Source: Clostridia bacterium (lineage in GTDB: Bacteria > Bacillota > Clostridia > Oscillospirales > Acutalibacteraceae). Taken from it: a stretch of DNA of 64,000 bases. Below, piece after piece: positions 1 to 64,000 of the stretch (position 1 is its first letter; every line of letters starts with the position of its first letter). The position numbers were made by a program, and so were the translations under genes. Location: the NCBI GenBank assembly GCA_017416485.1, contig JAFQCH010000018.1, positions 124,001 through 188,000 on the forward strand, in the 5' to 3' direction. The notes under the pieces were generated by a model. That model ran no database searches, was not told where the DNA came from, and was given only the letters and a program-made list of their open reading frames with translations.

Positions 1-1140
1 CGGGGCGGCAATAAGCCCTGCTTTAACAGCGGCGTCACCAATGACCAGCGTACCTACAATGCTGACGGCATGCCCGACCGATTTCGGCATACGAAGTCCC
101 GCTTCACGGACGATTTCGTATATGAAATGAATAATCAGTGCCTCAATAAACAACGGAAATGGGGTGTGGCTGATGGCAACGGCAATATCAAACATGACAT
201 CCGTCGGCAAAAGTTCGGGATGATAAACGCAAACGGCGACAAACAAGCCCGGCAACATGGTTGCAATCAGCAAACCGCATAAGCGCAGAACTTGCAAAAG
301 AAAAGCATAATACGGTTTGGTCAGATAGTCATCCAATGCGCGCAGATGATCCGTAAAAAATTGCGGCATGAATAAGGCAAACGGCACACCGTCTATAATC
401 AGTCCGACTCTGCCTTCGGACAGCATTGCCGCAAATGTGTCGGGTCGTTCCGTAGAGCCGATGCCCGAGAAAAAAGATTGTGAACTTTTTTCAAGATAAG
501 GCCGCAAACTGCCGGCTCCCAATACAATATCGGGGTCTGCTTTTGAAAGTTTTGACCGTATCTGTTCCACTAATTCATTGTCAGCACGATCTGCAAGGTA
601 ACAAAGGCACACAAAAGTGTTGCTGGTTTTGCCGATGTTTATTCTTTCTATGTGCAGTTCGGGTGTGCGCAATCTTCTGCGAATCAAAGTGACGTTGTCT
701 TTAAAGAAATCCGTAAAACCTTCCTTCGACCCCTTTTCCTGCTGTTCGCTTTGCGGTTCGGAAACGGCTCTTCGTGCAAAAATGGGCGCATTGAAGCAGA
801 CGCTTTTTGTGCATTCATCCGCAAAAAATACAAGGCTTCCGGCAATCAGGTGTTGCTCGACCTCTTCCATGGTGCTTACCATATCCCGTTCAATGCCTTC
901 GTATAAGATGCTGTATAATGTGTCTATTGCATTTTTCGGGGCGCAATCAAGCGGTTGGGACAAAGGACGGATAACACTTTGTGACAAAAACAGACGGTCG
1001 CACATCCCGTCCAAAAAGGCAGCTGTGTAGTGTATTTCGCCGCAGTTCACTTCTCTGAACATCAGGTCAAAACTGTTGCCGAATCGTTGTTGCAGCAATA
1101 ACTTATTATCAATGGCTTTTGCAAGAATGGGTGTGTTCAA
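1..1140 (-). CDS. GerA/SpoVAF-family spore germination membrane protein (partial)
   Basis: Spore inner-membrane protein of the GerA A-subunit/SpoVAF family, which forms part of germinant receptors or SpoVA-associated complexes. The reading frame runs off the left edge of the window, so only the first 380 residues are seen. The N-terminal half has the SFD...R motif and an FLDG segment typical of the family. The second half has GLIIDGVPFA, then hydrophobic helices with LPGLFVAV, FIEALIIHF, REAGLR and GTLVIGDAAVKAGL, all hallmark stretches. The start is a TTG at 1140 (minus) preceded by AAAGGAG at good spacing. It diverges from the DUF421 gene. The N-terminus resembles SpoVAF slightly more than GerAA, but I cannot separate the two firmly. 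Confidence 0.88.
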   Translation of the reverse strand, partial: MNTPILAKAIDNKLLLQQRFGNSFDLMFREVNCGEIHYTAAFLDGMCDRLFLSQSVIRPLSQPLDCAPKNAIDTLYSILYEGIERDMVSTMEEVEQHLIAGSLVFFADECTKSVCFNAPIFARRAVSEPQSEQQEKGSKEGFTDFFKDNVTLIRRRLRTPELHIERINIGKTSNTFVCLCYLADRADNELVEQIRSKLSKADPDIVLGAGSLRPYLEKSSQSFFSGIGSTERPDTFAAMLSEGRVGLIIDGVPFALFMPQFFTDHLRALDDYLTKPYYAFLLQVLRLCGLLIATMLPGLFVAVCVYHPELLPTDVMFDIAVAISHTPFPLFIEALIIHFIYEIVREAGLRMPKSVGHAVSIVGTLVIGDAAVKAGLIAAP

Positions 1141-1161
1141 AATGATCACTCCTTTGCTTTA

Positions 1162-1190
1162 TGTATTTCCCGTTGCCAACAGGATATACT
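1162..1190 (+). promoter_or_regulatory. possible forespore-type promoter of the DUF421-DUF4363 pair
   Basis: TGTATT, 17 bases, then TATACT, just upstream of the ribosome site at 1197-1205. The boxes look more like a sigma-G/sigma-F promoter (TGAATA / CATACTA) than sigma-A. Sporulation control would fit the divergent germination gene, but this is inference from a weak match. Confidence 0.3.
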
Positions 1191-1211
1191 GACAAAAAAG
1201 GAGAGATTTGT

Positions 1212-1892
1212 TTGTTGACGGTTTTTGTTCGCACGGCATTTTTGTTTGCCGTAATCATTGTTGTGATGCGCCTGATGGGCAAAAGGCAAATCGGGCAGTT
1301 GCAGCCTGCTGAACTGGTGGTGACCATTCTTTTGTCGGAAGTTGCGGCAGCACCGATGGTGGATAAGGATATACCTTTGGTTTATTCATTGACGGCGCTG
1401 ATGCTTCTGACCGGTTTTGAGCTGCTTTTATCTTTTCTGGCACTCAAAAATGCAAAAATCAGAACGGTTTTGCAGGGGAACAGTGTGGTGCTTATTCGTA
1501 ACGGTGAAATTGATTATGAGCAAAGCAAAAAATTGCGGTATACACTGGATGATATTCTGGAAGCCCTGCGGCAGAAAGATGTGTTTGATATCAGCGAAGT
1601 TGAATTTGCCGTTGCCGAAACCAACGGCAGTTTAAGTGTGTATTTAAAACCGCAATACCGCACACCGACAACTGCCGATCTGAAATGTATTCCGCGTGAC
1701 AATGGTATTCCGTGCACATTGATTGCCGACGGGGAAATTCTTCCTGACGGATTGCGTGAAAGCGGAATTTCACAACGCAAAGTGGATCAGTTTCTGCAAA
1801 GCAAAAAGAAAACACCGCAGGAGATTTTGTTGCTTACGGTTGACGGAGAAGGAAAGTTTGTAGCCTTCGGAAAGGATGGGAAACAATGTTGA
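1212..1892 (+). CDS. DUF421 (YetF/YdfS-type) membrane protein
   Basis: Member of the DUF421 family, which includes 2Duf-type proteins linked to spore envelope permeability and heat resistance; its biochemical activity is unknown. About 226 residues: three hydrophobic helices (LTVFVRTAFLFAVIIVV, then PAELVVTILLSEV, then LVYSLTALMLLTGF), followed by the cytosolic DUF421 domain with the characteristic MGKRQIGQLQPAELV and LRYTLDDILEALRQKDVFDI stretches. I place the start at TTG 1212 because AAAGGAGAG lies at 1197-1205; an in-frame ATG at 1161 has no ribosome site and would add 17 non-hydrophobic residues. It overlaps the next gene by 7 bases. Adjacency to a GerA-type gene suggests a spore role. 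Confidence 0.85.
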   Translation: MLTVFVRTAFLFAVIIVVMRLMGKRQIGQLQPAELVVTILLSEVAAAPMVDKDIPLVYSLTALMLLTGFELLLSFLALKNAKIRTVLQGNSVVLIRNGEIDYEQSKKLRYTLDDILEALRQKDVFDISEVEFAVAETNGSLSVYLKPQYRTPTTADLKCIPRDNGIPCTLIADGEILPDGLRESGISQRKVDQFLQSKKKTPQEILLLTVDGEGKFVAFGKDGKQC

Positions 1893-2263
1893 ATATAAGG
1901 TTTGTTGTTGCTCTTTTGTTGGTTTTTGCGGCATTTGTTGTCAGTATCTTCGGTGGATGGATGACAAAGAAGATTGCATTGCAACTGCTTGATATGACAA
2001 CATTGGTGGCAACTGCTGCAAAATCCTCGCAGCCTGTGGCTTCGGCACAAATATTGCTTTCTTATTGGAATGAGTGCCACCAATTGCTGTCTGTATTTCT
2101 TGATAACAGCCGCTGTGAACAAATCGGAAATCTGGTTATACAGATTTATTCTGAGGCAGGGCAGGAAGAAACTGACACTTGTGGGGCGGTTTGTGTGCAA
2201 CTGATGCAACAATTGAATGACGTGATTCGGCAGGAAAAGATTTCTATATATAATTTATTTTAA
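1886..2263 (+). CDS. DUF4363-like small membrane-anchored protein
   Basis: 125 residues with one N-terminal transmembrane helix (residues about 4-23) and a mostly helical remainder. The arrangement directly behind a DUF421 gene, with overlapping ends, and the single-anchor architecture match the DUF4363 family of Clostridia, whose function is not known. The two genes are clearly cotranscribed. Family assignment rests on context and general layout more than on a diagnostic motif. Confidence 0.6.
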   Translation: MLNIRFVVALLLVFAAFVVSIFGGWMTKKIALQLLDMTTLVATAAKSSQPVASAQILLSYWNECHQLLSVFLDNSRCEQIGNLVIQIYSEAGQEETDTCGAVCVQLMQQLNDVIRQEKISIYNLF

Positions 2264-2268
2264 AATAA

Positions 2269-2292
2269 TCAAAAAAGGACTTGCCTTTTATT
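2269..2292 (+). terminator. weak hairpin after the DUF4363 gene
   Basis: A 6-bp stem AAAAGG/CCTTTT around a 5-base loop, followed by a short T-rich run. It overlaps the -35 box of the next promoter, so it is at best a weak terminator. Confidence 0.3.
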
Positions 2293-2309
2293 TGTTTATA
2301 ATATATAAT
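2281..2309 (+). promoter_or_regulatory. sigma-A promoter of miaB-ylbF-mutSL
   Basis: TTGCCT, 17-base spacer, TATAAT, about 30 bases ahead of the miaB ribosome site CGGAGG (2335-2340). No later promoter is obvious before mutL, so this probably drives the miaB-ylbF-mutS-mutL-miaA run. Confidence 0.7.
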
Positions 2310-2346
2310 CTATGAATGAGCTTTTCTTTTTATTCGGAGGTTTATT

Positions 2347-3771
2347 TTGGAACAGCGAAAAATTTCTGCAATGCCGCCGGCTGAAGTCGAAAAACAAAAA
2401 GAATATATTAACCTTGCTCGCACCGTTCTTTCTGCCCGCTTTTCCGACAGAGCACCCAAAGCATTTGTGCATACCTACGGCTGTCAGGGGAATGTAGCTG
2501 ATTCGGAACGCATGAAAGGTCTTTTGCAGGCTTGCGGTTATGTTTTTTGCGATTCGGCTGAAGAAGCGGATTTTGTTCTGTTCAACACCTGCGCTGTTCG
2601 TGAACATGCGGAAGACCGTGTGTTCGGCAACTGCGGTGCACTCAAACCTGTTAAAGAAAAGAATCCCGATATGATCATCGCACTGTGCGGTTGTATGATG
2701 CAACAGCAGCACGTTGCGGAGCGCATCAAAAAAAGCTACCCCTTTGTCAATCTTGTGTTCGGCACATTTGCTTTTCACCGCTTGCCTGAACTGCTTTATA
2801 AAGTGTTAACGGGCAGAAAACGTGTTTTTGCTACCGAAGAAACCGACGGTGCAATTGCTGAAGGCTTGCCGGTCTTCCGTGACAGGGATGTGAAAGCCTG
2901 GTTGCCTGTTATGTATGGGTGCGATAATTTCTGCAGCTACTGCATTGTGCCTTATGTAAGAGGGCGGGAACGCAGCCGCAAAAGTGAAGCTATTCTGTCA
3001 GAAGCCAAAGAACTGATTGCAGGCGGCGCAAAAGAGATCACATTGCTCGGGCAGAATGTCAATTCCTACGGCAAAGGTCTTGCGGAAGATATTGATTTTC
3101 CCCGCCTGCTTCGCAAACTCAATGCCCTCGAAGGCGACTTCATAATCCGCTTTATGACTTCGCACCCCAAGGACTGCACTAAAGAATTGCTGGATGCCAT
3201 GGCAGAGTGCAAAAAATGTGCCCGCCATCTGCACCTTCCCGTGCAATCGGGCAATAACAGAATTCTTAAAGAAATGAACCGCCGCTACACAAGAGAGCAC
3301 TACATTTCGTTGATTGAATATGCCCGTTCGGTGATGCCTGATTTGTCCCTGACGACCGACATTATCACCGGCTTTCCCGGGGAAACATACGAGGAATTTT
3401 GCGATACCGTTTCATTGGTGCGCGAAATCAATTACACCTCCATGTTCACGTTCATATATTCTCCGCGAAAAGGAACAAAAGCAGCAACAATGCCCGACCC
3501 CGTTCCGTATGCGGAAAAATCAAAATGGATGCGCGAACTGCTGGCAGTGCAGGAAGAAATTGCCGCCAAACGCACCGCTTCTATGATCGGGCAGACATAC
3601 CGTGTGCTTGTGGAAGATGAAACCCGCGAGAAAGACGGTTATCTGACCGGGCGCACACAAGGCAATGTCAATATTGATTTTGCAGGGGACAAATCCCTTG
3701 TCGGCACATTCTGTGATGTAAAAGTCACTTCCGCCGGCAACTGGGTCGTCCACGGCGAATTGGTACAATAA
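2347..3771 (+). CDS. miaB: tRNA-2-methylthio-N6-dimethylallyladenosine synthase MiaB
   Basis: Radical-SAM methylthiotransferase that adds a methylthio group to i6A37 of tRNAs. 474 residues. The N-terminal UPF0004 domain carries the auxiliary cluster cysteines (C46 in TYGCQGN, C82 in NTCAVR, C116 in CGCMMQQ); the radical-SAM CxxxCxxC is C192/C196/C199 (GCDNFCSYC); a TRAM RNA-binding domain ends the protein (about 405-474). The start is TTG 2347 behind CGGAGG. Its substrate is produced by MiaA, encoded at 9219 in the same run. The next gene encodes a YlbF-family protein, relatives of which are needed for MiaB activity in Bacillus subtilis. Confidence 0.97.
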   Translation: MEQRKISAMPPAEVEKQKEYINLARTVLSARFSDRAPKAFVHTYGCQGNVADSERMKGLLQACGYVFCDSAEEADFVLFNTCAVREHAEDRVFGNCGALKPVKEKNPDMIIALCGCMMQQQHVAERIKKSYPFVNLVFGTFAFHRLPELLYKVLTGRKRVFATEETDGAIAEGLPVFRDRDVKAWLPVMYGCDNFCSYCIVPYVRGRERSRKSEAILSEAKELIAGGAKEITLLGQNVNSYGKGLAEDIDFPRLLRKLNALEGDFIIRFMTSHPKDCTKELLDAMAECKKCARHLHLPVQSGNNRILKEMNRRYTREHYISLIEYARSVMPDLSLTTDIITGFPGETYEEFCDTVSLVREINYTSMFTFIYSPRKGTKAATMPDPVPYAEKSKWMRELLAVQEEIAAKRTASMIGQTYRVLVEDETREKDGYLTGRTQGNVNIDFAGDKSLVGTFCDVKVTSAGNWVVHGELVQ

Positions 3772-3801
3772 ATTTTAATTTCAGAAAGTGAGAAAACAAA
3801 A

Positions 3802-4215
3802 ATGGATGTTATTGCACTGACCAGACAACTCGGCGCTGCTATTCAGCAGGATGCACGTTACCTTGATTACATCAAGGCAAAAACCGCAAACGAAGAAGAT
3901 CAGAACCTCAATGATCTCATCGGCAAGCTGAATCTTCTGCAGTTGTCTTATCAGACCGAAGCACAGAAAGAAGATGCCGATGAAGCAAAGCTGGCTGCCT
4001 TTGATGAAGATTTCCGCAAACTTTACGGCGAAGTCATGCTCAATGAAAATATGCGCAACTACGAAAACGCACGACAGACCGTTGATGATATGATGAACTA
4101 CATCATTCAGATTCTTTCTCTTTGTGTCAACGGCGAAGATCCCGCAACATGCGAACCTGCTCCCGAAGGCGGTTCCTGCACGGGCTCCTGCTCCACTTGC
4201 GGTGGTTGCGGCTAA
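3802..4215 (+). CDS. YlbF/YmcA (RicF/RicA)-family protein with Cys-rich tail
   Basis: 137 residues. The helical YlbF/YmcA domain fills residues 1-105; a short Pro/Gly linker follows, and the last residues are CTGSCSTCGGCG, four to five cysteines in a compact metal-binding-like tail. In B. subtilis the Ric proteins (RicA, RicF, RicT) form an Fe-S-carrying complex that supports RNase Y function and MiaB-dependent tRNA modification, and ymcA lies beside miaB. This gene holds the ymcA position between miaB and mutS, so a role in serving MiaB or RNA processing is likely. Whether it is the RicA or the RicF counterpart cannot be told here. Confidence 0.85.
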   Translation: MDVIALTRQLGAAIQQDARYLDYIKAKTANEEDQNLNDLIGKLNLLQLSYQTEAQKEDADEAKLAAFDEDFRKLYGEVMLNENMRNYENARQTVDDMMNYIIQILSLCVNGEDPATCEPAPEGGSCTGSCSTCGGCG

Positions 4216-4249
4216 AACACGAATGAATCAATGAAAGGAGGCGGTATCA

Positions 4250-6862
4250 TTGGCTGAATTTACACCTATGATGCGACAGTATTTCAAAATCAAAGAGCAG
4301 CATAAGGATGAGATCCTTTTTTACCGCCTCGGCGATTTTTATGAAATGTTCTTCGATGATGCCATCACAGCATCGCGGGAACTCGATCTTGTTCTGACGG
4401 GACGTGACTGTGGTCAGGCAGAGCGTGCACCCATGTGCGGTGTTCCGTTCCATGCCGCAGAAACGTACATCGGCAAGCTTATTGCAAAAGGTTTTAAGGT
4501 TGCCATCTGTGAGCAGACGCAGGATCCGTCACAGGCAAAGGGCTTGGTGGAACGCGACATCGTTCGCATTGTTACCCCCGGTACCGTTACCGAAAGTGCA
4601 ATGCTGGATGAATCCAAAAACAACTACCTTGCCTGTATTTACAAATTGAATGATACCGCGGGGCTTTGCTTCTGCGATGTTTCCACCAGTGCTGTTTATG
4701 TATGCGAGTTGCAGGGTGATCGTTTGAGTGAACGCATCATCAACGAGCTTGCAAAATATTTGCCGACGGAGATTCTGCTTAATGCAAAAGCCGCGGCTGA
4801 TAAAAAACTGACCGAATACATAAGCAGAAAAATGAATACGGCATCGTCCGTAATCAATGACAATGCTTTTACGTTGCAGGATTTCACCGTCAGCACCGAA
4901 CGGCATTTTAAAAAAAGTCTTTCCGAACTCAACCTTGCCGACAAGCCTTGTGCTTTGTGTGCACTCGGCGAAACCATGACCTATCTTCGCAATGCACAAA
5001 GAAATGACCTTTCGGGTATCGTTTCCGTTAATGTGTATACGCAGGACAAGTTCATGAAACTCGATGCTGCGGCAAGACGTAACCTGGAACTGACCGAAAA
5101 CGAACGCCGCAGAGAGAAAAAAGGTTCTCTGCTGTGGGTACTCGATAAAACCAAAACCGCCATGGGCAAACGCATGATACATGCTTGGCTCGAACAGCCG
5201 CTTGTCAGCGTCGGCCCCATCACACAGCGGCAGAATGCAGTGGAAGAACTGTATCACAACACCGCCGTGCGCAGTTCTCTTGTTGAAATGCTTGCAGACA
5301 TCAACGACCTTGAACGCATTGTTACCCGTATTTTGTACGGTACCGCGAATGCAAAGGAACTGCGTTCTCTTTCGCTGACTTTAGCGGCATTGCCTGCATT
5401 CAAAAATCATCTTGCCGGAACACAAAGCAATCTCTTGCGTGATCTGACAGGGAAGATCGATCCCTTGCCCGATTTGCAGGCATTGATCGAAGCTGCCATT
5501 TGTGACGATCCTCCGTTTTCCGTGCGTGAAGGCGGCATGATCCGCAACGGCTACAATGCCGAGCTGGACGAATTGCGCAAAATTGAAAACGGCGGCAAGT
5601 CTTATCTTGAAGAAATTGAAAACCGTGAACGCGAGCGAACCGGCATTAAAAAACTGAAAGTTGGCTACAACCGCGTGTTCGGTTATTATATCGAAGTCAG
5701 CAATCAGTTTAAAGAAAATGTGCCCGAAGATTACATCCGCAAACAGACCCTTGTAAACGGCGAACGTTTTATCACAAGCGAGCTCAAGGATCTTGAAGCA
5801 AAAGTGCTCGGTGCGCGTGAACGCATTTGCAGACTTGAATTTGAATTGTTCAGTTTTGTCCGTCAGCAAGCGGCAGATGTGCAACTTGTTATCCGCACAA
5901 CCGCAGCCGCTTTGGCGCAGATTGATGTTTTGTGCTCTTTGGCGGAAGTTGCCGTGCGCAACGGCTACACAAGACCCATCGTGGATCTGTCCGACAAATG
6001 TATCATCAAAGAGGGCAGACACCCTGTGGTTGAAAAATATCTCACGGATGCACCTTTTGTTCCGAATGATACCTTGCTTGACTGCAACGAAAATCGTTGT
6101 GCTCTGATCACAGGCCCCAACATGGCAGGTAAATCCACCTACATGCGTCAGATCGCTTTGATTGTCATTATGGCGCAGATCGGCTCCTTTGTTCCCGCTT
6201 CTTCGGCAGAAATCGGCATTGTGGATGCAGTGTTCACAAGAGTCGGTGCATCGGATGACCTTGCGGCAGGGCAATCTACCTTCATGACAGAAATGAGTGA
6301 GGTTGCCTCTATCCTTTCTACTGCTACAGCAAGAAGCCTTGTGATTCTTGACGAAATCGGCAGAGGTACTTCCACATTTGACGGCATGAGCATCGCAAGA
6401 GCCGTTCTTGAATACACCAACGACCGCAAAAAAATCGGCTGTAAAACCCTGTTTGCAACACACTACCATGAACTGACAGAAATGGAAAATGACTTGCAGG
6501 GCATTAAGAATTACAACACTTGTGTCAAAAAGCGCGGTGATGAAATCACATTCCTGCGCCGCATTGTCAGAGGTACCGCAGACGGCAGCTACGGTATTGA
6601 AGTTGCCCTGCTTGCGGGAATCCCGAAGTCGGTTGTTTCCCGTGCAAAAGTTATTCTAAAACAACTGGAAGAAACAGACGGCACAAAATTGCCTGTTAAA
6701 ATAACGGCAGAAACTGTTGAAGAAGAACCGCAATTGCAGATGTCTTTTGCCGACAGTCGCAACGATGCTTTGATTGAAGAGATCCGCGCATTGGATCTCA
6801 ACACATTGACCCCCATTGAAGCATTGACAAAACTTTATGAAATAAAAAAGAAACTTGATTGA
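4250..6862 (+). CDS. mutS: DNA mismatch repair ATPase MutS
   Basis: Recognises base mismatches and small loops and recruits MutL. 870 residues, normal length. The N-terminal mismatch-binding domain has the FYEMF motif (Phe-X-Glu wedge) near residue 27-31, then connector, lever and clamp regions, and the ABC-type ATPase with Walker A GPNMAGKS (about residue 621), Walker B LVILDEIGRGTST and ATHYHEL. The start is TTG 4250 behind AAAGGAGG. The stop codon is followed immediately by the inverted-repeat element at 6863, which separates it from mutL. Confidence 0.98.
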   Translation: MAEFTPMMRQYFKIKEQHKDEILFYRLGDFYEMFFDDAITASRELDLVLTGRDCGQAERAPMCGVPFHAAETYIGKLIAKGFKVAICEQTQDPSQAKGLVERDIVRIVTPGTVTESAMLDESKNNYLACIYKLNDTAGLCFCDVSTSAVYVCELQGDRLSERIINELAKYLPTEILLNAKAAADKKLTEYISRKMNTASSVINDNAFTLQDFTVSTERHFKKSLSELNLADKPCALCALGETMTYLRNAQRNDLSGIVSVNVYTQDKFMKLDAAARRNLELTENERRREKKGSLLWVLDKTKTAMGKRMIHAWLEQPLVSVGPITQRQNAVEELYHNTAVRSSLVEMLADINDLERIVTRILYGTANAKELRSLSLTLAALPAFKNHLAGTQSNLLRDLTGKIDPLPDLQALIEAAICDDPPFSVREGGMIRNGYNAELDELRKIENGGKSYLEEIENRERERTGIKKLKVGYNRVFGYYIEVSNQFKENVPEDYIRKQTLVNGERFITSELKDLEAKVLGARERICRLEFELFSFVRQQAADVQLVIRTTAAALAQIDVLCSLAEVAVRNGYTRPIVDLSDKCIIKEGRHPVVEKYLTDAPFVPNDTLLDCNENRCALITGPNMAGKSTYMRQIALIVIMAQIGSFVPASSAEIGIVDAVFTRVGASDDLAAGQSTFMTEMSEVASILSTATARSLVILDEIGRGTSTFDGMSIARAVLEYTNDRKKIGCKTLFATHYHELTEMENDLQGIKNYNTCVKKRGDEITFLRRIVRGTADGSYGIEVALLAGIPKSVVSRAKVILKQLEETDGTKLPVKITAETVEEEPQLQMSFADSRNDALIEEIRALDLNTLTPIEALTKLYEIKKKLD

Positions 6863-7140
6863 TTAGGGTGACGGGTGTAATCTGAACCCGCCCGAAAACG
6901 GCTATTTTTAAGTCTTTTCGGCGTTTTATCCGTGAAAGGCGACAGCCTTCCTGCGGTCTCAACCCTAAAAATCCAATAAAAATATCTCGTTTTCGGGTCG
7001 AAGATTTTTTACAGTGCGGATTTTTGGCGAGACAAGACACAAAACGCAGAAAATCCTCGACGGATTTTCGAGTATTTTAACGAAGTATCGGCGGAAATCC
7101 GCCTGTAAAAAACGGGCTCGGATTATACCCGTCACCCTAA
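6863..7140. mobile_element. MITE-like 278-bp inverted-repeat element between mutS and mutL
   Basis: The 299 bases between mutS and mutL are almost wholly one element. Its 28-bp ends (6863-6890 and 7113-7140) are inverted copies differing at three positions, all transitions; the outer part reads TTAGGGTGACGGGT. TA lies just inside each end, which would fit a TA target duplication as made by IS630/Tc1-type transposition. A second inverted pair lies inside (7005-7023 with 7095-7112, one base gap), plus local hairpins AAGGC/GCCTT (6936-6949), GAAAATCC/GGATTTTC (7049-7069) and GGCGG/CCGCC (7090-7103). No open frame of note is inside, so it would be non-autonomous. Transcribed RNA could fold into a long branched hairpin just upstream of the mutL ribosome site. 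Confidence 0.7.
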
Positions 7141-7161
7141 CTGACAAAGGAGGATGTGAAT

Positions 7162-9201
7162 ATGCCGAAAATCAACGTCTTGCCCAAAGAGATCTATTCT
7201 CTCATTGCGGCAGGTGAAGTTGTCGAGCGTCCGTCCTCCGTTGTCAAGGAAATGCTTGAAAACAGCATCGATGCGGGTGCAAAACGTGTGACGGTTGAAA
7301 TTCGTTCCGGCGGCGTTGCTTTTCTGCGCGTAACTGATGACGGTTGCGGCATTGCCCCCGAAGATGTTGAAAACGCATTTGTGAGCCACGCAACAAGTAA
7401 AATCAGCAAACAGGCTGATCTGGATGCCATTGCAACACTCGGCTTTCGCGGCGAAGCACTTGCTTCCGTTGCGGCAGTATCGCGTATTGAGATGCTCACA
7501 AGGGTGCACGATGCCGATTTCGGCACACGTTATGTGATTGAATGCGGTGAAGAGAAAACAAAAGAAGAAAGCGGCTGTCCGGTCGGCACCACCATCATTG
7601 TCCGCGATTTGTTTTGCAATACGCCTGCCCGAATGAAATTCCTGAAAAAAGATACCACGGAAGGCAATTATGTGGCGGATGTGGTTACCAAAACAGCGCT
7701 TTCGCATCCCGAAATTTCATTCCGTCTGATTCGTGACGGAAAAGAAACCGTGCAAACCCCCGGCAGCGGGAAATTGTACGATACTGTTTATGCCTTGTTC
7801 GGCAGGGATTTTGCCGAAGGGCTGGCCGTTTGCGATTACGAGCTTGACGGAATCCGTGTGAAAGGATTTATTACAAAACCTCTGTTCGGCAGACCCAACC
7901 GCAATATGCAATACTTCTATGTCAATCAGCGTTATGTCCGCATTCCGACCGCGGCTGCCGCTTTGGACGAAGCATTCAAAAATAATATCATGGTCGGAAA
8001 ATTCCCGGGGGCTGTGCTGAATATCGATATAGCACCCGGCAGTGTGGATGTGAATGTGCATCCCGCTAAAACCGAAATTCGATTTTCCAATGACCGTCGG
8101 GTTTTTGAATCGGTTTACTATGCCGCCAAATCCGCCCTTGCAAAAGGAGACACCCGACCCTCATTTTCAGTTAATAAACAAACTCCGCGCCCTGCTGTTG
8201 CGCAAACGCAAGGAAGCCAGATTTCTTTTAAACAACAAATGGAGTCTGCCTGGGGAAATAAGCCATCCCAACCGGCAGTTGAACAACCGGTTGAACAACC
8301 TGTTAAACCTCCGAAAATAACATATGCAGTTCCTGTCTCGCAACCCCCTGTTTCATCTGTGATTGATGTGGTCGAAGATTCTGTTGCAATAACAGAAAAA
8401 ACAGACGAAATGAAGCCTGTTGTAACGGGATTTGTTGCATCTGTTATGAAAAAGTCTTTGGCTGAAACTTTGCAAGGCCAAGCTGCTCCTGTTTTTTTGC
8501 AGGACAGTGCACCGTCTTTTGTTGAAACCGCAAAAAAGGTGTTGGAAGAACAAAAACAATCCCAAAACCTTGCTCCTACTGTTTATGAAGAAAAAATCGA
8601 GGAACCGCAAGTCGTAAAAACGGAATCCGAAATCCCGTTGCGCATTGTCGGGGAATTGTTCAAAACATATATTCTTGCCGAATACGGCGATAAATTCATC
8701 ATCTGCGACAAGCATGCCGCCCATGAACGCATTCTGTTTGAAAAAATCAAAAAGAATGCGCAAACGGGCAATACTCAGATGTTACTTGTGCCCGTGCGTA
8801 TAGCTTTGAGCGCCGGTGAGTATGATGCCGTGCTTGAAAATCTGCTTTTGTTTGAAAAAGCAGGATACATGATCGAAGATTTCGGTGTCGGCTGTGTTAT
8901 TGTTCGCGGAGCCCCGCTTGAGCTTGCCAATGCCGATATTGCTTCGCTTGTGTGCGAATTGGCAGGGGAATTGAAAAAAGGAAAACTTTCCATGATACCC
9001 GAACGGCTCGATTGGCTGTATCACAACACCGCTTGCCGTGCCGCCATCAAAGCAGGGGATTCCACAAACCCTGTTGAACAAGCAGAACTTATTCGCATGG
9101 TGTTGGCGGATGATAATATCCGCTATTGCCCGCACGGCAGACCCGTGCTAACAGAAATCACGCGTTATGAACTTGAAAAACAGTTCGGCAGACTCGGATA
9201 A
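7162..9201 (+). CDS. mutL: DNA mismatch repair protein MutL (endonuclease type)
   Basis: GHL-family ATPase that couples MutS recognition to strand incision. 679 residues. The N-terminal ATPase has ENSIDAGA, DDGCGI and GFRGEAL motifs; a Pro/Gln/Val-rich linker (about 330-485, with a 12-base repeat coding VEQP) joins it to the C-terminal domain. That domain carries DKHAAHERILFE, a variant of the DQHA(X)2E(X)4E metal-binding endonuclease motif, plus ACRAAIKAGD and CPHGRP, so the protein should be a nicking MutL. The start is ATG 7162, 8 bases after AAAGGAGG; the in-frame GTG at 7156 is too close to that site. Confidence 0.97.
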   Translation: MPKINVLPKEIYSLIAAGEVVERPSSVVKEMLENSIDAGAKRVTVEIRSGGVAFLRVTDDGCGIAPEDVENAFVSHATSKISKQADLDAIATLGFRGEALASVAAVSRIEMLTRVHDADFGTRYVIECGEEKTKEESGCPVGTTIIVRDLFCNTPARMKFLKKDTTEGNYVADVVTKTALSHPEISFRLIRDGKETVQTPGSGKLYDTVYALFGRDFAEGLAVCDYELDGIRVKGFITKPLFGRPNRNMQYFYVNQRYVRIPTAAAALDEAFKNNIMVGKFPGAVLNIDIAPGSVDVNVHPAKTEIRFSNDRRVFESVYYAAKSALAKGDTRPSFSVNKQTPRPAVAQTQGSQISFKQQMESAWGNKPSQPAVEQPVEQPVKPPKITYAVPVSQPPVSSVIDVVEDSVAITEKTDEMKPVVTGFVASVMKKSLAETLQGQAAPVFLQDSAPSFVETAKKVLEEQKQSQNLAPTVYEEKIEEPQVVKTESEIPLRIVGELFKTYILAEYGDKFIICDKHAAHERILFEKIKKNAQTGNTQMLLVPVRIALSAGEYDAVLENLLLFEKAGYMIEDFGVGCVIVRGAPLELANADIASLVCELAGELKKGKLSMIPERLDWLYHNTACRAAIKAGDSTNPVEQAELIRMVLADDNIRYCPHGRPVLTEITRYELEKQFGRLG

Positions 9202-9218
9202 ACAGAAACGGAGGAAGT

Positions 9219-10169
9219 ATGGAAAAAACACCTGTAATTGCCGTTGTCGGTCCTACTGCCTCCGGTAAAACAAGCCTTGCTGTTGAAATTGCAAAACGGT
9301 ATAACGGCGAAGTTGTTTCCGCCGACTCTATGCAAATTTATAAAGGGATGGATATTGCAACCGCCAAGCCCACCGCCGAAGAAATGCAGGGAATCCGCCA
9401 TCATCTGATTGATTTTGTTTCGCCTTACGAAAAATACAGTGTTGCCCGTTACATTGAAGATGCAACAAAGGCGGTTGAAGAAATCCGCAGCCGCGCAAAA
9501 CTGCCGGTTCTTTGCGGCGGTACAGGTCTTTACGCTGAATCATTTTTAAATAATATCCGTTTTGAAGAAGAACCCGATAATGAGCAAATGCGTACACAGT
9601 TGACTGCACGACTTGAAAACGAAGGAGCCGCAAAACTGTTGGAAGAATTAAGAAAAATCGATCCCGAAGCGGCCGCAGGGTTGCATCCGAACAATGCAGG
9701 GCGCATTATCCGTGCATTGGAAGTGTATTATCTGACCGGGGAAACGGCTACGCAACGGCGATTGCGTTCTGTTGCCGAGCCGAGCCGCTATGATGTTTTC
9801 TGGATTGCGCTTTCTTTTCCCGATCGTGAATATCTTTATGATCGCATCAATCAACGTGTGGATATCATGCTGGAAAATGGCCTGGAAGAAGAAGCAAGAG
9901 ATTTTTTAAAAAACAAGCAGGCCGATACCGCAGCACAAGCCATCGGCTACAAAGAACTCAGCGGATGGTTTGACGGCAGAATCTGCCGTGAAGAAGCTAT
10001 TGAAAATCTGAAAAGAGAAACACGGCGCTATGCAAAAAGGCAAATAACATGGTTTAAAAGAAATAATAATATCCATTATATAGAACGAAATCCCTCTGAT
10101 TCTGCACAGCAGATAGCAGAAAAAGCATTCATCCTGCTCGAACAGAGTGGTTTTCTGAAAGGAGTTTAA
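9219..10169 (+). CDS. miaA: tRNA dimethylallyltransferase MiaA
   Basis: Transfers a dimethylallyl group to A37 of tRNAs reading U-initial codons, making i6A, the substrate of MiaB (2347). 316 residues with the P-loop GPTASGKTSL (residues 10-19), DSMQIYKGMDI, LCGGTGLY and the C-terminal KRQITWFKRN motif. It sits 17 bases behind mutL with a GGAGG ribosome site and 2 bases before the next gene, so it is part of the same transcription unit. Confidence 0.97.
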   Translation: MEKTPVIAVVGPTASGKTSLAVEIAKRYNGEVVSADSMQIYKGMDIATAKPTAEEMQGIRHHLIDFVSPYEKYSVARYIEDATKAVEEIRSRAKLPVLCGGTGLYAESFLNNIRFEEEPDNEQMRTQLTARLENEGAAKLLEELRKIDPEAAAGLHPNNAGRIIRALEVYYLTGETATQRRLRSVAEPSRYDVFWIALSFPDREYLYDRINQRVDIMLENGLEEEARDFLKNKQADTAAQAIGYKELSGWFDGRICREEAIENLKRETRRYAKRQITWFKRNNNIHYIERNPSDSAQQIAEKAFILLEQSGFLKGV

Positions 10170-10171
10170 GC

Positions 10172-11500
10172 GTGGCAGAAGAAAAAAGCAAAAAGAAAAA
10201 ACCGCACATCTCCACAGACATAGATTTCAGAATCACTTCGCCTAAAATTAAGGTTTTACTTTTAATTGTTGGTTTGTTGCTTGCAACTTTGCTTGGCGGA
10301 TATCATGTTTTTCAAATTACTGACGATTCATTGATTGAACTTGAAACCGTTACTGCAAAAAAAATAACGTACGTCAAAAGCCTCGAAGCCCAGGCATTTG
10401 TGTTACGCGATGAATGTTATATTCAGGGTGGCGGTAATGCGGGGTATGTTGTTCCGCTTGTGGAAGACGGTACAAAAGTATCCGGCAATGACAGTGTTGT
10501 CAATATTTTCAAAAGCGAATCCGATGCGCAGATTTATTACGATCTGCAGGATATAGAAGCAGATATCGCTTACTATGAAAGCATCCGCAACACAACAGCA
10601 GTCAGCACATTGTCAGACATCACGGCTTACGATGAAAAAGTGGAAGAAAGCATTTTTGCCTTGATTGATGCGGTTGATGCACGCAATATCCGTGAATTGA
10701 AGATTCATGCTGATGATCTTCGTTCATCGGTTACAAAAAGAAACATTGCTGTCGGGAATACAATAGATGTAACTGCCGCGCTTTCGGCACTTTATGCCGA
10801 GCGCACGCAATTGCTCAATAAGCAGACACAATACACCAGCATTCCGGCTGTTGTTGCAGGGTATTATGTCAATGCGGCGGATGGATACGAATCGGTTTGC
10901 GGTGCATACTCCGGCTTTGGGTTTGCAGAAGATATTGAAAAAATTACAAAAAATGTAAAGCAGATTGATACCGAATCCATAGATTCACTTCTGGAATTGA
11001 AGCCTGTTGATGTCAGCGCTTCTTACGGAAAACTGATTACCGGCTTTTTATGGTATATCGTTTGTAATGTGCCTACAGAGGAAGTTGCTGATTTTTATAT
11101 AGGTCAGCGTTTGCAGGTTGCATTTCCTGATGAACAGGCAAACAGCATTGAATGTAAAGTGGTTGCGATGAATGCTGATGGAACCGGCAGAACGGCTTTG
11201 ATTCTCAGTGCAACAGCCATGGATGCCAATTATGCAAACCTGCGCACTGCAAAAGTTGTTATTTCACTTGAAACATACACGGGTATCCGTGTGGATCAAA
11301 CTGCATTGCGTGTGGTGGATGATCAACCCGGTGTATATGTGTTGCTCGGTAATGTTGTTCGTTTTCGTAATGTAGAACCCATTTACTCGGAAGAAAAATT
11401 TGCAATCGTAGATGCAAGCGGCAAATCGGGCTACATCAAAGCATTTGATGAAATCATTTTGGGAGGGACGGATCTGTATGACGGAAAACTTGTCCAATGA
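10172..11500 (+). CDS. HlyD-like single-pass membrane protein of the division cluster
   Basis: 442 residues, GTG start behind AAAGGAG. A Lys-rich cytosolic N-terminus is followed by one transmembrane helix (about residues 26-46) and a large extracytoplasmic part. The latter has the layout of a membrane-fusion (HlyD-type) adaptor: a barrel-sandwich beginning (VLRDECYIQGGGNAGYVVPLVEDGTKVSGND), a helical hairpin region (about 110-205), then a beta-rich C-terminal half. No ABC transporter gene is nearby. In Clostridia such a gene commonly precedes yggS-sepF, in place of ylmD. Its partner and function are unknown. Confidence 0.65.
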   Translation: MAEEKSKKKKPHISTDIDFRITSPKIKVLLLIVGLLLATLLGGYHVFQITDDSLIELETVTAKKITYVKSLEAQAFVLRDECYIQGGGNAGYVVPLVEDGTKVSGNDSVVNIFKSESDAQIYYDLQDIEADIAYYESIRNTTAVSTLSDITAYDEKVEESIFALIDAVDARNIRELKIHADDLRSSVTKRNIAVGNTIDVTAALSALYAERTQLLNKQTQYTSIPAVVAGYYVNAADGYESVCGAYSGFGFAEDIEKITKNVKQIDTESIDSLLELKPVDVSASYGKLITGFLWYIVCNVPTEEVADFYIGQRLQVAFPDEQANSIECKVVAMNADGTGRTALILSATAMDANYANLRTAKVVISLETYTGIRVDQTALRVVDDQPGVYVLLGNVVRFRNVEPIYSEEKFAIVDASGKSGYIKAFDEIILGGTDLYDGKLVQ

Positions 11501-12197
11501 ATCAGTTTTCAGAGAGATTGAAGCGAATTATTGTATTATTCAGCAAAATCTCGAGCATGCCGCAATGCAGGCAGGGGTCAGTCGTGAATCTATTCGATTT
11601 ATGGCGGTTACCAAAACCGTTCCGCCCGTGTTTATAAACCATGCTTTGCAGCTCGGCATTGATTTGATCGGAGAAAACAAAGTGCAGGAATTGCTTGAAA
11701 AGAAAGAGTTTCTTAACGGTGCATACGATGCACATCTGATCGGGCATCTGCAAACAAACAAAGTAAAAAAAATCATAAAAGAAGTAACCATGATCCAATC
11801 GGTAGACAGCGTAAAATTGGCTTGTGAAATTTCAAAGCAAGCAAAAAATGCAGACGTTGTTATGCCGGTCTTATTGGAACTGAATATCGGGGAAGAAGAA
11901 TCAAAAACCGGTTTTTTGCCGCAATCATTCGCGGAAAATGCCTTGGAGATTGCAGAGATGGATGCAATCCGCGTTTGCGGTGTTATGGCAGTGCCACCCA
12001 TCTGCGATACGCAGGCGGAAATCCGTATGTGGTTTGAAAAAGTGCGTAAGCAATACGATAAACTCAAAGACTATGCAAAATTAAAAGAGATAAACATACT
12101 GTCTATGGGGATGTCATCAGACTATGAACAGGCAGTGCTTGAAGGTGCAAACCTTGTCCGCATTGGCAGTGCATTATTCGGGCACAGAAGATATTGA
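11478..12197 (+). CDS. YggS/YlmE-family pyridoxal-phosphate homeostasis protein
   Basis: PLP-binding alanine-racemase-fold protein that influences vitamin B6 and amino-acid balance; no catalytic turnover is established for the family. About 239 residues with the PLP lysine in MAVTKTVPP, GENKVQEL, HLIGHLQTNKVKK, LELNIGEEESKTGF and the C-terminal MGMSSDYEQAVLEGANLVRIGSALFG. I place the start at ATG 11478, behind GGGAGG; it overlaps the HlyD-like gene by 23 bases. In B. subtilis ylmE lies directly before sepF, as here. Confidence 0.95.
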   Translation: MTENLSNESVFREIEANYCIIQQNLEHAAMQAGVSRESIRFMAVTKTVPPVFINHALQLGIDLIGENKVQELLEKKEFLNGAYDAHLIGHLQTNKVKKIIKEVTMIQSVDSVKLACEISKQAKNADVVMPVLLELNIGEEESKTGFLPQSFAENALEIAEMDAIRVCGVMAVPPICDTQAEIRMWFEKVRKQYDKLKDYAKLKEINILSMGMSSDYEQAVLEGANLVRIGSALFGHRRY

Positions 12198-12230
12198 TTT
12201 AATTTTGAATAAATGAAAGGATTGTTAGAT

Positions 12231-12728
12231 ATGGCATTTGGTGATAAAGTAAGAAAAATATTGAATATTGATGAAAGCGAATTTTTTGATGATGTGGATA
12301 CGGAAGATGTTGATGTTGCAGAACCCGAAGCAGAGCCGGAACCCCGTATAACACGTGTGACACCTCCGCGCAGAACAGAAAGAAGAGCGTCTTCAGCTGT
12401 TTCTTCCGGTTTTTCTTCCGGCGGCAGAGTGGTCGATATTCACACAACTGCAAAACTGCAGGTTGTGCTCAAAAAGCCGGAACGCTTTGATGATGCCACT
12501 GCAATTGCAGATGAACTGCTTGACAAAAGAACGGTTCTTATTAATATGGAAGATACTGCAAAGGAAGAAATCAATAAGATTTTATGGTTTTTGAGTGGGG
12601 TTGCGTATGCAAACGGCGGAAATCTCAAAAAGGTCGCAAAACGCACATATATGATTACCCCCTATAATGTTGATGTTCTTGGCGATTTGTTGGATGAACT
12701 CGAAAACAACGGCATGTTCTTTGTGTAA
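12231..12728 (+). CDS. sepF: cell division protein SepF
   Basis: Membrane-tethered FtsZ-bundling protein needed for a proper septum. About 165 residues: an N-terminal amphipathic helix (MAFGDKVRKILNI), an acidic and Arg-rich linker, and the C-terminal SepF domain (RFDDATAIADELLDKRTVLINMED, then VAYANGGNLKKVAKRTYMITP). I prefer ATG 12231 because AAAGGA at 12216-12221 is spaced correctly; the in-frame ATG at 12213 lacks a ribosome site. It is followed by the DivIVA-like gene, the usual Gram-positive order, though ylmG and ylmH are missing in between. Confidence 0.95.
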   Translation: MAFGDKVRKILNIDESEFFDDVDTEDVDVAEPEAEPEPRITRVTPPRRTERRASSAVSSGFSSGGRVVDIHTTAKLQVVLKKPERFDDATAIADELLDKRTVLINMEDTAKEEINKILWFLSGVAYANGGNLKKVAKRTYMITPYNVDVLGDLLDELENNGMFFV

Positions 12729-12762
12729 AAAATTCTGGATATAAAATAAGGGAGATTTTATA

Positions 12763-15700
12763 ATGCTGAATCCGACTCAATTAAAACTTCATAATTTCCA
12801 ACTTCTTGAAAACGGTTGCTATTCTCCTCGCGAAGTCGATAATTTTTTCCGTACTGTTACGGAAGATTACAGTTCCATGTTTTCCGAAAACGGGGAACTT
12901 GTAAGAAAACTCGGCATTCTTGCTGCAAAACTCGAAGAATATCGTAAAGACGAGTCTGTTCTGCGAGATGTTCTTATGAATGCGCAAAAAAATGCGGAAC
13001 TTCTGATTGCATCCGCGCAACAGCGTGCCAATGAAATGATTGAAGATGCCAATGCGCAGGTGCAACGCATTATGAAAGACGGCGAAACAATCATAGATTC
13101 CGCAAATGATAAAGCGCATAAAATTTCTATTGCCGCAGAAGCAGAGTATGAAAGCCTGATTGCCTCTGCACGTGTGCTTGCAGAAAGTTACATTGTGACT
13201 GCGAATGAGAAATGCGCACAAATTCAGTCGCAAACAAGTGCTGAAGTAGAAAAACTGTTGCAGGATGCCGAATCGCAGGCTACTTTTGTGCTTGAACAGG
13301 CTTCTGTTGAAGCACAGGCAATCAAAGATGAAGCCGCAATGTCCATTGAAGAATATGTGAGTGAACTGCGCGAAAATGCCCGTGCCGAAATTGAAGAAAA
13401 AGCGGAAGCTGCCCGTATTCTGTTTGAAAAATCACAGGAAGAAGCCGACCGCATTACCGCAGATGCGGCACAGGAAGCGGATGCTCTCTTGCTGTCTGTT
13501 AAAGAACAGGCAGAATCCTTGCTTGATGCCGCATTGGCACAAAAAGAAGCAATTGAAATCAGTTCTTCCACCCAAGCGCAGGAACTACTTGAAGAAAGCC
13601 GCAAGCAGGCTGAAATACTTATTGCTGAAAGTCAGCAACAGGCCGAAGAACTGGTTGAAAACAGCCGTGTAACTTCCGAAAATCTTGTTAATGAAGCACA
13701 GCGTCTTGCCACGGATGCTGCAAAACAGTATGATCAGCAGATGCAGGAAGCAGCCATGCAGGCACAGGAACTGCTGGATGACGGCAGAAACAAGGCTGTT
13801 GCCATGTTAACCGAGGCCAAAACAATTTCGTTGGATGCAAAACAGCGTTCTGAACTCAGCAGTCAGCAGATTCTTGCCCGCATCAAAGAGCAGTCGCTGA
13901 AAATGCTGACCGATGCAAAATCATATTCCGATGAAGTTTGCGAAAAGGTGCTTCTGCAAGCAGAACAGATTATTTCTGCATCCAAAATTGAAGCAGACCG
14001 CATCCTCAGTGAAGCAAAAGAATATGCAGAAAAAACGAAAAAAGAAATTACAGAACTGTCCGATGCCAGAATGACCCAGGCTATGGATATGTCCGGCAAT
14101 CTCATTTCTTCCGCACAAGCTGATGCGCAAAAGATCATTGCAACGGCACAGACCCGTGTTTCTGTTGCATTTGATGATGTGGAAGGCCGCGTGGAACAGA
14201 CTTTGCAGGCTGCGGAACGCAAGCGTGTTGAAATACTTGAAGCCGCCAGGGCAGAAGCAGAAGAAACCACCAGAACAGCCGATGAAAATGCACAGCGCAT
14301 GATGGATGAGGCTATTGAAAAGGCCGCAGATATGCTTCTTGGCGCAAAACAGGAAAATGACCGCCTTGTTGCTTTGAGCGCTGATATGAAGTTGCAGCTT
14401 GCCGATTCCATTGCATTTGCACAGGCAGAATATGATGCACTGCGCGAAAAAGCGATGGAACTGCGCAAGAAGATGCTTGCACAATTGCTGACCGATGATG
14501 AACAGAAAGAGGAAACCGCAAAACGTCCTCTTCGCGATATCCCCGAATTTGATCCGCAGACCATGCTGCGTGAAGGCATGAAGCGTGCAAAGGAATCTGC
14601 GGCTGAAATCGTGAATGATTCCAAAGAAATTCTGAAAGAAAACGGTTTGCTTGCCGAGCGCTCCGAATATCCCGAACCGATTGCCGAGGTTGAAGCGAGC
14701 AGTCTTTCCGAAATTGTGAAAGATGTGCAGCAGCGCATTGATATTGATAATAATTTTGAAGATCTCGTAAGCGAACCTGAAGAAGTTCCGTCTTTGCCCG
14801 CTTTTGAAGTTGATTCTGAAATTGAAGAGCAGATCATCAGCAATGCTGCAATGGATGTATCCGCTGTGGTAGATTCGATTGTCGGCGATGAGGGATTTGT
14901 CACTGTGGACGATTCCTTTATTGACGAAGAAGCAAAGGCTGACGGTATCGAATTTGCCGATCTGCCCGATTTTGATTCGCTGATCGAAACCTATAAAGCA
15001 GTGCGTTTGCAGACTGAAACGGTTGCAGACACAGCAGCGGCAGAAGAAGTTTTGGCGGCTGAACAGCCTACAAAAGTTGACGATCTTGCAGAAGATGTAG
15101 CAACGGAAATTGAAGAAATTGCCGAAGAGGAAGCAATTGAATTCGATGAACCTGTTATTGAAGAAGACGCAAGCGACCTTTATGCAGATGATTTTGAATC
15201 ATTGGATGACGAAATTGTTGCCGACGAAGAAACGGATCAGCAAGAAGAAATTGAAGAAGATCTTGTTGCAGAAACCGTAATCGAACCGGCTTTCACTGAA
15301 AAAGAAAGTGTTGCAGAAATTGTATCCGATGTCACTGCTGAAGAAGTTGTTGACGCAGATGAAGTTTTTGCTGAAGATGACGGCGAATGGATGGATTTCA
15401 GTGATCTTGAAGACATCGGCGACTTCGGTTTTAATGAAATTGAAGATGATGCGCAAGAAGAAATTGCCGAACCTGCCCCTGCAGAAGAAGAACCTGCAGA
15501 AGAAGAACCTGCAGAAGAGGCTCCTGCTGAAGAATACATAGCTCCCATCCACGAAGACTATGTGCGCGAAGATGCCGTATTTACGGATTACGATGATTCC
15601 TTGCGTATGTTTGAAGATATTTCCGATGCTCCTGCACAAAAACAGGAAACTGCTGAATCAGATGATTTTGACATGGGATTTGAAATTGATTTCAGTGTTT

Positions 15701-15792
15701 TTGAAGATTCTCCCAAAAACAGAACGGCTGAACCTGTAGCAGAAACAAAACCTGAAAAAGGCGGATTCTTTCGCCGTATTAAAAAGAAATAA
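12763..15792 (+). CDS. giant DivIVA-like coiled-coil protein with acidic tail
   Basis: 1009 residues, against roughly 150-250 for ordinary DivIVA. Residues 1-50 resemble the DivIVA membrane/curvature-binding N-terminus (FQLLENGCYSPREVDNFF). Residues about 50-590 are a near-continuous Ala/Glu/Gln-rich coiled coil made of loosely repeating blocks such as AQELLEESRKQAEILI. Residues about 600-990 are strongly acidic and probably disordered, with a Pro-Ala-Glu repeat near 906-925. The last residues, GGFFRRIKKK, form a basic aromatic tip. It sits in the DivIVA position behind sepF with a GGGAG ribosome site. Likely a polar or septal scaffold; the extreme length is unusual. Confidence 0.75.
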   Translation: MLNPTQLKLHNFQLLENGCYSPREVDNFFRTVTEDYSSMFSENGELVRKLGILAAKLEEYRKDESVLRDVLMNAQKNAELLIASAQQRANEMIEDANAQVQRIMKDGETIIDSANDKAHKISIAAEAEYESLIASARVLAESYIVTANEKCAQIQSQTSAEVEKLLQDAESQATFVLEQASVEAQAIKDEAAMSIEEYVSELRENARAEIEEKAEAARILFEKSQEEADRITADAAQEADALLLSVKEQAESLLDAALAQKEAIEISSSTQAQELLEESRKQAEILIAESQQQAEELVENSRVTSENLVNEAQRLATDAAKQYDQQMQEAAMQAQELLDDGRNKAVAMLTEAKTISLDAKQRSELSSQQILARIKEQSLKMLTDAKSYSDEVCEKVLLQAEQIISASKIEADRILSEAKEYAEKTKKEITELSDARMTQAMDMSGNLISSAQADAQKIIATAQTRVSVAFDDVEGRVEQTLQAAERKRVEILEAARAEAEETTRTADENAQRMMDEAIEKAADMLLGAKQENDRLVALSADMKLQLADSIAFAQAEYDALREKAMELRKKMLAQLLTDDEQKEETAKRPLRDIPEFDPQTMLREGMKRAKESAAEIVNDSKEILKENGLLAERSEYPEPIAEVEASSLSEIVKDVQQRIDIDNNFEDLVSEPEEVPSLPAFEVDSEIEEQIISNAAMDVSAVVDSIVGDEGFVTVDDSFIDEEAKADGIEFADLPDFDSLIETYKAVRLQTETVADTAAAEEVLAAEQPTKVDDLAEDVATEIEEIAEEEAIEFDEPVIEEDASDLYADDFESLDDEIVADEETDQQEEIEEDLVAETVIEPAFTEKESVAEIVSDVTAEEVVDADEVFAEDDGEWMDFSDLEDIGDFGFNEIEDDAQEEIAEPAPAEEEPAEEEPAEEAPAEEYIAPIHEDYVREDAVFTDYDDSLRMFEDISDAPAQKQETAESDDFDMGFEIDFSVFEDSPKNRTAEPVAETKPEKGGFFRRIKKK
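15478..15532 (+). repeat. 15-bp tandem repeat inside the DivIVA-like gene
   Basis: Unit CCTGCAGAAGAAGAA is repeated exactly twice (15478-15507), then once with changes and once partially. The period is five codons (Pro-Ala-Glu-Glu-Glu), so gain or loss of a unit keeps the frame. Confidence 0.8.
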
Positions 15793-15804
15793 GGAAAAAA
15801 TAAA

Positions 15805-16329
15805 GTGAAACATTCTCGCAAAACGGTCATTGCCGTACAGCTTATATCCGTTGTGCTGCTTGCAGCAATCGACCAACTGATAAAATATGCCGTCCTTGAA
15901 CACTTAAAACCGATTGGCAGTGTGAAGGTCATTGACGGTTTCCTGGCCTGGACCTATGCCGAAAACACAGGCGCCGCATTCAGTATTTTTACCGGTAACA
16001 CGCAGTTTTTATCTGTATTTACCGCAGTGGCTTTGCTTGGCGGAATCAGCTACCTTGTGTTTTCAAAAAACCATCATATTGTCTATGATATCTGTGTTCC
16101 GCTTCTGATTGCCGGCGGGTTGGGTAATTTCATCGACCGCATTGCGCTTGGTTTTGTGGTGGATTACATTCAGGTGCTGTTCATTGATTTTCCTGTTTTT
16201 AATTTTGCTGATTGCCTTGTAACTTGCTCCGCAATCGCTTTGATCTTTTACCTGATTTATGATCTGATTGCCGATATGAAGCATCAGAAAGCAGCAAAAG
16301 CAGAAAGTAAGGACGAAAACCATGGATGA
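15805..16329 (+). CDS. lspA: signal peptidase II (lipoprotein signal peptidase) LspA
   Basis: Membrane aspartic protease that removes the signal peptide of lipidated prolipoproteins. 174 residues, GTG start behind AAGGA. Four hydrophobic helices are visible. Conserved motifs are NTGAAFS, GGLGNFIDR (first catalytic Asp) and FNFADC (second catalytic Asp). It overlaps the pseudouridine synthase gene by 8 bases, the usual lspA-rluD pairing. The lipoprotein at 44525 is a likely substrate. Confidence 0.97.
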   Translation: MKHSRKTVIAVQLISVVLLAAIDQLIKYAVLEHLKPIGSVKVIDGFLAWTYAENTGAAFSIFTGNTQFLSVFTAVALLGGISYLVFSKNHHIVYDICVPLLIAGGLGNFIDRIALGFVVDYIQVLFIDFPVFNFADCLVTCSAIALIFYLIYDLIADMKHQKAAKAESKDENHG

Positions 16330-17236
16330 GCGTATTTTTTCGGTTACAGCCGAAGAAGAAGGACAAAGGCTTGATAAACTCATTTGCCTGCGTTTTTCGG
16401 AGCTGACCCGTTCTGCTGTTCAAAAGCACATTGAAAACGGCAGTGTGTTTGTCAATGATAAACCGCTTGCCAAAAGTTATAAGCCGAAAGCGGGGGACAG
16501 CATTTGTCTTGAACTGCCCGATCCGCAGAATCTGGATGTTGTTGCACAGAATATTCCATTGGATATTGTTTATGAAGACAATGATCTTTTGGTTGTGAAT
16601 AAACCAAAAGGGATGGTTGTGCATCCCGCCGCCGGTAATTACGACGGCACGCTTGTTAACGCTTTGCTTTATCACTGCGGCGATTCTTTGTCGGGCATCA
16701 ACGGAGTCATCCGTCCCGGTATCGTGCATCGTATTGATAAAGACACAAGCGGTTTGCTGATCGTGGCAAAAAATGATATTGCTCATCAACATCTGGCACA
16801 GCAGATTCAGGCACATTCTTTCAAACGCGAATACCGTGCAGTTGTGGTCGGCAGAATGCCACAACAACAAGGAACGGTCGATCTGCCTTTGGGCAGAAGT
16901 GCAGTAGACCGAAAAAAACAGGCTGTCAACGGACTCAACCCCCGCCATGCGGTGACACATTATGAAGTGTTGGCGGAATACAATGGCTTTTCATTGTGTA
17001 AATTTACTTTGGAAACCGGGCGTACACATCAGATCCGTGTGCATTGTGCCGCATTGGGACACCCTGTTGCAGGGGACTCAGTATACGGTAATCCAAAGCA
17101 AACTCACGGTCTTGCCGGCCAATGTTTACATGCTGCAGTGATCGGATTTGTTCATCCGACAAGCGGTGAATATCTTGAATTTTCTGCAGATCTGCCTACT
17201 TACTTTGAGGCATTTTTGCAAAAAATAAATAAATAA
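16322..17236 (+). CDS. RluD-family 23S rRNA pseudouridine synthase
   Basis: Converts specific uridines in large-subunit rRNA to pseudouridine. 304 residues: an S4 RNA-binding domain (about 13-75), then the catalytic domain with HRIDKDTSGLL carrying the nucleophilic Asp and GRTHQIRVH near the C-terminus. It is translationally coupled to lspA by an 8-base overlap. The exact target uridines cannot be told from sequence. Confidence 0.95.
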   Translation: MDERIFSVTAEEEGQRLDKLICLRFSELTRSAVQKHIENGSVFVNDKPLAKSYKPKAGDSICLELPDPQNLDVVAQNIPLDIVYEDNDLLVVNKPKGMVVHPAAGNYDGTLVNALLYHCGDSLSGINGVIRPGIVHRIDKDTSGLLIVAKNDIAHQHLAQQIQAHSFKREYRAVVVGRMPQQQGTVDLPLGRSAVDRKKQAVNGLNPRHAVTHYEVLAEYNGFSLCKFTLETGRTHQIRVHCAALGHPVAGDSVYGNPKQTHGLAGQCLHAAVIGFVHPTSGEYLEFSADLPTYFEAFLQKINK

Positions 17237-17268
17237 TTTAAAAATTTATAAAAGGAGTGACCCTCAGT

Positions 17269-18114
17269 ATGGACACAGCAGAAAGAAAACAGCTTAAACT
17301 GATTGCTTGCAATGTCAGAAAAGGCATCATCGAAGGCACATTTAATGCAAAATCGGGACATCCCGGCGGATCGCTTTCGATCACGGAATTGCTTACATAC
17401 CTTTATTTTAAAGAAATGAAAGTTGATCCCGCAAATCCGAAGTGTGAAAATCGTGACCGTTTTGTTCTCTCGAAAGGCCATGCTGCTCCCGCACTGTATG
17501 CCGTTCTTGCAGAACGCGGCTTTTTCCCGGTTGAAGATCTGAAAAACCTGCGCAAATCCGATTCCTATTTGCAGGGCCATCCCAATATGAACTATGTTCC
17601 CGGTGTTGATATGAGTACGGGTTCTCTCGGGCAGGGTGTTTCCACTGCTGTCGGCATGGCGCTCGCCTCTCAACGTTCGGGTGACGGTTTCCGTGTGTTC
17701 ACCATCCTCGGTGACGGTGAAATTCAGGAAGGTCAGGTCTGGGAAGCTGCCATGTTCGCTTCTGCTAAGAACCTTTCCAACCTCTGTGTGATCGTGGATA
17801 ACAACAATCTGCAGATCGACGGCACGGTTGAAGAAGTTAACTCTCCTTATCCGATTCCCGAAAAATTCTCTGCTTTCGGCTTCAATGTCATTGAAATTGA
17901 CGGCAATTGCTATTGCGATATTGAAAAGGCATTTGAAGCTTTCAATGCTTGCAACGACAAGCCTACCGCAATCATTGCCAAGACCGTTAAGGGTAAAGGC
18001 GTTTCCTTCATGGAAAATCAGGTTTCCTGGCATGGTTCCGCACCCAATGCAGAACAGTATGCACAGGCAATGGCTGAACTCGATGCCGCAAAGGCAGAAA
18101 TTGAAAACGCATAA
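17269..18114 (+). CDS. transketolase, N-terminal (thiamine-diphosphate) subunit
   Basis: First half of a split transketolase, which moves two-carbon units between sugar phosphates in the pentose-phosphate pathway. About 281 residues with SGHPGGSLS, FVLSKGHAAPALYAVL, LGQGVSTAVGMAL and the thiamine-binding GDGEIQEGQVWEAAM...NN motif. I take ATG 17269; GTG 17257 lies inside the ribosome site AAAGGAG (17251-17257). The C-terminal half follows 18 bases later, as usual in split enzymes. Distinct targets such as a DXPS-like reaction are unlikely given the motifs. Confidence 0.95.
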   Translation: MDTAERKQLKLIACNVRKGIIEGTFNAKSGHPGGSLSITELLTYLYFKEMKVDPANPKCENRDRFVLSKGHAAPALYAVLAERGFFPVEDLKNLRKSDSYLQGHPNMNYVPGVDMSTGSLGQGVSTAVGMALASQRSGDGFRVFTILGDGEIQEGQVWEAAMFASAKNLSNLCVIVDNNNLQIDGTVEEVNSPYPIPEKFSAFGFNVIEIDGNCYCDIEKAFEAFNACNDKPTAIIAKTVKGKGVSFMENQVSWHGSAPNAEQYAQAMAELDAAKAEIENA

Positions 18115-18132
18115 GGAAAGGGGAGTATTACA

Positions 18133-19077
18133 ATGGCTGATATTATTAAAACCGCTACCAGAGATGCTTACGGTAAAGCACTCGTTGAACTCGGCGATAA
18201 GATGGAAAAACTCGTTGTTTTTGATGCTGACCTTGCCGCCGCAACAAAAACAGGTATGTTTAAAAAGGCACATCCCGATAAATTTATTGACTGCGGTATC
18301 GCAGAAGGCAATATGATGGGTGTTGCTGCCGGTATGGCAAGCGCAGGCTACACTGTTTTTGCAAGCTCGTTTGCTATGTTTGCCGCCGGCAGAGCATTTG
18401 AACAGGTTCGTAACACCATTTGCTATCCGCATCTGAATGTCAAAATCGGCGCTACTCATGCAGGTATTTCCGTTGGTGAAGACGGTGCAAGCCATCAGTG
18501 CTGTGAAGACATTGCGCTCATGCGTTCTATCCCCGGTATGACCATTCTTAACCCTGCTGACGATGTAGAAGCCCGTCTTGCCGTGCTTGCCGCAGCAGAA
18601 ATGAACGGCCCCGTCTATATGCGTTTCGGCAGACTTGCTGTGCCGAGAGTGTTTGATGAAAATTATAAATTTGAAATCGGCAAGGGTGTATATCTTACCG
18701 AAGGCACGGATGTTACCATTGTTGCAACCGGTCTTATGGTTGAACGTGCTCTTGTTGCTGCCGAACAGCTCAAGGCAGAAGGCATCAGTGCCGCTGTTAT
18801 CAATATGGCAACCATCAAACCGCTTGATAAGGAAATCCTTCTTGATGCTGCCAACAAAACGGGTTGCATCGTAACGGCTGAAGAACACAATATCATCGGC
18901 GGTCTTGGTTCTGCAGTTGCGGAAGCACTTGCAGAAACCAAACCCGTTCCCGTGCTTCGTGTTGGTGTTGAAGATGTATTCGGCAAATCCGGCCCTGCTC
19001 TGGAACTGCTTGATATTTTCGGTCTGAATGCCGCTAACATCGTTGCAAAGGCAAAAGCTGCCATTGCACTGAAATAA
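18133..19077 (+). CDS. transketolase, C-terminal (pyrimidine-binding) subunit
   Basis: Second half of the split transketolase. 314 residues: pyrimidine-binding domain with [29 protein letters not shown] (catalytic Glu in the IAEGNM segment) and a C-terminal transketolase domain with [13 protein letters not shown] and [19 protein letters not shown]. It partners the gene at 17269 to form a heterotetramer and precedes the rhamnose isomerase by 10 bases. Confidence 0.96.
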
Positions 19078-19087
19078 GGAGAACAAT

Positions 19088-20335
19088 ATGTCTGCTGATA
19101 GATATAATTACGCAAAAGAATTGTATGCAAAAATCGGTGTTGATACCGACGAAGCAATCAAAAAGCTTTCCAAAGTGCAGATTTCCATGCAGTGCTGGCA
19201 GGGGGATGACGTGCAGGGTTTTGACTCTGACGATGCGCTCACGGGCGGTATTCAGGCAACGGGTAATTATCCTGGCAGAGCAAGAACCCCCGAAGAACTT
19301 ATGCAGGATATTGATGTTGCGTTTTCGCTTATTCCCGGTAAACACCGCGTGAATCTGCATTCTTCCTATGCTGTTTTCAACGGTAATAAGGTAGACCGCG
19401 ATAAACTTGAACCCGAACATTTTGAAGCATGGGTCAAGTTTGCCAAAGAAAGAGGCATCGGGCTGGATATCAACCCGACTCTGTTCTCGCATCCCAAAGC
19501 TGCCGACAGTCTGACTCTTTCGCATCCTGATGAAGAAATCCGCCGTTTCTGGATTGACCATTGCAAGGCAATGCGTAAAGTCGGTGCTTACTTCGGCAAA
19601 GAGCTCGGTACTCCCGCGCTGAACAACATCTGGATTCCCGACGGCTACAAGCAGACACCGGCTGATCGTGTCGGCCCCCGTGTAAGACTGAAAGAATCTC
19701 TTGATGAAATTCTCAGTGAAAAGTACAATGATGCAGAGCTTCTTGACTGCCTTGAATCCAAGCTGTTCGGCATCGGCCTTGAATCTTACACTGTCGGTTC
19801 TTCCGAATTCTACATGACCTATTGCGCAAAGAACAATCTGATGTGCCTGCTTGACTCCGGCCATTATCATCCCACCGAAGTTATTTCTGATAAAATTGCT
19901 GCGCTTCTTGTATTCTCCGACAAGGTGGCGCTTCATGTTTCCCGCGGTGTTCGTTGGGACTCCGACCATGTTGTCAATTTTGATGATGAACTTAAAGAAA
20001 TTGCAAAGGAAATCGTCCGCAACGATGCGCTTGACCGTGTTATCATCGGGCTTGACTATTTCGATGCAAGCATCAACCGCATTGCCGCATGGGTCATCGG
20101 CATGCGCAATATGATGAAGGCATTGCTGTTTGCGCTGCTGACCCCCAATGCTGAATTCAAAAAGCTGCAGGATGAAGGAAGATTCACTGAACTTCTGGCT
20201 CTTACCGAAGAACTCAAATCCTATCCCTTTGCTGATGTTTGGGATGCTTTCTGCGAACAGCAGGGTGTTCCCGTGCGCGAAGAATGGCTCGCTGTTGTCA
20301 AAAAGTATGAAGAAGAGGTTCTTTCTTCTCGCTGA
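19088..20335 (+). CDS. rhaA: L-rhamnose isomerase
   Basis: Isomerises L-rhamnose to L-rhamnulose; family members also act on several rarer aldoses. 415 residues, close to the 419 of the Escherichia coli enzyme. The N-terminus has [14 protein letters not shown], followed by [32 protein letters not shown] and the metal-ligand region [19 protein letters not shown] ribosome site precedes it. It lies in one unit with the split transketolase but without a rhamnulokinase or aldolase gene nearby, so its physiological substrate may differ. Confidence 0.93.
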
Positions 20336-20410
20336 AACTTCTGAATTTATGTAATGTGCACAAAATGGCATTGTTCTTTTTAAATAGTTGCACAAAAAAG
20401 CGAATACCTC

Positions 20411-20439
20411 TTGTAATCAAATGTCGTTTGTGCTATTAT
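20411..20439 (+). promoter_or_regulatory. sigma-A promoter of the zinc-ribbon membrane protein gene
   Basis: TTGTAA, 17 bases, TATTAT, about 35 bases before the start codon. A second overlapping pair (TTGTGC, 17, TATAGT) starts slightly downstream, so the exact start point is uncertain. The rest of the 139-base gap shows nothing recognisable. Confidence 0.6.
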
Positions 20440-20474
20440 ATTAGAAGTATTATAGTGTAAGGATTGGTGATTTT

Positions 20475-21281
20475 ATGGCTGCTTATTGTCCTAAATGTAA
20501 TTATAAACTTAAGATTACGGATTGGCGCCCCGAATGTCCGAAATGCGGTGTTAACGTTGTTTACTACGGCATTGAAGACAGACTGAATGCCGAAGCTGAC
20601 AAGGCTGAATACGAACACGCAATGTTCCAGCCCAAAGTGGACAGAATCAAGTCCTCTTTCATCGGCGACAAATATGCGAAGATCCGTATTGTTCTTTGTG
20701 TGCTTCCCTTGTTGGCAACCTTGCTTTCCTTGGGTTCCATTACAATGAATGTTCCCTTTAAAGAAACCGTCAATATCGGTTGGGTTTCCATTATCAATAT
20801 TGTAACCCTTTTCACTGATTACGGTTTTGATATCAACGCAATTCTTGCCGCACTCAAGTTTGAACCGACCCGTATGGCATTCATTTGGTTTGCAGTTGCT
20901 CTTGTCGGTCTTGCACTTGCCGTTGTGACATGGCTTGTCGGTCTTATTATGCTCACCTTGTCCTGCTCGCCCAAAGGTATTCAGAGAAATATCACCCTTG
21001 CAGGTATGGGCATCGGTTTTGCAACCATCTCCTTCATCGGTTCCGTACTTATGAGTGGAGCTATGGCTGATGTGTTCCCCGGCATCTTCTCTGCAAGTGC
21101 TTCTCCGCTTGCTCTCATCGGTTTCATCGTAACCTGGGGTGCTGTCATTGCTATCAACGTAATCAATAAGAAAAAGGGCATCACCATCAACTACAAAGAT
21201 GTTTCCGAATACCTTATTCCTTACGAAGAAAGACAGGCTCGTAAAAAGGAACAGGAAGAAGCCGCAAAAGCTGAAGCATAA
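20475..21281 (+). CDS. zinc-ribbon multi-pass membrane protein of unknown function
   Basis: 268 residues. The N-terminus has a zinc ribbon made of two CPKC knuckles (CPKCNYKLKI...ECPKCGVNV, residues 5-25), then a charged stretch, then four or five hydrophobic helices (about 75-95, 130-165, 175-200, 205-230) and a Glu/Lys/Ala-rich cytosolic tail. I do not recognise a family. It stands alone between its own promoter and a strong terminator, so it is a single-gene unit. Confidence 0.75.
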   Translation: MAAYCPKCNYKLKITDWRPECPKCGVNVVYYGIEDRLNAEADKAEYEHAMFQPKVDRIKSSFIGDKYAKIRIVLCVLPLLATLLSLGSITMNVPFKETVNIGWVSIINIVTLFTDYGFDINAILAALKFEPTRMAFIWFAVALVGLALAVVTWLVGLIMLTLSCSPKGIQRNITLAGMGIGFATISFIGSVLMSGAMADVFPGIFSASASPLALIGFIVTWGAVIAINVINKKKGITINYKDVSEYLIPYEERQARKKEQEEAAKAEA

Positions 21282-21297
21282 AAAACTAATAACAATT

Positions 21298-21328
21298 CAG
21301 CCGTCTGCATTGCAGACGGCTGTTTTTT
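21298..21328 (+). terminator. Rho-independent terminator after the zinc-ribbon gene
   Basis: Perfect 11-bp stem CAGCCGTCTGC / GCAGACGGCTG with loop ATT, followed by six T. On the opposite strand no T run follows, so it mainly serves the plus-strand gene. Confidence 0.92.
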
Positions 21329-21342
21329 GTATTCTTAAACTT

Positions 21343-22527
21343 TTATTGTGCAACTGCGGCGAGAAGTGCATCAACTTTGTCTGTTTTTTCCCATGTCAGG
21401 TCAAGATCGGTTCTGCCGAGATGGCCGTAGGCAGCCAATTGACGGTAAATCGGTCTGCGCAACTGCAAGGATTCAATAATTGCGGCGGGACGAAGATCGA
21501 AAACTTTATTAACAGCATCCGAAAGAACAGAATCTGCAACTTTGCCGGTACCCTGTGTGTCAACAAGAACGGAAACGGGTTTTGCAACACCGATGGCATA
21601 AGCGAGTTCAACCTGGCATTTGTCTGCAAGGCCGGCGGCAACAATATTCTTTGCAACATAACGTGCGGCATAAGCTGCGGAACGGTCAACCTTTGTCGGA
21701 TCCTTGCCCGAGAAAGCACCGCCGCCGTGTGCGGCATATCCGCCGTATGTATCAACAATGATCTTTCTGCCTGTAAGACCCGAGTCACCGACGGGACCGC
21801 CGATTACAAAACGACCTGTGGGATTGACATAATACTTGGTGTTTTCGTCAAGCAGATTTGCATCAATGACGGGGGCAATAACATACTGCAGGATATCTCT
21901 GCGAATCTGATCAAGTGTTGCACTTGCAAGATGCTGTGTGGACACAACAACCGTATCAACACGGACGGGTTTATTATCTTCATATTCAACCGTAACCTGC
22001 GTTTTTCCGTCGGGAAGCAGATAGGGAAGTGTTCCGTCTTTGCGAACCGCAGTCAATTTCAGTGCGAGTTTATGAGCAAGTGCAATGGGCAGGGGCATCA
22101 GTTCTTCCGTTTCATTGCACGCAAAACCGAACATCATGCCCTGATCACCTGCGCCGAACTGATTGTAAGCGTCTTTTTCGCCATCTTTCAGTTCAAGGGA
22201 TGCGTCAACACCCATGGCAATGTCGGGGGACTGCTTGTCCAGTGTGGTAAAAACAGCACAACTGTGGCCATCAAAACCTGCTTCGGGGCGATCGAAACCG
22301 ATATCACAGATGACTTTTCTTGCAATAGCGGGAATATCTACCTGTGCTTTGGTTGTGATTTCCCCCATCAGCATGGTCATGCCCGTTGTGCAAACGGTTT
22401 CGCAGGCAACACGGGACATGGGGTCTTGTTCAAGCATTGCGTCAAGCACAGCATCGGAAATCTGATCGCAGATTTTATCGGGATGTCCTTCCGTTACGGA
22501 TTCAGATGTGAAAAAGTGTTTTGCCAT
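21343..22527 (-). CDS. metK: S-adenosylmethionine synthetase MetK
   Basis: Makes S-adenosylmethionine from methionine and ATP. About 394 residues with [52 protein letters not shown] and [19 protein letters not shown], all signature regions. The start is ATG 22527 (minus) preceded by GGAGG; an ATG five codons upstream overlaps that site. A SAM-I riboswitch and its terminator lie directly upstream, so its own product switches it off. Confidence 0.98.
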
Positions 22528-22546
22528 TTTTGTTTCCTCCATAAAA

Positions 22547-22572
22547 AAAGCTCACGGGTCACCGTGAGCTTT
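22547..22572 (-). terminator. riboswitch-controlled terminator of metK
   Basis: Read on the minus strand: 11-bp stem AAAGCTCACGG / CCGTGAGCTTT, loop TGAC, then a T run, 20 bases before the metK start codon. It is the off-state structure of the SAM-I riboswitch. Confidence 0.9.
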
Positions 22573-22576
22573 TGCA

Positions 22577-22668
22577 CTTATCTCTCGGTTAAACCGTCGG
22601 ATTTGGCACCTTACAAAATGCAGGTTGCCGGGCTTCGCAGGGCCGTTCCCTCCGCCACTCTTTATAAG
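22577..22668 (-). ncRNA. SAM-I (S-box) riboswitch aptamer
   Basis: On the minus strand the leader begins CTTATAAAGAGTGGCGGAGG and ends GGTTTAACCGAGAGATAAG. It contains the conserved GGAGGGA, CCCGGCAACC and GGTGCCAA core of the S-box and a closing P1 stem CTTAT/ATAAG. It lies between the metK promoter and the terminator at 22547-22572, so SAM binding should stop transcription of metK. Confidence 0.96.
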
Positions 22669-22688
22669 TTATTCACTTTGCATAAAAC

Positions 22689-22717
22689 ATCTTACAACAA
22701 TTTATGCAATTTGTCAA
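22689..22717 (-). promoter_or_regulatory. sigma-A promoter of metK
   Basis: On the minus strand TTGACA, 17 bases, TAAGAT, positioned about 20 bases upstream of the S-box aptamer. Confidence 0.85.
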
Positions 22718-22744
22718 TATACAATTTTTATTTTTTGCGACAAT

Positions 22745-23305
22745 TTACGGTAATAATTTTGCATTTTTCAGAATTTTCTGCAAGGGAACGAAAATAAGTC
22801 CGGCAACAGCAGAATTGATAACCGCTTTGAAGAGATTGAACGGAATAATGGCAGGAATCAACATGTCAATAACAACTTCGCGCGGAGAACCAAGGAAGTG
22901 TACAGTAAAAATCAGATTCAGCGGAATCATAACCAGTGTCATCAGGATACTTCCGACTGTGAGGGCCAATAAGAGCCCCTTGACAGATTTGAATTTTTTG
23001 TAAATCAATCCGGCTGAAATCAGAAAAACACCTGACGAACAGACGTGCATCACAAATCCGACCCAACCACTTGCGGCGCTGACGGTAATCGCCTGAATGA
23101 GTGATTCAACAACCAATACGGCAAAACCTGCAATCGGCCCGAACAGGAAGGTGGAAATCAGCACCGGCACATCGCCCATATCATATTCCAAAAATGCGGC
23201 GGACGGAATCAGCGGAAAACGCACCAAGAGCATCAAAACCACGGAAAGTGCTGCAAGCATGGCAAGTTCTACGGTTTTTAAGATTTTAGCGTGTTTGTCA
23301 TTCAT
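22745..23305 (-). CDS. ribU: riboflavin transporter RibU (ECF S component)
   Basis: Substrate-binding membrane subunit of an energy-coupling-factor transporter for riboflavin. About 186 residues with five or six transmembrane helices; the segment FLEYDMGDVPVLISTFLFGP and the C-terminal AIIPFNLFKAVINS match RibU. The start is ATG 23305 (minus) behind GGAGGC; longer readings would run into the riboswitch. The FMN riboswitch upstream supports the substrate assignment. The EcfA/EcfT module is not in this window. Confidence 0.95.
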   Translation of the reverse strand: MNDKHAKILKTVELAMLAALSVVLMLLVRFPLIPSAAFLEYDMGDVPVLISTFLFGPIAGFAVLVVESLIQAITVSAASGWVGFVMHVCSSGVFLISAGLIYKKFKSVKGLLLALTVGSILMTLVMIPLNLIFTVHFLGSPREVVIDMLIPAIIPFNLFKAVINSAVAGLIFVPLQKILKNAKLLP

Positions 23306-23324
23306 AAAAAAGCCTCCGAAAAAC

Positions 23325-23346
23325 AAAAAAGTCCCACTTACGGGAC
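23325..23346 (-). terminator. riboswitch-controlled terminator of ribU
   Basis: Minus strand: GTCCC stem with 6-base loop and GGGAC, followed by TTTTTTG. It lies between the FMN aptamer and the ribU ribosome site. Confidence 0.8.
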
Positions 23347-23358
23347 GGCAAACAACGC

Positions 23359-23472
23359 TCTTCTTCCATCCGGACTGTAACCGTCGGTCAGGGAATTTCA
23401 CCCTGTCAGCCCAAATATAAGCGGGCTCGCGGACTTTCACCGCCGGTGGGGAATTGCACCCCGCCCCGAAGA
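23359..23472 (-). ncRNA. FMN riboswitch (RFN element)
   Basis: Minus-strand leader with TCTTCGGGGC at the 5' end, ACCGGCGGTGAAAGTCCGC, a variable stem, CCCTGACCGACGG, TTACAGTCCGGATG and GAAGAAGA at the 3' end, which are the conserved blocks of the RFN element. With the downstream terminator it should lower ribU expression when FMN is plentiful. Confidence 0.96.
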
Positions 23473-23479
23473 TACTATT

Positions 23480-23508
23480 ATTATACTCTTGTGCAATATA
23501 TTTGTCAA
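23480..23508 (-). promoter_or_regulatory. consensus sigma-A promoter of ribU
   Basis: Minus strand: perfect TTGACA, 17 bases, perfect TATAAT, a few bases upstream of the RFN element. It is back to back with the promoter of the GH2 gene. Confidence 0.93.
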
Positions 23509-23524
23509 TATTTTCAAAAATATA

Positions 23525-23553
23525 TTTACTTTTTTTGCAAAATCTATTACAAT
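23525..23553 (+). promoter_or_regulatory. sigma-A promoter of the GH2-WYL unit
   Basis: TTTACT, 17-base T/A-rich spacer, TACAAT, about 17 bases before the ribosome site CGGAGG of the glycoside hydrolase gene. Confidence 0.65.
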
Positions 23554-23580
23554 AATAAAAAAATAGTTCGGAGGCAGGTT

Positions 23581-25329
23581 ATGGAATATATCAAAACTAA
23601 ATTTTATGATGATGTGGACAGAATTTGTCCGCTGAATGAATATCCCCGCCCGCAGATGACAAGAGAAAACTGGCAGAATCTTAACGGTGAATTTTTGTAT
23701 GCAATCGGCAATTCTCTCGATGTTGCACCGACCGTATTCAATGATAAAATCCTTGTTCCTTTTGCCATTGAATCCCAGTTGTCGGGTGTTTGCAAGCAGC
23801 TCAAACCGACCGAAATTCTTTGGTACAGCAAAACCTTTACCGTTAATGAAAAAATCAAAAATGACCGAATTCTGTTGCATTTCGGTGCGGTTGATTGGAA
23901 ATGCAAAGTGTATGTGAACGGAACACTTGTCGGTGAACATGTGGGCGGTTATGTGCCGTTTGCGCTGGATATTACAGATGCACTTAAAGCCGGGGAAAAT
24001 GAACTGCGCGTAGCCGTTTATGACCCCACGGATGAAGGCTGGCAGCAAAGAGGCAAGCAGACTCTTGAATCGCACGGATTCTGGTATACTGCCACTTCGG
24101 GAATCTGGCAGACGGTTTGGATGGAAGGCGTTGCTGCTTCTTATATCAAAAATGTAAAACTGCTCCCTGATATCGACACCGATTCTCTGAAAGTGGATCT
24201 TGATATCGTCGGGTCTGCTGATAAAATCACTGCTGAAATTCTTGACGGTGAAAAGGTTATTCTTGCACAAGAGATTCAGGCAAGTGATGTTATCAAACTG
24301 TCTGACTATGAATGCTGGAGTCCCGAAAATCCAAAATTGTACGATCTTCGAATCACTTTGTCACTTAATGGCAATGCGGTCGATACTGTTGTTTCCTATT
24401 TTGGTATGCGTAAATATTCTATCCGCAAAGTCAACGGAATTCCGCGTTTGTGCCTGAACAATGAACCCTATTTCCACAACGGATTGCTCGATCAGGGCTA
24501 CTGGTGCGACGGTGGTATGACCCCGCCCACGGATGAAGCCATGATTTACGACATTGCAAAGATGAAAGAACTCGGCTTCAATATGCTCAGAAAACACATC
24601 AAGGTTGAACCTGCCCGTTGGTATTATCATTGCGACAGACTCGGCATGCTTGTCTGGCAGGATATGGTTTCGGGCGGAAAGCCCGTCAGTCAGTGGATTG
24701 CGGGTGTTCTGCCGAATCTGAGCATTGACATCAAAGATAACAAATACAAGGCATTCAGCCGTGAAAAGCCCGAATGGCGTGAAGATTTCCGCCGTGAACT
24801 GTTTGAAGTGATCGATTCGCTTTATAACACGGTTTCCATTTGTTGCTGGGTTCCGTTCAATGAAGGATGGGGGCAGTTTGATGCCTATGAAATCGGTCAT
24901 GCTGTCAAGAGATATGATCCGTCTCGCCATGTAGACCACGCAAGCGGCTGGCACGATCAGCACGGCCCCGAATTCAGAAGTATTCACCGTTATATCGTTC
25001 CCGTGACCATGCCCGGTCGCAAGGAAGGCAGACCCTTTGTTCTGAGTGAATTCGGTGGCTATTCCCGCATTATCAACGGACACGTATGGAACAAGAAAAA
25101 ATCGTTTGGTTATATCATGTTCACGTCTGAAAAGGCTCTTTCCAAGGCTTATAAGGTTTTGTTTAAGACGCAGATCATTCCGCTGATCAAAAAGGGTCTT
25201 TGTGCTACAGTCTACACACAGGTCAGCGACGTTGAATTTGAAGTCAACGGCATTCTGACGTATGACAGAAAACTCGTCAAACTGGACGAATCAATGCTCA
25301 AAGAAATCAACGCGCAGATGCGTTATTAA
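23581..25329 (+). CDS. glycoside hydrolase family 2 protein (beta-galactosidase/glucuronidase-like)
   Basis: About 582 residues, no signal peptide, so it should act on sugars already inside the cell. Order: sugar-binding jelly-roll domain (about 15-180; WQNLNGEFLYAI, VDWKCKVYVNGTLVGEHVGGYVPF), Ig-like domain (about 185-280) and a TIM-barrel catalytic domain. The acid/base Glu is in FNEGWG (about 426), the probable nucleophile in LSEFGGY (about 489). The start is ATG 23581 behind GGAGG. It is shorter than classic LacZ and its substrate is not evident. The WYL regulator follows directly and may control it. Confidence 0.9.
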   Translation: MEYIKTKFYDDVDRICPLNEYPRPQMTRENWQNLNGEFLYAIGNSLDVAPTVFNDKILVPFAIESQLSGVCKQLKPTEILWYSKTFTVNEKIKNDRILLHFGAVDWKCKVYVNGTLVGEHVGGYVPFALDITDALKAGENELRVAVYDPTDEGWQQRGKQTLESHGFWYTATSGIWQTVWMEGVAASYIKNVKLLPDIDTDSLKVDLDIVGSADKITAEILDGEKVILAQEIQASDVIKLSDYECWSPENPKLYDLRITLSLNGNAVDTVVSYFGMRKYSIRKVNGIPRLCLNNEPYFHNGLLDQGYWCDGGMTPPTDEAMIYDIAKMKELGFNMLRKHIKVEPARWYYHCDRLGMLVWQDMVSGGKPVSQWIAGVLPNLSIDIKDNKYKAFSREKPEWREDFRRELFEVIDSLYNTVSICCWVPFNEGWGQFDAYEIGHAVKRYDPSRHVDHASGWHDQHGPEFRSIHRYIVPVTMPGRKEGRPFVLSEFGGYSRIINGHVWNKKKSFGYIMFTSEKALSKAYKVLFKTQIIPLIKKGLCATVYTQVSDVEFEVNGILTYDRKLVKLDESMLKEINAQMRY

Positions 25330-25346
25330 GAAAGTGAGTGACTCAC

Positions 25347-26366
25347 ATGGCCGGCAATGCCAATGCAAAAATGAAGTTGCTGGTTCTTGCAGATATTTTC
25401 AGACGGTATTCGGATGAGGATCATATTCTGAATTCGGCTGATATTATTGATTATCTGCAGGAATCGGGGATTGACGCAGAACGAAAATCCCTTTACAGTG
25501 ATATAGCCATTCTGCGTGAATACGGAATGGACATCATCAGCGCAACCTCTCCGAAAAAAGGATATTTCCTCGGCAGCCGTGATTTTGAATTGGCAGAAGT
25601 ACGTTTATTGTCGGATGCAGTACAGGCGGCGGATTTTATTTCCCCGTCCAAAACCCGTGCACTGGTGACAAAAATCGGCGGCTTTGCCAGTGAGCACCAA
25701 GAAAAAAAGTTAAAAGAACAGATCTATATTGATGCACGGCAAAAATGCAGCAACGAAGAAATCTATTATTCCATTGATGCTTTGGATACCGCCATTAAGG
25801 CAGGTAAACGTGTGCGCTTGCAATATGCAAAGCGTGTGATGGGTGAAAAATTTACCGCACGAAAAGAAAGCCGCAGTTTTGAATTGAGTCCCTATGCGCT
25901 CATTTGGTCGAATGACCATTATTACCTGATTGCCAACAATGGAAAATATGATAATCTTTCGCATTGGAGAATAGACAGAATTCATTCTGTGGAAGTATTG
26001 CAGGAAAATACGCGTCCGATTCATGAGGTCTGTGAATACAGAGCCACATTCAATACAGCCGACTATGTAGGAAAAAAATTTAACATGTTTACAGGCACTA
26101 CGGATGTGGTTGAGCTGGATTGCGATTCTGAAATTCTTGAGCAGATTCTGGATCGCTTCGGCGAAAATGTGAATCTGCGAAAGGGAAGTGCTCCCGAAAG
26201 ATTCAGTGTGCGTTTTACGGCAACCGTTTCAGACGGATTGGTGTCGTATATTATGCAATTCGGTGAACATGCACGTGTTGTGTTCCCTGAAGAATTGCGC
26301 GATATGGTGAAAGAAAAGGCAAGACGGATATGCGAAGCATATTCGCATGCGGAAAACGGAGAATAA
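25347..26366 (+). CDS. WYL-domain transcriptional regulator
   Basis: About 339 residues. The N-terminal winged-helix domain (about 5-65: LLVLADIFRRYSDEDHILNSADIIDYL...RKSLYSDIAILREYG) should bind DNA. The central WYL domain (about 140-220) holds LSPYALIWSNDHYYLIA and HWRIDRI, and a C-terminal WCX-like region follows. WYL domains bind small ligands or nucleic acid; the ligand here is unknown. I prefer ATG 25347 to the GTG at 25338, which overlaps the AAAGTGAG ribosome site. It lies 17 bases behind the GH2 gene. Confidence 0.9.
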   Translation: MAGNANAKMKLLVLADIFRRYSDEDHILNSADIIDYLQESGIDAERKSLYSDIAILREYGMDIISATSPKKGYFLGSRDFELAEVRLLSDAVQAADFISPSKTRALVTKIGGFASEHQEKKLKEQIYIDARQKCSNEEIYYSIDALDTAIKAGKRVRLQYAKRVMGEKFTARKESRSFELSPYALIWSNDHYYLIANNGKYDNLSHWRIDRIHSVEVLQENTRPIHEVCEYRATFNTADYVGKKFNMFTGTTDVVELDCDSEILEQILDRFGENVNLRKGSAPERFSVRFTATVSDGLVSYIMQFGEHARVVFPEELRDMVKEKARRICEAYSHAENGE

Positions 26367-26374
26367 ATTTTGTT

Positions 26375-27028
26375 ATGGTCTGCAAAAGTATATATTTGAG
26401 TGCTGTTACAGCAGAAATGTATAAAGAAACATTTGATATCCTTTCGCCGAGCAGGCAAGAAAGGATTCTTGCCATGAAAACCGAAACGGAAAAAAGAAAT
26501 GCCGTTGCGTTTGAAATGCTTGCAAGAAAATGTTTGTCGGCTTTAACGGATGCGCCCGAATTTGCATTCAATATTCTCACCGGGATCAACAAACTGTGTC
26601 TTGTCAGTAATTTTTCTGCCTATTTCAGCTTGAGCATGGCAGATGATTTTGTGTGCTGCGTAGCAGACAAAGCACCTGTCGGAATAGATTGCAGACGTGT
26701 TGTTCCGTTTCGTTTTTCCGAAGCACAGAAGGATTTTTCGGATGTTGAATTGCGGCAGATCTATGCAACCACTGTTCGTTCTCTTGCCGATATTGTGCGT
26801 TTTGATGTTTGCGATGTGAAGGATGAAATGTTGCAGTACTGGAAACTGTATACCATGAAAGAAGCATATTTCACCGCGCGCGGCAGAACGTTCAGGAATC
26901 TGCGTGATGTGAATTTTGAATTTGCAAACGGGGAAGTCAGATGCTCGGATGCAAAGTTTGTGTATGATTCTTCTCACAAAAGCCCTGATGGACAATATGT
27001 TTTTTCAATTGTAAAAAAGAATGTATAA
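26375..27028 (+). CDS. phosphopantetheinyl-transferase-like protein lacking key residues
   Basis: About 217 residues with the fold markers of Sfp-type 4'-phosphopantetheinyl transferases: FSLSMADDFVCCVADKAPVGIDC (residues about 83-106) and YWKLYTMKEAYFTARG. Compared with B. subtilis Sfp, the catalytic or metal-binding His90 appears as Met, Glu109 as Arg and Lys155 as Thr, while Asp107 and Glu151 remain. It may be inactive or have a changed role. No acyl carrier protein or synthase gene is nearby. It follows the WYL gene closely and ends at the terminator at 27036. Confidence 0.7.
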   Translation: MVCKSIYLSAVTAEMYKETFDILSPSRQERILAMKTETEKRNAVAFEMLARKCLSALTDAPEFAFNILTGINKLCLVSNFSAYFSLSMADDFVCCVADKAPVGIDCRRVVPFRFSEAQKDFSDVELRQIYATTVRSLADIVRFDVCDVKDEMLQYWKLYTMKEAYFTARGRTFRNLRDVNFEFANGEVRCSDAKFVYDSSHKSPDGQYVFSIVKKNV

Positions 27029-27035
27029 AAAATGA

Positions 27036-27066
27036 AGCGGAACTCATTGCGAGTTCCGCTGTTTCT
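27036..27066. terminator. terminator between the converging PPTase-like gene and rpiB
   Basis: Stem GCGGAACTC / GAGTTCCGC with a 5-base loop, followed on the plus strand by TGTTTCTTTT and on the minus strand by TTCATTTTTT. It can serve both converging genes. Confidence 0.85.
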
Positions 27067-27075
27067 TTTATTCGC

Positions 27076-27510
27076 TTAACCTTCCAGCTCCATGATCTGG
27101 TCAACGCGTCTTTGATGTCTGCCGCCTTCAAATTCGGTGTTCAGGAACACTTCGACAAGTTCAAGAGCCGCGCCGACACCGATGACTCTGGCCCCAAGAC
27201 AAAGCACGTTTGCATCATTGTGCATGCGGGTGTATTTTGCGCTGAAATAATCGGAACAGCAAGCGGCACGGATGCCTTTTACCTTATTCGCTGCCATTGA
27301 AATGCCGATGCCTGTGCCGCAACAAAGAATTGCTTTTTCGCATTCGCCGGAAACTACGCAGTCACAGCCTTTTTTAGCCTGTGCGGGGTAATCAACCGAA
27401 TCAGCGGAGTAAGCGCCGCAATCTTTGTATTCGATTCCTTTTTCATCAAAATATGCACGGATTGCCTCCTTGAGGGGATATCCTGCATGGTCGCTGCTTA
27501 ATGCAATCAT
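27076..27510 (-). CDS. rpiB: ribose-5-phosphate isomerase B
   Basis: Interconverts ribose 5-phosphate and ribulose 5-phosphate, supplying the transketolase encoded at 17269. 144 residues of the LacA/RpiB family: ALSSDHAGYPLKEAI at the N-terminus, the catalytic Cys in ILCCGTGIGISMAANK, and HNDANVLCLGARVIG. The ribosome site AAAGGAG lies in the end of tsaB, so the two genes are coupled. Confidence 0.95.
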   Translation of the reverse strand: MIALSSDHAGYPLKEAIRAYFDEKGIEYKDCGAYSADSVDYPAQAKKGCDCVVSGECEKAILCCGTGIGISMAANKVKGIRAACCSDYFSAKYTRMHNDANVLCLGARVIGVGAALELVEVFLNTEFEGGRHQRRVDQIMELEG

Positions 27511-27515
27511 TGTTT

Positions 27516-28223
27516 TTATTCTCCTTTTTCTTTATTCTGACGTTCCCGTTCTGCCTGCGAGAGTCGCAGGTAGCAGGGAACAAGTTTTTCTGAATCAATC
27601 GGCGCAATGCCGTTTTTGTATCGTGTCCATGCCGCAAGGGCTGTGCCGTTTGCATGCTGTTGGCGAATAGAGGCACTTGCCAAAGTGACATTCAGGCCAT
27701 TATCACGCAGCGGTTTATAATATTTTTCTGCGCCGTCGCCAAGCAAAAGGATTGGGCGATTTTGTTCACGCAGAATGCCTGAAAGTTCATCGATTTTAAT
27801 GGCATCATCCTCGGTTATTCTTTCAGTTCGTTCACCTTTGTTTTCAAACAGGGCAGTGTAGACCTGCATGCAGCGAGCATCCATAACAGGGCAGATGAGT
27901 GCATCTGTGTCCGATGCTGTCCATGCCATTGCTTCCAATGTGGATATTCCGTAGCATGGTTTGTTGTTTGCCAATGCCATTCCCTTTGCCGCCGCCACAC
28001 CGATACGGATTCCCGTAAAGGAACCGGGGCCGTAAGAAACAGCAAAAATGTCCACATCGCTGATATTTAAATTGGCGGCAGACAGCGCATTTTGTGCAAG
28101 CGGAAGCAGAGTCTGGGAGTGTGTCAGTCCGATATTCAAAAAGGCTTCGCTGATGATTTGTCCGTCTTTGCAGATGGCGGCACTTGCCGCAACAGCAGAA
28201 GATTCAAGAGCCAGAATGATCAT
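27516..28223 (-). CDS. tsaB: tRNA threonylcarbamoyladenosine (t6A) biosynthesis protein TsaB
   Basis: Partner of TsaD in making t6A37 on ANN-decoding tRNAs. About 235 residues of the ASKHA fold: ILALESSAVAASAAI at the N-terminus, LTHSQTLLP, and VSYGPGSFTGIRIGVAAAKGMA. The start is ATG 28223 (minus) behind CGGAGG; the stop of tsaE overlaps it as ATGA. tsaD is not in this window. Confidence 0.95.
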   Translation of the reverse strand: MIILALESSAVAASAAICKDGQIISEAFLNIGLTHSQTLLPLAQNALSAANLNISDVDIFAVSYGPGSFTGIRIGVAAAKGMALANNKPCYGISTLEAMAWTASDTDALICPVMDARCMQVYTALFENKGERTERITEDDAIKIDELSGILREQNRPILLLGDGAEKYYKPLRDNGLNVTLASASIRQQHANGTALAAWTRYKNGIAPIDSEKLVPCYLRLSQAERERQNKEKGE

Positions 28224-28648
28224 GCGTCTTCCTCCGATCTGACTGTAATAATTCGTTGATTGTCGTGCTCGCCTTTTGCAATAGTCACAAAAACAGTATG
28301 TTCGGGCAAGCAGTCTGTGATGTTTTCGCTCCATTCAATAAAAAGAATGGAGTCTTCGGTCAGATAATCAAAATATCCCGTGGAATACAGATCGTCTGCA
28401 TCGCACACGCGGTACATGTCAAAATGATACACCGTCGGTGTTCCGCCGTAATCATTGACGAGTGCAAATGTTGGGCTTGAAACGCGGGAAGGATTGTTCA
28501 AACCGTGCAACGCACCGCGCACAAATGCGGTTTTTCCCATGCCCATGCCACCTGTAAAAGCAACAACACTGCCTCCTTGCAAAGTTTTTGCAAACTGTGC
28601 GGCAAAGTCAAATGTTTCTTTTTCGTTGTTGGAAATAAAAGTTTGCAT
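28220..28648 (-). CDS. tsaE: t6A biosynthesis ATPase TsaE
   Basis: ATPase of the TsaBDE complex. About 142 residues with Walker A GGMGMGKTAFVRG (about 30-42), the SPTFALVNDYGG segment, VYHFDMYRV, and IEWSENI. I take ATG 28648 (minus) because a GGAG site lies six bases ahead of it. It leads the tsaE-tsaB-rpiB unit, divergent from the FtsW-type gene; I could not pick a convincing promoter for this side. Confidence 0.95.
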   Translation of the reverse strand: MQTFISNNEKETFDFAAQFAKTLQGGSVVAFTGGMGMGKTAFVRGALHGLNNPSRVSSPTFALVNDYGGTPTVYHFDMYRVCDADDLYSTGYFDYLTEDSILFIEWSENITDCLPEHTVFVTIAKGEHDNQRIITVRSEEDA

Positions 28649-28669
28649 AATAACTCCGTAAACTTGATA

Positions 28670-28698
28670 TTGCAAAATGTGTAAAAAACATTTATAAT
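28670..28698 (+). promoter_or_regulatory. sigma-A promoter of the FtsW/RodA-type gene
   Basis: TTGCAA, 17 bases, TATAAT, about 37 bases before the start codon at 28736. Confidence 0.75.
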
Positions 28699-28735
28699 AT
28701 ATAGCACAAAATAAACAGAAAAGGATTTAGAGAAG

Positions 28736-29917
28736 ATGCAACGCATCCTGAATACATTGAAAATTGCATATCGGGAAACCGATAAGGTGTTACTTCTTTT
28801 ATCTGCTGCGGCTTCTGCGCTTGGCATTCTTATGGTTGCAAGCGTTACACTTGTGTTCAAAGAAGAGGGCAGTTTGCTTTCGCGTGATGCCTCAACCATG
28901 CTTCTTGCCGTTGCGCTTGGGTTGTTTTGTGCAATTGTGATATCTTTTATTGATTATAATTTAATATTCAAACTGGTGCCGTTAATTGGCGGAGTATGTC
29001 TGCTTTTAATGTTTGCAACCCTGATTTTCGGGGTTGGCCCCGAATCACGCCCCGATGCTAAAACATGGCTGATGCTGGGTTCCAGCGGCTTGTATTTTCA
29101 GCCGTCGGAACTGCTGAAAATAGGTTTCATTATAACCTTCGGAATCCATATCGAGCTTGTGCAGGACAGATTATCTCAATTCAAGCACATTGTGTTCCTC
29201 GGAATCCATGCGTTGATTCCCATCGGCCTTGTTGCCGTGTCGGGTGACATGGGCAGTGCACTTGTTTTTGTTGTCATCTTTATTGTGATGATGTTTTTTG
29301 CAGGGGTCGGCATGCGCTATTTTCTGATCGGCCTTGCCGCTGTTTGTGCATTGTTGCCGTTTGCATGGAAATATGTGCTTGACGATATTCAACGAAATCG
29401 CTTTTTGGGGCTGTTTTATCCCGAACTGTATGAAGATATCATGTATCAGCAACAAGTCGGTATGGACGCCATGAAAAACGGCGGGCTGACAGGACAAGGC
29501 TTGTTTAATGGTTCCTATACCCAAGCCGGTGTTGTGCCCGAAAGCCGTAATGACATGATTTTCTCCGCTTTCGGTGAAGAACTTGGGTTTATCGGCTGTT
29601 TTGTTGTGCTTGCAATTCTGGTCGGAATCACTGTCCGCCTGATTCAAAACGGAAGAAAATCACGGAACAACGCTGCGGCACTGATGTGTTACGGTATGGC
29701 TGCCATGATTGCAGGGCAGACCGTGATCAACATTGGAATGTGCCTCATGCTTTTGCCTGTTATCGGTATTACTTTGCCGTATTACAGTGCGGGCGGTTCT
29801 TCCAATCTTTGTCTTTACATCGGCATCGGGCTGATGTTGAGTATTTACAGGTTTGATAAGGAGCAGGAAATTACAAATTTCCGATACTCCCATCTCACCA
29901 CGCCGTTCGGCAATTAA
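28736..29917 (+). CDS. FtsW/RodA/SpoVE-family peptidoglycan polymerase
   Basis: SEDS-family membrane glycosyltransferase that polymerises lipid II with a partner penicillin-binding protein. 393 residues with about ten hydrophobic helices. Conserved parts include FQPSELLKIGF, SGDMGSALVF, MKNGGLTGQGLFNG, ESRNDMIFSAFGEELGF and LPYYSAGGSSNL. Division (FtsW), elongation (RodA) and sporulation (SpoVE) types cannot be separated here, and no partner PBP lies beside it. Its stop codon overlaps that of pcrA on the other strand. Confidence 0.92.
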   Translation: MQRILNTLKIAYRETDKVLLLLSAAASALGILMVASVTLVFKEEGSLLSRDASTMLLAVALGLFCAIVISFIDYNLIFKLVPLIGGVCLLLMFATLIFGVGPESRPDAKTWLMLGSSGLYFQPSELLKIGFIITFGIHIELVQDRLSQFKHIVFLGIHALIPIGLVAVSGDMGSALVFVVIFIVMMFFAGVGMRYFLIGLAAVCALLPFAWKYVLDDIQRNRFLGLFYPELYEDIMYQQQVGMDAMKNGGLTGQGLFNGSYTQAGVVPESRNDMIFSAFGEELGFIGCFVVLAILVGITVRLIQNGRKSRNNAAALMCYGMAAMIAGQTVINIGMCLMLLPVIGITLPYYSAGGSSNLCLYIGIGLMLSIYRFDKEQEITNFRYSHLTTPFGN

Positions 29918-32379
29918 ATTTTTTCCAATTTTGCGGCTTTTGCCATCAGTTTTTTCGTTCCGCAGGAATCGAATGCAACCTCCAGAAGCTGATCGTTTCC
30001 CAATACGGTTGCAGTAAGAATAAAGCCGTCGCCAAACTTCTTATGTCTGACTCCATCACCTGCCTTGAAATTCGGGGCAGGTGTATTATTTTGTGCAGAA
30101 ACAGAGCCGGTGCCGGAAAAACCGTAATTAACACTCTTTCTTGGCGGCTGATAGCTTCTGTCATCATCGGGAATATCCGAATATTTTTCGCGACGTGGCT
30201 GTGAATAGCCCATGTTATAACTGCCGCCGGCATAACGGTTGGTTGCGTTGCCGAAGTTGCCGCCTGTGCCGTAAGCAACACGTCTTTTTTCGGTTCTGTC
30301 TTCAATGAGGTTTGTTGGAATTTCTTTTAAAAACTGCGACGGGGGATTGGATGTGGTTTTGCCATACAGCATGCGGCTTGCGGCATTGAGCAGATATAAT
30401 CTGTCTTTTGCTCTTGTAATGCCAACGTAGGCAAGGCGGCGTTCTTCTTCCATATCTGCTTCATTGATCATGGATTGCATGCCGGGGAAGATGCCGTTTT
30501 CCATACCTACGATGTATACACAGGGGAATTCAAGTCCCTTTGCAGCATGCATGGTCATCAATGTAACAGTATCAAGATCTGCATTATAATTGTCAATATC
30601 CGTTAAAAGCGATACTTCTTCAAGGAAGCCTTCCAGCGTGGCATTCTCGCCGTTTTCTTCTTCATAGCGAACCATATTGGCAAACAATTCATCCAGGTTG
30701 GCGCAACGTTCTTCCATGGTGGCGGGATCAGCGGCAAGTGACTGAATGTATCCTGTTTCGTTCATGACAGTGCGGAACAACTGCGACGCAGGTGTTGTAG
30801 CACGAAGACTGCGGAAGTGATCGATCATATTGCAGAATTCATTCAATTTTTTTGAACTTCTTGCAAGGTCGGAAAACTCGTCAGCCGTGCGCATGACTTC
30901 AAAAACGGAAATGCCCAGGCGACCTGAAAAATCGATGGCTTTTGTTACAGTGGTTTCGCCGATACCGCGTTTTGGTTCATTGATAATGCGGCGAAGTCGC
31001 ACGGTATCTGCCGGATTGGAAATAACTGCAAGGTATGCGAGCGCATCTTTAATTTCCTTGCGGTCATAGAAACGATGGCCGCCTATGATGCGGTAGGGAA
31101 TACCCGCTTTCACAAGTGCACGTTCCACGTTGTTGGACTGCGCATTCATGCGATATAAAACAGCCTGATCAGAGAATGTATAACCGTCTGTTGAATTGTT
31201 GACGATGGTATCTGCAACAAAGATACCTTCAAGTATATCGGTATCACAAGTTTTCAGAATAATTTTGTCTTTATCGGGTTTGCTTGTCCACAAATTTTTG
31301 CCTTTGCGTTCGGTGTTATTCTGAATAACGGCATTGGCAGCCGCAAGAATGCTCGGTGTGGAACGGTAATTCTGTTCAAGACGAATAACGGTTGTGTCTG
31401 CAAATTGTTCTTCAAAAGAAAGAATGTTTTCAATGGTAGCACCGCGGAAACGGTAAATGCTCTGGTCATCGTCACCTACAACGCACAGGTTGTGATGCCC
31501 GCCCGCCAGAAGGCTGACAAGTCTGTACTGTGCATGGTTGGTGTCCTGATATTCGTCTACAAGGATATATTTGAAACGATTTCTGTAATAATCGAGTGTT
31601 TCGGGGTCGTTTTCAAGCAGACGAACTGTGTTGACGATGATATCATCAAAATCCATTGCATCGGCTGCTTGCAGTTGTTGTTGGTATCTTGCATATAACT
31701 TTGCAACCTGCTGCGCTCGCACATCCGCACCTGCATTTTTTGCAAATTCCTCGGGATCGATCAGTGAATCCTTGGCACGGCTGATCATATTAAGTATTGC
31801 CTTGACAGGCAGATGCTTGTCATCGATGCCGAAATGTTGCTGACAATCCTTGATTACCCGTTTGGAGTCATCGGTATCATAAATAGTATAATGGGATGTA
31901 TAGCCGATTTTTTCGCATTCTCTGCGCAGAATTCGCACACAGGCGGAATGGAAAGTGCTTGCCCAGATATCATTACCGGCATCATCCCCAAGCATTTTCT
32001 GCAAGCGTTCTTTTAATTCACCGGCCGCCTTGTTCGTGAATGTGATGGCCAAAATCTGCCATGGTTTCGGCGCATCCACACTTAAAAGATGAGAAATGTT
32101 TTCATATTCGGAATTGTCCCCGTCAAGATATCTTTGCATTGCATCAATATCTTTTTCAGACGCCCACTCATCAACAAAGTTGCTGTTGTAGGCATTGCCG
32201 TAACGAAGCATGCAGGCAATACGGTTAACAATAACGGTGGTTTTTCCGCTGCCGGCACCTGCAAGAATCAGCAGGGGACCGTTGATGGATGTAATTGCCT
32301 TGAACTGTTCGCTGTTGACTCTTGAAAAGTCCTTTTCTATTATTTTTTTTCTTAATTCAATAATTTTTGAATGGGTCAT
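29914..32379 (-). CDS. pcrA: UvrD/PcrA-type ATP-dependent DNA helicase
   Basis: Superfamily 1A 3'-5' helicase used in repair and in clearing proteins from DNA. 821 residues: Walker A AGAGSGKTT (about 37-45), TFTNKAAGELKER, VDEYQDTN (Walker B), GDDDQSIYRFRGA, QNYRST, then the 2B domain with GHRFYDRKEIKD, TMHAAKGLEF and VGITRAKDRLYL. The C-terminal tail (FKAGDGVRHKKFGDG) is the Tudor-like RNA-polymerase-binding patch typical of PcrA. It starts at ATG 32379 within the TAATG overlap with the fumarase gene. There is no terminator between it and the converging FtsW-type gene. Confidence 0.96.
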   Translation of the reverse strand: MTHSKIIELRKKIIEKDFSRVNSEQFKAITSINGPLLILAGAGSGKTTVIVNRIACMLRYGNAYNSNFVDEWASEKDIDAMQRYLDGDNSEYENISHLLSVDAPKPWQILAITFTNKAAGELKERLQKMLGDDAGNDIWASTFHSACVRILRRECEKIGYTSHYTIYDTDDSKRVIKDCQQHFGIDDKHLPVKAILNMISRAKDSLIDPEEFAKNAGADVRAQQVAKLYARYQQQLQAADAMDFDDIIVNTVRLLENDPETLDYYRNRFKYILVDEYQDTNHAQYRLVSLLAGGHHNLCVVGDDDQSIYRFRGATIENILSFEEQFADTTVIRLEQNYRSTPSILAAANAVIQNNTERKGKNLWTSKPDKDKIILKTCDTDILEGIFVADTIVNNSTDGYTFSDQAVLYRMNAQSNNVERALVKAGIPYRIIGGHRFYDRKEIKDALAYLAVISNPADTVRLRRIINEPKRGIGETTVTKAIDFSGRLGISVFEVMRTADEFSDLARSSKKLNEFCNMIDHFRSLRATTPASQLFRTVMNETGYIQSLAADPATMEERCANLDELFANMVRYEEENGENATLEGFLEEVSLLTDIDNYNADLDTVTLMTMHAAKGLEFPCVYIVGMENGIFPGMQSMINEADMEEERRLAYVGITRAKDRLYLLNAASRMLYGKTTSNPPSQFLKEIPTNLIEDRTEKRRVAYGTGGNFGNATNRYAGGSYNMGYSQPRREKYSDIPDDDRSYQPPRKSVNYGFSGTGSVSAQNNTPAPNFKAGDGVRHKKFGDGFILTATVLGNDQLLEVAFDSCGTKKLMAKAAKLEKI

Positions 32380-32927
32380 TATGTGTCCTGTCTGTCAAAT
32401 ATATTTTCACCGTTCGGAAGAATTGCCGCAATGAGGGGCATGTTTTTTACGGTCAGTTTTTTTATGCTTTCGCACCCCAGCTCGGGAAAAGCAATTTCCT
32501 CGCAACTGCAAATGCTTTTGCTGATGAGCGCACCAAGACCGCCTGCGGCACAGAAATATGCCGCATTGTTTTGCATGATTGCATTGCACACGGATTCATT
32601 GCGGGTTCCTTTACCGATCATAAGTGCCAATCCGTTTGCAAGCAATGTCGGTGCAAAAGCATCCATTCTTGAGGAGGTTGTCGGTCCGATTGAGCCGATT
32701 TGCCCGTTGGCTTTTGTGGGGGTCGGGCCTGCATAGTAAATAACAGCATTCTGCAAATCAAAAGGCAATGGCTGTTGCTCTGCAATCAATGCGCACAGTT
32801 TTTTGTGTGCCGCATCGCGTGCTGTATAGATGGTGCCGCTGAGCAAAACAGCATCACCAGCATGCAGATTCCGTAAGTCTTTTCTGACAGAATCCGTATG
32901 TATTGTGTAAGCGGAAGTTGAGCTCAT
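32379..32927 (-). CDS. fumarase/tartrate dehydratase class I, beta-subunit-like protein (orphan)
   Basis: 182 residues matching the C-terminal (beta) domain of Fe-S hydro-lyases such as two-subunit class I fumarase or L-tartrate dehydratase: SGTIYTARDAAHKKL, YYAGPTPT, GSIGPTTSSRMD and FCAAGGLGAL. The alpha subunit, which binds the cluster and normally lies immediately upstream, is absent from this window. Instead a DivIVA-like coiled-coil gene overlaps it upstream (ATGA) and pcrA overlaps it downstream (TAATG). It may pair with an alpha subunit coded elsewhere. Confidence 0.9.
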   Translation of the reverse strand: MSSTSAYTIHTDSVRKDLRNLHAGDAVLLSGTIYTARDAAHKKLCALIAEQQPLPFDLQNAVIYYAGPTPTKANGQIGSIGPTTSSRMDAFAPTLLANGLALMIGKGTRNESVCNAIMQNNAAYFCAAGGLGALISKSICSCEEIAFPELGCESIKKLTVKNMPLIAAILPNGENIFDRQDT

Positions 32928-33460
32928 TTGCTTTCACCTGCTGACATGGCGGCAAAATCGGTGGTGTAATTGAATTTTTCACCTTTTTTTTCAAGATCCG
33001 TGCGGAAGTCCATGAAAGAAAGGATAATCGTTGCCAATTCGTCCTGCAGAGAATCCAGCGTGGCTGCAAAGTTTTCTTTTGCCGCTTTAAGCGATTCTGA
33101 AAGCCCGTTTGCAGTGTCGGTGGCATCCGAAACATCACCCAAAGCCGTGTTAAGCACCTGCGCCGATTTGTCATTGGCTTCCTTGAGAATCAACTCCGAA
33201 AATCGTTTGGCATCCATCATTGCCGCACCCAGTTGTGCCTGTGCAACTTTTGCGGCATCGCATTGGGCGCACATATCTTTGTTCTGGGTTTCTTCTTTTG
33301 CCTGGGCAAGGGAAGCTTGGCAATCGCAAAGCTGTGCTTCCAGTTCTTTTATTTTGTTCTTCTGTTCTGCGTTTTCTTTCAGCAGTGACTCAATGCAGGT
33401 CATGACATCGGTTTTGTTGAAACCGTTGACAGCATTTCTGAATTTCATGTCCTCTCGCAT
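32924..33460 (-). CDS. DivIVA-like coiled-coil protein
   Basis: About 178 residues. The N-terminus, MKFRNAVNGFNKTDVMTCIE (residues 5-24), resembles the DivIVA membrane-binding segment; two coiled-coil stretches follow (about 25-65 and 70-160) with a short cysteine-containing gap (CDCQ...CAQC). The start is ATG 33460 (minus) behind GGAGG. Likely a small polar or septal scaffold, but its target is unknown. It is much smaller than the DivIVA-like protein at 12763 and sits at the head of an operon with fumarase beta and pcrA. Confidence 0.65.
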   Translation of the reverse strand: MREDMKFRNAVNGFNKTDVMTCIESLLKENAEQKNKIKELEAQLCDCQASLAQAKEETQNKDMCAQCDAAKVAQAQLGAAMMDAKRFSELILKEANDKSAQVLNTALGDVSDATDTANGLSESLKAAKENFAATLDSLQDELATIILSFMDFRTDLEKKGEKFNYTTDFAAMSAGESK

Positions 33461-33491
33461 GGTAATTCCTCCGCAAGGCATATTTTTTGTC

Positions 33492-33520
33492 ATTATACCA
33501 ATTTTTAAGGATAAAAACAA
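33492..33520 (-). promoter_or_regulatory. sigma-A promoter of the DivIVA-like/fumarase/pcrA unit
   Basis: Minus strand: TTGTTT, 17 bases, TATAAT, about 20 bases ahead of the GCGGAGG ribosome site. Confidence 0.65.
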
Positions 33521-33574
33521 GAATATAAATAAAATAAATGTATAAAAAAAGTGAAAATTTTTTCAATAATTTGC

Positions 33575-33603
33575 TTGCATTATTGTTCAATTTATAGTAC
33601 AAT
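33575..33603 (+). promoter_or_regulatory. sigma-A promoter of pgi
   Basis: TTGCAT, 17 bases, TACAAT, about 22 bases ahead of the ribosome site CGGAGG. Confidence 0.7.
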
Positions 33604-33640
33604 TCTTACATCTATATACATTTCGGAGGAACCCAAGTTT

Positions 33641-34984
33641 ATGTCCCTTAAGCTCAATTGCAAGTACCTTGACACATTTATTACCGGCAAAGACTTTGAA
33701 AACATTCAGCCTGAAGTCAACAAGGCACATGCTTTTCTTTATGAAAACAAAGAGAATGCAGCCGGAAAAGATTTTCACGGTTGGTTGACTTTGCCAGTTG
33801 ATTACGATAAAGAAGAATTTGCCCGTATCAAAGAGGCTGCTGCAAAGATTCGCAAGGATTCCAAAGCGCTGGTTGTGATCGGCATCGGCGGAAGTTATCT
33901 CGGTGCAAGAGCCGCCATTGAGTTCTGCCGTTCAAAAAACTACAATATTGTTTGTGAGGATTCACCGAAAATCTTTTTCTGCGGCAACTCCATCAGCCCG
34001 ACTGAAATCAACGAAGTGTTGGCATATTGCGAAAAATATGATTTTTCCGTTAATGTCATTTCCAAATCCGGCACAACAACGGAACCGGCAATTGCCTTCA
34101 GACTGTTCAAAGGGTTGCTGGAGAAAAAATACGGCAAAGAAGAAGCTGTCGGCCGCATTTATGTAACAACCGACAAGGCAAGAGGCACACTCAAGTCGCT
34201 TGCTGACAGAGAAGGCTATGCCGAATTTGTTGTTCCCGATGATGTCGGCGGCAGATATTCCGTTCTTACTGCTGTTGGTTTGTTGCCTATTGCTGCTGCA
34301 GGGGTTGACATTGATGCCTTGATGCAAGGGGCTGCGGACGCAATGGACAGATATTGCGAAACCGACATTGCAAAAAATGATTGCTACAAATATGCCGCAA
34401 TCCGCAACATTCTTTACAGATCCGGAAAAACCACGGAAATGATGGTCTGCTATGAACCTGACTATACTTTGATGAATGAATGGTTCAAACAGTTGTTCGG
34501 CGAAAGCGAAGGTAAAGATAATAAGGGTATTTTCCCTGCTTCCGCTATCTATTCAACTGATTTGCATTCGCTCGGTCAGTATGTGCAGGAAGGTTTGCGC
34601 AATCTGTTTGAAACGGTTGTTACGTTTGAAAAATCGAAAATCGATATCGTTATTGAAGAAGACGAGGAAAATGCAGACGGCCTTAATTTCCTTGCAGGCA
34701 AGACCTTGTCTTATGTGAATCGCAAGGCATTTGAAGGAACCGTTCTTGCGCATACAGACGGCGGCGTGCCCAATATTGTTCTGGAAGCAGATGAAATGTC
34801 TGCCTATACACTCGGCGAGATGATTTATTTCTTTGAAAAGGCTTGTGCAATTTCAGGTTATATTCTCGGTGTTAATCCGTTTGATCAGCCCGGTGTTGAA
34901 AGCTATAAAAAGAACATGTTCGCCTTGCTCGGCAAAAAAGGATATGAAGAACTGGCTGCTGAACTGGCTGCCAGACTCGGTTAA
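33641..34984 (+). CDS. pgi: glucose-6-phosphate isomerase
   Basis: Interconverts glucose 6-phosphate and fructose 6-phosphate. About 447 residues, the short Gram-positive form. Motifs: [47 protein letters not shown] and, near the C-terminus, [21 protein letters not shown] with the catalytic lysine. The start is ATG 33641 behind CGGAGG; a longer reading would cross the promoter. Confidence 0.97.
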
Positions 34985-35016
34985 TATATTTTTCAAAAGA
35001 AAGGAAATGATTTACT

Positions 35017-35433
35017 ATGGTTAAGTTACTCGTCGGAGGAAAAGGAAGCGGCAAAACAAAGAGATTGATCGACTGTGTCAACAGCGCTCTTGCAGCATCA
35101 AAAGGCAATGTTATCTGCATTGAAAAGGAAGATCTGCTTCGTTTCCAGCTCAGCTATAAAGTTCGTCTTGTTGCAACGGATGCTTACGGCATCTGCGGTT
35201 ATGATGCTTTTTACGGTCTGCTGTGCGGCATCTGCGCAGGTGACCACGATATTACAGATATTCTTGTGGATGCTACTCTTAAAATCGGCGGCAAGGATTA
35301 TGAAGCTCTTTCCGTATTTTTTGAAAAAGTTGCAAGACTCAGTGCTGTCAGCGATACCAATTTTGTGTTCACTGTTTCCACTGATGTTGAAAATCTTCCC
35401 CAGAAGATTCTTGATTCCTGTGAGATCATCTGA
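35017..35433 (+). CDS. small P-loop ATP-binding-like protein of unknown function
   Basis: 138 residues. Walker A GGKGSGKT lies at residues 7-14 (LLVGGKGSGKTKRLIDCVN), and an FVFTVSTDVENLP segment near the C-terminus could serve as sensor strand; a clear Walker B Asp/Glu is not evident. Such a short one-domain NTPase fits none of the common families I know. It lies 32 bases behind pgi with an AAAGGAAAT ribosome site and no terminator between, so it is probably cotranscribed with pgi. Confidence 0.7.
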   Translation: MVKLLVGGKGSGKTKRLIDCVNSALAASKGNVICIEKEDLLRFQLSYKVRLVATDAYGICGYDAFYGLLCGICAGDHDITDILVDATLKIGGKDYEALSVFFEKVARLSAVSDTNFVFTVSTDVENLPQKILDSCEII

Positions 35434-35472
35434 TAATTGTTGATTGCCTTGTCAATTTTTGAAAAATAATGG

Positions 35473-35514
35473 TTGACAAAAGCAATTGAAACATATATAA
35501 TACTTGTTGCTTTT
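35473..35514 (+). promoter_or_regulatory. consensus promoter of yceD-rpmF within an inverted repeat
   Basis: TTGACA (35473), 17 bases, TATAAT (35496-35501), both perfect. An 8-bp inverted repeat AAAAGCAA (35478-35485) / TTGCTTTT (35507-35514) is centred on the -10 box and could be an operator. The regulator is unknown. Confidence 0.85.
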
Positions 35515-35568
35515 GCTTTCTGTTGTGTTATTGTGCACGGCTGAATACAATATAAGAGGTGAAAATCT

Positions 35569-36048
35569 TTGTTTGCTGAACTTGAATCCATTTTTAATAA
35601 TGACGGTTCTGTTCTGCCGATTGATTATTCTTACACCGTTGAGGATGATGCAATTGCAACGCCCATTCATGTTGTGGGCGAAATCTTCAACAAAACAGGT
35701 ATTGTTTCGCTGAAAGCCAAAGCAAAGTTTGATTATGCAACGCAGTGTGCACTTTGTTGCAAACCTTTGGTGCGCCATGCCACCGTTCCGATTCATCACA
35801 TTCTTTTGACCGAAATGCAGGATGAAGATTTTGACGATCTTTATGTGCAGGTCGAGAATATGCGCCTGTTTGTAGATGAACTGGTTACGGAAGACATTTG
35901 GCTTGCTATTCCGTCGCGCTTTTTGTGCAAGGAAGATTGTAAAGGTTTGTGTTCACAGTGCGGGGCCGATCTCAACGAAGCCGAATGCGGCTGTAAAAAA
36001 GAAATTGATCCGCGACTTGCCGCATTACAGCAGTTGTTGGGTGAATAA
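35569..36048 (+). CDS. YceD/DUF177 family protein
   Basis: 159 residues, TTG start behind AAGAGGTG. The DUF177 family is almost always coded just before rpmF and has been linked to 23S rRNA maturation or ribosome assembly. Seen here: an N-terminal beta-rich half with a cysteine pair (CALCCKPL) and the C-terminal CKGLCSQCGADLNEAECGC motif, which probably binds zinc. The ribosomal protein L32 gene follows 31 bases later, the expected pairing. Confidence 0.93.
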   Translation: MFAELESIFNNDGSVLPIDYSYTVEDDAIATPIHVVGEIFNKTGIVSLKAKAKFDYATQCALCCKPLVRHATVPIHHILLTEMQDEDFDDLYVQVENMRLFVDELVTEDIWLAIPSRFLCKEDCKGLCSQCGADLNEAECGCKKEIDPRLAALQQLLGE

Positions 36049-36079
36049 AGTTGTAATACAATTTGGAGGTTTATAAATT

Positions 36080-36265
36080 ATGGCAGTTCCTGCAAGAAGA
36101 GTTTCCAAGGCTAGAAGAGATTCCAGACGTTCCAACGTATGGAAAATGAGCGCTCCCCAGCTTGATAAGTGCCCGAAGTGCGGCGAATTCAAGAGAGCTC
36201 ACAGACTTTGCCCTGCTTGCGGTTACTACAACGGCAGACAGGTCGTTGTTGTTGACGAAGACTGA
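36080..36265 (+). CDS. rpmF: 50S ribosomal protein L32
   Basis: 61 residues: MAVPARRVSKARRDSRRSN at the N-terminus and a zinc ribbon (CPKC...CPAC), i.e. the zinc-containing form of L32. A GGAGG site precedes it and the terminator at 36302 follows. It is coregulated with yceD from the promoter at 35473. Confidence 0.98.
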   Translation: MAVPARRVSKARRDSRRSNVWKMSAPQLDKCPKCGEFKRAHRLCPACGYYNGRQVVVVDED

Positions 36266-36301
36266 TTTTTCGGTCTGCATTCCGCTATTTTGGTGTGAAT
36301 C

Positions 36302-36332
36302 GGTGGAGAAGTCTCACTTCCCCACCTTTTTG
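36302..36332 (+). terminator. Rho-independent terminator after rpmF
   Basis: Stem GGTGGAGAAGT / ACTTCCCCACC with one A-C mismatch and loop CTC, followed by five T. Confidence 0.85.
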
Positions 36333-36354
36333 CTGTGCAATGAGGTGATGTTCG

Positions 36355-37680
36355 GTGGCAGTTAAAATTGCAAAAGTTGAAAAGAAATCTGCCTGTTATC
36401 GCAAAGGAATGCGTGACGGGGACAGTCTTGTTGCAATCAACGGCAATCTGATAAATGATGTGTTGGATTACCGTTTTTATGCTGCGGACGATATTTTGAA
36501 AATCACGTATTGCAATGCAAAAGGAAAAGAAAAAAACAAAAAAGTTCGCAGTAACGGAGATGTTGATTCCATCGGATTGCGTTTTGATACCTATCTTATG
36601 GATCGCCATCATTCCTGCAAAAACAAGTGCATTTTTTGTTTCATTGATCAGATGCCTAAAGGAATGCGAAGCAGTTTGTACTTTAAAGATGACGATTCGC
36701 GTCTGTCTTTTTTGTTCGGCAATTATATTACCCTGACGGGACTTTCAGAATCCGAAGCGGATCGCATTATAAAAATGCACATCAGTCCCATCAATGTGTC
36801 TGTGCACACCATGAATCCCGAACTTCGTGTGCAAATGATGAAAAATCCGCATGCCGGTTCATCTCTGCAACTGCTCAAACGCTTTGCCGATGCCGGAATC
36901 AGGCTGAACACACAGCTTGTGCTTTGTCCCGGTATCAATGACGGGGAAGAACTGACTTTCAGTTTGCAATCTTTGGCGGAGTTGGGAGAATATGTGCAGA
37001 GTATTGCCGCAGTCCCCGTGGGGCTTACAAAGCACCGCGAAGGATTGTATAATCTTACTGCATATACAAAAGAAACAGCTGAGGATGTTTTGCGCAGGAT
37101 TGATGCGTTCAATGAAGTGTTGCTGAAAAACGGTAAGCAACGGCTTGCTTTTGCGGCTGATGAATTTTATCTTGCGGCAGAGCGTGAATTGCCGGATGTA
37201 TCGTATTACGGTGATTTTTGCCAGTTGGATAACGGGGTCGGCATGCTGACTTTGTTGGAAGCTGATTTTGCAGATGCACTTGCACAAGCAACAGAAATTT
37301 CGGGCGAGAAAAAAGTGATCGGCTTGGCAACGGGTGTTGCCGCATATCCGTATATATGCAAACTTTCCCGCATGTTTATGCAGAAGTTTCCGCACATTAC
37401 AATCCGTGTTCATAAAATTGTGAATCACTTCTTCGGTGAATCAGTGACGGTTGCCGGGTTGATTACGGGAAAAGATCTGATCGGCGGATTGCAGAGCAAG
37501 GTTTCTGACGAATATTGCATATTGATTCCCGATGTAATGTTGCGCAGTAAAGAAGATCCCGTTTTTCTGGATGATCTGACAGTGGATGATATTTCTGCTT
37601 CTGTCGGACGGCAAATAATTCCCGTCGGTAACGGCGGAACGGAATTGTTTGCTGCTCTTTATTCTATGATTGGAGGTTGA
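36355..37680 (+). CDS. DUF512 radical-SAM protein with N-terminal PDZ-like domain
   Basis: 441 residues, GTG start behind GAGGTGA. Residues 1-65 form a PDZ-like domain (KGMRDGDSLVAINGNLINDVLD). A radical-SAM core follows with the unusual cluster loop CKNKCIFCFIDQMPKGMR (CxxxCxxC at about 83-90) and FLFGNYITLTG, and the C-terminal DUF512 region ends with a GGTELF motif. The enzyme's substrate is unknown. In Clostridia it very commonly precedes der, as here, with a 6-base gap to the der start. Confidence 0.92.
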   Translation: MAVKIAKVEKKSACYRKGMRDGDSLVAINGNLINDVLDYRFYAADDILKITYCNAKGKEKNKKVRSNGDVDSIGLRFDTYLMDRHHSCKNKCIFCFIDQMPKGMRSSLYFKDDDSRLSFLFGNYITLTGLSESEADRIIKMHISPINVSVHTMNPELRVQMMKNPHAGSSLQLLKRFADAGIRLNTQLVLCPGINDGEELTFSLQSLAELGEYVQSIAAVPVGLTKHREGLYNLTAYTKETAEDVLRRIDAFNEVLLKNGKQRLAFAADEFYLAAERELPDVSYYGDFCQLDNGVGMLTLLEADFADALAQATEISGEKKVIGLATGVAAYPYICKLSRMFMQKFPHITIRVHKIVNHFFGESVTVAGLITGKDLIGGLQSKVSDEYCILIPDVMLRSKEDPVFLDDLTVDDISASVGRQIIPVGNGGTELFAALYSMIGG

Positions 37681-37685
37681 CGAAT

Positions 37686-39005
37686 ATGGCAAAACCGGTT
37701 GTTGCCGTTGTGGGCAGACCCAATGTCGGTAAATCAACTTTGTTCAATAAATTGTGCGGTCAACGCCTGTCTATCGTTCACGATACCCCCGGCGTTACCC
37801 GTGACCGCATTTATGCGGATTGCGAATGGCTCGGGCGTACTTTTATGATCGTGGATACGGGCGGCATTGAACCGTATTCTGACGATATTATTCTTTCGCA
37901 GATGCGCCGTCAGGCACAGATGGCAATCGACAGTGCAGATTGCATTATTTTTGTTACCGATATGCGTACGGGTGTTGTTGCAACGGATGAGGAAGTTGCA
38001 ACCATGCTTCAAAAAAGCGGCAAACCGATTGTTCTTTGTGTAAACAAGTGCGACCGTGTCGGTGATCCGCCTGCTGAGTTTTACGAATTTTACAATCTCG
38101 GGCTTGGTGATCCCGTTGCGGTTTCTGCCGTGCACGGCCACGGTACCGGCGACTTGTTGGATGAGGTTTTGAAATACTTGCCCGACTGTCCGAAAGACAA
38201 TGAAGATGATGATCTTATCAAGGTTGCCATTATCGGCAAACCCAATGTAGGGAAATCTTCTTTGGTCAATTCTGTTTGCGGCGAAGAACGTGTGCTTGTT
38301 TCCAATATTGCAGGAACAACGCGCGATGCCACGGATACGTATGTTGAAAATCGGCACGGCAGATTTATGCTGATTGACACAGCGGGCCTTCGCAGAAAAT
38401 CCAAGGTTGAAGACAATATTGAGCATTACAGTGTGCTTCGTGCCGTAACGGCTGTTGAGCGCGCGCAGGTCTGTGTTATCATGATTGATGCCACGGAAGG
38501 ATTCACCGAACAGGATTCCAAAGTGGCAGGGATTGCCCATGAGCAGGGAAAAGCCTGCATTATTGCAGTTAATAAATGGGATGCTGTTGTCAAAGACGGC
38601 ACGACCATGGATACCTACCGCAAAAAACTGATGAATGATTTTTCATTCATGTCCTATGCGCCGATTATTTTTATTTCCGCAAAAACAGGTCAAAGAATTG
38701 ACCGTTTGTTTGAACTGATTAAGTTTGTTGATACGCAGAATGCCATGCGTATCACGACCGGCAAACTCAATGAAATTCTTGCCGCAGCACAGGCAAGAGT
38801 GCAGCCGCCTACAGACAAGGGCAAGCGTCTGAAAATCTACTACATGACCCAGCCGTCTACAAGGCCGCCCACATTTGTCTGTTTTGTCAATAAAAAAGAT
38901 CTGTTCCATTACAGCTATCAGCGTTACATTGAAAACCAGATTCGTGAGGTCTTCGGATTGGAAGGAACTCCAATCCGCATGGTTATCAGAGAACGCGGAG
39001 AATAA
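37686..39005 (+). CDS. der: ribosome biogenesis GTPase Der (EngA)
   Basis: Double-GTPase needed for 50S subunit assembly. About 439 residues: G-domain 1 with GRPNVGKS and DTGGIEP, NKCD; G-domain 2 with GKPNVGKS, DTAGLRRKSK and NKWD; and a C-terminal KH-like domain (TQPSTRPPTFVCFVN, FGLEGTPIRM). I take ATG 37686, 10 bases after GGAGG. The strong terminator at 39012 ends the unit. Confidence 0.98.
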   Translation: MAKPVVAVVGRPNVGKSTLFNKLCGQRLSIVHDTPGVTRDRIYADCEWLGRTFMIVDTGGIEPYSDDIILSQMRRQAQMAIDSADCIIFVTDMRTGVVATDEEVATMLQKSGKPIVLCVNKCDRVGDPPAEFYEFYNLGLGDPVAVSAVHGHGTGDLLDEVLKYLPDCPKDNEDDDLIKVAIIGKPNVGKSSLVNSVCGEERVLVSNIAGTTRDATDTYVENRHGRFMLIDTAGLRRKSKVEDNIEHYSVLRAVTAVERAQVCVIMIDATEGFTEQDSKVAGIAHEQGKACIIAVNKWDAVVKDGTTMDTYRKKLMNDFSFMSYAPIIFISAKTGQRIDRLFELIKFVDTQNAMRITTGKLNEILAAAQARVQPPTDKGKRLKIYYMTQPSTRPPTFVCFVNKKDLFHYSYQRYIENQIREVFGLEGTPIRMVIRERGE

Positions 39006-39011
39006 AAACTT

Positions 39012-39053
39012 AAAAATCGTCTGTTTGCCCGAAAAGAACAGACGATTTTTTTT
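39012..39053 (+). terminator. Rho-independent terminator after der
   Basis: Stem AAAATCGTCTGTT / AACAGACGATTTT with an 11- to 12-base loop, followed by a T run. Confidence 0.9.
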
Positions 39054-39072
39054 ATTTTTGTTAAAAATAATG

Positions 39073-39101
39073 TTGTATTTTTTCATGTAACATGTTATAA
39101 T
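39073..39101 (+). promoter_or_regulatory. sigma-A promoter of asnS
   Basis: TTGTAT, 17 bases, TATAAT. No T-box lies between it and the start at 39135, so asnS does not seem to be under tRNA-sensing control. Confidence 0.75.
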
Positions 39102-39134
39102 ACTTTTTAATATTATAATAGGAGTAATAGGCAG

Positions 39135-40529
39135 ATGAACAGAACTGAAATTAAGGCGCTTTACACAAAAGCATCGGAATTTGAAAATAAAAATATCACC
39201 GTCTGCGGCTGGATCCGTACGGTTCGTGTTTCCAAAAATTTCGGTTTCATGGAAATCAACGATGGCAGTTGCTTTAAGGGATTACAGATTGTTTTTGAAG
39301 AAAATAAACTGGAAAATTTTGCACAGATTGCAAAACTCAATGTCGGTGCGGCAGTTGTTGTCAACGGAACATTCCTTCTGACCCCCGAAGCGGCACAGCC
39401 TTTTGAAGTGAATGCCGCACAGGTGGAGGTGGAAGGAAATTCCACTCCCGACTATCCGTTGCAGAAAAAACGCCATTCCGTTGAATACTTAAGAACCATC
39501 GGGCATCTTCGTCCCCGCACCAACTTGGTCGGTGCCGCCATGCGTGTTCGTTCCGCAGCGGCTTTTGCGATTCACAAGTTCTTCAATGAACGCGGATTCC
39601 TGTATGCCCATACACCTCTGATATCCTGCAGCGACTGCGAAGGTGCCGGTGAAATGTTCAGAGTTACCACCCTGGATCCTGTTGATCCTCCGAAAACCGC
39701 AAACGGTGAAATTGATTACACGCAGGATTTCTTCGGCAAAAAAGCATTTCTGACGGTTTCAGGCCAGTTGCAGGGCGAAATTATGGCGCAGGCATTCGGT
39801 AAGATTTATACTTTCGGGCCGACCTTCCGTGCCGAAAAATCCTATACACAGCGACATGCGGCGGAATTCTGGATGATTGAGCCGGAAATTGCATTTGCCG
39901 ATCTGCAGGATGATATGTGTCTTGCAGAAGATATGATCAAATTTGTTATCAAGGATGTTCTTGCCGCTTGTCCGCAGGAAATGGAATTCCTGAATAAATT
40001 TGTTGACACGGGGCTTATTGAAAGATTGACAACGGTTGCCAATGCAGATTTCGGCAGAGTGACATACACAGATGCCATCAAGATGCTTGAAGAATACAAC
40101 GACGGTTTTGAATACAAAGTATCCTGGGGGTGCGACCTTCAAACCGAACATGAACGTTGTCTGACTGAAAAAATCTTCAAAAAACCCGTTTTTGTTACCG
40201 ATTATCCCAAGGAAATTAAAGCATTCTACATGCGTTTGAATGAAGACGGCAAAACCGTCGCCGCAATGGATTGCCTTGTGATGGGCATTGGTGAAATTAT
40301 CGGCGGCAGCCAGCGTGAGGAACGTCTGGATGTGCTTACCGAGCGCATCAAGGAACTCGGTTTGAGCGAAGAAGACTACTGGTGGTATCTTGATCTTCGC
40401 CGTTACGGTTCCACAAAACATGCAGGCTTCGGCCTTGGTTTTGAACGACTTGTTATGTATCTTACGGGTATTTCCAATATCCGCGAAGTGCTTCCGTTCC
40501 CGCGCACAACCGGCAGCGCAGATTTTTAA
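39135..40529 (+). CDS. asnS: asparaginyl-tRNA synthetase
   Basis: Class IIb synthetase charging tRNA-Asn. 464 residues: OB-fold anticodon-binding domain (about 15-105), class II motif 2 ([22 protein letters not shown]) and motif 3 ([22 protein letters not shown]...PRTTGSADF). The C-terminal GSADF is typical of AsnRS rather than AspRS. An insertion around 180-205 ([20 protein letters not shown]) is common in this branch. An aminotransferase with possible aspartate activity follows 30 bases later. Confidence 0.97.
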
Positions 40530-40559
40530 TTTATAATAAATTTTACAGGTGATAAACTC

Positions 40560-41849
40560 ATGAAAAAACTCAGCGAATACACTCCCGAAGAACTCGATGT
40601 TTTCGAGTATGAAAACAAAATCAAATTCAACGCATTTGTAGATGCAGGGCTGAATATCAATATGGCTCGCGGAAAGCCCGCAAGAGAACAGCTTGATCTT
40701 TCCGAAGCGTTCCTCAACTCTGTTACCCATCACACCGGCACCTTCAGCAACAGCGGTGAAGATTGCCGTAACTACGGTCTTCTGTGCGGTATTGAAGAAT
40801 GCCGCCGACTGTTCGGTGAAATTCTGGATGTGGACTACAACAATGTTATTGCCTGCGGTAATTCCAGTCTTGTTCTTATGTATGACTATATTTCACAGTG
40901 CATGACACACGGTGCCGGCGGCCATGCCCCCTGGGCAAAACAGACCGGTGCAAAATTTATTGCCGTTGTTCCCGGTTATGACCGTCACTTTGCCATTGCA
41001 GAACATTTCGGCCTTGAAATGATTGATGTCGAAATGACGCGAAACGGTCCCGATATGGACAAAGTGGAAGAACTGATCAAAGATCCGCTTGTTAAGGGTA
41101 TGTTCTGTGTGCCGAAGTATTCCAACCCCGACGGTGTAACTTATTCTGACGAAGTTGTGACCCGTCTTGCCAAAATGACACCGGCTGCTCCCGACTTCCG
41201 TGTTATCTGGGACAATGCTTATGTTTTGCATGATTTCTATGATGACCATGCAAAACTCAAGAATATTATGAAGGAAGCCGCAAAATACGGTCACGAAGAT
41301 TATTTTGTTGAATTTGCTTCCACTTCCAAAATCACATTCCCCGGTTCGGGTGTGGCTGCGATTGCTGCATCCAACCGCAATATCAACGAAATCAGCGCAA
41401 GACTTTCTTTGCAGATCATCAGTTATGACAAACTCAATCAGCTTCGTCATTGCCATGTTTTCAAGAATCTGGAAGATGTGCAGAATCACATGAAACTGCA
41501 TGCCGCAATTCTGCGTCCGAAATTCCTTGCAGTTGAAGAAGTGCTCGACAGAGAACTGACCGATCTCGGTATTGCAGACTGGACCCATCCCAAAGGCGGT
41601 TATTTCATCAGCCTGAATGTCAATGTCGGCTCTGCAAAATATGTCGGTGAGCTTTGCAAGCAGGCTGGGCTTACCATTACAAAAGTCGGTGCAACCTTCC
41701 CGTACGGCAAAGACCCCACGGACAGCAATATCCGTCTTGCACCTACCTGTCCGTCTGTGGAAGAACTGAAAATTGCAACCAAAGTTATCTGCACTGCCGC
41801 AAAACTCGCCGCGGCAAGAGCATTACGCCATGAAATGGCTGAAGGCTGA
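40560..41849 (+). CDS. fold-type I aminotransferase of the PF12897 (aspartate aminotransferase-like) group
   Basis: 429 residues, PLP-dependent. Visible: NMARGKPAREQLDLS near the N-terminus, the Asn/Asp/Tyr PLP-contact region VIWDNAYVLHDF, and the PLP lysine in EFASTSKITFPGSGVAA. These match the MocR-related group annotated as aspartate aminotransferase, some members of which are proven Asp aminotransferases. Position behind asnS would suit aspartate/asparagine supply. Substrate is not proven by sequence. Confidence 0.88.
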   Translation: MKKLSEYTPEELDVFEYENKIKFNAFVDAGLNINMARGKPAREQLDLSEAFLNSVTHHTGTFSNSGEDCRNYGLLCGIEECRRLFGEILDVDYNNVIACGNSSLVLMYDYISQCMTHGAGGHAPWAKQTGAKFIAVVPGYDRHFAIAEHFGLEMIDVEMTRNGPDMDKVEELIKDPLVKGMFCVPKYSNPDGVTYSDEVVTRLAKMTPAAPDFRVIWDNAYVLHDFYDDHAKLKNIMKEAAKYGHEDYFVEFASTSKITFPGSGVAAIAASNRNINEISARLSLQIISYDKLNQLRHCHVFKNLEDVQNHMKLHAAILRPKFLAVEEVLDRELTDLGIADWTHPKGGYFISLNVNVGSAKYVGELCKQAGLTITKVGATFPYGKDPTDSNIRLAPTCPSVEELKIATKVICTAAKLAAARALRHEMAEG

Positions 41850-41862
41850 GGAGTGAAATAAA

Positions 41863-42345
41863 GTGCGTATCGGTCACGGTTACGATGTACACCGCTTTGC
41901 GGAAAACAGAAAACTGATTCTCGGCGGTGTTGAAATTGAATATACGTTTGGCTTGTTGGGGCATTCGGATGCCGATGTCCTGACCCATGCCGTTTGCGAT
42001 GCTTTGCTCGGCGCCGCAGCATTGGGCGATATCGGGAAGCATTTTCCCGATACCGATGCGCAGTTTAAAGGTGCAAACAGTATTGAACTTTTAAAATGCG
42101 TTGTTGCAAATCTGCACGAACACGGCTATGCCGTGCATAACATCGATGCAACCGTGATTGCGCAAAAACCGAAACTGGCATTGCACATTTCGTCCATGTG
42201 TAAAAACATTGCGGATGCGTGCAATACCGATATTTCCAATGTGAATGTAAAAGCAACCACCGAGGAAGGACTCGGGTTTACAGGCGAATTGCTCGGCATT
42301 TCCGCCCATGCAGTTGCATTGATAACAGAAAGGGGAGAGAACTGA
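41863..42345 (+). CDS. ispF: 2-C-methyl-D-erythritol 2,4-cyclodiphosphate synthase IspF
   Basis: Forms the cyclic diphosphate of the MEP isoprenoid pathway. 160 residues, GTG start. Motifs: GHGYDVHRF with metal ligands Asp/His, [31 protein letters not shown], and the C-terminal [12 protein letters not shown]. Its stop abuts the cdaA start. Confidence 0.97.
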
Positions 42346-43218
42346 ATGATTGACAGAGTTCTGGATTCCGTGCAAACTTTTGCAACGCAATTCCGCGACT
42401 TGCTTTCGAATTTTGATCCGATTACGGATATTTTAGATATCCTGCTGGTTGCATTTCTTATTTACTGTATTTTAATTCAATTACGCAAATCGCAATCCAT
42501 TCAGGTTATCAAGGGGTTCTTTCTGATTGCTGTTCTTTATATCGTTGCTTCCGTGATCGGTCTGAAAACAACTTCCTACATTTTCTCCAATATGTTCGGC
42601 AATTTCATTTTGTTCTTGTTTATCATCTTCAACTATGAAATCCGACAAACATTGGAAAATGCAGGTAAGCGCGGCTTTTCTGCCAAATTATTGTTTTCTT
42701 CGAATAATGACAATGAAATCACGGATTGTATCAACGCCGTCTGCCGTGCCTGTTCAACCATGAGTGCATCAAAAACAGGTTCGCTTATCATCTTTGAACG
42801 CGACTCTTTGCTTGGTGATCTGCAAAAACAGAGTGTGCCGATCGATTCCGTCACAACATATGAAATGATTTGCGGCATTTTCTATCCGAATACACCCTTG
42901 CATGACGGCGCTATTGTAATCAAAGACGGCAGAATTGTTGCCGCGCGTTGTATTGTTCCTTTGAAAAATGATTATGAAATCAATGCACATGTCGGCACCC
43001 GCCACAGGGCCGCTTTGAATGTCAGTATCAATTTTGATGCAGTTGCTGTTGTAACCAGTGAAGAAACGGGTATGATCTCGGTAGCTGTTGACGGACAGAT
43101 GCGCAGAGGCCTTTCCGACGGTGAGCTTCGTGAATTGCTGACCTCGCTGCTGTTGAAACAGAATAACTCACAGAAGCGTTTCTTTGATATTTTTAAACGG
43201 GGGGACAAAAATGGCTGA
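42346..43218 (+). CDS. cdaA: diadenylate cyclase CdaA
   Basis: Membrane-bound enzyme making cyclic di-AMP from two ATP, controlling potassium and osmotic balance. 290 residues: three N-terminal transmembrane helices (about 22-110) and the DAC domain with NTPLHDGAIVI and the GTRHRAALN motif (catalytic DGA and RHR). The start codon directly follows the ispF stop; the end overlaps cdaR by 8 bases. glmM, which usually follows cdaR, is not here. Confidence 0.97.
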   Translation: MIDRVLDSVQTFATQFRDLLSNFDPITDILDILLVAFLIYCILIQLRKSQSIQVIKGFFLIAVLYIVASVIGLKTTSYIFSNMFGNFILFLFIIFNYEIRQTLENAGKRGFSAKLLFSSNNDNEITDCINAVCRACSTMSASKTGSLIIFERDSLLGDLQKQSVPIDSVTTYEMICGIFYPNTPLHDGAIVIKDGRIVAARCIVPLKNDYEINAHVGTRHRAALNVSINFDAVAVVTSEETGMISVAVDGQMRRGLSDGELRELLTSLLLKQNNSQKRFFDIFKRGDKNG

Positions 43219-44512
43219 TAAAGAACTCATTGCCGGCGGCAAAAAAGAAAAAAATGATATTTTCAGCAGCAAACCCGTTATTTTCCTTATTTCCTTGTTT
43301 TTCTCCCTTGCAATATGGTGTGTGGTTTCCATGTATGAAACCCCGGAAACCAACCGTGTTTTTCAGGATGTCAAAGTGCAGATGAATCTCACAGATACTG
43401 TACCCGGGCTTCTTGATTTGTCTGTTTTCGGCACAAATGAATTTTATTGCGATGTTACCGTTAACGGCAAAAGTTATCTTGTGAATGATACCACTTTTAC
43501 ATCTGATAAAATTATTGTCAAACCGAAACTGGAAGATATACGCACTCCGGGTGTGTATGAAGTTGAATTGACAGCCCAATTGAGCAACAGCTCTGCGGAC
43601 ATTTCGGTGGTGTCAGTTGAGCCGAAATATATTACTGTCTATTTTGATACAGCGGTGGAAAAAGAATTCCAATTGATTCTTGTCGGCGCAGAGGCCTATT
43701 CGGTTGCAGAAAATTGCGTAATAGACAGCATGACATTGCGTCCTGCCACTGTTCTTGCTGTCGGTCCCTCACTTGAAATGAACTATATCCGTGAAATCAG
43801 GGCAAATGTTGCTTTCAGCGAACCGATTTCCGTAACCACGCAGCACCCGGTTTCGCTTGAATTTGTTGCGGACGGAAAAAATATCAATTATACCACCATC
43901 AAAGAGCAGGAAAGCATTTATCTTGATGTGCAGGTTTCGATAGAAAAAACCTTCGAAACAAAAATTGATTTCCTGAATGCCCCGGAAGGACTTGATTTTG
44001 AAAATCTTGTTTCTTATTCGTTGGATGGATACGGAAAAACGCTGACAATGTATGTTCCGACGGAAAGTGAAGCATTGATGTCTGCTAACAGCATTACCGT
44101 GGGCAGAGTGGATATGTCAGCTGTTTCTCTTGCTTCTGTGCAGACGGTAACAGCGGAACGCTATAACAGAAGCATTTTTTATGATGTTTTGCCCGAAACA
44201 TTTGATGTGGTGCTCAACATAGATACAAATGCCTTAACAGAAGTGTCTGTTTCAGTGCCTGTTGTATACAACGGCGACAATGCAGAGTTGTATACATTCG
44301 GTGCAAGAGTGGAAAATATCACCATCATCTGCGATGCTGAAAAGGCTGATTCCTTGGAGCTTACCAAAATATATGCCGAACCGAATGCTTTGCAGCTTAA
44401 TAAACTTGCCGCAGGTGAACACACAGTGGATGTTTCCGTTGTTTTGCCTGATGATTGTGACTATGCCTGGGTTGCAGGAAAATACACGACCTCTGTTTTG
44501 GTCATTGAATAA
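43211..44512 (+). CDS. cdaR: CdaR (YbbR-domain) regulator of CdaA
   Basis: About 433 residues: a Lys-rich cytosolic start, one transmembrane helix (about 22-42), then repeated YbbR beta-domains outside the membrane (for example KSYLVNDTTFTSDKIIVKP and LPDDCDYAWVAGKYTTSVLV). In Firmicutes CdaR binds and modulates CdaA. The start ATG 43211 lies behind GGGGGG, inside the end of cdaA. Confidence 0.93.
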   Translation: MADKELIAGGKKEKNDIFSSKPVIFLISLFFSLAIWCVVSMYETPETNRVFQDVKVQMNLTDTVPGLLDLSVFGTNEFYCDVTVNGKSYLVNDTTFTSDKIIVKPKLEDIRTPGVYEVELTAQLSNSSADISVVSVEPKYITVYFDTAVEKEFQLILVGAEAYSVAENCVIDSMTLRPATVLAVGPSLEMNYIREIRANVAFSEPISVTTQHPVSLEFVADGKNINYTTIKEQESIYLDVQVSIEKTFETKIDFLNAPEGLDFENLVSYSLDGYGKTLTMYVPTESEALMSANSITVGRVDMSAVSLASVQTVTAERYNRSIFYDVLPETFDVVLNIDTNALTEVSVSVPVVYNGDNAELYTFGARVENITIICDAEKADSLELTKIYAEPNALQLNKLAAGEHTVDVSVVLPDDCDYAWVAGKYTTSVLVIE

Positions 44513-44524
44513 TGTGGTGAACGG

Positions 44525-45859
44525 ATGACAAAAAGAATAAAACAAACGGCGGCAGTGCTTGTCCTGTTGTTGTTTTTGCTTTGCATCAACGGTTGCAGTT
44601 TTGATTTTGCCTCTGTTGAAAGTCTGATGCGTGCCCCGAAACTGACCGGCGAATCGGCTGAAATTGAACGTGCATTTGAAACAGCGGTAGGGAATTCTGT
44701 GTCATTGCTTTCCCCGAGATCGGGAGAATACAGAACGGCATTTGTTCTGTATGACTATGATGCGGACGGCAGAGAGGAAGCCATTGCGTTCTATTCCGAT
44801 AATGCAACGGCACATATTCATTTTCTTGACTATGTCAACGGTGAATGGGTTTCTTGTGATGATGAAATCGGCAGTGAAAATGAAGTGCATGAATTGTTAT
44901 TCAGAGATCTTAACAATGACGGGATTGTTGAAATCATCGTTAATTTTAACTCCAAGCACAGCAATCGTACAATGTCGGTTTATTCTGTTACGCCAACATC
45001 ACAGGACGGTCTTCTGCAGGTGCAATTGATGTCTACCGTGCAGTATTCTTCCTATGTGTGCATGGATATGGATTTTGACGGTTCCGCGGAAATTCTTTAT
45101 ACCGTTCTTGAAGTTTCTGTGGACACGGGTGTTAACATTCCGTTTGTTCGCGTGTTGAAGCATGTGCATGATTCGCAGGGCAGTCGCATGGATGTGGTGG
45201 CATCTTTACCCTTGTATAACGGTATAACTGCCATTGCTGCCCTTGCTGCGGATTCCTTTGAAAATCAGGTTCGTGTGTATATAGATTGTTTATATCATGA
45301 TGCGCAAACTATGATCACGGAAGTGGTTACCTGGACAGCTGACAGCGGATATATGCTTTTGCTGCATAAGCATGAATCTGCTTCTTTGCTGAAAACAACA
45401 AGATCTTCTGCATTATACACCGAAGATCTTGACAAGGACGGGGTAATGGAAATTCCCGGTGAATACGAAATGCCTGCATCAGTTTTCAGTAATGTAGCGG
45501 AAGGGTTGATCCCCATAGCCGTCGGCAGAAATCAATACCACTGCATGAATGACGGAACATTGGCGCTTGTTAAAGCCGAATTTCAAGATCCGTCGGGATG
45601 CTTTGTGATGGATCTTCTGCAACTTGGTTATTACGGCAGGGTGAGTATTTCTTATGATTTTGTTGCAGAAGAAACCGGATTTTATCTCTATGATTCGGTG
45701 AAATCGGCACGCGGTGAGCGTTTGTTTTCGATCTCACTGAAAGAAATAAACGGTGAAACGGGAGTCATTTTTGATATCAGTGAAACAGGAACAGCCCTTG
45801 GTTTGACCCCCGATTTGATTCGCAGTGCAATGACAATGATTGAAACGGAAGTGAATTGA
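44525..45859 (+). CDS. lipoprotein with FG-GAP/VCBS-like DxDxDG repeats
   Basis: 444 residues. Lipoprotein signal peptide: positively charged MTKRIKQ, hydrophobic stretch, lipobox INGC (Cys about residue 24). Four acidic loops of the calcium-binding DxDxDG kind are spread through it: DYDADGREEA, DLNNDGIVEI, DMDFDGSAEI and DLDKDGVMEI, as in FG-GAP/integrin-like propeller repeats. No enzyme motif is seen. It lies directly before a two-component system with abutting codons, so it may be a surface sensor or target of that system. Confidence 0.75.
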   Translation: MTKRIKQTAAVLVLLLFLLCINGCSFDFASVESLMRAPKLTGESAEIERAFETAVGNSVSLLSPRSGEYRTAFVLYDYDADGREEAIAFYSDNATAHIHFLDYVNGEWVSCDDEIGSENEVHELLFRDLNNDGIVEIIVNFNSKHSNRTMSVYSVTPTSQDGLLQVQLMSTVQYSSYVCMDMDFDGSAEILYTVLEVSVDTGVNIPFVRVLKHVHDSQGSRMDVVASLPLYNGITAIAALAADSFENQVRVYIDCLYHDAQTMITEVVTWTADSGYMLLLHKHESASLLKTTRSSALYTEDLDKDGVMEIPGEYEMPASVFSNVAEGLIPIAVGRNQYHCMNDGTLALVKAEFQDPSGCFVMDLLQLGYYGRVSISYDFVAEETGFYLYDSVKSARGERLFSISLKEINGETGVIFDISETGTALGLTPDLIRSAMTMIETEVN

Positions 45860-46567
45860 TTGAAAAGAGTATTGATCGCTGAAGATGAACGTTCCATTCG
45901 CGAATTTGTTGTCATCAATCTCAAACGCAGCGGTTTTGAGGTTGTGGAGGCAGAAAACGGTGAACAGGCGATCGCTTTATACAATGAATATAGCGGTGAT
46001 TTTGATATTGCTTTGTTGGATATCATGATGCCGTTGGTGGACGGTCTTGAGGTTTGCAAATATCTGCGCAGTAAAAGCAGCACCCTCGGCATTGTTATTT
46101 TGACCGCAAAAACACAGGAAATGGACAAGGTTACCGGGTTGCTGGTCGGCGCTGATGATTACATTACAAAGCCGTTTTCGCCGTCCGAGTTGATGGCAAG
46201 AATTGATGCCATATATCGCCGTGTGACTATCAATAAGCAGCTCACACGCCAAAGCAATGAATATTCCGATTTGTTGACCTCCGGCGTGTTTGCTCTTAAT
46301 CTTCGCAGCCGTACCTTGACGAAAAACAACAAACCTGTTGAATTAACGCAAGTTGAATTTCAATTGATGGAATATTTTTTCAGCAATCCCGATGTTGCTT
46401 TGCACCGCAATGAAATTCTGAAATATGTTTGGGGTACATCTTATTACGGCGATGATAAGGTGGTTGATGTGAACATCCGCCGTTTGCGCATGAAGATTGA
46501 GGACACCCCCTCCAAACCTGAACATCTGACTACAATCTGGGGAATCGGCTACAAGTGGATTCCTTAA
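45860..46567 (+). CDS. OmpR/PhoB-family response regulator
   Basis: 235 residues, TTG start immediately after the lipoprotein stop. Receiver domain with phospho-acceptor Asp in LLDIMMPLVDGLE (about 53), Thr in ILTAKTQEMDK and Lys in ITKPFSPSEL; C-terminal winged helix with LTQVEFQLMEYFFSNPD and VDVNIRRLRMKIED. It partners the histidine kinase that follows 18 bases later. Targets are unknown. Confidence 0.96.
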   Translation: MKRVLIAEDERSIREFVVINLKRSGFEVVEAENGEQAIALYNEYSGDFDIALLDIMMPLVDGLEVCKYLRSKSSTLGIVILTAKTQEMDKVTGLLVGADDYITKPFSPSELMARIDAIYRRVTINKQLTRQSNEYSDLLTSGVFALNLRSRTLTKNNKPVELTQVEFQLMEYFFSNPDVALHRNEILKYVWGTSYYGDDKVVDVNIRRLRMKIEDTPSKPEHLTTIWGIGYKWIP

Positions 46568-46585
46568 CATACAGGAGATGATAAT

Positions 46586-48025
46586 TTGTTCGGAATGTCC
46601 ATCACCAAACGATGGTTGTATTCTACAATTGTTGTCATTACGCTTATTCTGATCTGTGTTGCTGTTATGGTTTCTTTTGTTTTTAAAGATTATTACCATG
46701 ATTATGCAAAAGACAGAATTTATTCCATCAGCCAAAGCACGGCAATTGCAAACTATTTCAGTGCCTATCTGAATGCCGATAAAGAAACATTTGCCAATTG
46801 CGCCAGATCTTATGTGGAAGATTTTGATTATACCAACATCTGCGAAGTGTGGGTGCTGGATCGAGAAGGGGCTGTTATTGTTACATCCACCGGCTTTATG
46901 CCGCAGGAAGCAGTGTGCAAGGATTATGATGCCGCATTGCTTTCTTCAAGCGGTAAAGGTGAATGGACAGGTTCTTTTGCATCAGGCGAAACGGTGTTTG
47001 CACTGACGGTTCTTTTGCCGAAAACAGACGGTATCAACAATGGGGCCGTGCGGTTCATAACATCATTGGCAGATATTGACAGACAATGGCACAATATGAA
47101 TATTTTGATTTCTGCTGTCTGCGTTTTCGCTCTGCTTCTTGTGTTCTTTTCGGGCTGGTTTTTTATCCGTTCCATTGTAAAACCCGTTAATCTTCTTAAT
47201 GATATCACAAAACGAATTGCGGCAGGCGATTTTGCAGTCAGAACACTTTCTTCTGACAGAGATGATGAAATTGGCGAACTTTGCCGTTCTATTGACTTTA
47301 TGACCGAAGAACTCGCAAGAACAGACAAACTGAAAAACGACTTTATTTCAACAGTTTCCCATGAACTGCGCACGCCGCTGACCGCCATAAAAGGTTGGAC
47401 AGAAACCCTGCGCGATGTTCCTGCTGAAGATACACAGGTTTTCGAAAGCGGACTGCGAGTTATTGCGGATGAAACGGAACGGCTTTATTCGCTTGTTGAG
47501 GATTTATTGGATTTCTCAAAAATAGAAAGCGGCAGAATGACCTTGCGATTGACTTTGATCGATGTGCTTGCCGAATTGGATATGGCTGTGTATGTTTTCA
47601 AAGACAGAGCCGAACGCGAAGGCATCACGATCGAATATGAATCACCTGCATTCACGGCGCCTATGATGGGGGATGCAGACCGACTCAAACAGGTATTTGT
47701 TAACATTCTTGATAATGCCGTGAAATATTCTTCTGTCGGTGGCAAAATCCTCGTTACCGCATTGGCAGAAAATGAGCAGTTGATTGTTTGTGTGCAAGAT
47801 AACGGATGCGGTATTTCTGCCGAAGCATTGCCGCATGTAAAAGAAAAATTCTACAAGTCCAATCTTTCCGCAAAGGGCTCGGGTATCGGCCTTGCGGTTT
47901 CGGATGAAATCATCACACGGCACGGCGGTTCGATTGAAATCAGCAGCCGCCCGCATGTGGGCACATTGGTTGCTATCCGATTACCTTTGGCGGCAGAAGA
48001 TCAACAGGACGGAAAGGATAATTAA
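46586..48025 (+). CDS. membrane sensor histidine kinase (PhoR/WalK-like)
   Basis: 479 residues. Two transmembrane helices (about 12-33 and 173-195) flank an extracytoplasmic sensor of about 140 residues that looks like a single Cache/PAS-type fold. HAMP (about 195-245), HisKA with FISTVSHELRTPLTAIKGW and HATPase with DNAVKYS, VQDNGCGIS and GSGIGLAVS follow. The start is TTG 46586 behind AGGAGATG. It shares an operon with the response regulator and the repeat-bearing lipoprotein, which could deliver the signal. Confidence 0.96.
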   Translation: MFGMSITKRWLYSTIVVITLILICVAVMVSFVFKDYYHDYAKDRIYSISQSTAIANYFSAYLNADKETFANCARSYVEDFDYTNICEVWVLDREGAVIVTSTGFMPQEAVCKDYDAALLSSSGKGEWTGSFASGETVFALTVLLPKTDGINNGAVRFITSLADIDRQWHNMNILISAVCVFALLLVFFSGWFFIRSIVKPVNLLNDITKRIAAGDFAVRTLSSDRDDEIGELCRSIDFMTEELARTDKLKNDFISTVSHELRTPLTAIKGWTETLRDVPAEDTQVFESGLRVIADETERLYSLVEDLLDFSKIESGRMTLRLTLIDVLAELDMAVYVFKDRAEREGITIEYESPAFTAPMMGDADRLKQVFVNILDNAVKYSSVGGKILVTALAENEQLIVCVQDNGCGISAEALPHVKEKFYKSNLSAKGSGIGLAVSDEIITRHGGSIEISSRPHVGTLVAIRLPLAAEDQQDGKDN

Positions 48026-48026
48026 A

Positions 48027-49007
48027 ATGAGTAAAAAACAACATGTCACCAGTGTCGGCGGGCAAGCCCTCATTGAAGGTATTATGATGAACGGCCCGAA
48101 AGGGGCTGCCATGGCTGTGCGCAAACCTGACGGTGAAATTCATGTTGAAATGAAAGATTTCAAACATATTAAAGACAAGGTTCCGTTTCTCGGCTGGCCG
48201 ATCATCAGAGGTGTTGTCAATTTTGTTGAAAGCATGTTAATCGGTTATAAGTGCCTGATGGCTTCCGCAGAAATTTCGGGGCAGCTTGAAGAGGAAGAAA
48301 AGCCCGAAAATATGGGAAAAATCGACCGTTGGCTGTCTGAACACCTGAATGAAAAAGTGTTTTCTGCCCTGATGGTTGTTGCCACCGTGCTTGCATTTGC
48401 TATTTGCTTTTTGCTTTTTATGTATGCGCCGACTAAGCTGTTTGAGCTGTTTAACGGTTTGCTGATTGCAAAAGCTAATACGGATTTGATCAGTCTCCAG
48501 CCTTTGTTTGAAGGCATTTTAAAGATGATCCTTCTTGTTCTTTATATGTTTTTTGTGTCAAGAACCAAAGATATCAAGCGGGTATTCATGTATCACGGTG
48601 CAGAACATAAAGCAATCTTCTGTTATGAAGCAGGGGAAGAACTGACAGTTGAAAACGTAAAAAAACAGAAGCGATTTCATCCCCGGTGCGGCACCAGTTT
48701 CATTTTTGTGGTGCTGATTATCAGTGTTTTTGTAACCACCATTCTGCGCTTGATCGTTCCTGAAACGATAACAGGCATTCTGTGGGTTGCATTGAAACTG
48801 TTGATTCTGCCTTTGATTATGGGAATCGGATATGAATGTATCAAAATTGCAGGCAAGCATAATAACATTTTTACCCGTATTTTGACGGCACCCGGTATGT
48901 GGATGCAAAGAATTACCACCAATGAACCTACCGATGATATTATTGAAGTGGGAATCATTGCTTTAAAAGCGGTTATTACCGACAACCCCGAAGATGATGC
49001 AGTATGA
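48027..49007 (+). CDS. DUF1385 (YqhQ-like) membrane protein
   Basis: About 326 residues. The N-terminus has GGQALIEGIMMNGP, the family signature; hydrophobic helices lie near 108-128, 155-180, 225-245 and 250-275, with the conserved HGAEHKAIFCYE...RFHPRCGTSF block between. Function is unknown. In Clostridia it is regularly found upstream of prmC/prfA, as here. The start is ATG 48027 behind GGAAAGGA. Confidence 0.93.
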   Translation: MSKKQHVTSVGGQALIEGIMMNGPKGAAMAVRKPDGEIHVEMKDFKHIKDKVPFLGWPIIRGVVNFVESMLIGYKCLMASAEISGQLEEEEKPENMGKIDRWLSEHLNEKVFSALMVVATVLAFAICFLLFMYAPTKLFELFNGLLIAKANTDLISLQPLFEGILKMILLVLYMFFVSRTKDIKRVFMYHGAEHKAIFCYEAGEELTVENVKKQKRFHPRCGTSFIFVVLIISVFVTTILRLIVPETITGILWVALKLLILPLIMGIGYECIKIAGKHNNIFTRILTAPGMWMQRITTNEPTDDIIEVGIIALKAVITDNPEDDAV

Positions 49008-49855
49008 AAACATTCGGTGAACTGCTGCAACAGGGGGAGAAGTTTTTGTTTCAGCACGGCATCGAAGATGCTGCATTTGATGCAAAAGAAATTGTTTTGT
49101 TTGCTTCCGGCTTTAACAGAAGCGCATTCTCGTTGCAACTTTGCGATGTGACAACAGAAGATGTAAGTTTGCACATACAAAGCATGCTGCAAGAGCGTGC
49201 AAACGGAAAACCGTTGCAGTATATTCTCGGTGAATGGGATTTTTACGGCAATACTTTTGTCGTGTTTCCCGGTGTGTTGATTCCTCGTCCCGAAACGGAA
49301 GAATTAACGGATATCGCTATACGATATATAAAAGAAAACAATTGTAAAACAATTTACGATGTTTGTGCCGGCACGGGCTGTATCGGGCTTTCGGTTGCCG
49401 TTGCATGCCCTGATGTGCAGGTATATTTGTTTGAACTGTATGAAAAACCTTTGCAGTGCCTTCGCGAAAATGCTGAAAAACTGCATTTGCAGAATGTGCA
49501 CATTGTTGTTTGTGATGCTCTGAATCCGCGAATTGAACAAATTCCTTCTGCTGATGTAATCATATCCAATCCGCCGTATATTCCGGCAGATGAATTACAA
49601 TCTTTACAAAAGGAAGTCTTACAGGAACCCTTGACAGCACTTGACGGCGGGGAAGACGGACTCGTCTTTTATCGCGCATTGTCCTCCCGATGGTTCTGTA
49701 AATTAAATCCCGGCGGCGGCATGTTCTTTGAGTGTGCAGAGAATCAACCGAAAATGATTGTTGATTTGTTTATTTCGCAACATGCAGAAATCAAAAAAGC
49801 TGTCGGCTTGAAAGATTTTTACGGTCTTCACCGTTTTGTGATTATTGAAAAATAA
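49004..49855 (+). CDS. prmC: peptide chain release factor N5-glutamine methyltransferase PrmC
   Basis: Methylates the GGQ glutamine of release factors. 283 residues: helical N-terminal domain, LIPRPETEEL, SAM-binding YDVCAGTGCIGLSVA and the catalytic SNPPYIP. The start overlaps the DUF1385 gene by 4 bases (ATGA). The release factor gene prfA, often adjacent, is not in the window. Confidence 0.95.
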   Translation: MKTFGELLQQGEKFLFQHGIEDAAFDAKEIVLFASGFNRSAFSLQLCDVTTEDVSLHIQSMLQERANGKPLQYILGEWDFYGNTFVVFPGVLIPRPETEELTDIAIRYIKENNCKTIYDVCAGTGCIGLSVAVACPDVQVYLFELYEKPLQCLRENAEKLHLQNVHIVVCDALNPRIEQIPSADVIISNPPYIPADELQSLQKEVLQEPLTALDGGEDGLVFYRALSSRWFCKLNPGGGMFFECAENQPKMIVDLFISQHAEIKKAVGLKDFYGLHRFVIIEK

Positions 49856-49877
49856 GCATTGAAAGGATGAAACGAGA

Positions 49878-50573
49878 ATGGTATTGTCTTTGTTGACCTT
49901 ATTGCTGTCCGGTGATGTTGCGCGGGCAGATATCATCGAAATGATGATTTGTTTTGCCGCGCTGTTGTTTTGTATGTTTGTCAGCCTGCCTGTGCATGAA
50001 TCGGCGCATGCCTATGCCGCCTATCGGCTCGGGGATGAAACAGGACGGCTCAGCGGCAGAATTTCACTGAATCCTTTTGATCATCTGAGCTTTGCGGGAA
50101 CCATGTTGATGTTGTTTATAGGGGTTGGTTTTGCAAAACCCGTTCCTGTTAACATCCGCAACTTTAAAAACAGAAAGCTCGGCTTCGCTCTGACAGCTGT
50201 TGCGGGACCGCTTTCCAATATTCTGATGTCGGTTGCGGCTGTGCTTGTGGCGGCGTTGATTGCCGCTTTCGCAGCACCCTCCAATGCGGCTGTTTTGCTG
50301 AATTTGTTCTTTTTCTATATTGCGGTTTATAATTTTGCACTTGCTTTGTTTAATCTGATTCCGATTCCGCCGCTTGACGGATCGCGCTTGGTAACTTTGG
50401 TTTTGCCTGACAAGTATTATTATAAACTTTTGCAGTATGAACGTTATTTTATCTATATTATTCTTGGGCTTTCTTTTTTGAACAACAGAATCGGTTTGTT
50501 GCCCTCGTGGAGTGATGCCGCTTTTATTGTTGTTTCTTTTCTTGAAACATTTCTTATCAATATTTTTCATTAA
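49878..50573 (+). CDS. site-2-protease-family (M50) membrane metalloprotease
   Basis: 231 residues, mainly hydrophobic. The zinc motif is VHESAHAYAAYRLGD (HExxH), and the third ligand is in NLIPIPPLDGSRL; RISLNPFDHLSFAGT is also characteristic of the short YdiL/Rip-like group. Substrate unknown. It commonly precedes scpA in Clostridia, 14 bases away here. Confidence 0.93.
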   Translation: MVLSLLTLLLSGDVARADIIEMMICFAALLFCMFVSLPVHESAHAYAAYRLGDETGRLSGRISLNPFDHLSFAGTMLMLFIGVGFAKPVPVNIRNFKNRKLGFALTAVAGPLSNILMSVAAVLVAALIAAFAAPSNAAVLLNLFFFYIAVYNFALALFNLIPIPPLDGSRLVTLVLPDKYYYKLLQYERYFIYIILGLSFLNNRIGLLPSWSDAAFIVVSFLETFLINIFH

Positions 50574-50587
50574 ACAAAGGATTTTAA

Positions 50588-51319
50588 ATGGATATTATTC
50601 AGTATAAATTGGATGTTTTCGAAGGGCCTTTGGACCTGCTTTTGCATCTGATCACCAAACACAAACTGAATATCAATGACATTTCGATTTTTGCACTTGT
50701 TGAGCAATATACCGCATTCATTGCGAATGTGGCAGATGAAGATCTTGAACAGGCAAGCGAATTTCTGGAAATGGCGGCAAGATTGGTGCACATCAAAACT
50801 GTTTCGCTTTTGCCGGTTTATGAAGAATCGCAGACGCTTAAGAAAGAACTTGAACGGGAACTGATTGAATATCGCGATTGCAAAATTCTTGCCAATGAAT
50901 TGTCAAAACAGACGGATGGTTTTTCTTCGTTTGTTCGCACGGCGGAGCCGATTCCTGCGGATATGACCTATCGTCGTGTGCATGATGCAACGGAGCTTAC
51001 AAGAGCCTACCTGAATGCTGTCGGCAAACGCTTGCGCAGACTGCCGCCGCCGTTCGATTCATTCAAAGGCATTGTTGCAAAAAAGATTGTTTCTGTGTCT
51101 GTCACTATTCGCAGTGTTGTCAAACGCATTGCAGGAAAAGGAAAACACAGTTTTCATGCTATTTTTGAACAAGCGGAAAGTCGCAGTGAGCTGGTTGCCA
51201 CATTTCTGGCAGTACTTGAACTGACAAAAAGAAAAAACATTTTGCTTGAAGACGGCGACGACGGAAAACTTTGCGTGACCTTATTGAGTGAGCCGGAAGG
51301 GGATATTGATTTTGAATGA
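50588..51319 (+). CDS. scpA: segregation and condensation protein ScpA
   Basis: Kleisin subunit of the SMC condensin complex. 243 residues with the N-terminal signature FEGPLDLLLHLI and EFLEMAARLVHIKT, a helical middle, and the C-terminal winged helix (TFLAVLELTKRKNILL). It overlaps scpB by 8 bases. Confidence 0.96.
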   Translation: MDIIQYKLDVFEGPLDLLLHLITKHKLNINDISIFALVEQYTAFIANVADEDLEQASEFLEMAARLVHIKTVSLLPVYEESQTLKKELERELIEYRDCKILANELSKQTDGFSSFVRTAEPIPADMTYRRVHDATELTRAYLNAVGKRLRRLPPPFDSFKGIVAKKIVSVSVTIRSVVKRIAGKGKHSFHAIFEQAESRSELVATFLAVLELTKRKNILLEDGDDGKLCVTLLSEPEGDIDFE

Positions 51320-51902
51320 AGAAATGAACAGATTGCAGAATGCTGTTGAAGCGGTTGTGTTTGCCTCGGGCGAACCCGTGGAAGTGCAGAAGATTGCCCA
51401 GGCATTTGCAATGAATGAAAATGATATCCGCGAAATTCTGGATCGTCTTGTTGTTATTTATGAAGAAAGAAAATGCGGGATTGTTCTGAAAAAACTCGGC
51501 GAATCTTATCAGTTTTTGTCTCGCCCCGAATATGTTGAAGATATCCGAAAAGTGCTTGATGTGCGCAGAAATCAGCCTTTGAGTCAGGCGGCATTTGAAG
51601 TGCTTGCCATCATTGCCTACAATCAACCCGTTACAAAATCGTTCATTGAACAGGTCAGGGGGGTCGATTGCAGTGGTGTTGTGGGAACTTTATGCCAAAG
51701 AGATTTAATAGAAGAGTGCGGAAGACTTGACTTACCGGGTCGACCTTTGCTATACTGTACAACAACAAACTTTTTAAGATGTTTTTGTTTGTCATCTCTG
51801 GAAGAACTTCCGGAACTGCCGGAAGACAATGAAGGTCTTGCGGCGTTGGAGGGACTTTCCAATACCGACGGTGTGATAAGCGGACAGATTTCCATTTTAT
51901 AA
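51312..51902 (+). CDS. scpB: segregation and condensation protein ScpB
   Basis: Kleisin-associated partner of ScpA in the SMC complex. About 196 residues with two winged-helix domains: NAVEAVVFASGEPVEVQKIA and LSQAAFEVLAIIAYNQPVTK...IEQVRGVDC. I place the start at TTG 51312, about 9 bases after AAGGGG; ATG 51324 is the main alternative. Confidence 0.95.
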   Translation: MNEEMNRLQNAVEAVVFASGEPVEVQKIAQAFAMNENDIREILDRLVVIYEERKCGIVLKKLGESYQFLSRPEYVEDIRKVLDVRRNQPLSQAAFEVLAIIAYNQPVTKSFIEQVRGVDCSGVVGTLCQRDLIEECGRLDLPGRPLLYCTTTNFLRCFCLSSLEELPELPEDNEGLAALEGLSNTDGVISGQISIL

Positions 51903-51916
51903 GGAGGTGCTCTTGT

Positions 51917-52762
51917 TTGGGTGTCGTTCTTTTGATATTGAAGATCATAGGCTGGATGATCCTTGCTATCCTTGCCATTGTAATCGCGGCACTGTTTGTA
52001 AAAATACGCATTGTTGCAGATTACGGTGAAGAAAAAAAGGTTTCAGTGCGTTGGCTTTTTTTGAATATCCCCGTATTCCCGATGAAGAAAAAACAGAAAA
52101 CGAAGAAACAGAAAAAAGGAGACACTGCAGCAGTTGAACAGCAGGTTGAACCTGAACCGGTGAAAACGGAAGAACCTGCACCGCCTGCACAACCGCAGTC
52201 GACTGATCAGCAACCTGCTGCTGATGTCGCCGAAATAGCGACGGCGACGAATGCGGCACAGGGAAAACCGAATATTTTAAATATATTCATGGAATCCAAC
52301 GGCGGTGTCGAAGGCATTATCCTTTTGATTCAAGAATTGTTTTCTTATCTTGGTTCCTTCTTCGGCGGCACGCTTCATGCTTTTGTTGTGGACGAGCTTA
52401 TGGTGGATATGACCGTTACTAAAAATGATGCAGCACAAACTGCGATCTATTACGGTCAATTGTGTTCTACCGTTTTTCCGATGCTCGGTGCATTTGTTAC
52501 AAAATATAAAGTCAGAAAATATGACTTTAATATCACCCCTGATTTCTTGGCCAGAAAGAGCACGGCAGAAATGCATATTTCTTTTTGGTTCAGACCTGCA
52601 AGATTGATCGGTGAAGTTCTTTTGCTGGTCGGCCGTCTTGTATTTAAATTCGGTTTCAAAGTCGCGTTCAGAATGCTCAAACCCGTGTTGCAATCACGGA
52701 AAAAGGCTGATAATAATAAAGCAAATAATAATACAGAAGAAAGTGGTGTTTCTAATGAGTGA
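51917..52762 (+). CDS. DUF2953 protein (YtfI-like) before gerW
   Basis: About 281 residues, TTG start behind AAGGAGGTG. One N-terminal transmembrane helix (about 5-28), a Lys-rich then Pro/Glu/Gln-rich linker (about 55-115), and a C-terminal domain with the DUF2953-type VDMTVTKNDAAQTAIYYGQLC and FNITPDF segments. In B. subtilis ytfI precedes ytfJ (gerW) in a sporulation operon; the same order, with an 8-base overlap, is found here. Confidence 0.85.
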   Translation: MGVVLLILKIIGWMILAILAIVIAALFVKIRIVADYGEEKKVSVRWLFLNIPVFPMKKKQKTKKQKKGDTAAVEQQVEPEPVKTEEPAPPAQPQSTDQQPAADVAEIATATNAAQGKPNILNIFMESNGGVEGIILLIQELFSYLGSFFGGTLHAFVVDELMVDMTVTKNDAAQTAIYYGQLCSTVFPMLGAFVTKYKVRKYDFNITPDFLARKSTAEMHISFWFRPARLIGEVLLLVGRLVFKFGFKVAFRMLKPVLQSRKKADNNKANNNTEESGVSNE

Positions 52763-53138
52763 AAAGAAAGCAGCAGGCATCCTTGCCACAACCATCGAAA
52801 AAGTGCGTCAGTTGGTTGACGTCAGCACCATCATCGGTGAACCCATGATGGTAGCCGACGGTCTGACCGTTATCCCCGTATCCAAAGTCACTTACGGCTT
52901 TGCTTCGGGCGGCTCTGATTTCCCCTCCAAGAACAATGTTGAATTGTTCGGCGGCGGCGGTGGTGCAGGTGTCACCATTACGCCTGTTGCATTCCTCGTT
53001 GTCAAGAACGGTGAAGTTTCGGTCAAATACATTGCTGCTGATGACAATGCCGCAGAACGTATTGTTAACCTTGTTCCCGAAATGTTCGACAAGGTAACGG
53101 GTGTTATTGACAAGCGCAAAGCAAATACAGCGGAATAA
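52755..53138 (+). CDS. gerW: spore protein GerW (YtfJ)
   Basis: About 127 residues of the YtfJ family, a forespore-made protein needed for full germination in B. subtilis. Conserved: VDVSTIIGEPMMVADGLTVIPVSKVTYGF, a Gly-rich loop (FGGGGGAGVTITPVAFLVV) and the C-terminal helix. The start ATG 52755 lies within the end of the DUF2953 gene. Confidence 0.95.
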   Translation: MSEKKAAGILATTIEKVRQLVDVSTIIGEPMMVADGLTVIPVSKVTYGFASGGSDFPSKNNVELFGGGGGAGVTITPVAFLVVKNGEVSVKYIAADDNAAERIVNLVPEMFDKVTGVIDKRKANTAE

Positions 53139-53152
53139 GTTTTTAAGACTGT

Positions 53153-53168
53153 CCATACATATGTATGG
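53153..53168. promoter_or_regulatory. perfect 16-bp palindrome between gerW and dacF
   Basis: CCATACATATGTATGG, symmetrical at every position, 8 bases before the preferred dacF start. It could be an operator or RNA hairpin. A GGAATA (53132) spaced about 16 bases ahead of CATACAT also recalls a sigma-F/sigma-G promoter, which would suit a forespore dacF; this reading is weak. Confidence 0.4.
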
Positions 53169-53176
53169 GTGGTCTG

Positions 53177-54310
53177 ATGAAAAGCAAACTAGTCTGTATT
53201 TGTGTCCTTTTAATTGTATTCAATATGGTATTTTCGGCTGATGCGGCATCTTTGCAGGTATCAGCCAAAAGTGCTGTTCTGATTTGTGCCGATACGGGGC
53301 AGATTATTTATGAGCACAACGCACAAGAAAAACTGTCCATGGCGAGCACAACCAAAATCATGACTGCACTTCTTGCAATTGAAAACTTATCCCCGCAGGC
53401 GGAAATTTCAATCGGCAATGAAGTGCTGAATGTGGACGGAACTTCGCTCGGTTTAAAACCGGGAGATCGAATTCGTGTCTATGATCTTCTTGTCGGGTTG
53501 ATGCTGTCTTCGGGGAATGATGCGGCAAATGCTGTTGCTGTTGCCGTCAGCGGTTCAATGGGTGCTTTTGCAGACCTTATGAATCGCAGGGCTGTGCAGA
53601 TTGGCATGCAGGGCACTTCTTTTGTTACGCCGTCAGGCTTAGATGATGAAAATCATTATTCCACGGCTTATGACATGGCATTGCTGACGAGAGAGGCTTT
53701 GCAGAATGAAGTGTTTGCAGATATCGTAAGCAAATACACCGCAACCATACACATCGGCAGCAAGAAGATATGGCTTAAAAACCATAACCGTTTGCTGCAA
53801 TCCTACAATGGATTGATCGGTGTAAAAACAGGTTTTACCAAAAAAAGCGGCAGATGCCTTGTCACCGCTGCAGAGCGCGACGGGGTGCGGCTGATTGCGG
53901 TCACATTGAAAGCACCCGATGACTGGAATGACCATCGGGCACTGTTGGATTACGGTTTTTCCGAAGTCAAACGCTTTTCGGTTTGTGAATACATGCCGCA
54001 GTATTATGTGGATGTGGTCGGCGGCAAATCGAACAGCGTTGCCTGTGTGCCTGCGGCGGAAATGGTGTACTCTGCCTTGCAGCCTTTAACGGAACTTCAG
54101 TTGCAGGTCACAACCGTGCCGTTTGTGTATGCCCCTGTTCAAAAAGGGGATATTCTCGGCAAAATCACTTGTTTTTATAACGGAATAAAGATTTCGGAAG
54201 TGCCTTTGTGTGCAACGGATGATGTTGAATTCAATGCACCGGTTATACAAGAGAAAACAAATAGACAACATTGGTTGCAATTATTAAGCGGATGGTTTTC
54301 TTATGGATGA
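53177..54310 (+). CDS. D-alanyl-D-alanine carboxypeptidase (DacF/PBP5-like)
   Basis: Trims pentapeptides of peptidoglycan. About 377 residues: Sec signal peptide (LVCICVLLIVFNMVFSADAA), SxxK in MASTTKIMT, SGN in LSSGNDAAN, KTG in GVKTGFTKKSG, and a C-terminal PBP5-type beta domain. Position behind gerW suggests the sporulation enzyme DacF. I favour ATG 53177 with GGGTGG ahead; ATG 53165 lies in the palindrome and lacks a ribosome site. The end overlaps the next gene by 8 bases. Confidence 0.93.
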   Translation: MKSKLVCICVLLIVFNMVFSADAASLQVSAKSAVLICADTGQIIYEHNAQEKLSMASTTKIMTALLAIENLSPQAEISIGNEVLNVDGTSLGLKPGDRIRVYDLLVGLMLSSGNDAANAVAVAVSGSMGAFADLMNRRAVQIGMQGTSFVTPSGLDDENHYSTAYDMALLTREALQNEVFADIVSKYTATIHIGSKKIWLKNHNRLLQSYNGLIGVKTGFTKKSGRCLVTAAERDGVRLIAVTLKAPDDWNDHRALLDYGFSEVKRFSVCEYMPQYYVDVVGGKSNSVACVPAAEMVYSALQPLTELQLQVTTVPFVYAPVQKGDILGKITCFYNGIKISEVPLCATDDVEFNAPVIQEKTNRQHWLQLLSGWFSYG

Positions 54311-55034
54311 ATTGATCAGATTACAAAAATATATGGCAGATTGCGGCATTGCTTCGCGCAGAAAATGTGAAGAACTGATTGCCGCAGGTCTTGTTAAAGT
54401 GAACGGAGAAACAGCACAGGTCGGTGATAAGATATCCCCGAAAAAAGATGTTGTTTCCGTCAACGGAAGAAAAGTTACGCAGGAAAAAGATTATGTCTAT
54501 GTCATGCTTAACAAGCCCAGAGGCTTTGTTACCACTATGAGCGACGAGATGGACAGAAAATGCGTTGCGCAATTGGTTGCAGATGTGGGCAAGCGTATTT
54601 ATCCCATCGGCAGACTGGACCGTGATTCTGAAGGCCTGCTTCTGTTTACCAATGACGGTGAGTTTGCAAATGCACTGACGCATCCCTCCAAGCATATTGC
54701 AAAAAATTACCGTGTTACCGTAAAACCCAAAATTACGCAGGAACAGTTGAACATTCTGACTTCCTCTATTATGATCGACGGCAGAGAAACACTGCCTGCT
54801 ACCGTCAATGTGATTGCGGATGATCCCGACAGAACGGTGCTCGAAATCATTTTGTATGAAGGCAGAAACCGCCAGATCAGAAGACTTTGCGAAGAAGCGG
54901 GACTGCTTACCGCAAGGTTGAAAAGACAATCTGTCGGCGGCGTAAAACTCGGTATGCTCCAACCCGGTGAATGGCGTTATCTTACCAAAGAGGAAATCGT
55001 ATCCCTGAAAAGGCAGAGCAGTAACAGAAAGTAA
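54303..55034 (+). CDS. RsuA/RluB-family rRNA pseudouridine synthase
   Basis: 243 residues: S4 domain (MADCGIASRRKCEELI...VNG, about 10-55) and a catalytic domain with the nucleophilic Asp in IGRLDRDSEGLLLFTNDG and EGRNRQIRRLCE near the end. Most likely the RluB type, modifying 23S rRNA. It is translationally coupled to the carboxypeptidase gene, the usual order in sporulating Clostridia. Confidence 0.95.
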   Translation: MDELIRLQKYMADCGIASRRKCEELIAAGLVKVNGETAQVGDKISPKKDVVSVNGRKVTQEKDYVYVMLNKPRGFVTTMSDEMDRKCVAQLVADVGKRIYPIGRLDRDSEGLLLFTNDGEFANALTHPSKHIAKNYRVTVKPKITQEQLNILTSSIMIDGRETLPATVNVIADDPDRTVLEIILYEGRNRQIRRLCEEAGLLTARLKRQSVGGVKLGMLQPGEWRYLTKEEIVSLKRQSSNRK

Positions 55035-55045
55035 GAGGAAATAGT

Positions 55046-55924
55046 ATGACAAAAAGCATGACAGGCTTCGGCAGAGCCGGTGAACTTGTCGGTAATCTCA
55101 ATATCACGGCAGAAATCAAAAGTGTCAATGCCCGCTACCTTGAATTTTATCCTAAAATCACGAAAGCATATTCTTTCATTGAAGAAAAGCTTCGTTCCTA
55201 TGTGCAGGAAACCATTTCACGCGGTAAAGTTGAAATGACGGTCATCATTGATTCGCTGGATGAAGCAGATGTGATTGTTGAAATCAATCAATCCCTTGCT
55301 GCGGGGTATTATAATGCCGTTACCGCACTTGCCGAAAAATTCGGTCTGAATGCAGGTGACAGTGTTTCAATGCTTACCTCGCACAGTGATATTTTTACCG
55401 TGCGCAAAGCACCCGCCGATGAAGAAGCTGTTTGGGCAGCTGTGAAAACGGTTGTTGAAAAGGCAGTGGCAAACTTTATTGCCATGCGCGAAACCGAAGG
55501 TGCAAAGCTCAAAGAAGATATTCTCAGCCGCGGTGCAAAGATTATTGAGCATGTCTGTTTTGTTGAAGAACGTTCTCCGCAGACCGTGCGTGAATACAAT
55601 GAAAAAATGCTTTCCCGTATGCGCGAATTGCTGCAGGATGCAAAGGTGGATGAACAGCGTCTGCTTACGGAAGCTGCCATTTTTGCCGATAAAGTTGCGG
55701 TGGATGAAGAAACAGTCAGACTGCGCAGTCACATTGCACAGCTTGGTGAAATTTTTAAAAGCGAAGAGCCCGTGGGCAGAAAACTTGATTTCCTTGTGCA
55801 GGAAATAAACCGCGAAGCCAACACCATCGGCTCCAAGGCGCAGGATGTTGAAATTGCAAAGCGTGTAATTGAAATCAAGGCTGAAGTGGAAAAGATTCGC
55901 GAACAGATTCAGAATATAGAATAA
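55046..55924 (+). CDS. YicC-family endoribonuclease
   Basis: 292 residues: SMTGFGRAG at the N-terminus, IKSVNARYLEFYPKI and, near the C-terminus, DFLVQEINREANTIGSKAQD, all family signatures. YicC proteins have been shown to cut RNA and influence small-RNA turnover. It heads the yicC-remA-gmk-rpoZ-priA run. Confidence 0.93.
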   Translation: MTKSMTGFGRAGELVGNLNITAEIKSVNARYLEFYPKITKAYSFIEEKLRSYVQETISRGKVEMTVIIDSLDEADVIVEINQSLAAGYYNAVTALAEKFGLNAGDSVSMLTSHSDIFTVRKAPADEEAVWAAVKTVVEKAVANFIAMRETEGAKLKEDILSRGAKIIEHVCFVEERSPQTVREYNEKMLSRMRELLQDAKVDEQRLLTEAAIFADKVAVDEETVRLRSHIAQLGEIFKSEEPVGRKLDFLVQEINREANTIGSKAQDVEIAKRVIEIKAEVEKIREQIQNIE

Positions 55925-55939
55925 AACGAGGGGATCCAT

Positions 55940-56167
55940 ATGAAACTTATCAATGTCGGTTTTGACAATGCTGTGAATGCGGATCGCATTGTTGCTGTTG
56001 TTGCCCCCGACAGTGCCCCGATCAAGCGTCTGATGCAGGCAGCCAAAGAACAGGGCAGATTGTTGGATGCAACGCAAGGTAGAAAAACGGCATCGGTCAT
56101 TATTACAGATTGTGATTATGTGATCTTATCATATCTGACAGCAGACAGAATCGTCGGAATGGATTAA
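55940..56167 (+). CDS. remA: RemA (DUF370) DNA-binding regulator
   Basis: 75 residues: INVGFDNAVNADRIVAVVAPDSAPIKR and a C-terminal ASVIITDCDYVILSYL. In B. subtilis RemA forms ring-like oligomers that bind DNA and activate matrix and osmoprotection genes. The yicC-remA-gmk-rpoZ order is widely conserved in Firmicutes. Confidence 0.95.
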   Translation: MKLINVGFDNAVNADRIVAVVAPDSAPIKRLMQAAKEQGRLLDATQGRKTASVIITDCDYVILSYLTADRIVGMD

Positions 56168-56187
56168 AAAGAGCAGGAGAAGAACGG

Positions 56188-56748
56188 ATGGCAAATGAAA
56201 ATACAGGCCGCTTGTTGATTATTTCCGGGCCTTCCGGCTGCGGCAAAAATACGGTTTATGATGCACTGGCTCTGCGCGACAAGGAAATCGGACAAACTGT
56301 ATCCGCCACAACAAGAAAACCGCGTGACGGCGAACGCGACGGTGTCGATTATTATTTTATCACCGAAGAAGATTTTCTGAATAAAATCAATAACAATGAA
56401 TTTGTTGAACATGTTCACTATGCAACCAATTATTACGGCACGCTGCGCTCGGAAATTGACCGTGTGCTGAAACTGTATAAAAAAGTTGCTATGGTCATTG
56501 AAGTAAACGGAGCGTTGAATATTAAAAAGATGTACCCGGAAGCAGTTTCCGTGTTTTTGATGCCGCCGAGTAAAGAAGTGCTTGTGGAACGCATCAATTG
56601 TCGTGGCACAATGGATGCAGATGAACTTGCGCGCAGAATGAAAACAGCGGAAGAAGAAATGCAGAAAAGCTGTGAATATGACTATGTAGTTGTCAATGAT
56701 GTGCTTGAAAATGCAGTTGAAGAAATATATAATATTTTAAATTTATAA
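56188..56748 (+). CDS. gmk: guanylate kinase
   Basis: Phosphorylates GMP to GDP. 186 residues: P-loop SGPSGCGKNT (usual GKS/T-T variant ending in Asn), SATTRKPRDGERDGVDYYFIT, VEHVHYATNYYGT and VEVNGALNIKKMYP. The P-loop residue after the lysine is Asn rather than Ser/Thr, seen in some Clostridial forms. Confidence 0.96.
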   Translation: MANENTGRLLIISGPSGCGKNTVYDALALRDKEIGQTVSATTRKPRDGERDGVDYYFITEEDFLNKINNNEFVEHVHYATNYYGTLRSEIDRVLKLYKKVAMVIEVNGALNIKKMYPEAVSVFLMPPSKEVLVERINCRGTMDADELARRMKTAEEEMQKSCEYDYVVVNDVLENAVEEIYNILNL

Positions 56749-56763
56749 AAGGATGTATGAATC

Positions 56764-56970
56764 ATGATTAATGTTGACCTGAATACCTTGCTTAAGGACG
56801 GCATCAGCCGCTATTCCCTTGTTGTTGCAACCGCAAAGCGTGCAAGAGATATCACCGATCAAGCCATTGCTGAAAAGGAAAGCCTCATCGAAAAGCCTGT
56901 CACCTTGGCTGTTGCTGATTTTCAGAGTGAAAAATTTGCAATCGTTGAATCCAAAGATGCAGAATTCTGA
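56764..56970 (+). CDS. rpoZ: RNA polymerase omega subunit
   Basis: 68 residues: SRYSLVVATAKRARDITDQA is the omega signature, followed by a short acidic and hydrophobic tail. It lies between gmk and priA as in most Firmicutes. Confidence 0.93.
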   Translation: MINVDLNTLLKDGISRYSLVVATAKRARDITDQAIAEKESLIEKPVTLAVADFQSEKFAIVESKDAEF

Positions 56971-56978
56971 TTTGCAGG

Positions 56979-59453
56979 TTGAAAGATTTTCGTATTGCAA
57001 AGGTGGCTGTTGAAAACAGCACCTATCGTTTTGACAAACTGTTTTCTTATCTGATTCCTGACGCTCTGTCAGATACTCTTCTGCCGGGGTGTCGGGTTTT
57101 TGTGCCTTTCGGCAGGGGGAACACAAAAAGACAGGGTTTTGTTTTTGCAGTCGAAGATGCAAAAAAGGAAGAAAATTGCGAAAACTTAAAAGAAGTCTTC
57201 AGCGTCTTGGATGCCTTTCCAATTCTGAATGCAGAACTGATAAAAGTTGCCGAATTTCTTGCAGAGCAGACATTCTGTACTTATTTTGAGGCCGTCCGTG
57301 CATTGCTGCCCAAAGGACTTACCATGAAAACGGTGCGTTGCTACCGTGCGGCTGTTTCAGCAGATACGGCAGAAATGGAGGCTCTTTCGGACGATGAAAA
57401 ACTTGTGTTGCAAGCTGCTTTAAAACGCGGCGATTTTGTGCCTGAACGAACCTTGCTGAAGGTTTTGCAGCTGAAAGAAGACAACGGTGTGCTTCGCAAT
57501 CTGCAAAAACGTGGTCTTCTTGAAGCAAACCGCAGTGTTTTGCGAACGGGCGGTGAGAAAAATATTTCACTTGTACGGTTAACGGATCCTGCCATGGAAA
57601 CTGAAGATTATGACTTGACGCCACGACAGGCAACGGTTTATGCCTTGTTGCGTGATGTTACTGCCGCATCCGTAAAAGAGCTTTGTTACTATTGCGGCTG
57701 TACATCTGCTGTTGTTGCGGCGTTGATCAAAAAAGGTGCTGCGGAATTTTTTGAAGTAAAAGTGGATCGCAGTCCGGGAAAGAATTTTTCCGCAGACAAC
57801 AGAACCATTGAACAGTTAAAACTGAATGAATCGCAGAATAAGGCTTTTCAATCACTGTATGAAGCTTACAGTACAAAGCAACGAAGAACAGCCCTTTTGT
57901 TTGGTGTTACGGGAAGCGGAAAAACCAGTGTTTACCTGAAACTGATCGATGCTGTGCTGCAAGAGGGGAAAAACTGCATTGTTCTTGTTCCTGAAATTTC
58001 TTTGACTCCGCAAACCGTATCCGTTTTTTCTTCTTATTTTGGTTCACAAGTGGCGGTTCTGCACAGCAGTTTGTCTGTCGGTGAACGTTATGATGAATGG
58101 CAACGAATCAAAAACGGCGATGTGCGTATTGTTGTCGGAACAAGAAGTGCAGTGTTTGCACCGCTGGATAATATCGGACTGATCGTTATTGATGAAGAAC
58201 AGGAACATACGTATAAATCAGAAATGACACCGCGGTATCATGCGCGCGATGTTGCCGAATTTCGCTGTAAAAATCACAATGCACTGTTGGTGCTGGCATC
58301 AGCGACCCCTTCTGTGGAATCGTATGCCTATGCTTTGAACGGGCGTTATCTGCTTTGTGAATTGGCAGGGCGTTATGGAACGGCAGTGTTGCCGACGGTC
58401 AGCACAGTGGATATGAGCGACAAGACCTTGCGCGACCCGTTTTTTGCAGTTTCCAAGCCGTTGGCGGCTGAAATCGAAAAAAATCTTGCAAACAAGCAGC
58501 AGACTATGCTGTTGATGAACCGCAGAGGATACAATACCTTTGTTGTGTGCAGTTCCTGCAAAAAGGTAATGACTTGCCCGTCATGCAGTATTTCTCTGAC
58601 TTATCATGCTGCAAATAATCGGTTGATGTGCCATTATTGCGGGTATTCAACCCCGTTTGCAGAAAATTGCCCGTCCTGCGGTGAGCATAATATTCGCTAT
58701 TCCGGGGTTGGAACACAGCGTCTGGAAGAAGAACTGCAACACCGCTTCCGTGAAGCGAGAATTCTGCGCATGGATGCTGATACCGTCGGTGTGCGCCATG
58801 CGCATTCGGATGCGCTTTCTGCCTTTGAACGCGGAGAATATGATATTCTTCTCGGCACACAGATGATAGCAAAGGGACTTGATTTTCCGAAAGTCACCCT
58901 TGTTGGTGTCATAAACATAGATCAGCAGGTTTATAATGATGACTACCGATCTGCTGAAAATTCATTTGATCTTCTGACCCAGGTCGTCGGCCGTGCAGGG
59001 CGTTCCGGCTTACCCGGACGCGCCATCATACAGACTATGGTACCCGAAAACGGTGTGCTTGCACTGGCATCACGGCAAGATTACAAAAAGTTTTTTGCGG
59101 ATGAAATCAAAATCCGCAAATCTATGATCTATCCGCCGTATTGTGATATTTGTTTGCTTGGTTTTACCGGGGAAGATCAGTTCAAGGTCACAAGCACCGC
59201 GCGTCTGTTTCTTGAAGCACTGATCGAAGAAAATAACAAAATTCCAACACCGCATAAGATGATTGTCTTGGGGCCCCAACCGCCGCGCATTGCCAAAATC
59301 AGCAATAAATTCAGACAGCGGTTGCTGATCAAGTGTAAAAACACTGCCTCATTCAGAGAATTCTTAAGTCGGTTACTCAAACAATTTGACGGAAATAAAG
59401 AATTTAAAGATATAGCAATTTTTGCGGATATGAATCCGCTTACATCACTATAA
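56979..59453 (+). CDS. priA: primosomal replication-restart helicase PriA
   Basis: 824 residues. N-terminal 3'-DNA-binding domain (VAVENSTYRFDKLFSYLIPD), Walker A FGVTGSGKT, the helicase box VIDEEQEHTYK (most homologues have DEEH), and the zinc-binding region with CSSCKKVMTCPSC and CHYCGYSTPFAENCPSCG. TLVGVINIDQQ and TQVVGRAGRSGLPG follow. The start is TTG 56979; only a weak GCAGG lies directly before it, so expression may depend on coupling to rpoZ, 8 bases upstream. Confidence 0.96.
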   Translation: MKDFRIAKVAVENSTYRFDKLFSYLIPDALSDTLLPGCRVFVPFGRGNTKRQGFVFAVEDAKKEENCENLKEVFSVLDAFPILNAELIKVAEFLAEQTFCTYFEAVRALLPKGLTMKTVRCYRAAVSADTAEMEALSDDEKLVLQAALKRGDFVPERTLLKVLQLKEDNGVLRNLQKRGLLEANRSVLRTGGEKNISLVRLTDPAMETEDYDLTPRQATVYALLRDVTAASVKELCYYCGCTSAVVAALIKKGAAEFFEVKVDRSPGKNFSADNRTIEQLKLNESQNKAFQSLYEAYSTKQRRTALLFGVTGSGKTSVYLKLIDAVLQEGKNCIVLVPEISLTPQTVSVFSSYFGSQVAVLHSSLSVGERYDEWQRIKNGDVRIVVGTRSAVFAPLDNIGLIVIDEEQEHTYKSEMTPRYHARDVAEFRCKNHNALLVLASATPSVESYAYALNGRYLLCELAGRYGTAVLPTVSTVDMSDKTLRDPFFAVSKPLAAEIEKNLANKQQTMLLMNRRGYNTFVVCSSCKKVMTCPSCSISLTYHAANNRLMCHYCGYSTPFAENCPSCGEHNIRYSGVGTQRLEEELQHRFREARILRMDADTVGVRHAHSDALSAFERGEYDILLGTQMIAKGLDFPKVTLVGVINIDQQVYNDDYRSAENSFDLLTQVVGRAGRSGLPGRAIIQTMVPENGVLALASRQDYKKFFADEIKIRKSMIYPPYCDICLLGFTGEDQFKVTSTARLFLEALIEENNKIPTPHKMIVLGPQPPRIAKISNKFRQRLLIKCKNTASFREFLSRLLKQFDGNKEFKDIAIFADMNPLTSL

Positions 59454-59494
59454 ATAAGAAAGGAAATGTGCAATTTTGCACAAGGAGAAAATGT

Positions 59495-59962
59495 ATGGCT
59501 TTGCGTACAATCAGAACCGATGATGATCCTATCCTGCGTAAAAAGAGCAGACCTGTTGAAAATTTTGATGAACGTCTTTTTGAATTGCTTGATGACATGA
59601 AAGATACTCTTATCAAAGCCGAAGGACTCGGTCTTGCCGCTGTGCAGGTCGGTGTGCTTCGCCGTGTTGTCATTATCAATATGGACGGCAAATTTGTGGA
59701 ACTCATCAATCCCGAAATTGTTAAGCAAGAAGGTGAGCAGAAAGAAGCAGAAGGCTGCCTTTCTTTGCCGCGCCGTGCAGGTGTTACCAAAAGGCCGTAT
59801 TCCGTGCGCATTCATGCGTTTGACCGCTTTGGAAAGAAGCATGCTTATAACGGCACGGAGTTGATGGCACGTTGCTTCTGCCATGAAATTGACCATCTGG
59901 ACGGCATTCTCTATTCTGACCGTCTTGCACCCGGTGAAACCCTGTATCCGACGGAGGGATAA
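59495..59962 (+). CDS. def: peptide deformylase
   Basis: Removes the formyl group from nascent proteins; works with Fmt, encoded next. About 155 residues with the three metal-site motifs GLGLAAVQVG, EGCLSLP and CHEIDHLDG. The start is ATG 59495 behind AAGGAG. Confidence 0.97.
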   Translation: MALRTIRTDDDPILRKKSRPVENFDERLFELLDDMKDTLIKAEGLGLAAVQVGVLRRVVIINMDGKFVELINPEIVKQEGEQKEAEGCLSLPRRAGVTKRPYSVRIHAFDRFGKKHAYNGTELMARCFCHEIDHLDGILYSDRLAPGETLYPTEG

Positions 59963-59964
59963 AA

Positions 59965-60900
59965 ATGCGTATTGTTTTTATGGGCACACCCGATTTTGCG
60001 GTTCCTAGTTTAAAAGCATTGTATGAAAACGGACATGAGATTACATTGGTTGTTACCCAACCCGATAAGCCGCAGGGTAGAAAACAGATTCTGACTCCGT
60101 CGCCCGTCAAGGAGTTTGCAACAGCACATAATATTCCTGTTTATCAGCCCGCTTCTATGAAAACGCAGGAAGCCTATGAGCGCATTGTTGCAGAACAGCC
60201 GGACTACATTGTTGTTATTGCGTTCGGCAAAATCTTGCCGCAAACTGTGCTGGATATTCCGAAATATGCTTGCATCAATGTGCACGGCTCGCTTCTGCCG
60301 CGTTACAGAGGTGCCGCACCGATTCAATGGTCCGTGCTCAACGGCGATACCGTAACAGGGGTTACCACCATGCTGATGGATGCGGGAATTGATACGGGCG
60401 ATATTCTTTTGCAAAAAGAAACGCCGCTTGATCCCCTTGAAACAGCAGGGGAATTGTTTGACCGTCTTGCAGAATTGTCTGCTCCCGTTTTGCTTGAAAC
60501 GCTTGATTTGTTTGCAAAAGGTGAAATTGCCCCCATAAAACAAAACAATGAAAAAGCAGATTATGTAACGATTCTCAAAAAGGAAAATGCTTTGATTGAC
60601 TGGACAAGAGATGCAAAATCCTTGCACGATCATGTCAGAGGTATGAATCCTTGGCCTGTTGCTTTTACAAAACTCGGCGGAAAAACTTTGAAAATATTTG
60701 AAACGCGTGTCAGCGAACGTGTTTTTGGACATGATATCGGTGAAGTAACGGCTTGTGACGGTAAGTTGTTTGTGCGTTGCGGTGCCGATTCCTGCTTGCA
60801 GATTTTGTCTTTGCAACTTGAGGGCGCTAAAAGACTGGAGGCAGATGTGTTTCTGCGCGGCAGATCTTTTGTTGAAAAAACGATTTTAGGTATTGATTAA
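59965..60900 (+). CDS. fmt: methionyl-tRNA formyltransferase
   Basis: Formylates initiator Met-tRNA with 10-formyl-tetrahydrofolate. 311 residues: MGTPDFAVPSL, the catalytic Asn/His region INVHGSLLPRYRGAAPIQW, DTGDILLQ, and a C-terminal tRNA-binding domain. It is separated from def by two bases. Confidence 0.97.
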   Translation: MRIVFMGTPDFAVPSLKALYENGHEITLVVTQPDKPQGRKQILTPSPVKEFATAHNIPVYQPASMKTQEAYERIVAEQPDYIVVIAFGKILPQTVLDIPKYACINVHGSLLPRYRGAAPIQWSVLNGDTVTGVTTMLMDAGIDTGDILLQKETPLDPLETAGELFDRLAELSAPVLLETLDLFAKGEIAPIKQNNEKADYVTILKKENALIDWTRDAKSLHDHVRGMNPWPVAFTKLGGKTLKIFETRVSERVFGHDIGEVTACDGKLFVRCGADSCLQILSLQLEGAKRLEADVFLRGRSFVEKTILGID

Positions 60901-60913
60901 GGAAGTGGGATAA

Positions 60914-61603
60914 ATGTATTTTGATCCTTATTATCTGATGTTTGTTGTTCCCGCTTTTCTTTTGGCATTGGGTGCACAAATTCTTGTAAAGAGCACCTAT
61001 AAAAAAATGTCTAAAGAAATGAATGCACGCGGTGTCACAGGTGCGCAGGCTGCCATGGCAGTGCTTCGTCATTACGGCATCACCGATGTGCGTGTTGAGG
61101 CAACAAGAGGAAAACTGACAGACCATTATGACCCGAAAAATAAGGTGATCCGCTTGTCGGAAGGTGTATATAATACTTCTTCCGTTGCCGCTGTCGGCAT
61201 TGCTGCGCACGAAGCGGGACATGCCGCACAGCATGCACAAAGTTATGCACCTATTCGTGTCAGAAACGCGATTTTGCCTGTTTGCAACATTGCCTCCTAT
61301 GCAGGTATTCCGCTTGCAATGATTGGTTTTTTCCTTGGTTTTGAACCGTTGATTATTGTTGGCCTTGCCCTTTATTCCGCAATTGCTGTTTTTCAGCTTG
61401 TTACCCTGCCTGTGGAATTCAATGCAAGCGGCAGAGCTTTGGCGGTTATCAATGAAACAGGACTTCTCGGCGACGAAGAAAAATCCAAAGCCGCAAAAGT
61501 GCTTCGTGCGGCTGCCATGACCTATGTAGCTTCACTTGCCGTAACCCTTGCAAACTTACTTCGTTTTGTTATGATATTCCTCGGTGGAAAACGCCGCAGA
61601 TAG
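60914..61603 (+). CDS. neutral zinc metallopeptidase (YugP-like, PF04298)
   Basis: 229 residues: an N-terminal transmembrane helix, the zinc motif GIAAHEAGHAAQHA (HExxH), two more hydrophobic helices (about 120-165) and VEFNASGRAL, where a third ligand could lie. Substrate unknown. It is common between fmt and rsmB in Clostridia. Confidence 0.93.
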   Translation: MYFDPYYLMFVVPAFLLALGAQILVKSTYKKMSKEMNARGVTGAQAAMAVLRHYGITDVRVEATRGKLTDHYDPKNKVIRLSEGVYNTSSVAAVGIAAHEAGHAAQHAQSYAPIRVRNAILPVCNIASYAGIPLAMIGFFLGFEPLIIVGLALYSAIAVFQLVTLPVEFNASGRALAVINETGLLGDEEKSKAAKVLRAAAMTYVASLAVTLANLLRFVMIFLGGKRRR

Positions 61604-61613
61604 GAGATTTAAT

Positions 61614-62909
61614 ATGGCAACTGCGCGAGATTGCGCTTTTGATGTTTTGCAGAAGATGGAGCGCGACGGTGCGTATTCAACGGTCGCACTGCGTTCTTAT
61701 TTCAGCCGTACCGAATTGTCCCCGCAGGACATTCAACTTGCCACTGCTTTGGTTTTCGGCGTAACGGAACGGAAATTAACGCTCGACTATTTTCTTGCAA
61801 AACACCTGAGCCAACCAATCAAAAAACTCAAACCGCAGGTGTTGACCATTCTGCGTATCGGGGCTTATCAATTGCTGTTTATGGATAAGATTCCTGCAAG
61901 TGCCGCTGTGAATGAAGCCGTGAAGTCTGTTAAAAAGAACGGTTGTGCATTTGCGGCAGGGCTTGTGAATGCCGTGTTGCGTAAGGTTGCGGCAGCAGGT
62001 GTTACATATCCGCAGACAGACAATCCCGTGTATGATTGCAGCATCCGCTATTCCTGCCCGGAATGGCTTGTTTCTCATTTTATAACCGCATACGGGATGC
62101 AGAGTGCAGAACAGATTTTGTCTGCATCACAAGGTGAAAATCATTTGTATATCCGTGTTAATACACTGAAAACCACAACAGATGCGTTGCGTTCTGTGCT
62201 GCAGAATGATGGTATTGAAACCGTTTGCGTGGAAGATCTTCCCAATGCTTTGATTCTGAAAAATGTTGGTGATATAACCCGCTTGCAGGCATTTGCCGAC
62301 GGTTTGTTTTTTGTGCAGGATTATTCCTCTCAATTATGTTGTGAGATGCTGGATGCGCAGGAAGGTGATTTTCTTGTGGATTGCTGTGCAGCTCCCGGCG
62401 GAAAAAGTTTTACATCCTGCTGTAAAATGAATAACAGAGGAAAAGTTTTGTCTTGTGATCTGCATCCGTTCAAAACCGATATGATTTCAGAAAACGCAAA
62501 GCGTTTGGGGTTAACATGCCTGCAAACCGTGTGTTCCGATGCTGTGTATCTGAAAAACACCGTCAAAAACGCAGACCGTGTTTTGTGTGATGTGCCGTGC
62601 TCCGGGCTTGGTGTGATCGGCAGAAAACCCGAAATCAGATACAAAGATAAAACCGAAATAGACCTTTTACCTGCCTTGCAGTTGAAAATACTGACTTCCT
62701 GTTCCGAAATGGTTAAATCCGGCGGCATACTTGTATATTCCACCTGTACGCTCAATCCTGCCGAAAATGAAGATGTTTGTTCTGCATTTCTGCAAAACAA
62801 TCCTTCATTTGAGGCTGTTGGCAGCTTTTTAACTGTGATTCCCGACGGAACTAAGGACGGATTTTTTGTCGCAAAAATGAGAAAAAAAGCGGAGGAAGCG
62901 CCATGCTGA
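61614..62909 (+). CDS. rsmB: 16S rRNA m5C967 methyltransferase RsmB
   Basis: About 431 residues: an N-terminal NusB-like RNA-binding domain (about 1-130) and a SAM-dependent methyltransferase with DCCAAPGGKSF, CDVPCSGLGVIGRKPE (catalytic Cys) and YSTCTLNPAENE (second Cys). The start is ATG 61614 behind AGGAG. It overlaps rlmN by 7 bases. Confidence 0.96.
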   Translation: MATARDCAFDVLQKMERDGAYSTVALRSYFSRTELSPQDIQLATALVFGVTERKLTLDYFLAKHLSQPIKKLKPQVLTILRIGAYQLLFMDKIPASAAVNEAVKSVKKNGCAFAAGLVNAVLRKVAAAGVTYPQTDNPVYDCSIRYSCPEWLVSHFITAYGMQSAEQILSASQGENHLYIRVNTLKTTTDALRSVLQNDGIETVCVEDLPNALILKNVGDITRLQAFADGLFFVQDYSSQLCCEMLDAQEGDFLVDCCAAPGGKSFTSCCKMNNRGKVLSCDLHPFKTDMISENAKRLGLTCLQTVCSDAVYLKNTVKNADRVLCDVPCSGLGVIGRKPEIRYKDKTEIDLLPALQLKILTSCSEMVKSGGILVYSTCTLNPAENEDVCSAFLQNNPSFEAVGSFLTVIPDGTKDGFFVAKMRKKAEEAPC

Positions 62910-63937
62910 CGGATATTCGTTCATTATTGCCGGAGGAATTGACCGCAGTTTGCAAAGAAATGGGGCTTCCGGCATTTCGCGCAAAGCAAATTTTTCGTTG
63001 GTTGCATGTGGATTGTGTTGATTCGTTTGATGAAATGACAAACCTTTCGCTGAAATTGCGCGAAGAATTACAAGCAAGGTTTGAAATTTTTAATTGTACT
63101 ATTGAAAATAAACAAGTTTCGGTGTATGATAGTACTGTTAAGTATCTTTTTCGACTGCACGACGGTGAGTTCGTGGAATCCGTATTGATGAAATATAAAT
63201 ACGGTTATTCGCTTTGTGTTTCTTCCCAGGTCGGATGCAGAATGGGTTGCACCTTTTGTGCTTCCACACTCGGCGGTGTGGTGCGCAGCCTGACCGCATC
63301 CGAAATTCTTGCACAAATCATAGCCGCACAAAAAGATGCCCTTGTTCGTGTTTCTCATGTTGTTATGATGGGAATGGGCGAACCGCTTGATAATTATGAT
63401 AACACCTTGCGGTTTTTGCAGCTTGCAAGCCATGCAGACGGCTTGAATCTGAGCATGCGCAATATTTCGCTTTCCACCTGCGGTATTGTGCCGAATATTT
63501 ACCGTTTGGCAGAGGAAAAATTGCAATTGACTCTTTCGGTGTCTTTGCATGCTCCGAATGATGCGCTGCGTTCTTCGATGATGCCCGTCAATAAAAAATG
63601 GAATGTTGATACATTGCTGGCATCTTGCCGCGAGTACATTGAAAAAACATCCAGACGCATTTCCTTTGAATATTCCATGGTGCGCGGCGTGAATGACAGT
63701 GACGATTGCGCGCGCGAATTGGCAAAAAAGCTCAAAGGTATGCTGTGTCATATCAATCTGATTCCAGTGAATGCCGTTGATGAAACGGGTTGTGTCGGCA
63801 GCACGCCGCAACGGGTGCAGCAATTTGCCGCCATTCTGGAATCCTGCGGGCTGACTGTTACGGTCCGCCGCACATTGGGCGCAGATATTGATGCCGCCTG
63901 CGGCCAATTGAGAAAAAAGAAAATGAAAGGGGAGTGA
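62903..63937 (+). CDS. rlmN: 23S rRNA/tRNA m2A methyltransferase RlmN
   Basis: Radical-SAM enzyme that methylates C2 of A2503 in 23S rRNA and A37 of some tRNAs. 344 residues: N-terminal helical domain, cluster motif GCRMGCTFCAST (CxxxCxxC), MGMGEPLDN, SLHAPND, and a C-terminal catalytic Cys near the DAACGQL end. The PP2C phosphatase gene follows. Confidence 0.97.
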   Translation: MLTDIRSLLPEELTAVCKEMGLPAFRAKQIFRWLHVDCVDSFDEMTNLSLKLREELQARFEIFNCTIENKQVSVYDSTVKYLFRLHDGEFVESVLMKYKYGYSLCVSSQVGCRMGCTFCASTLGGVVRSLTASEILAQIIAAQKDALVRVSHVVMMGMGEPLDNYDNTLRFLQLASHADGLNLSMRNISLSTCGIVPNIYRLAEEKLQLTLSVSLHAPNDALRSSMMPVNKKWNVDTLLASCREYIEKTSRRISFEYSMVRGVNDSDDCARELAKKLKGMLCHINLIPVNAVDETGCVGSTPQRVQQFAAILESCGLTVTVRRTLGADIDAACGQLRKKKMKGE

Positions 63938-63943
63938 TATTTT

Positions 63944-64000
63944 TTGCATTATGCAATGAAAACGGATATCGGACGTGTGCGTGAACTGAATGAAGATGCC
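63944..64000 (+). CDS. PP2C-type Ser/Thr phosphatase (Stp1/PrpC), 5' end only
   Basis: The window ends after 19 codons. TTG start 9 bases after GGGGAG; the coded KTDIGRVRELNEDA is the metal-binding N-terminal signature of bacterial PP2C phosphatases. In Firmicutes rlmN is usually followed by prpC and the kinase prkC, so that pair is expected beyond the edge. Confidence 0.9.
   Translation, partial: MHYAMKTDIGRVRELNEDA

Follow-up and report, generated by a model that had tools for sequence, protein, structure and literature searches.

A transposase-less inverted-repeat element between mutS and mutL belongs to a probable MITE family with a covarying Y-shaped foldback in an order of gut Clostridia

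The gap between mutS and mutL in this Clostridia genome holds an inverted-repeat sequence that is very probably a non-autonomous mobile element, a bacterial MITE, whose family is found across an order of gut Clostridia. Insertion takes place precisely at TA, with a preference for TTAA-like sites, and duplicates the TA; the family has moved recently, between species too. Nearly the whole element is a conserved Y foldback, consisting of a terminal stem and two arms maintained by compensatory changes, and this inner fold has persisted while the ends outside it were replaced, left and right to match. The copy that separates mutS from mutL is a species-specific insertion.

Locus and boundaries

Within the window (the whole stretch of 64,000 nucleotides that was analysed), mutS and mutL are the long ORFs of the region and lie either side of the element, which has no transposase gene of its own (Table 1). 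A repeat search of the window returned outer arms at 6863-6890 and 7113-7140, each of 28 nt and complementary at 25 of 28 positions. The earlier note on this DNA had described 28-bp ends differing by transitions only, and the three differing pairs are indeed all transitions; its further point, that these differences preserve G-U pairing, holds for two pairs and fails for the third, which is an A-C on the plus strand. The TA noted just inside each end marks the edge of the element proper, which runs from TA to TA, and the outermost T6863 and A7140 are flank, outside the element, in keeping with a TTAA-like target. The extent originally proposed, from the mutS stop (TGA, 6860-6862) to five bases before the mutL ribosome site, is thus too wide by these two outermost bases, while its spacing stands: the Shine-Dalgarno sequence AAAGGAGG occupies 7146-7153 and begins five bases past 7140. 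The repeat search also recovered the noted local hairpins and second, nested inverted pair (6891-6900 with 6988-6997, and 7005-7014 with 7103-7112).

Folded as RNA, the stretch has an energy of -126.8 kcal/mol; 200 shuffled versions average -71.4, and none of them folds as well (z = -12). Between 6780 and 7260 there are four terminator-like sites, on both strands and all from one palindrome, and no promoter-like sites. Rfam gave no match to the element, its sole hit being below threshold and outside the element.

Table 1. Features of the mutS-mutL locus, in positions of the window
Feature	Position	Strand	Remarks	Basis
Mobile element, including duplicated TA at each end	6864..7139	+	276 bp	TIR/flank table, empty sites, full copies elsewhere in genome
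Left TA of target duplication	6864..6865	.		Single TA in empty sites of other copies
Right TA of target duplication	7138..7139	.		Single TA in empty sites of other copies
Left terminal inverted repeat, 5' side of terminal stem	6864..6890	+		Helix 1 covariation
Right terminal inverted repeat, 3' side of terminal stem	7113..7139	-		Helix 1 covariation
Arm 1 of Y fold, long imperfect hairpin	6891..6998	+	Ends approximate	Covarying pairs, helices 2-4
Arm 2 of Y fold	7004..7112	+	Ends approximate	Covarying pairs, helices 5-6, covariance model R1
Arm 2 core, most conserved	7034..7084	+	Conserved non-Watson-Crick oppositions	Consensus AAGGCACAAAACGCAG..AATCCT..GGATT..CGAGTATTTTAAC
mutS, host gene upstream	4250..6862	+		NCBIfam TIGR01070 / NF003810
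mutL, host gene downstream	7162..9201	+		NCBIfam TIGR00585

Copies, target sites and mobility

The element's own genome (G000) contains 12 matches, of which four are full copies at 91-100% identity and the rest are partial or shorter end pieces. One partial match, at 87%, is a diverged copy of about 265 bp, and the arm-2 covariance model added one more, bringing the diverged copies to about two. Matches at E ≤ 0.001 were found in 11 of 59 relatives. Flanking sequence differs from copy to copy, the exception being one insertion common to two genomes (L004 in G000:C31 and L021 in G017:C34), which has 100% identical flanks and was counted once; either a longer piece of DNA was transferred recently or a contig was mis-binned.

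Empty sites were looked for by linking the two flanks of each of eight insertions and searching four genomes for the result; 12 comparisons were examined. The cleanest pair is a filled site and its paralogous empty counterpart within one genome (L020 and L286 of G014), where joining the flanks through a single TA reproduces the empty sequence at 121 of 122 positions. A second site (L002) has two empty counterparts (L279, L287) with TA or CA at the junction, and the counterpart of L020 in the element's own genome (L276) is empty, but carries a 10-nt deletion at the site. At the L005 site, what G014 and G017 retain of an older insertion is no more than a short end-like remnant. For L009, L019 and L004, and for L005 in G001, the surroundings of the site have diverged, so that the comparison defines no junction. 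Among the 78 trimmed copies described below, T precedes the TA in 43 of 77 and A follows it in 47 of 76. The earlier note had read the stretch as a transposase-less inverted-repeat element, to be established as a MITE by dispersed copies and empty TA sites; that reading is borne out by full copies dispersed through the genome, by copies in relatives, and by single-TA empty sites in the filled/empty comparisons.

Two copies in different genomes (L003 of G000, L011 of G017) show 100% identity along the element and sit at unrelated sites, and two copies in G014 (L010, L020) are 98-99% identical to each other and to that pair. The mutL genes of G017 and G014 are respectively 76 and 90% identical to that of the element's own genome. 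As copies with 100% identity sit in genomes whose mutL genes are only 76% identical, the family has moved recently, also between species.

Distribution, lengths and ends of the family

An exact core pattern with 20 specified positions, scanned against 84,980 species genomes, gave at least 116 matching stretches; among the matches listed are MAGs named Clostridia, Oscillospiraceae, Ruminococcaceae and Eubacterium, mainly from animal gut. Of 216 genomes belonging to the order, the arm-2 covariance model detects the family in 50 (29 of 117 genera); in a phylum-wide sample it does so in 4 of 398 genomes, all four from the same order. Viral contigs gave no match to the exact pattern, plasmids and phages gave none in a distant blastn search, and a search of the open-access (PMC) literature returned no paper on this MITE family.

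The collected loci yielded 102 near-full hits, including three reverse-strand duplicates. Thirteen for which TA was not clear at both ends, and eight whose ends paired weakly, were also removed, leaving 78 trimmed copies, from which 30 representatives were kept under 88% identity, with a mean pairwise identity of 0.63. Trimming also demanded matched ends and a length of 272-284 bp, within which the copies measure 272-281 bp. Many unrelated types occur among the outer 18 bp (TAGGGTGAC.., TAAGCAAACACG.., TAAGCAAGCGAG.., TAGCCAAAGCATT.., TAACCATAGC..), left and right being matched within a copy, as the trimming also required. All 78 trimmed copies start with TAG or TAA at both ends, so that a stop codon whose TA is the target is re-formed by the insertion; 13 of 27 left-hand ORFs of at least 90 codons are closed by the first codon of the element, which is suggestive, and only suggestive, of targeting of stop codons.

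Some copies are rearranged or nested. One (L093, G001:C5) is interrupted by a second repeat of about 118 bp, and another (L003, G000:C23) is itself nested within a repeat similar to it. A copy in G014 is split (L091, C51; L092, C43) by another mobile element, the outer sequences of which are mutual inverted repeats. One 47-bp element is made up of just the two terminal repeats and a short loop (L198:120-166). Elsewhere two solo ends point the same way, separated by about 0.9 kb that contains two small ORFs (L006:1501-1532 and 2413-2431). Two full elements with different end types adjoin directly in opposite orientation (L239:265-817, and L129 around 1290).

A conserved, compensated Y fold

Covariation was scored with an APC-corrected G statistic over the 78-row alignment. 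Of 37,128 column pairs, those of the consensus structure supply 18 of the top 20 and 29 of the top 50, and several other high-ranking pairs are further nested pairs of arm 1. In element numbering, covarying pairs include 31-131, 35-127, 42-119, 64-96 and 68-92 in arm 1, and 142-249, 147-244, 149-242, 166-226 and 187-205 in arm 2. A strand-neutral structure, restricted to Watson-Crick pairs (111 pairs, 31 aligned copies), pairs 87.0% of cells, compared with 33-48% when it is slid along the alignment. Across the 31 diverged copies 84 of the 111 pairs have changed on both sides, doubly changed cells number 577 (194 when shuffled; 109-151 in slid controls), and the covariation score is 0.436 against 0.145 in shuffles, 0 of 500 of which scored as high. 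Relatedness is not taken into account by the shuffles, and the structure comes from the same sequences; the slid controls, which do keep relatedness, stay well below the observed count.

The terminal stem (helix 1) has 94.5% of cells paired and 23 of 27 pairs changed on both sides; its pairs 1-7 form in all 31 copies, and five of the seven occur as two to four pair types. In helix 3 of arm 1, 73% of cells are paired and many are unpaired. Arm 2 retains conserved non-Watson-Crick oppositions, in alignment columns G186/A229, C187/A228, A192/A223 and G195/A220, together with a bulged A197, each side being conserved in at least 29 of 31 copies. The fold may have been retained because it is useful to the element, as a DNA foldback that would unite both ends for transposition; alternatively, it might make a structured insert tolerable within operons in either orientation.

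DNA or RNA, and which way round

Were RNA on one strand the object of selection, G-U oppositions would be expected to exceed A-C. The earlier note had taken the G-U-preserving changes as a hint of RNA-fold selection, which the family does not uphold: in the terminal stem G-U and A-C are equal (27 v 30; in a second count 29 v 28, sign test p = 1) and the arms lean in opposite directions, with per-pair sign tests that are not significant. Arm 1 leans to A-C (47 G-U v 98 A-C; second count 50 v 66, per-pair sign test p = 0.56), and arm 2 to G-U (74 v 42, p = 0.004, with few columns responsible; second count 36 v 13, sign test p = 0.24). A strong G-U excess in the arms obtained with an RNAalifold structure (43 v 17 and 93 v 6) was rejected, since that structure allowed G-U on the plus strand; with the Watson-Crick-only structure, which is neutral between strands, the consistent signal disappears. 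Mean RNA energy slightly favours the minus strand (-117.2 v -111.9 kcal/mol). Together these data are compatible with a foldback acting as DNA, or with selection on RNA whichever way the element lies; a fixed leader RNA does not fit.

The orientation of copies in operons is not random. Among 99 distinct copies, 39 lie between gene pairs running with the element and 15 between pairs running against it (p = 0.0015), and the counts are 31 and 12 where both flanking ORFs are at least 450 nt, ORFs being called crudely, by length only. A Shine-Dalgarno and start signature adjoins the right end only in 41 cases and the left end only in 16. A replication-strand cause is unsupported: flank GC skew is positive on the element's strand in just 47 of 91 cases, so the bias tracks gene direction rather than skew.

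This bias, the end-specific start signatures, and the conserved non-Watson-Crick oppositions of arm 2 are what lend some credit to a refinement of the MITE reading, in which the fold is selected as RNA in any transcript, against polarity, processing or decay, and so lets copies survive in operons. We consider this possible, though on the unlikely side, given that neither strand has a consistent excess of G-U over A-C, that the minus strand folds slightly better, and that the ORF calls behind the bias are crude.

A more tentative idea, to which we attach a rather low probability, is that the element is recognized by its shape and not by its end sequence, the mobilizing machinery, perhaps host-encoded or an unrecognized enzyme, reading the Y foldback and the non-Watson-Crick core of arm 2. 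This would explain how the 18-bp ends came to be exchanged many times, left and right together, with the inner fold lasting across the order. Matched arms might also be kept by mutation, if template switching at the quasi-palindrome copied one arm onto the other, as a wholly foldback element, equal G-U and A-C in the terminal stem, and paired changes at the ends would allow; we find this doubtful, as the same process would have corrected the conserved mismatches of arm 2 as well, and arm 1 retains its many unpaired cells.

The search for a mobilizing enzyme

The element is shorter than 500 bp and without a transposase gene, as in the published definition of a MITE (PMC10969869), and has terminal inverted repeats, a TA duplication, and dispersed copies with filled and empty sites. 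Its movement would depend on a TA-specific cut-and-paste transposase acting in trans, whose recognition of the ends would have changed repeatedly. Four transposase families were sought in nine carrier genomes and yielded no candidate. A TA duplication is shared with MITEs derived from IS630/Tc1-mariner elements, but IS630-type DDE_3 was found in 0 of 9 carriers; of the families expected in hosts of IS5/IS427-type derivatives, DDE_Tnp_1 occurs in 2 of 9, without matching ends around the hits, and DDE_Tnp_1_2 in 0 of 9. Nor was an autonomous parent detected, either as an end pair enclosing a transposase in the collected loci or by a TIR pattern allowing 2 mismatches in 35 genomes. An apparent 4.6-kb end pair (L215) was rejected, as it pairs a decayed half element with a solo end that is unrelated, and the split copy of G014 (C51/C43) was rejected as an element with cargo, since another mobile element interrupts it at the break. 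Draft MAGs lose multicopy elements, and the absence of a transposase from them is weak evidence.

Y1 transposases match in five of the nine carriers at E ≤ 0.001 and exceed the cut-off in four, including the element's own genome, which, with the foldback anatomy, recalls hairpin elements moved as single-stranded DNA by Y1 (HUH/RAYT-like) transposases, such as REP/REPIN. Such a route is very unlikely here: Y1 is missing from G001, G020, G028 and G053 and below cut-off in G017, some of these carriers hold many copies, and TA is duplicated at insertion, when to our knowledge HUH insertion makes no target duplication.

Several points weigh against the MITE reading itself, which we nevertheless hold with considerable confidence: the want of a candidate mobilizer in these carriers; the combination of inner conservation with end turnover, which is the reverse of a simple internal-deletion derivative of an IS; the non-random orientation in operons; and an indel at the one empty site considered next.

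The mutS-mutL copy as a private insertion

A mutL match was found in 23 of 26 genomes of the genus, and the element is absent from all 21 readable relative junctions before mutL, only the original locus having scored; at three of the 21 (L078, L083, L084) the stretch before mutL is not mutS-like, so that they attest absence of the element and not an intact junction. In the sister genome G014, 29 bases without the element separate the mutS stop from the mutL start, and copies are present at other sites. The empty site there differs from the joined site by a 4-nt indel and a few substitutions, leaving the exact TA unproven at that site.

The earlier note had allowed that the sequence might prove a leader RNA if it occurred only between mutS and mutL and covaried. 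Covariation there is, but across dispersed copies at many loci, and it therefore characterizes the mobile family rather than a mutS-mutL leader. A structured leader or intergenic RNA of the operon, tuning mutL relative to mutS, would account for the strong RNA fold, the placement 5 nt ahead of the Shine-Dalgarno, and covariation within the family, yet it is extremely improbable given absence from those 21 junctions where one conserved orthologous locus would be expected, the same sequence at many unrelated loci, terminal-stem non-Watson-Crick pairs unskewed to either strand, and no Rfam match. Nothing points to tuning of mutL: the insert is absent in the 21 readable relatives and mutL retains its own Shine-Dalgarno. 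Most likely, the position between mutS and mutL is a local accident and the insertion is close to neutral, a function for either gene being without support here. The locus serves as a caution that a strongly folded, covarying stretch ahead of a repair gene can be a passenger.

Relation to known elements

Bacterial MITEs are usually short, limited to a species group, and assumed to be decayed IS copies that keep the ends of the IS. The present family shows the opposite, with an inner fold compensated across an order and ends turned over in matched pairs. Its many tens of full copies form a natural data set for asking whether a mobilizing enzyme sees fold or end sequence, and the same copies bear on why MITEs survive inside operons.

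Among the nearest descriptions is that of RUP of Streptococcus pneumoniae, a mostly intergenic repeat for which mobilization by IS630-Spn1 is proposed (PMC2229807). RUP is likewise non-coding, with terminal inverted repeats, TA at both ends, and a TA target (PMC2229807); it is described as 107 bp long, in one species group, and with a matching IS630, whereas the present element is 276 bp, order-wide, and without IS630-type transposases in its nine carriers, a comparison of descriptions and not of sequences. Correia/NEMIS (107-155 bp) and ERIC (127 bp) are also TA-ended foldback repeats, but in that review they are shorter, armless stem loops formed by end pairing, in contrast to a terminal stem with two covarying arms (PMC2229807). 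The effect of ERIC in Yersinia operons, where upstream mRNA is affected in an orientation-dependent manner, offers a precedent for the bias seen here (PMC2229807). CIR of Caulobacter and Brucella share a two-arm fold conserved between species, but appear in the review's table without terminal inverted repeats, where both arms of the present element stand on a closed terminal stem (PMC2229807).

In the Bacillus cereus group, bcr1-bcr18 include MITE-like repeats, often in UTRs or operon gaps, and some with conserved secondary structure, but in another genus, and the MITE-like (bcr1-3) and structured (bcr10, bcr18) repeats are separate families (PMC3446304). Chunjie (235 bp) and QMITE resemble the element in size range and MITE anatomy, but their lengths vary widely, against 272-281 bp for those copies here that could be trimmed under a rule allowing only 272-284 bp (PMC10969869). 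The most fitting classification is a new family of bacterial MITEs with an unusual structure. Its interest lies at the level of the family, which unites an order-wide distribution, a covarying Y fold, matched turnover of the ends, and no visible mobilizer.
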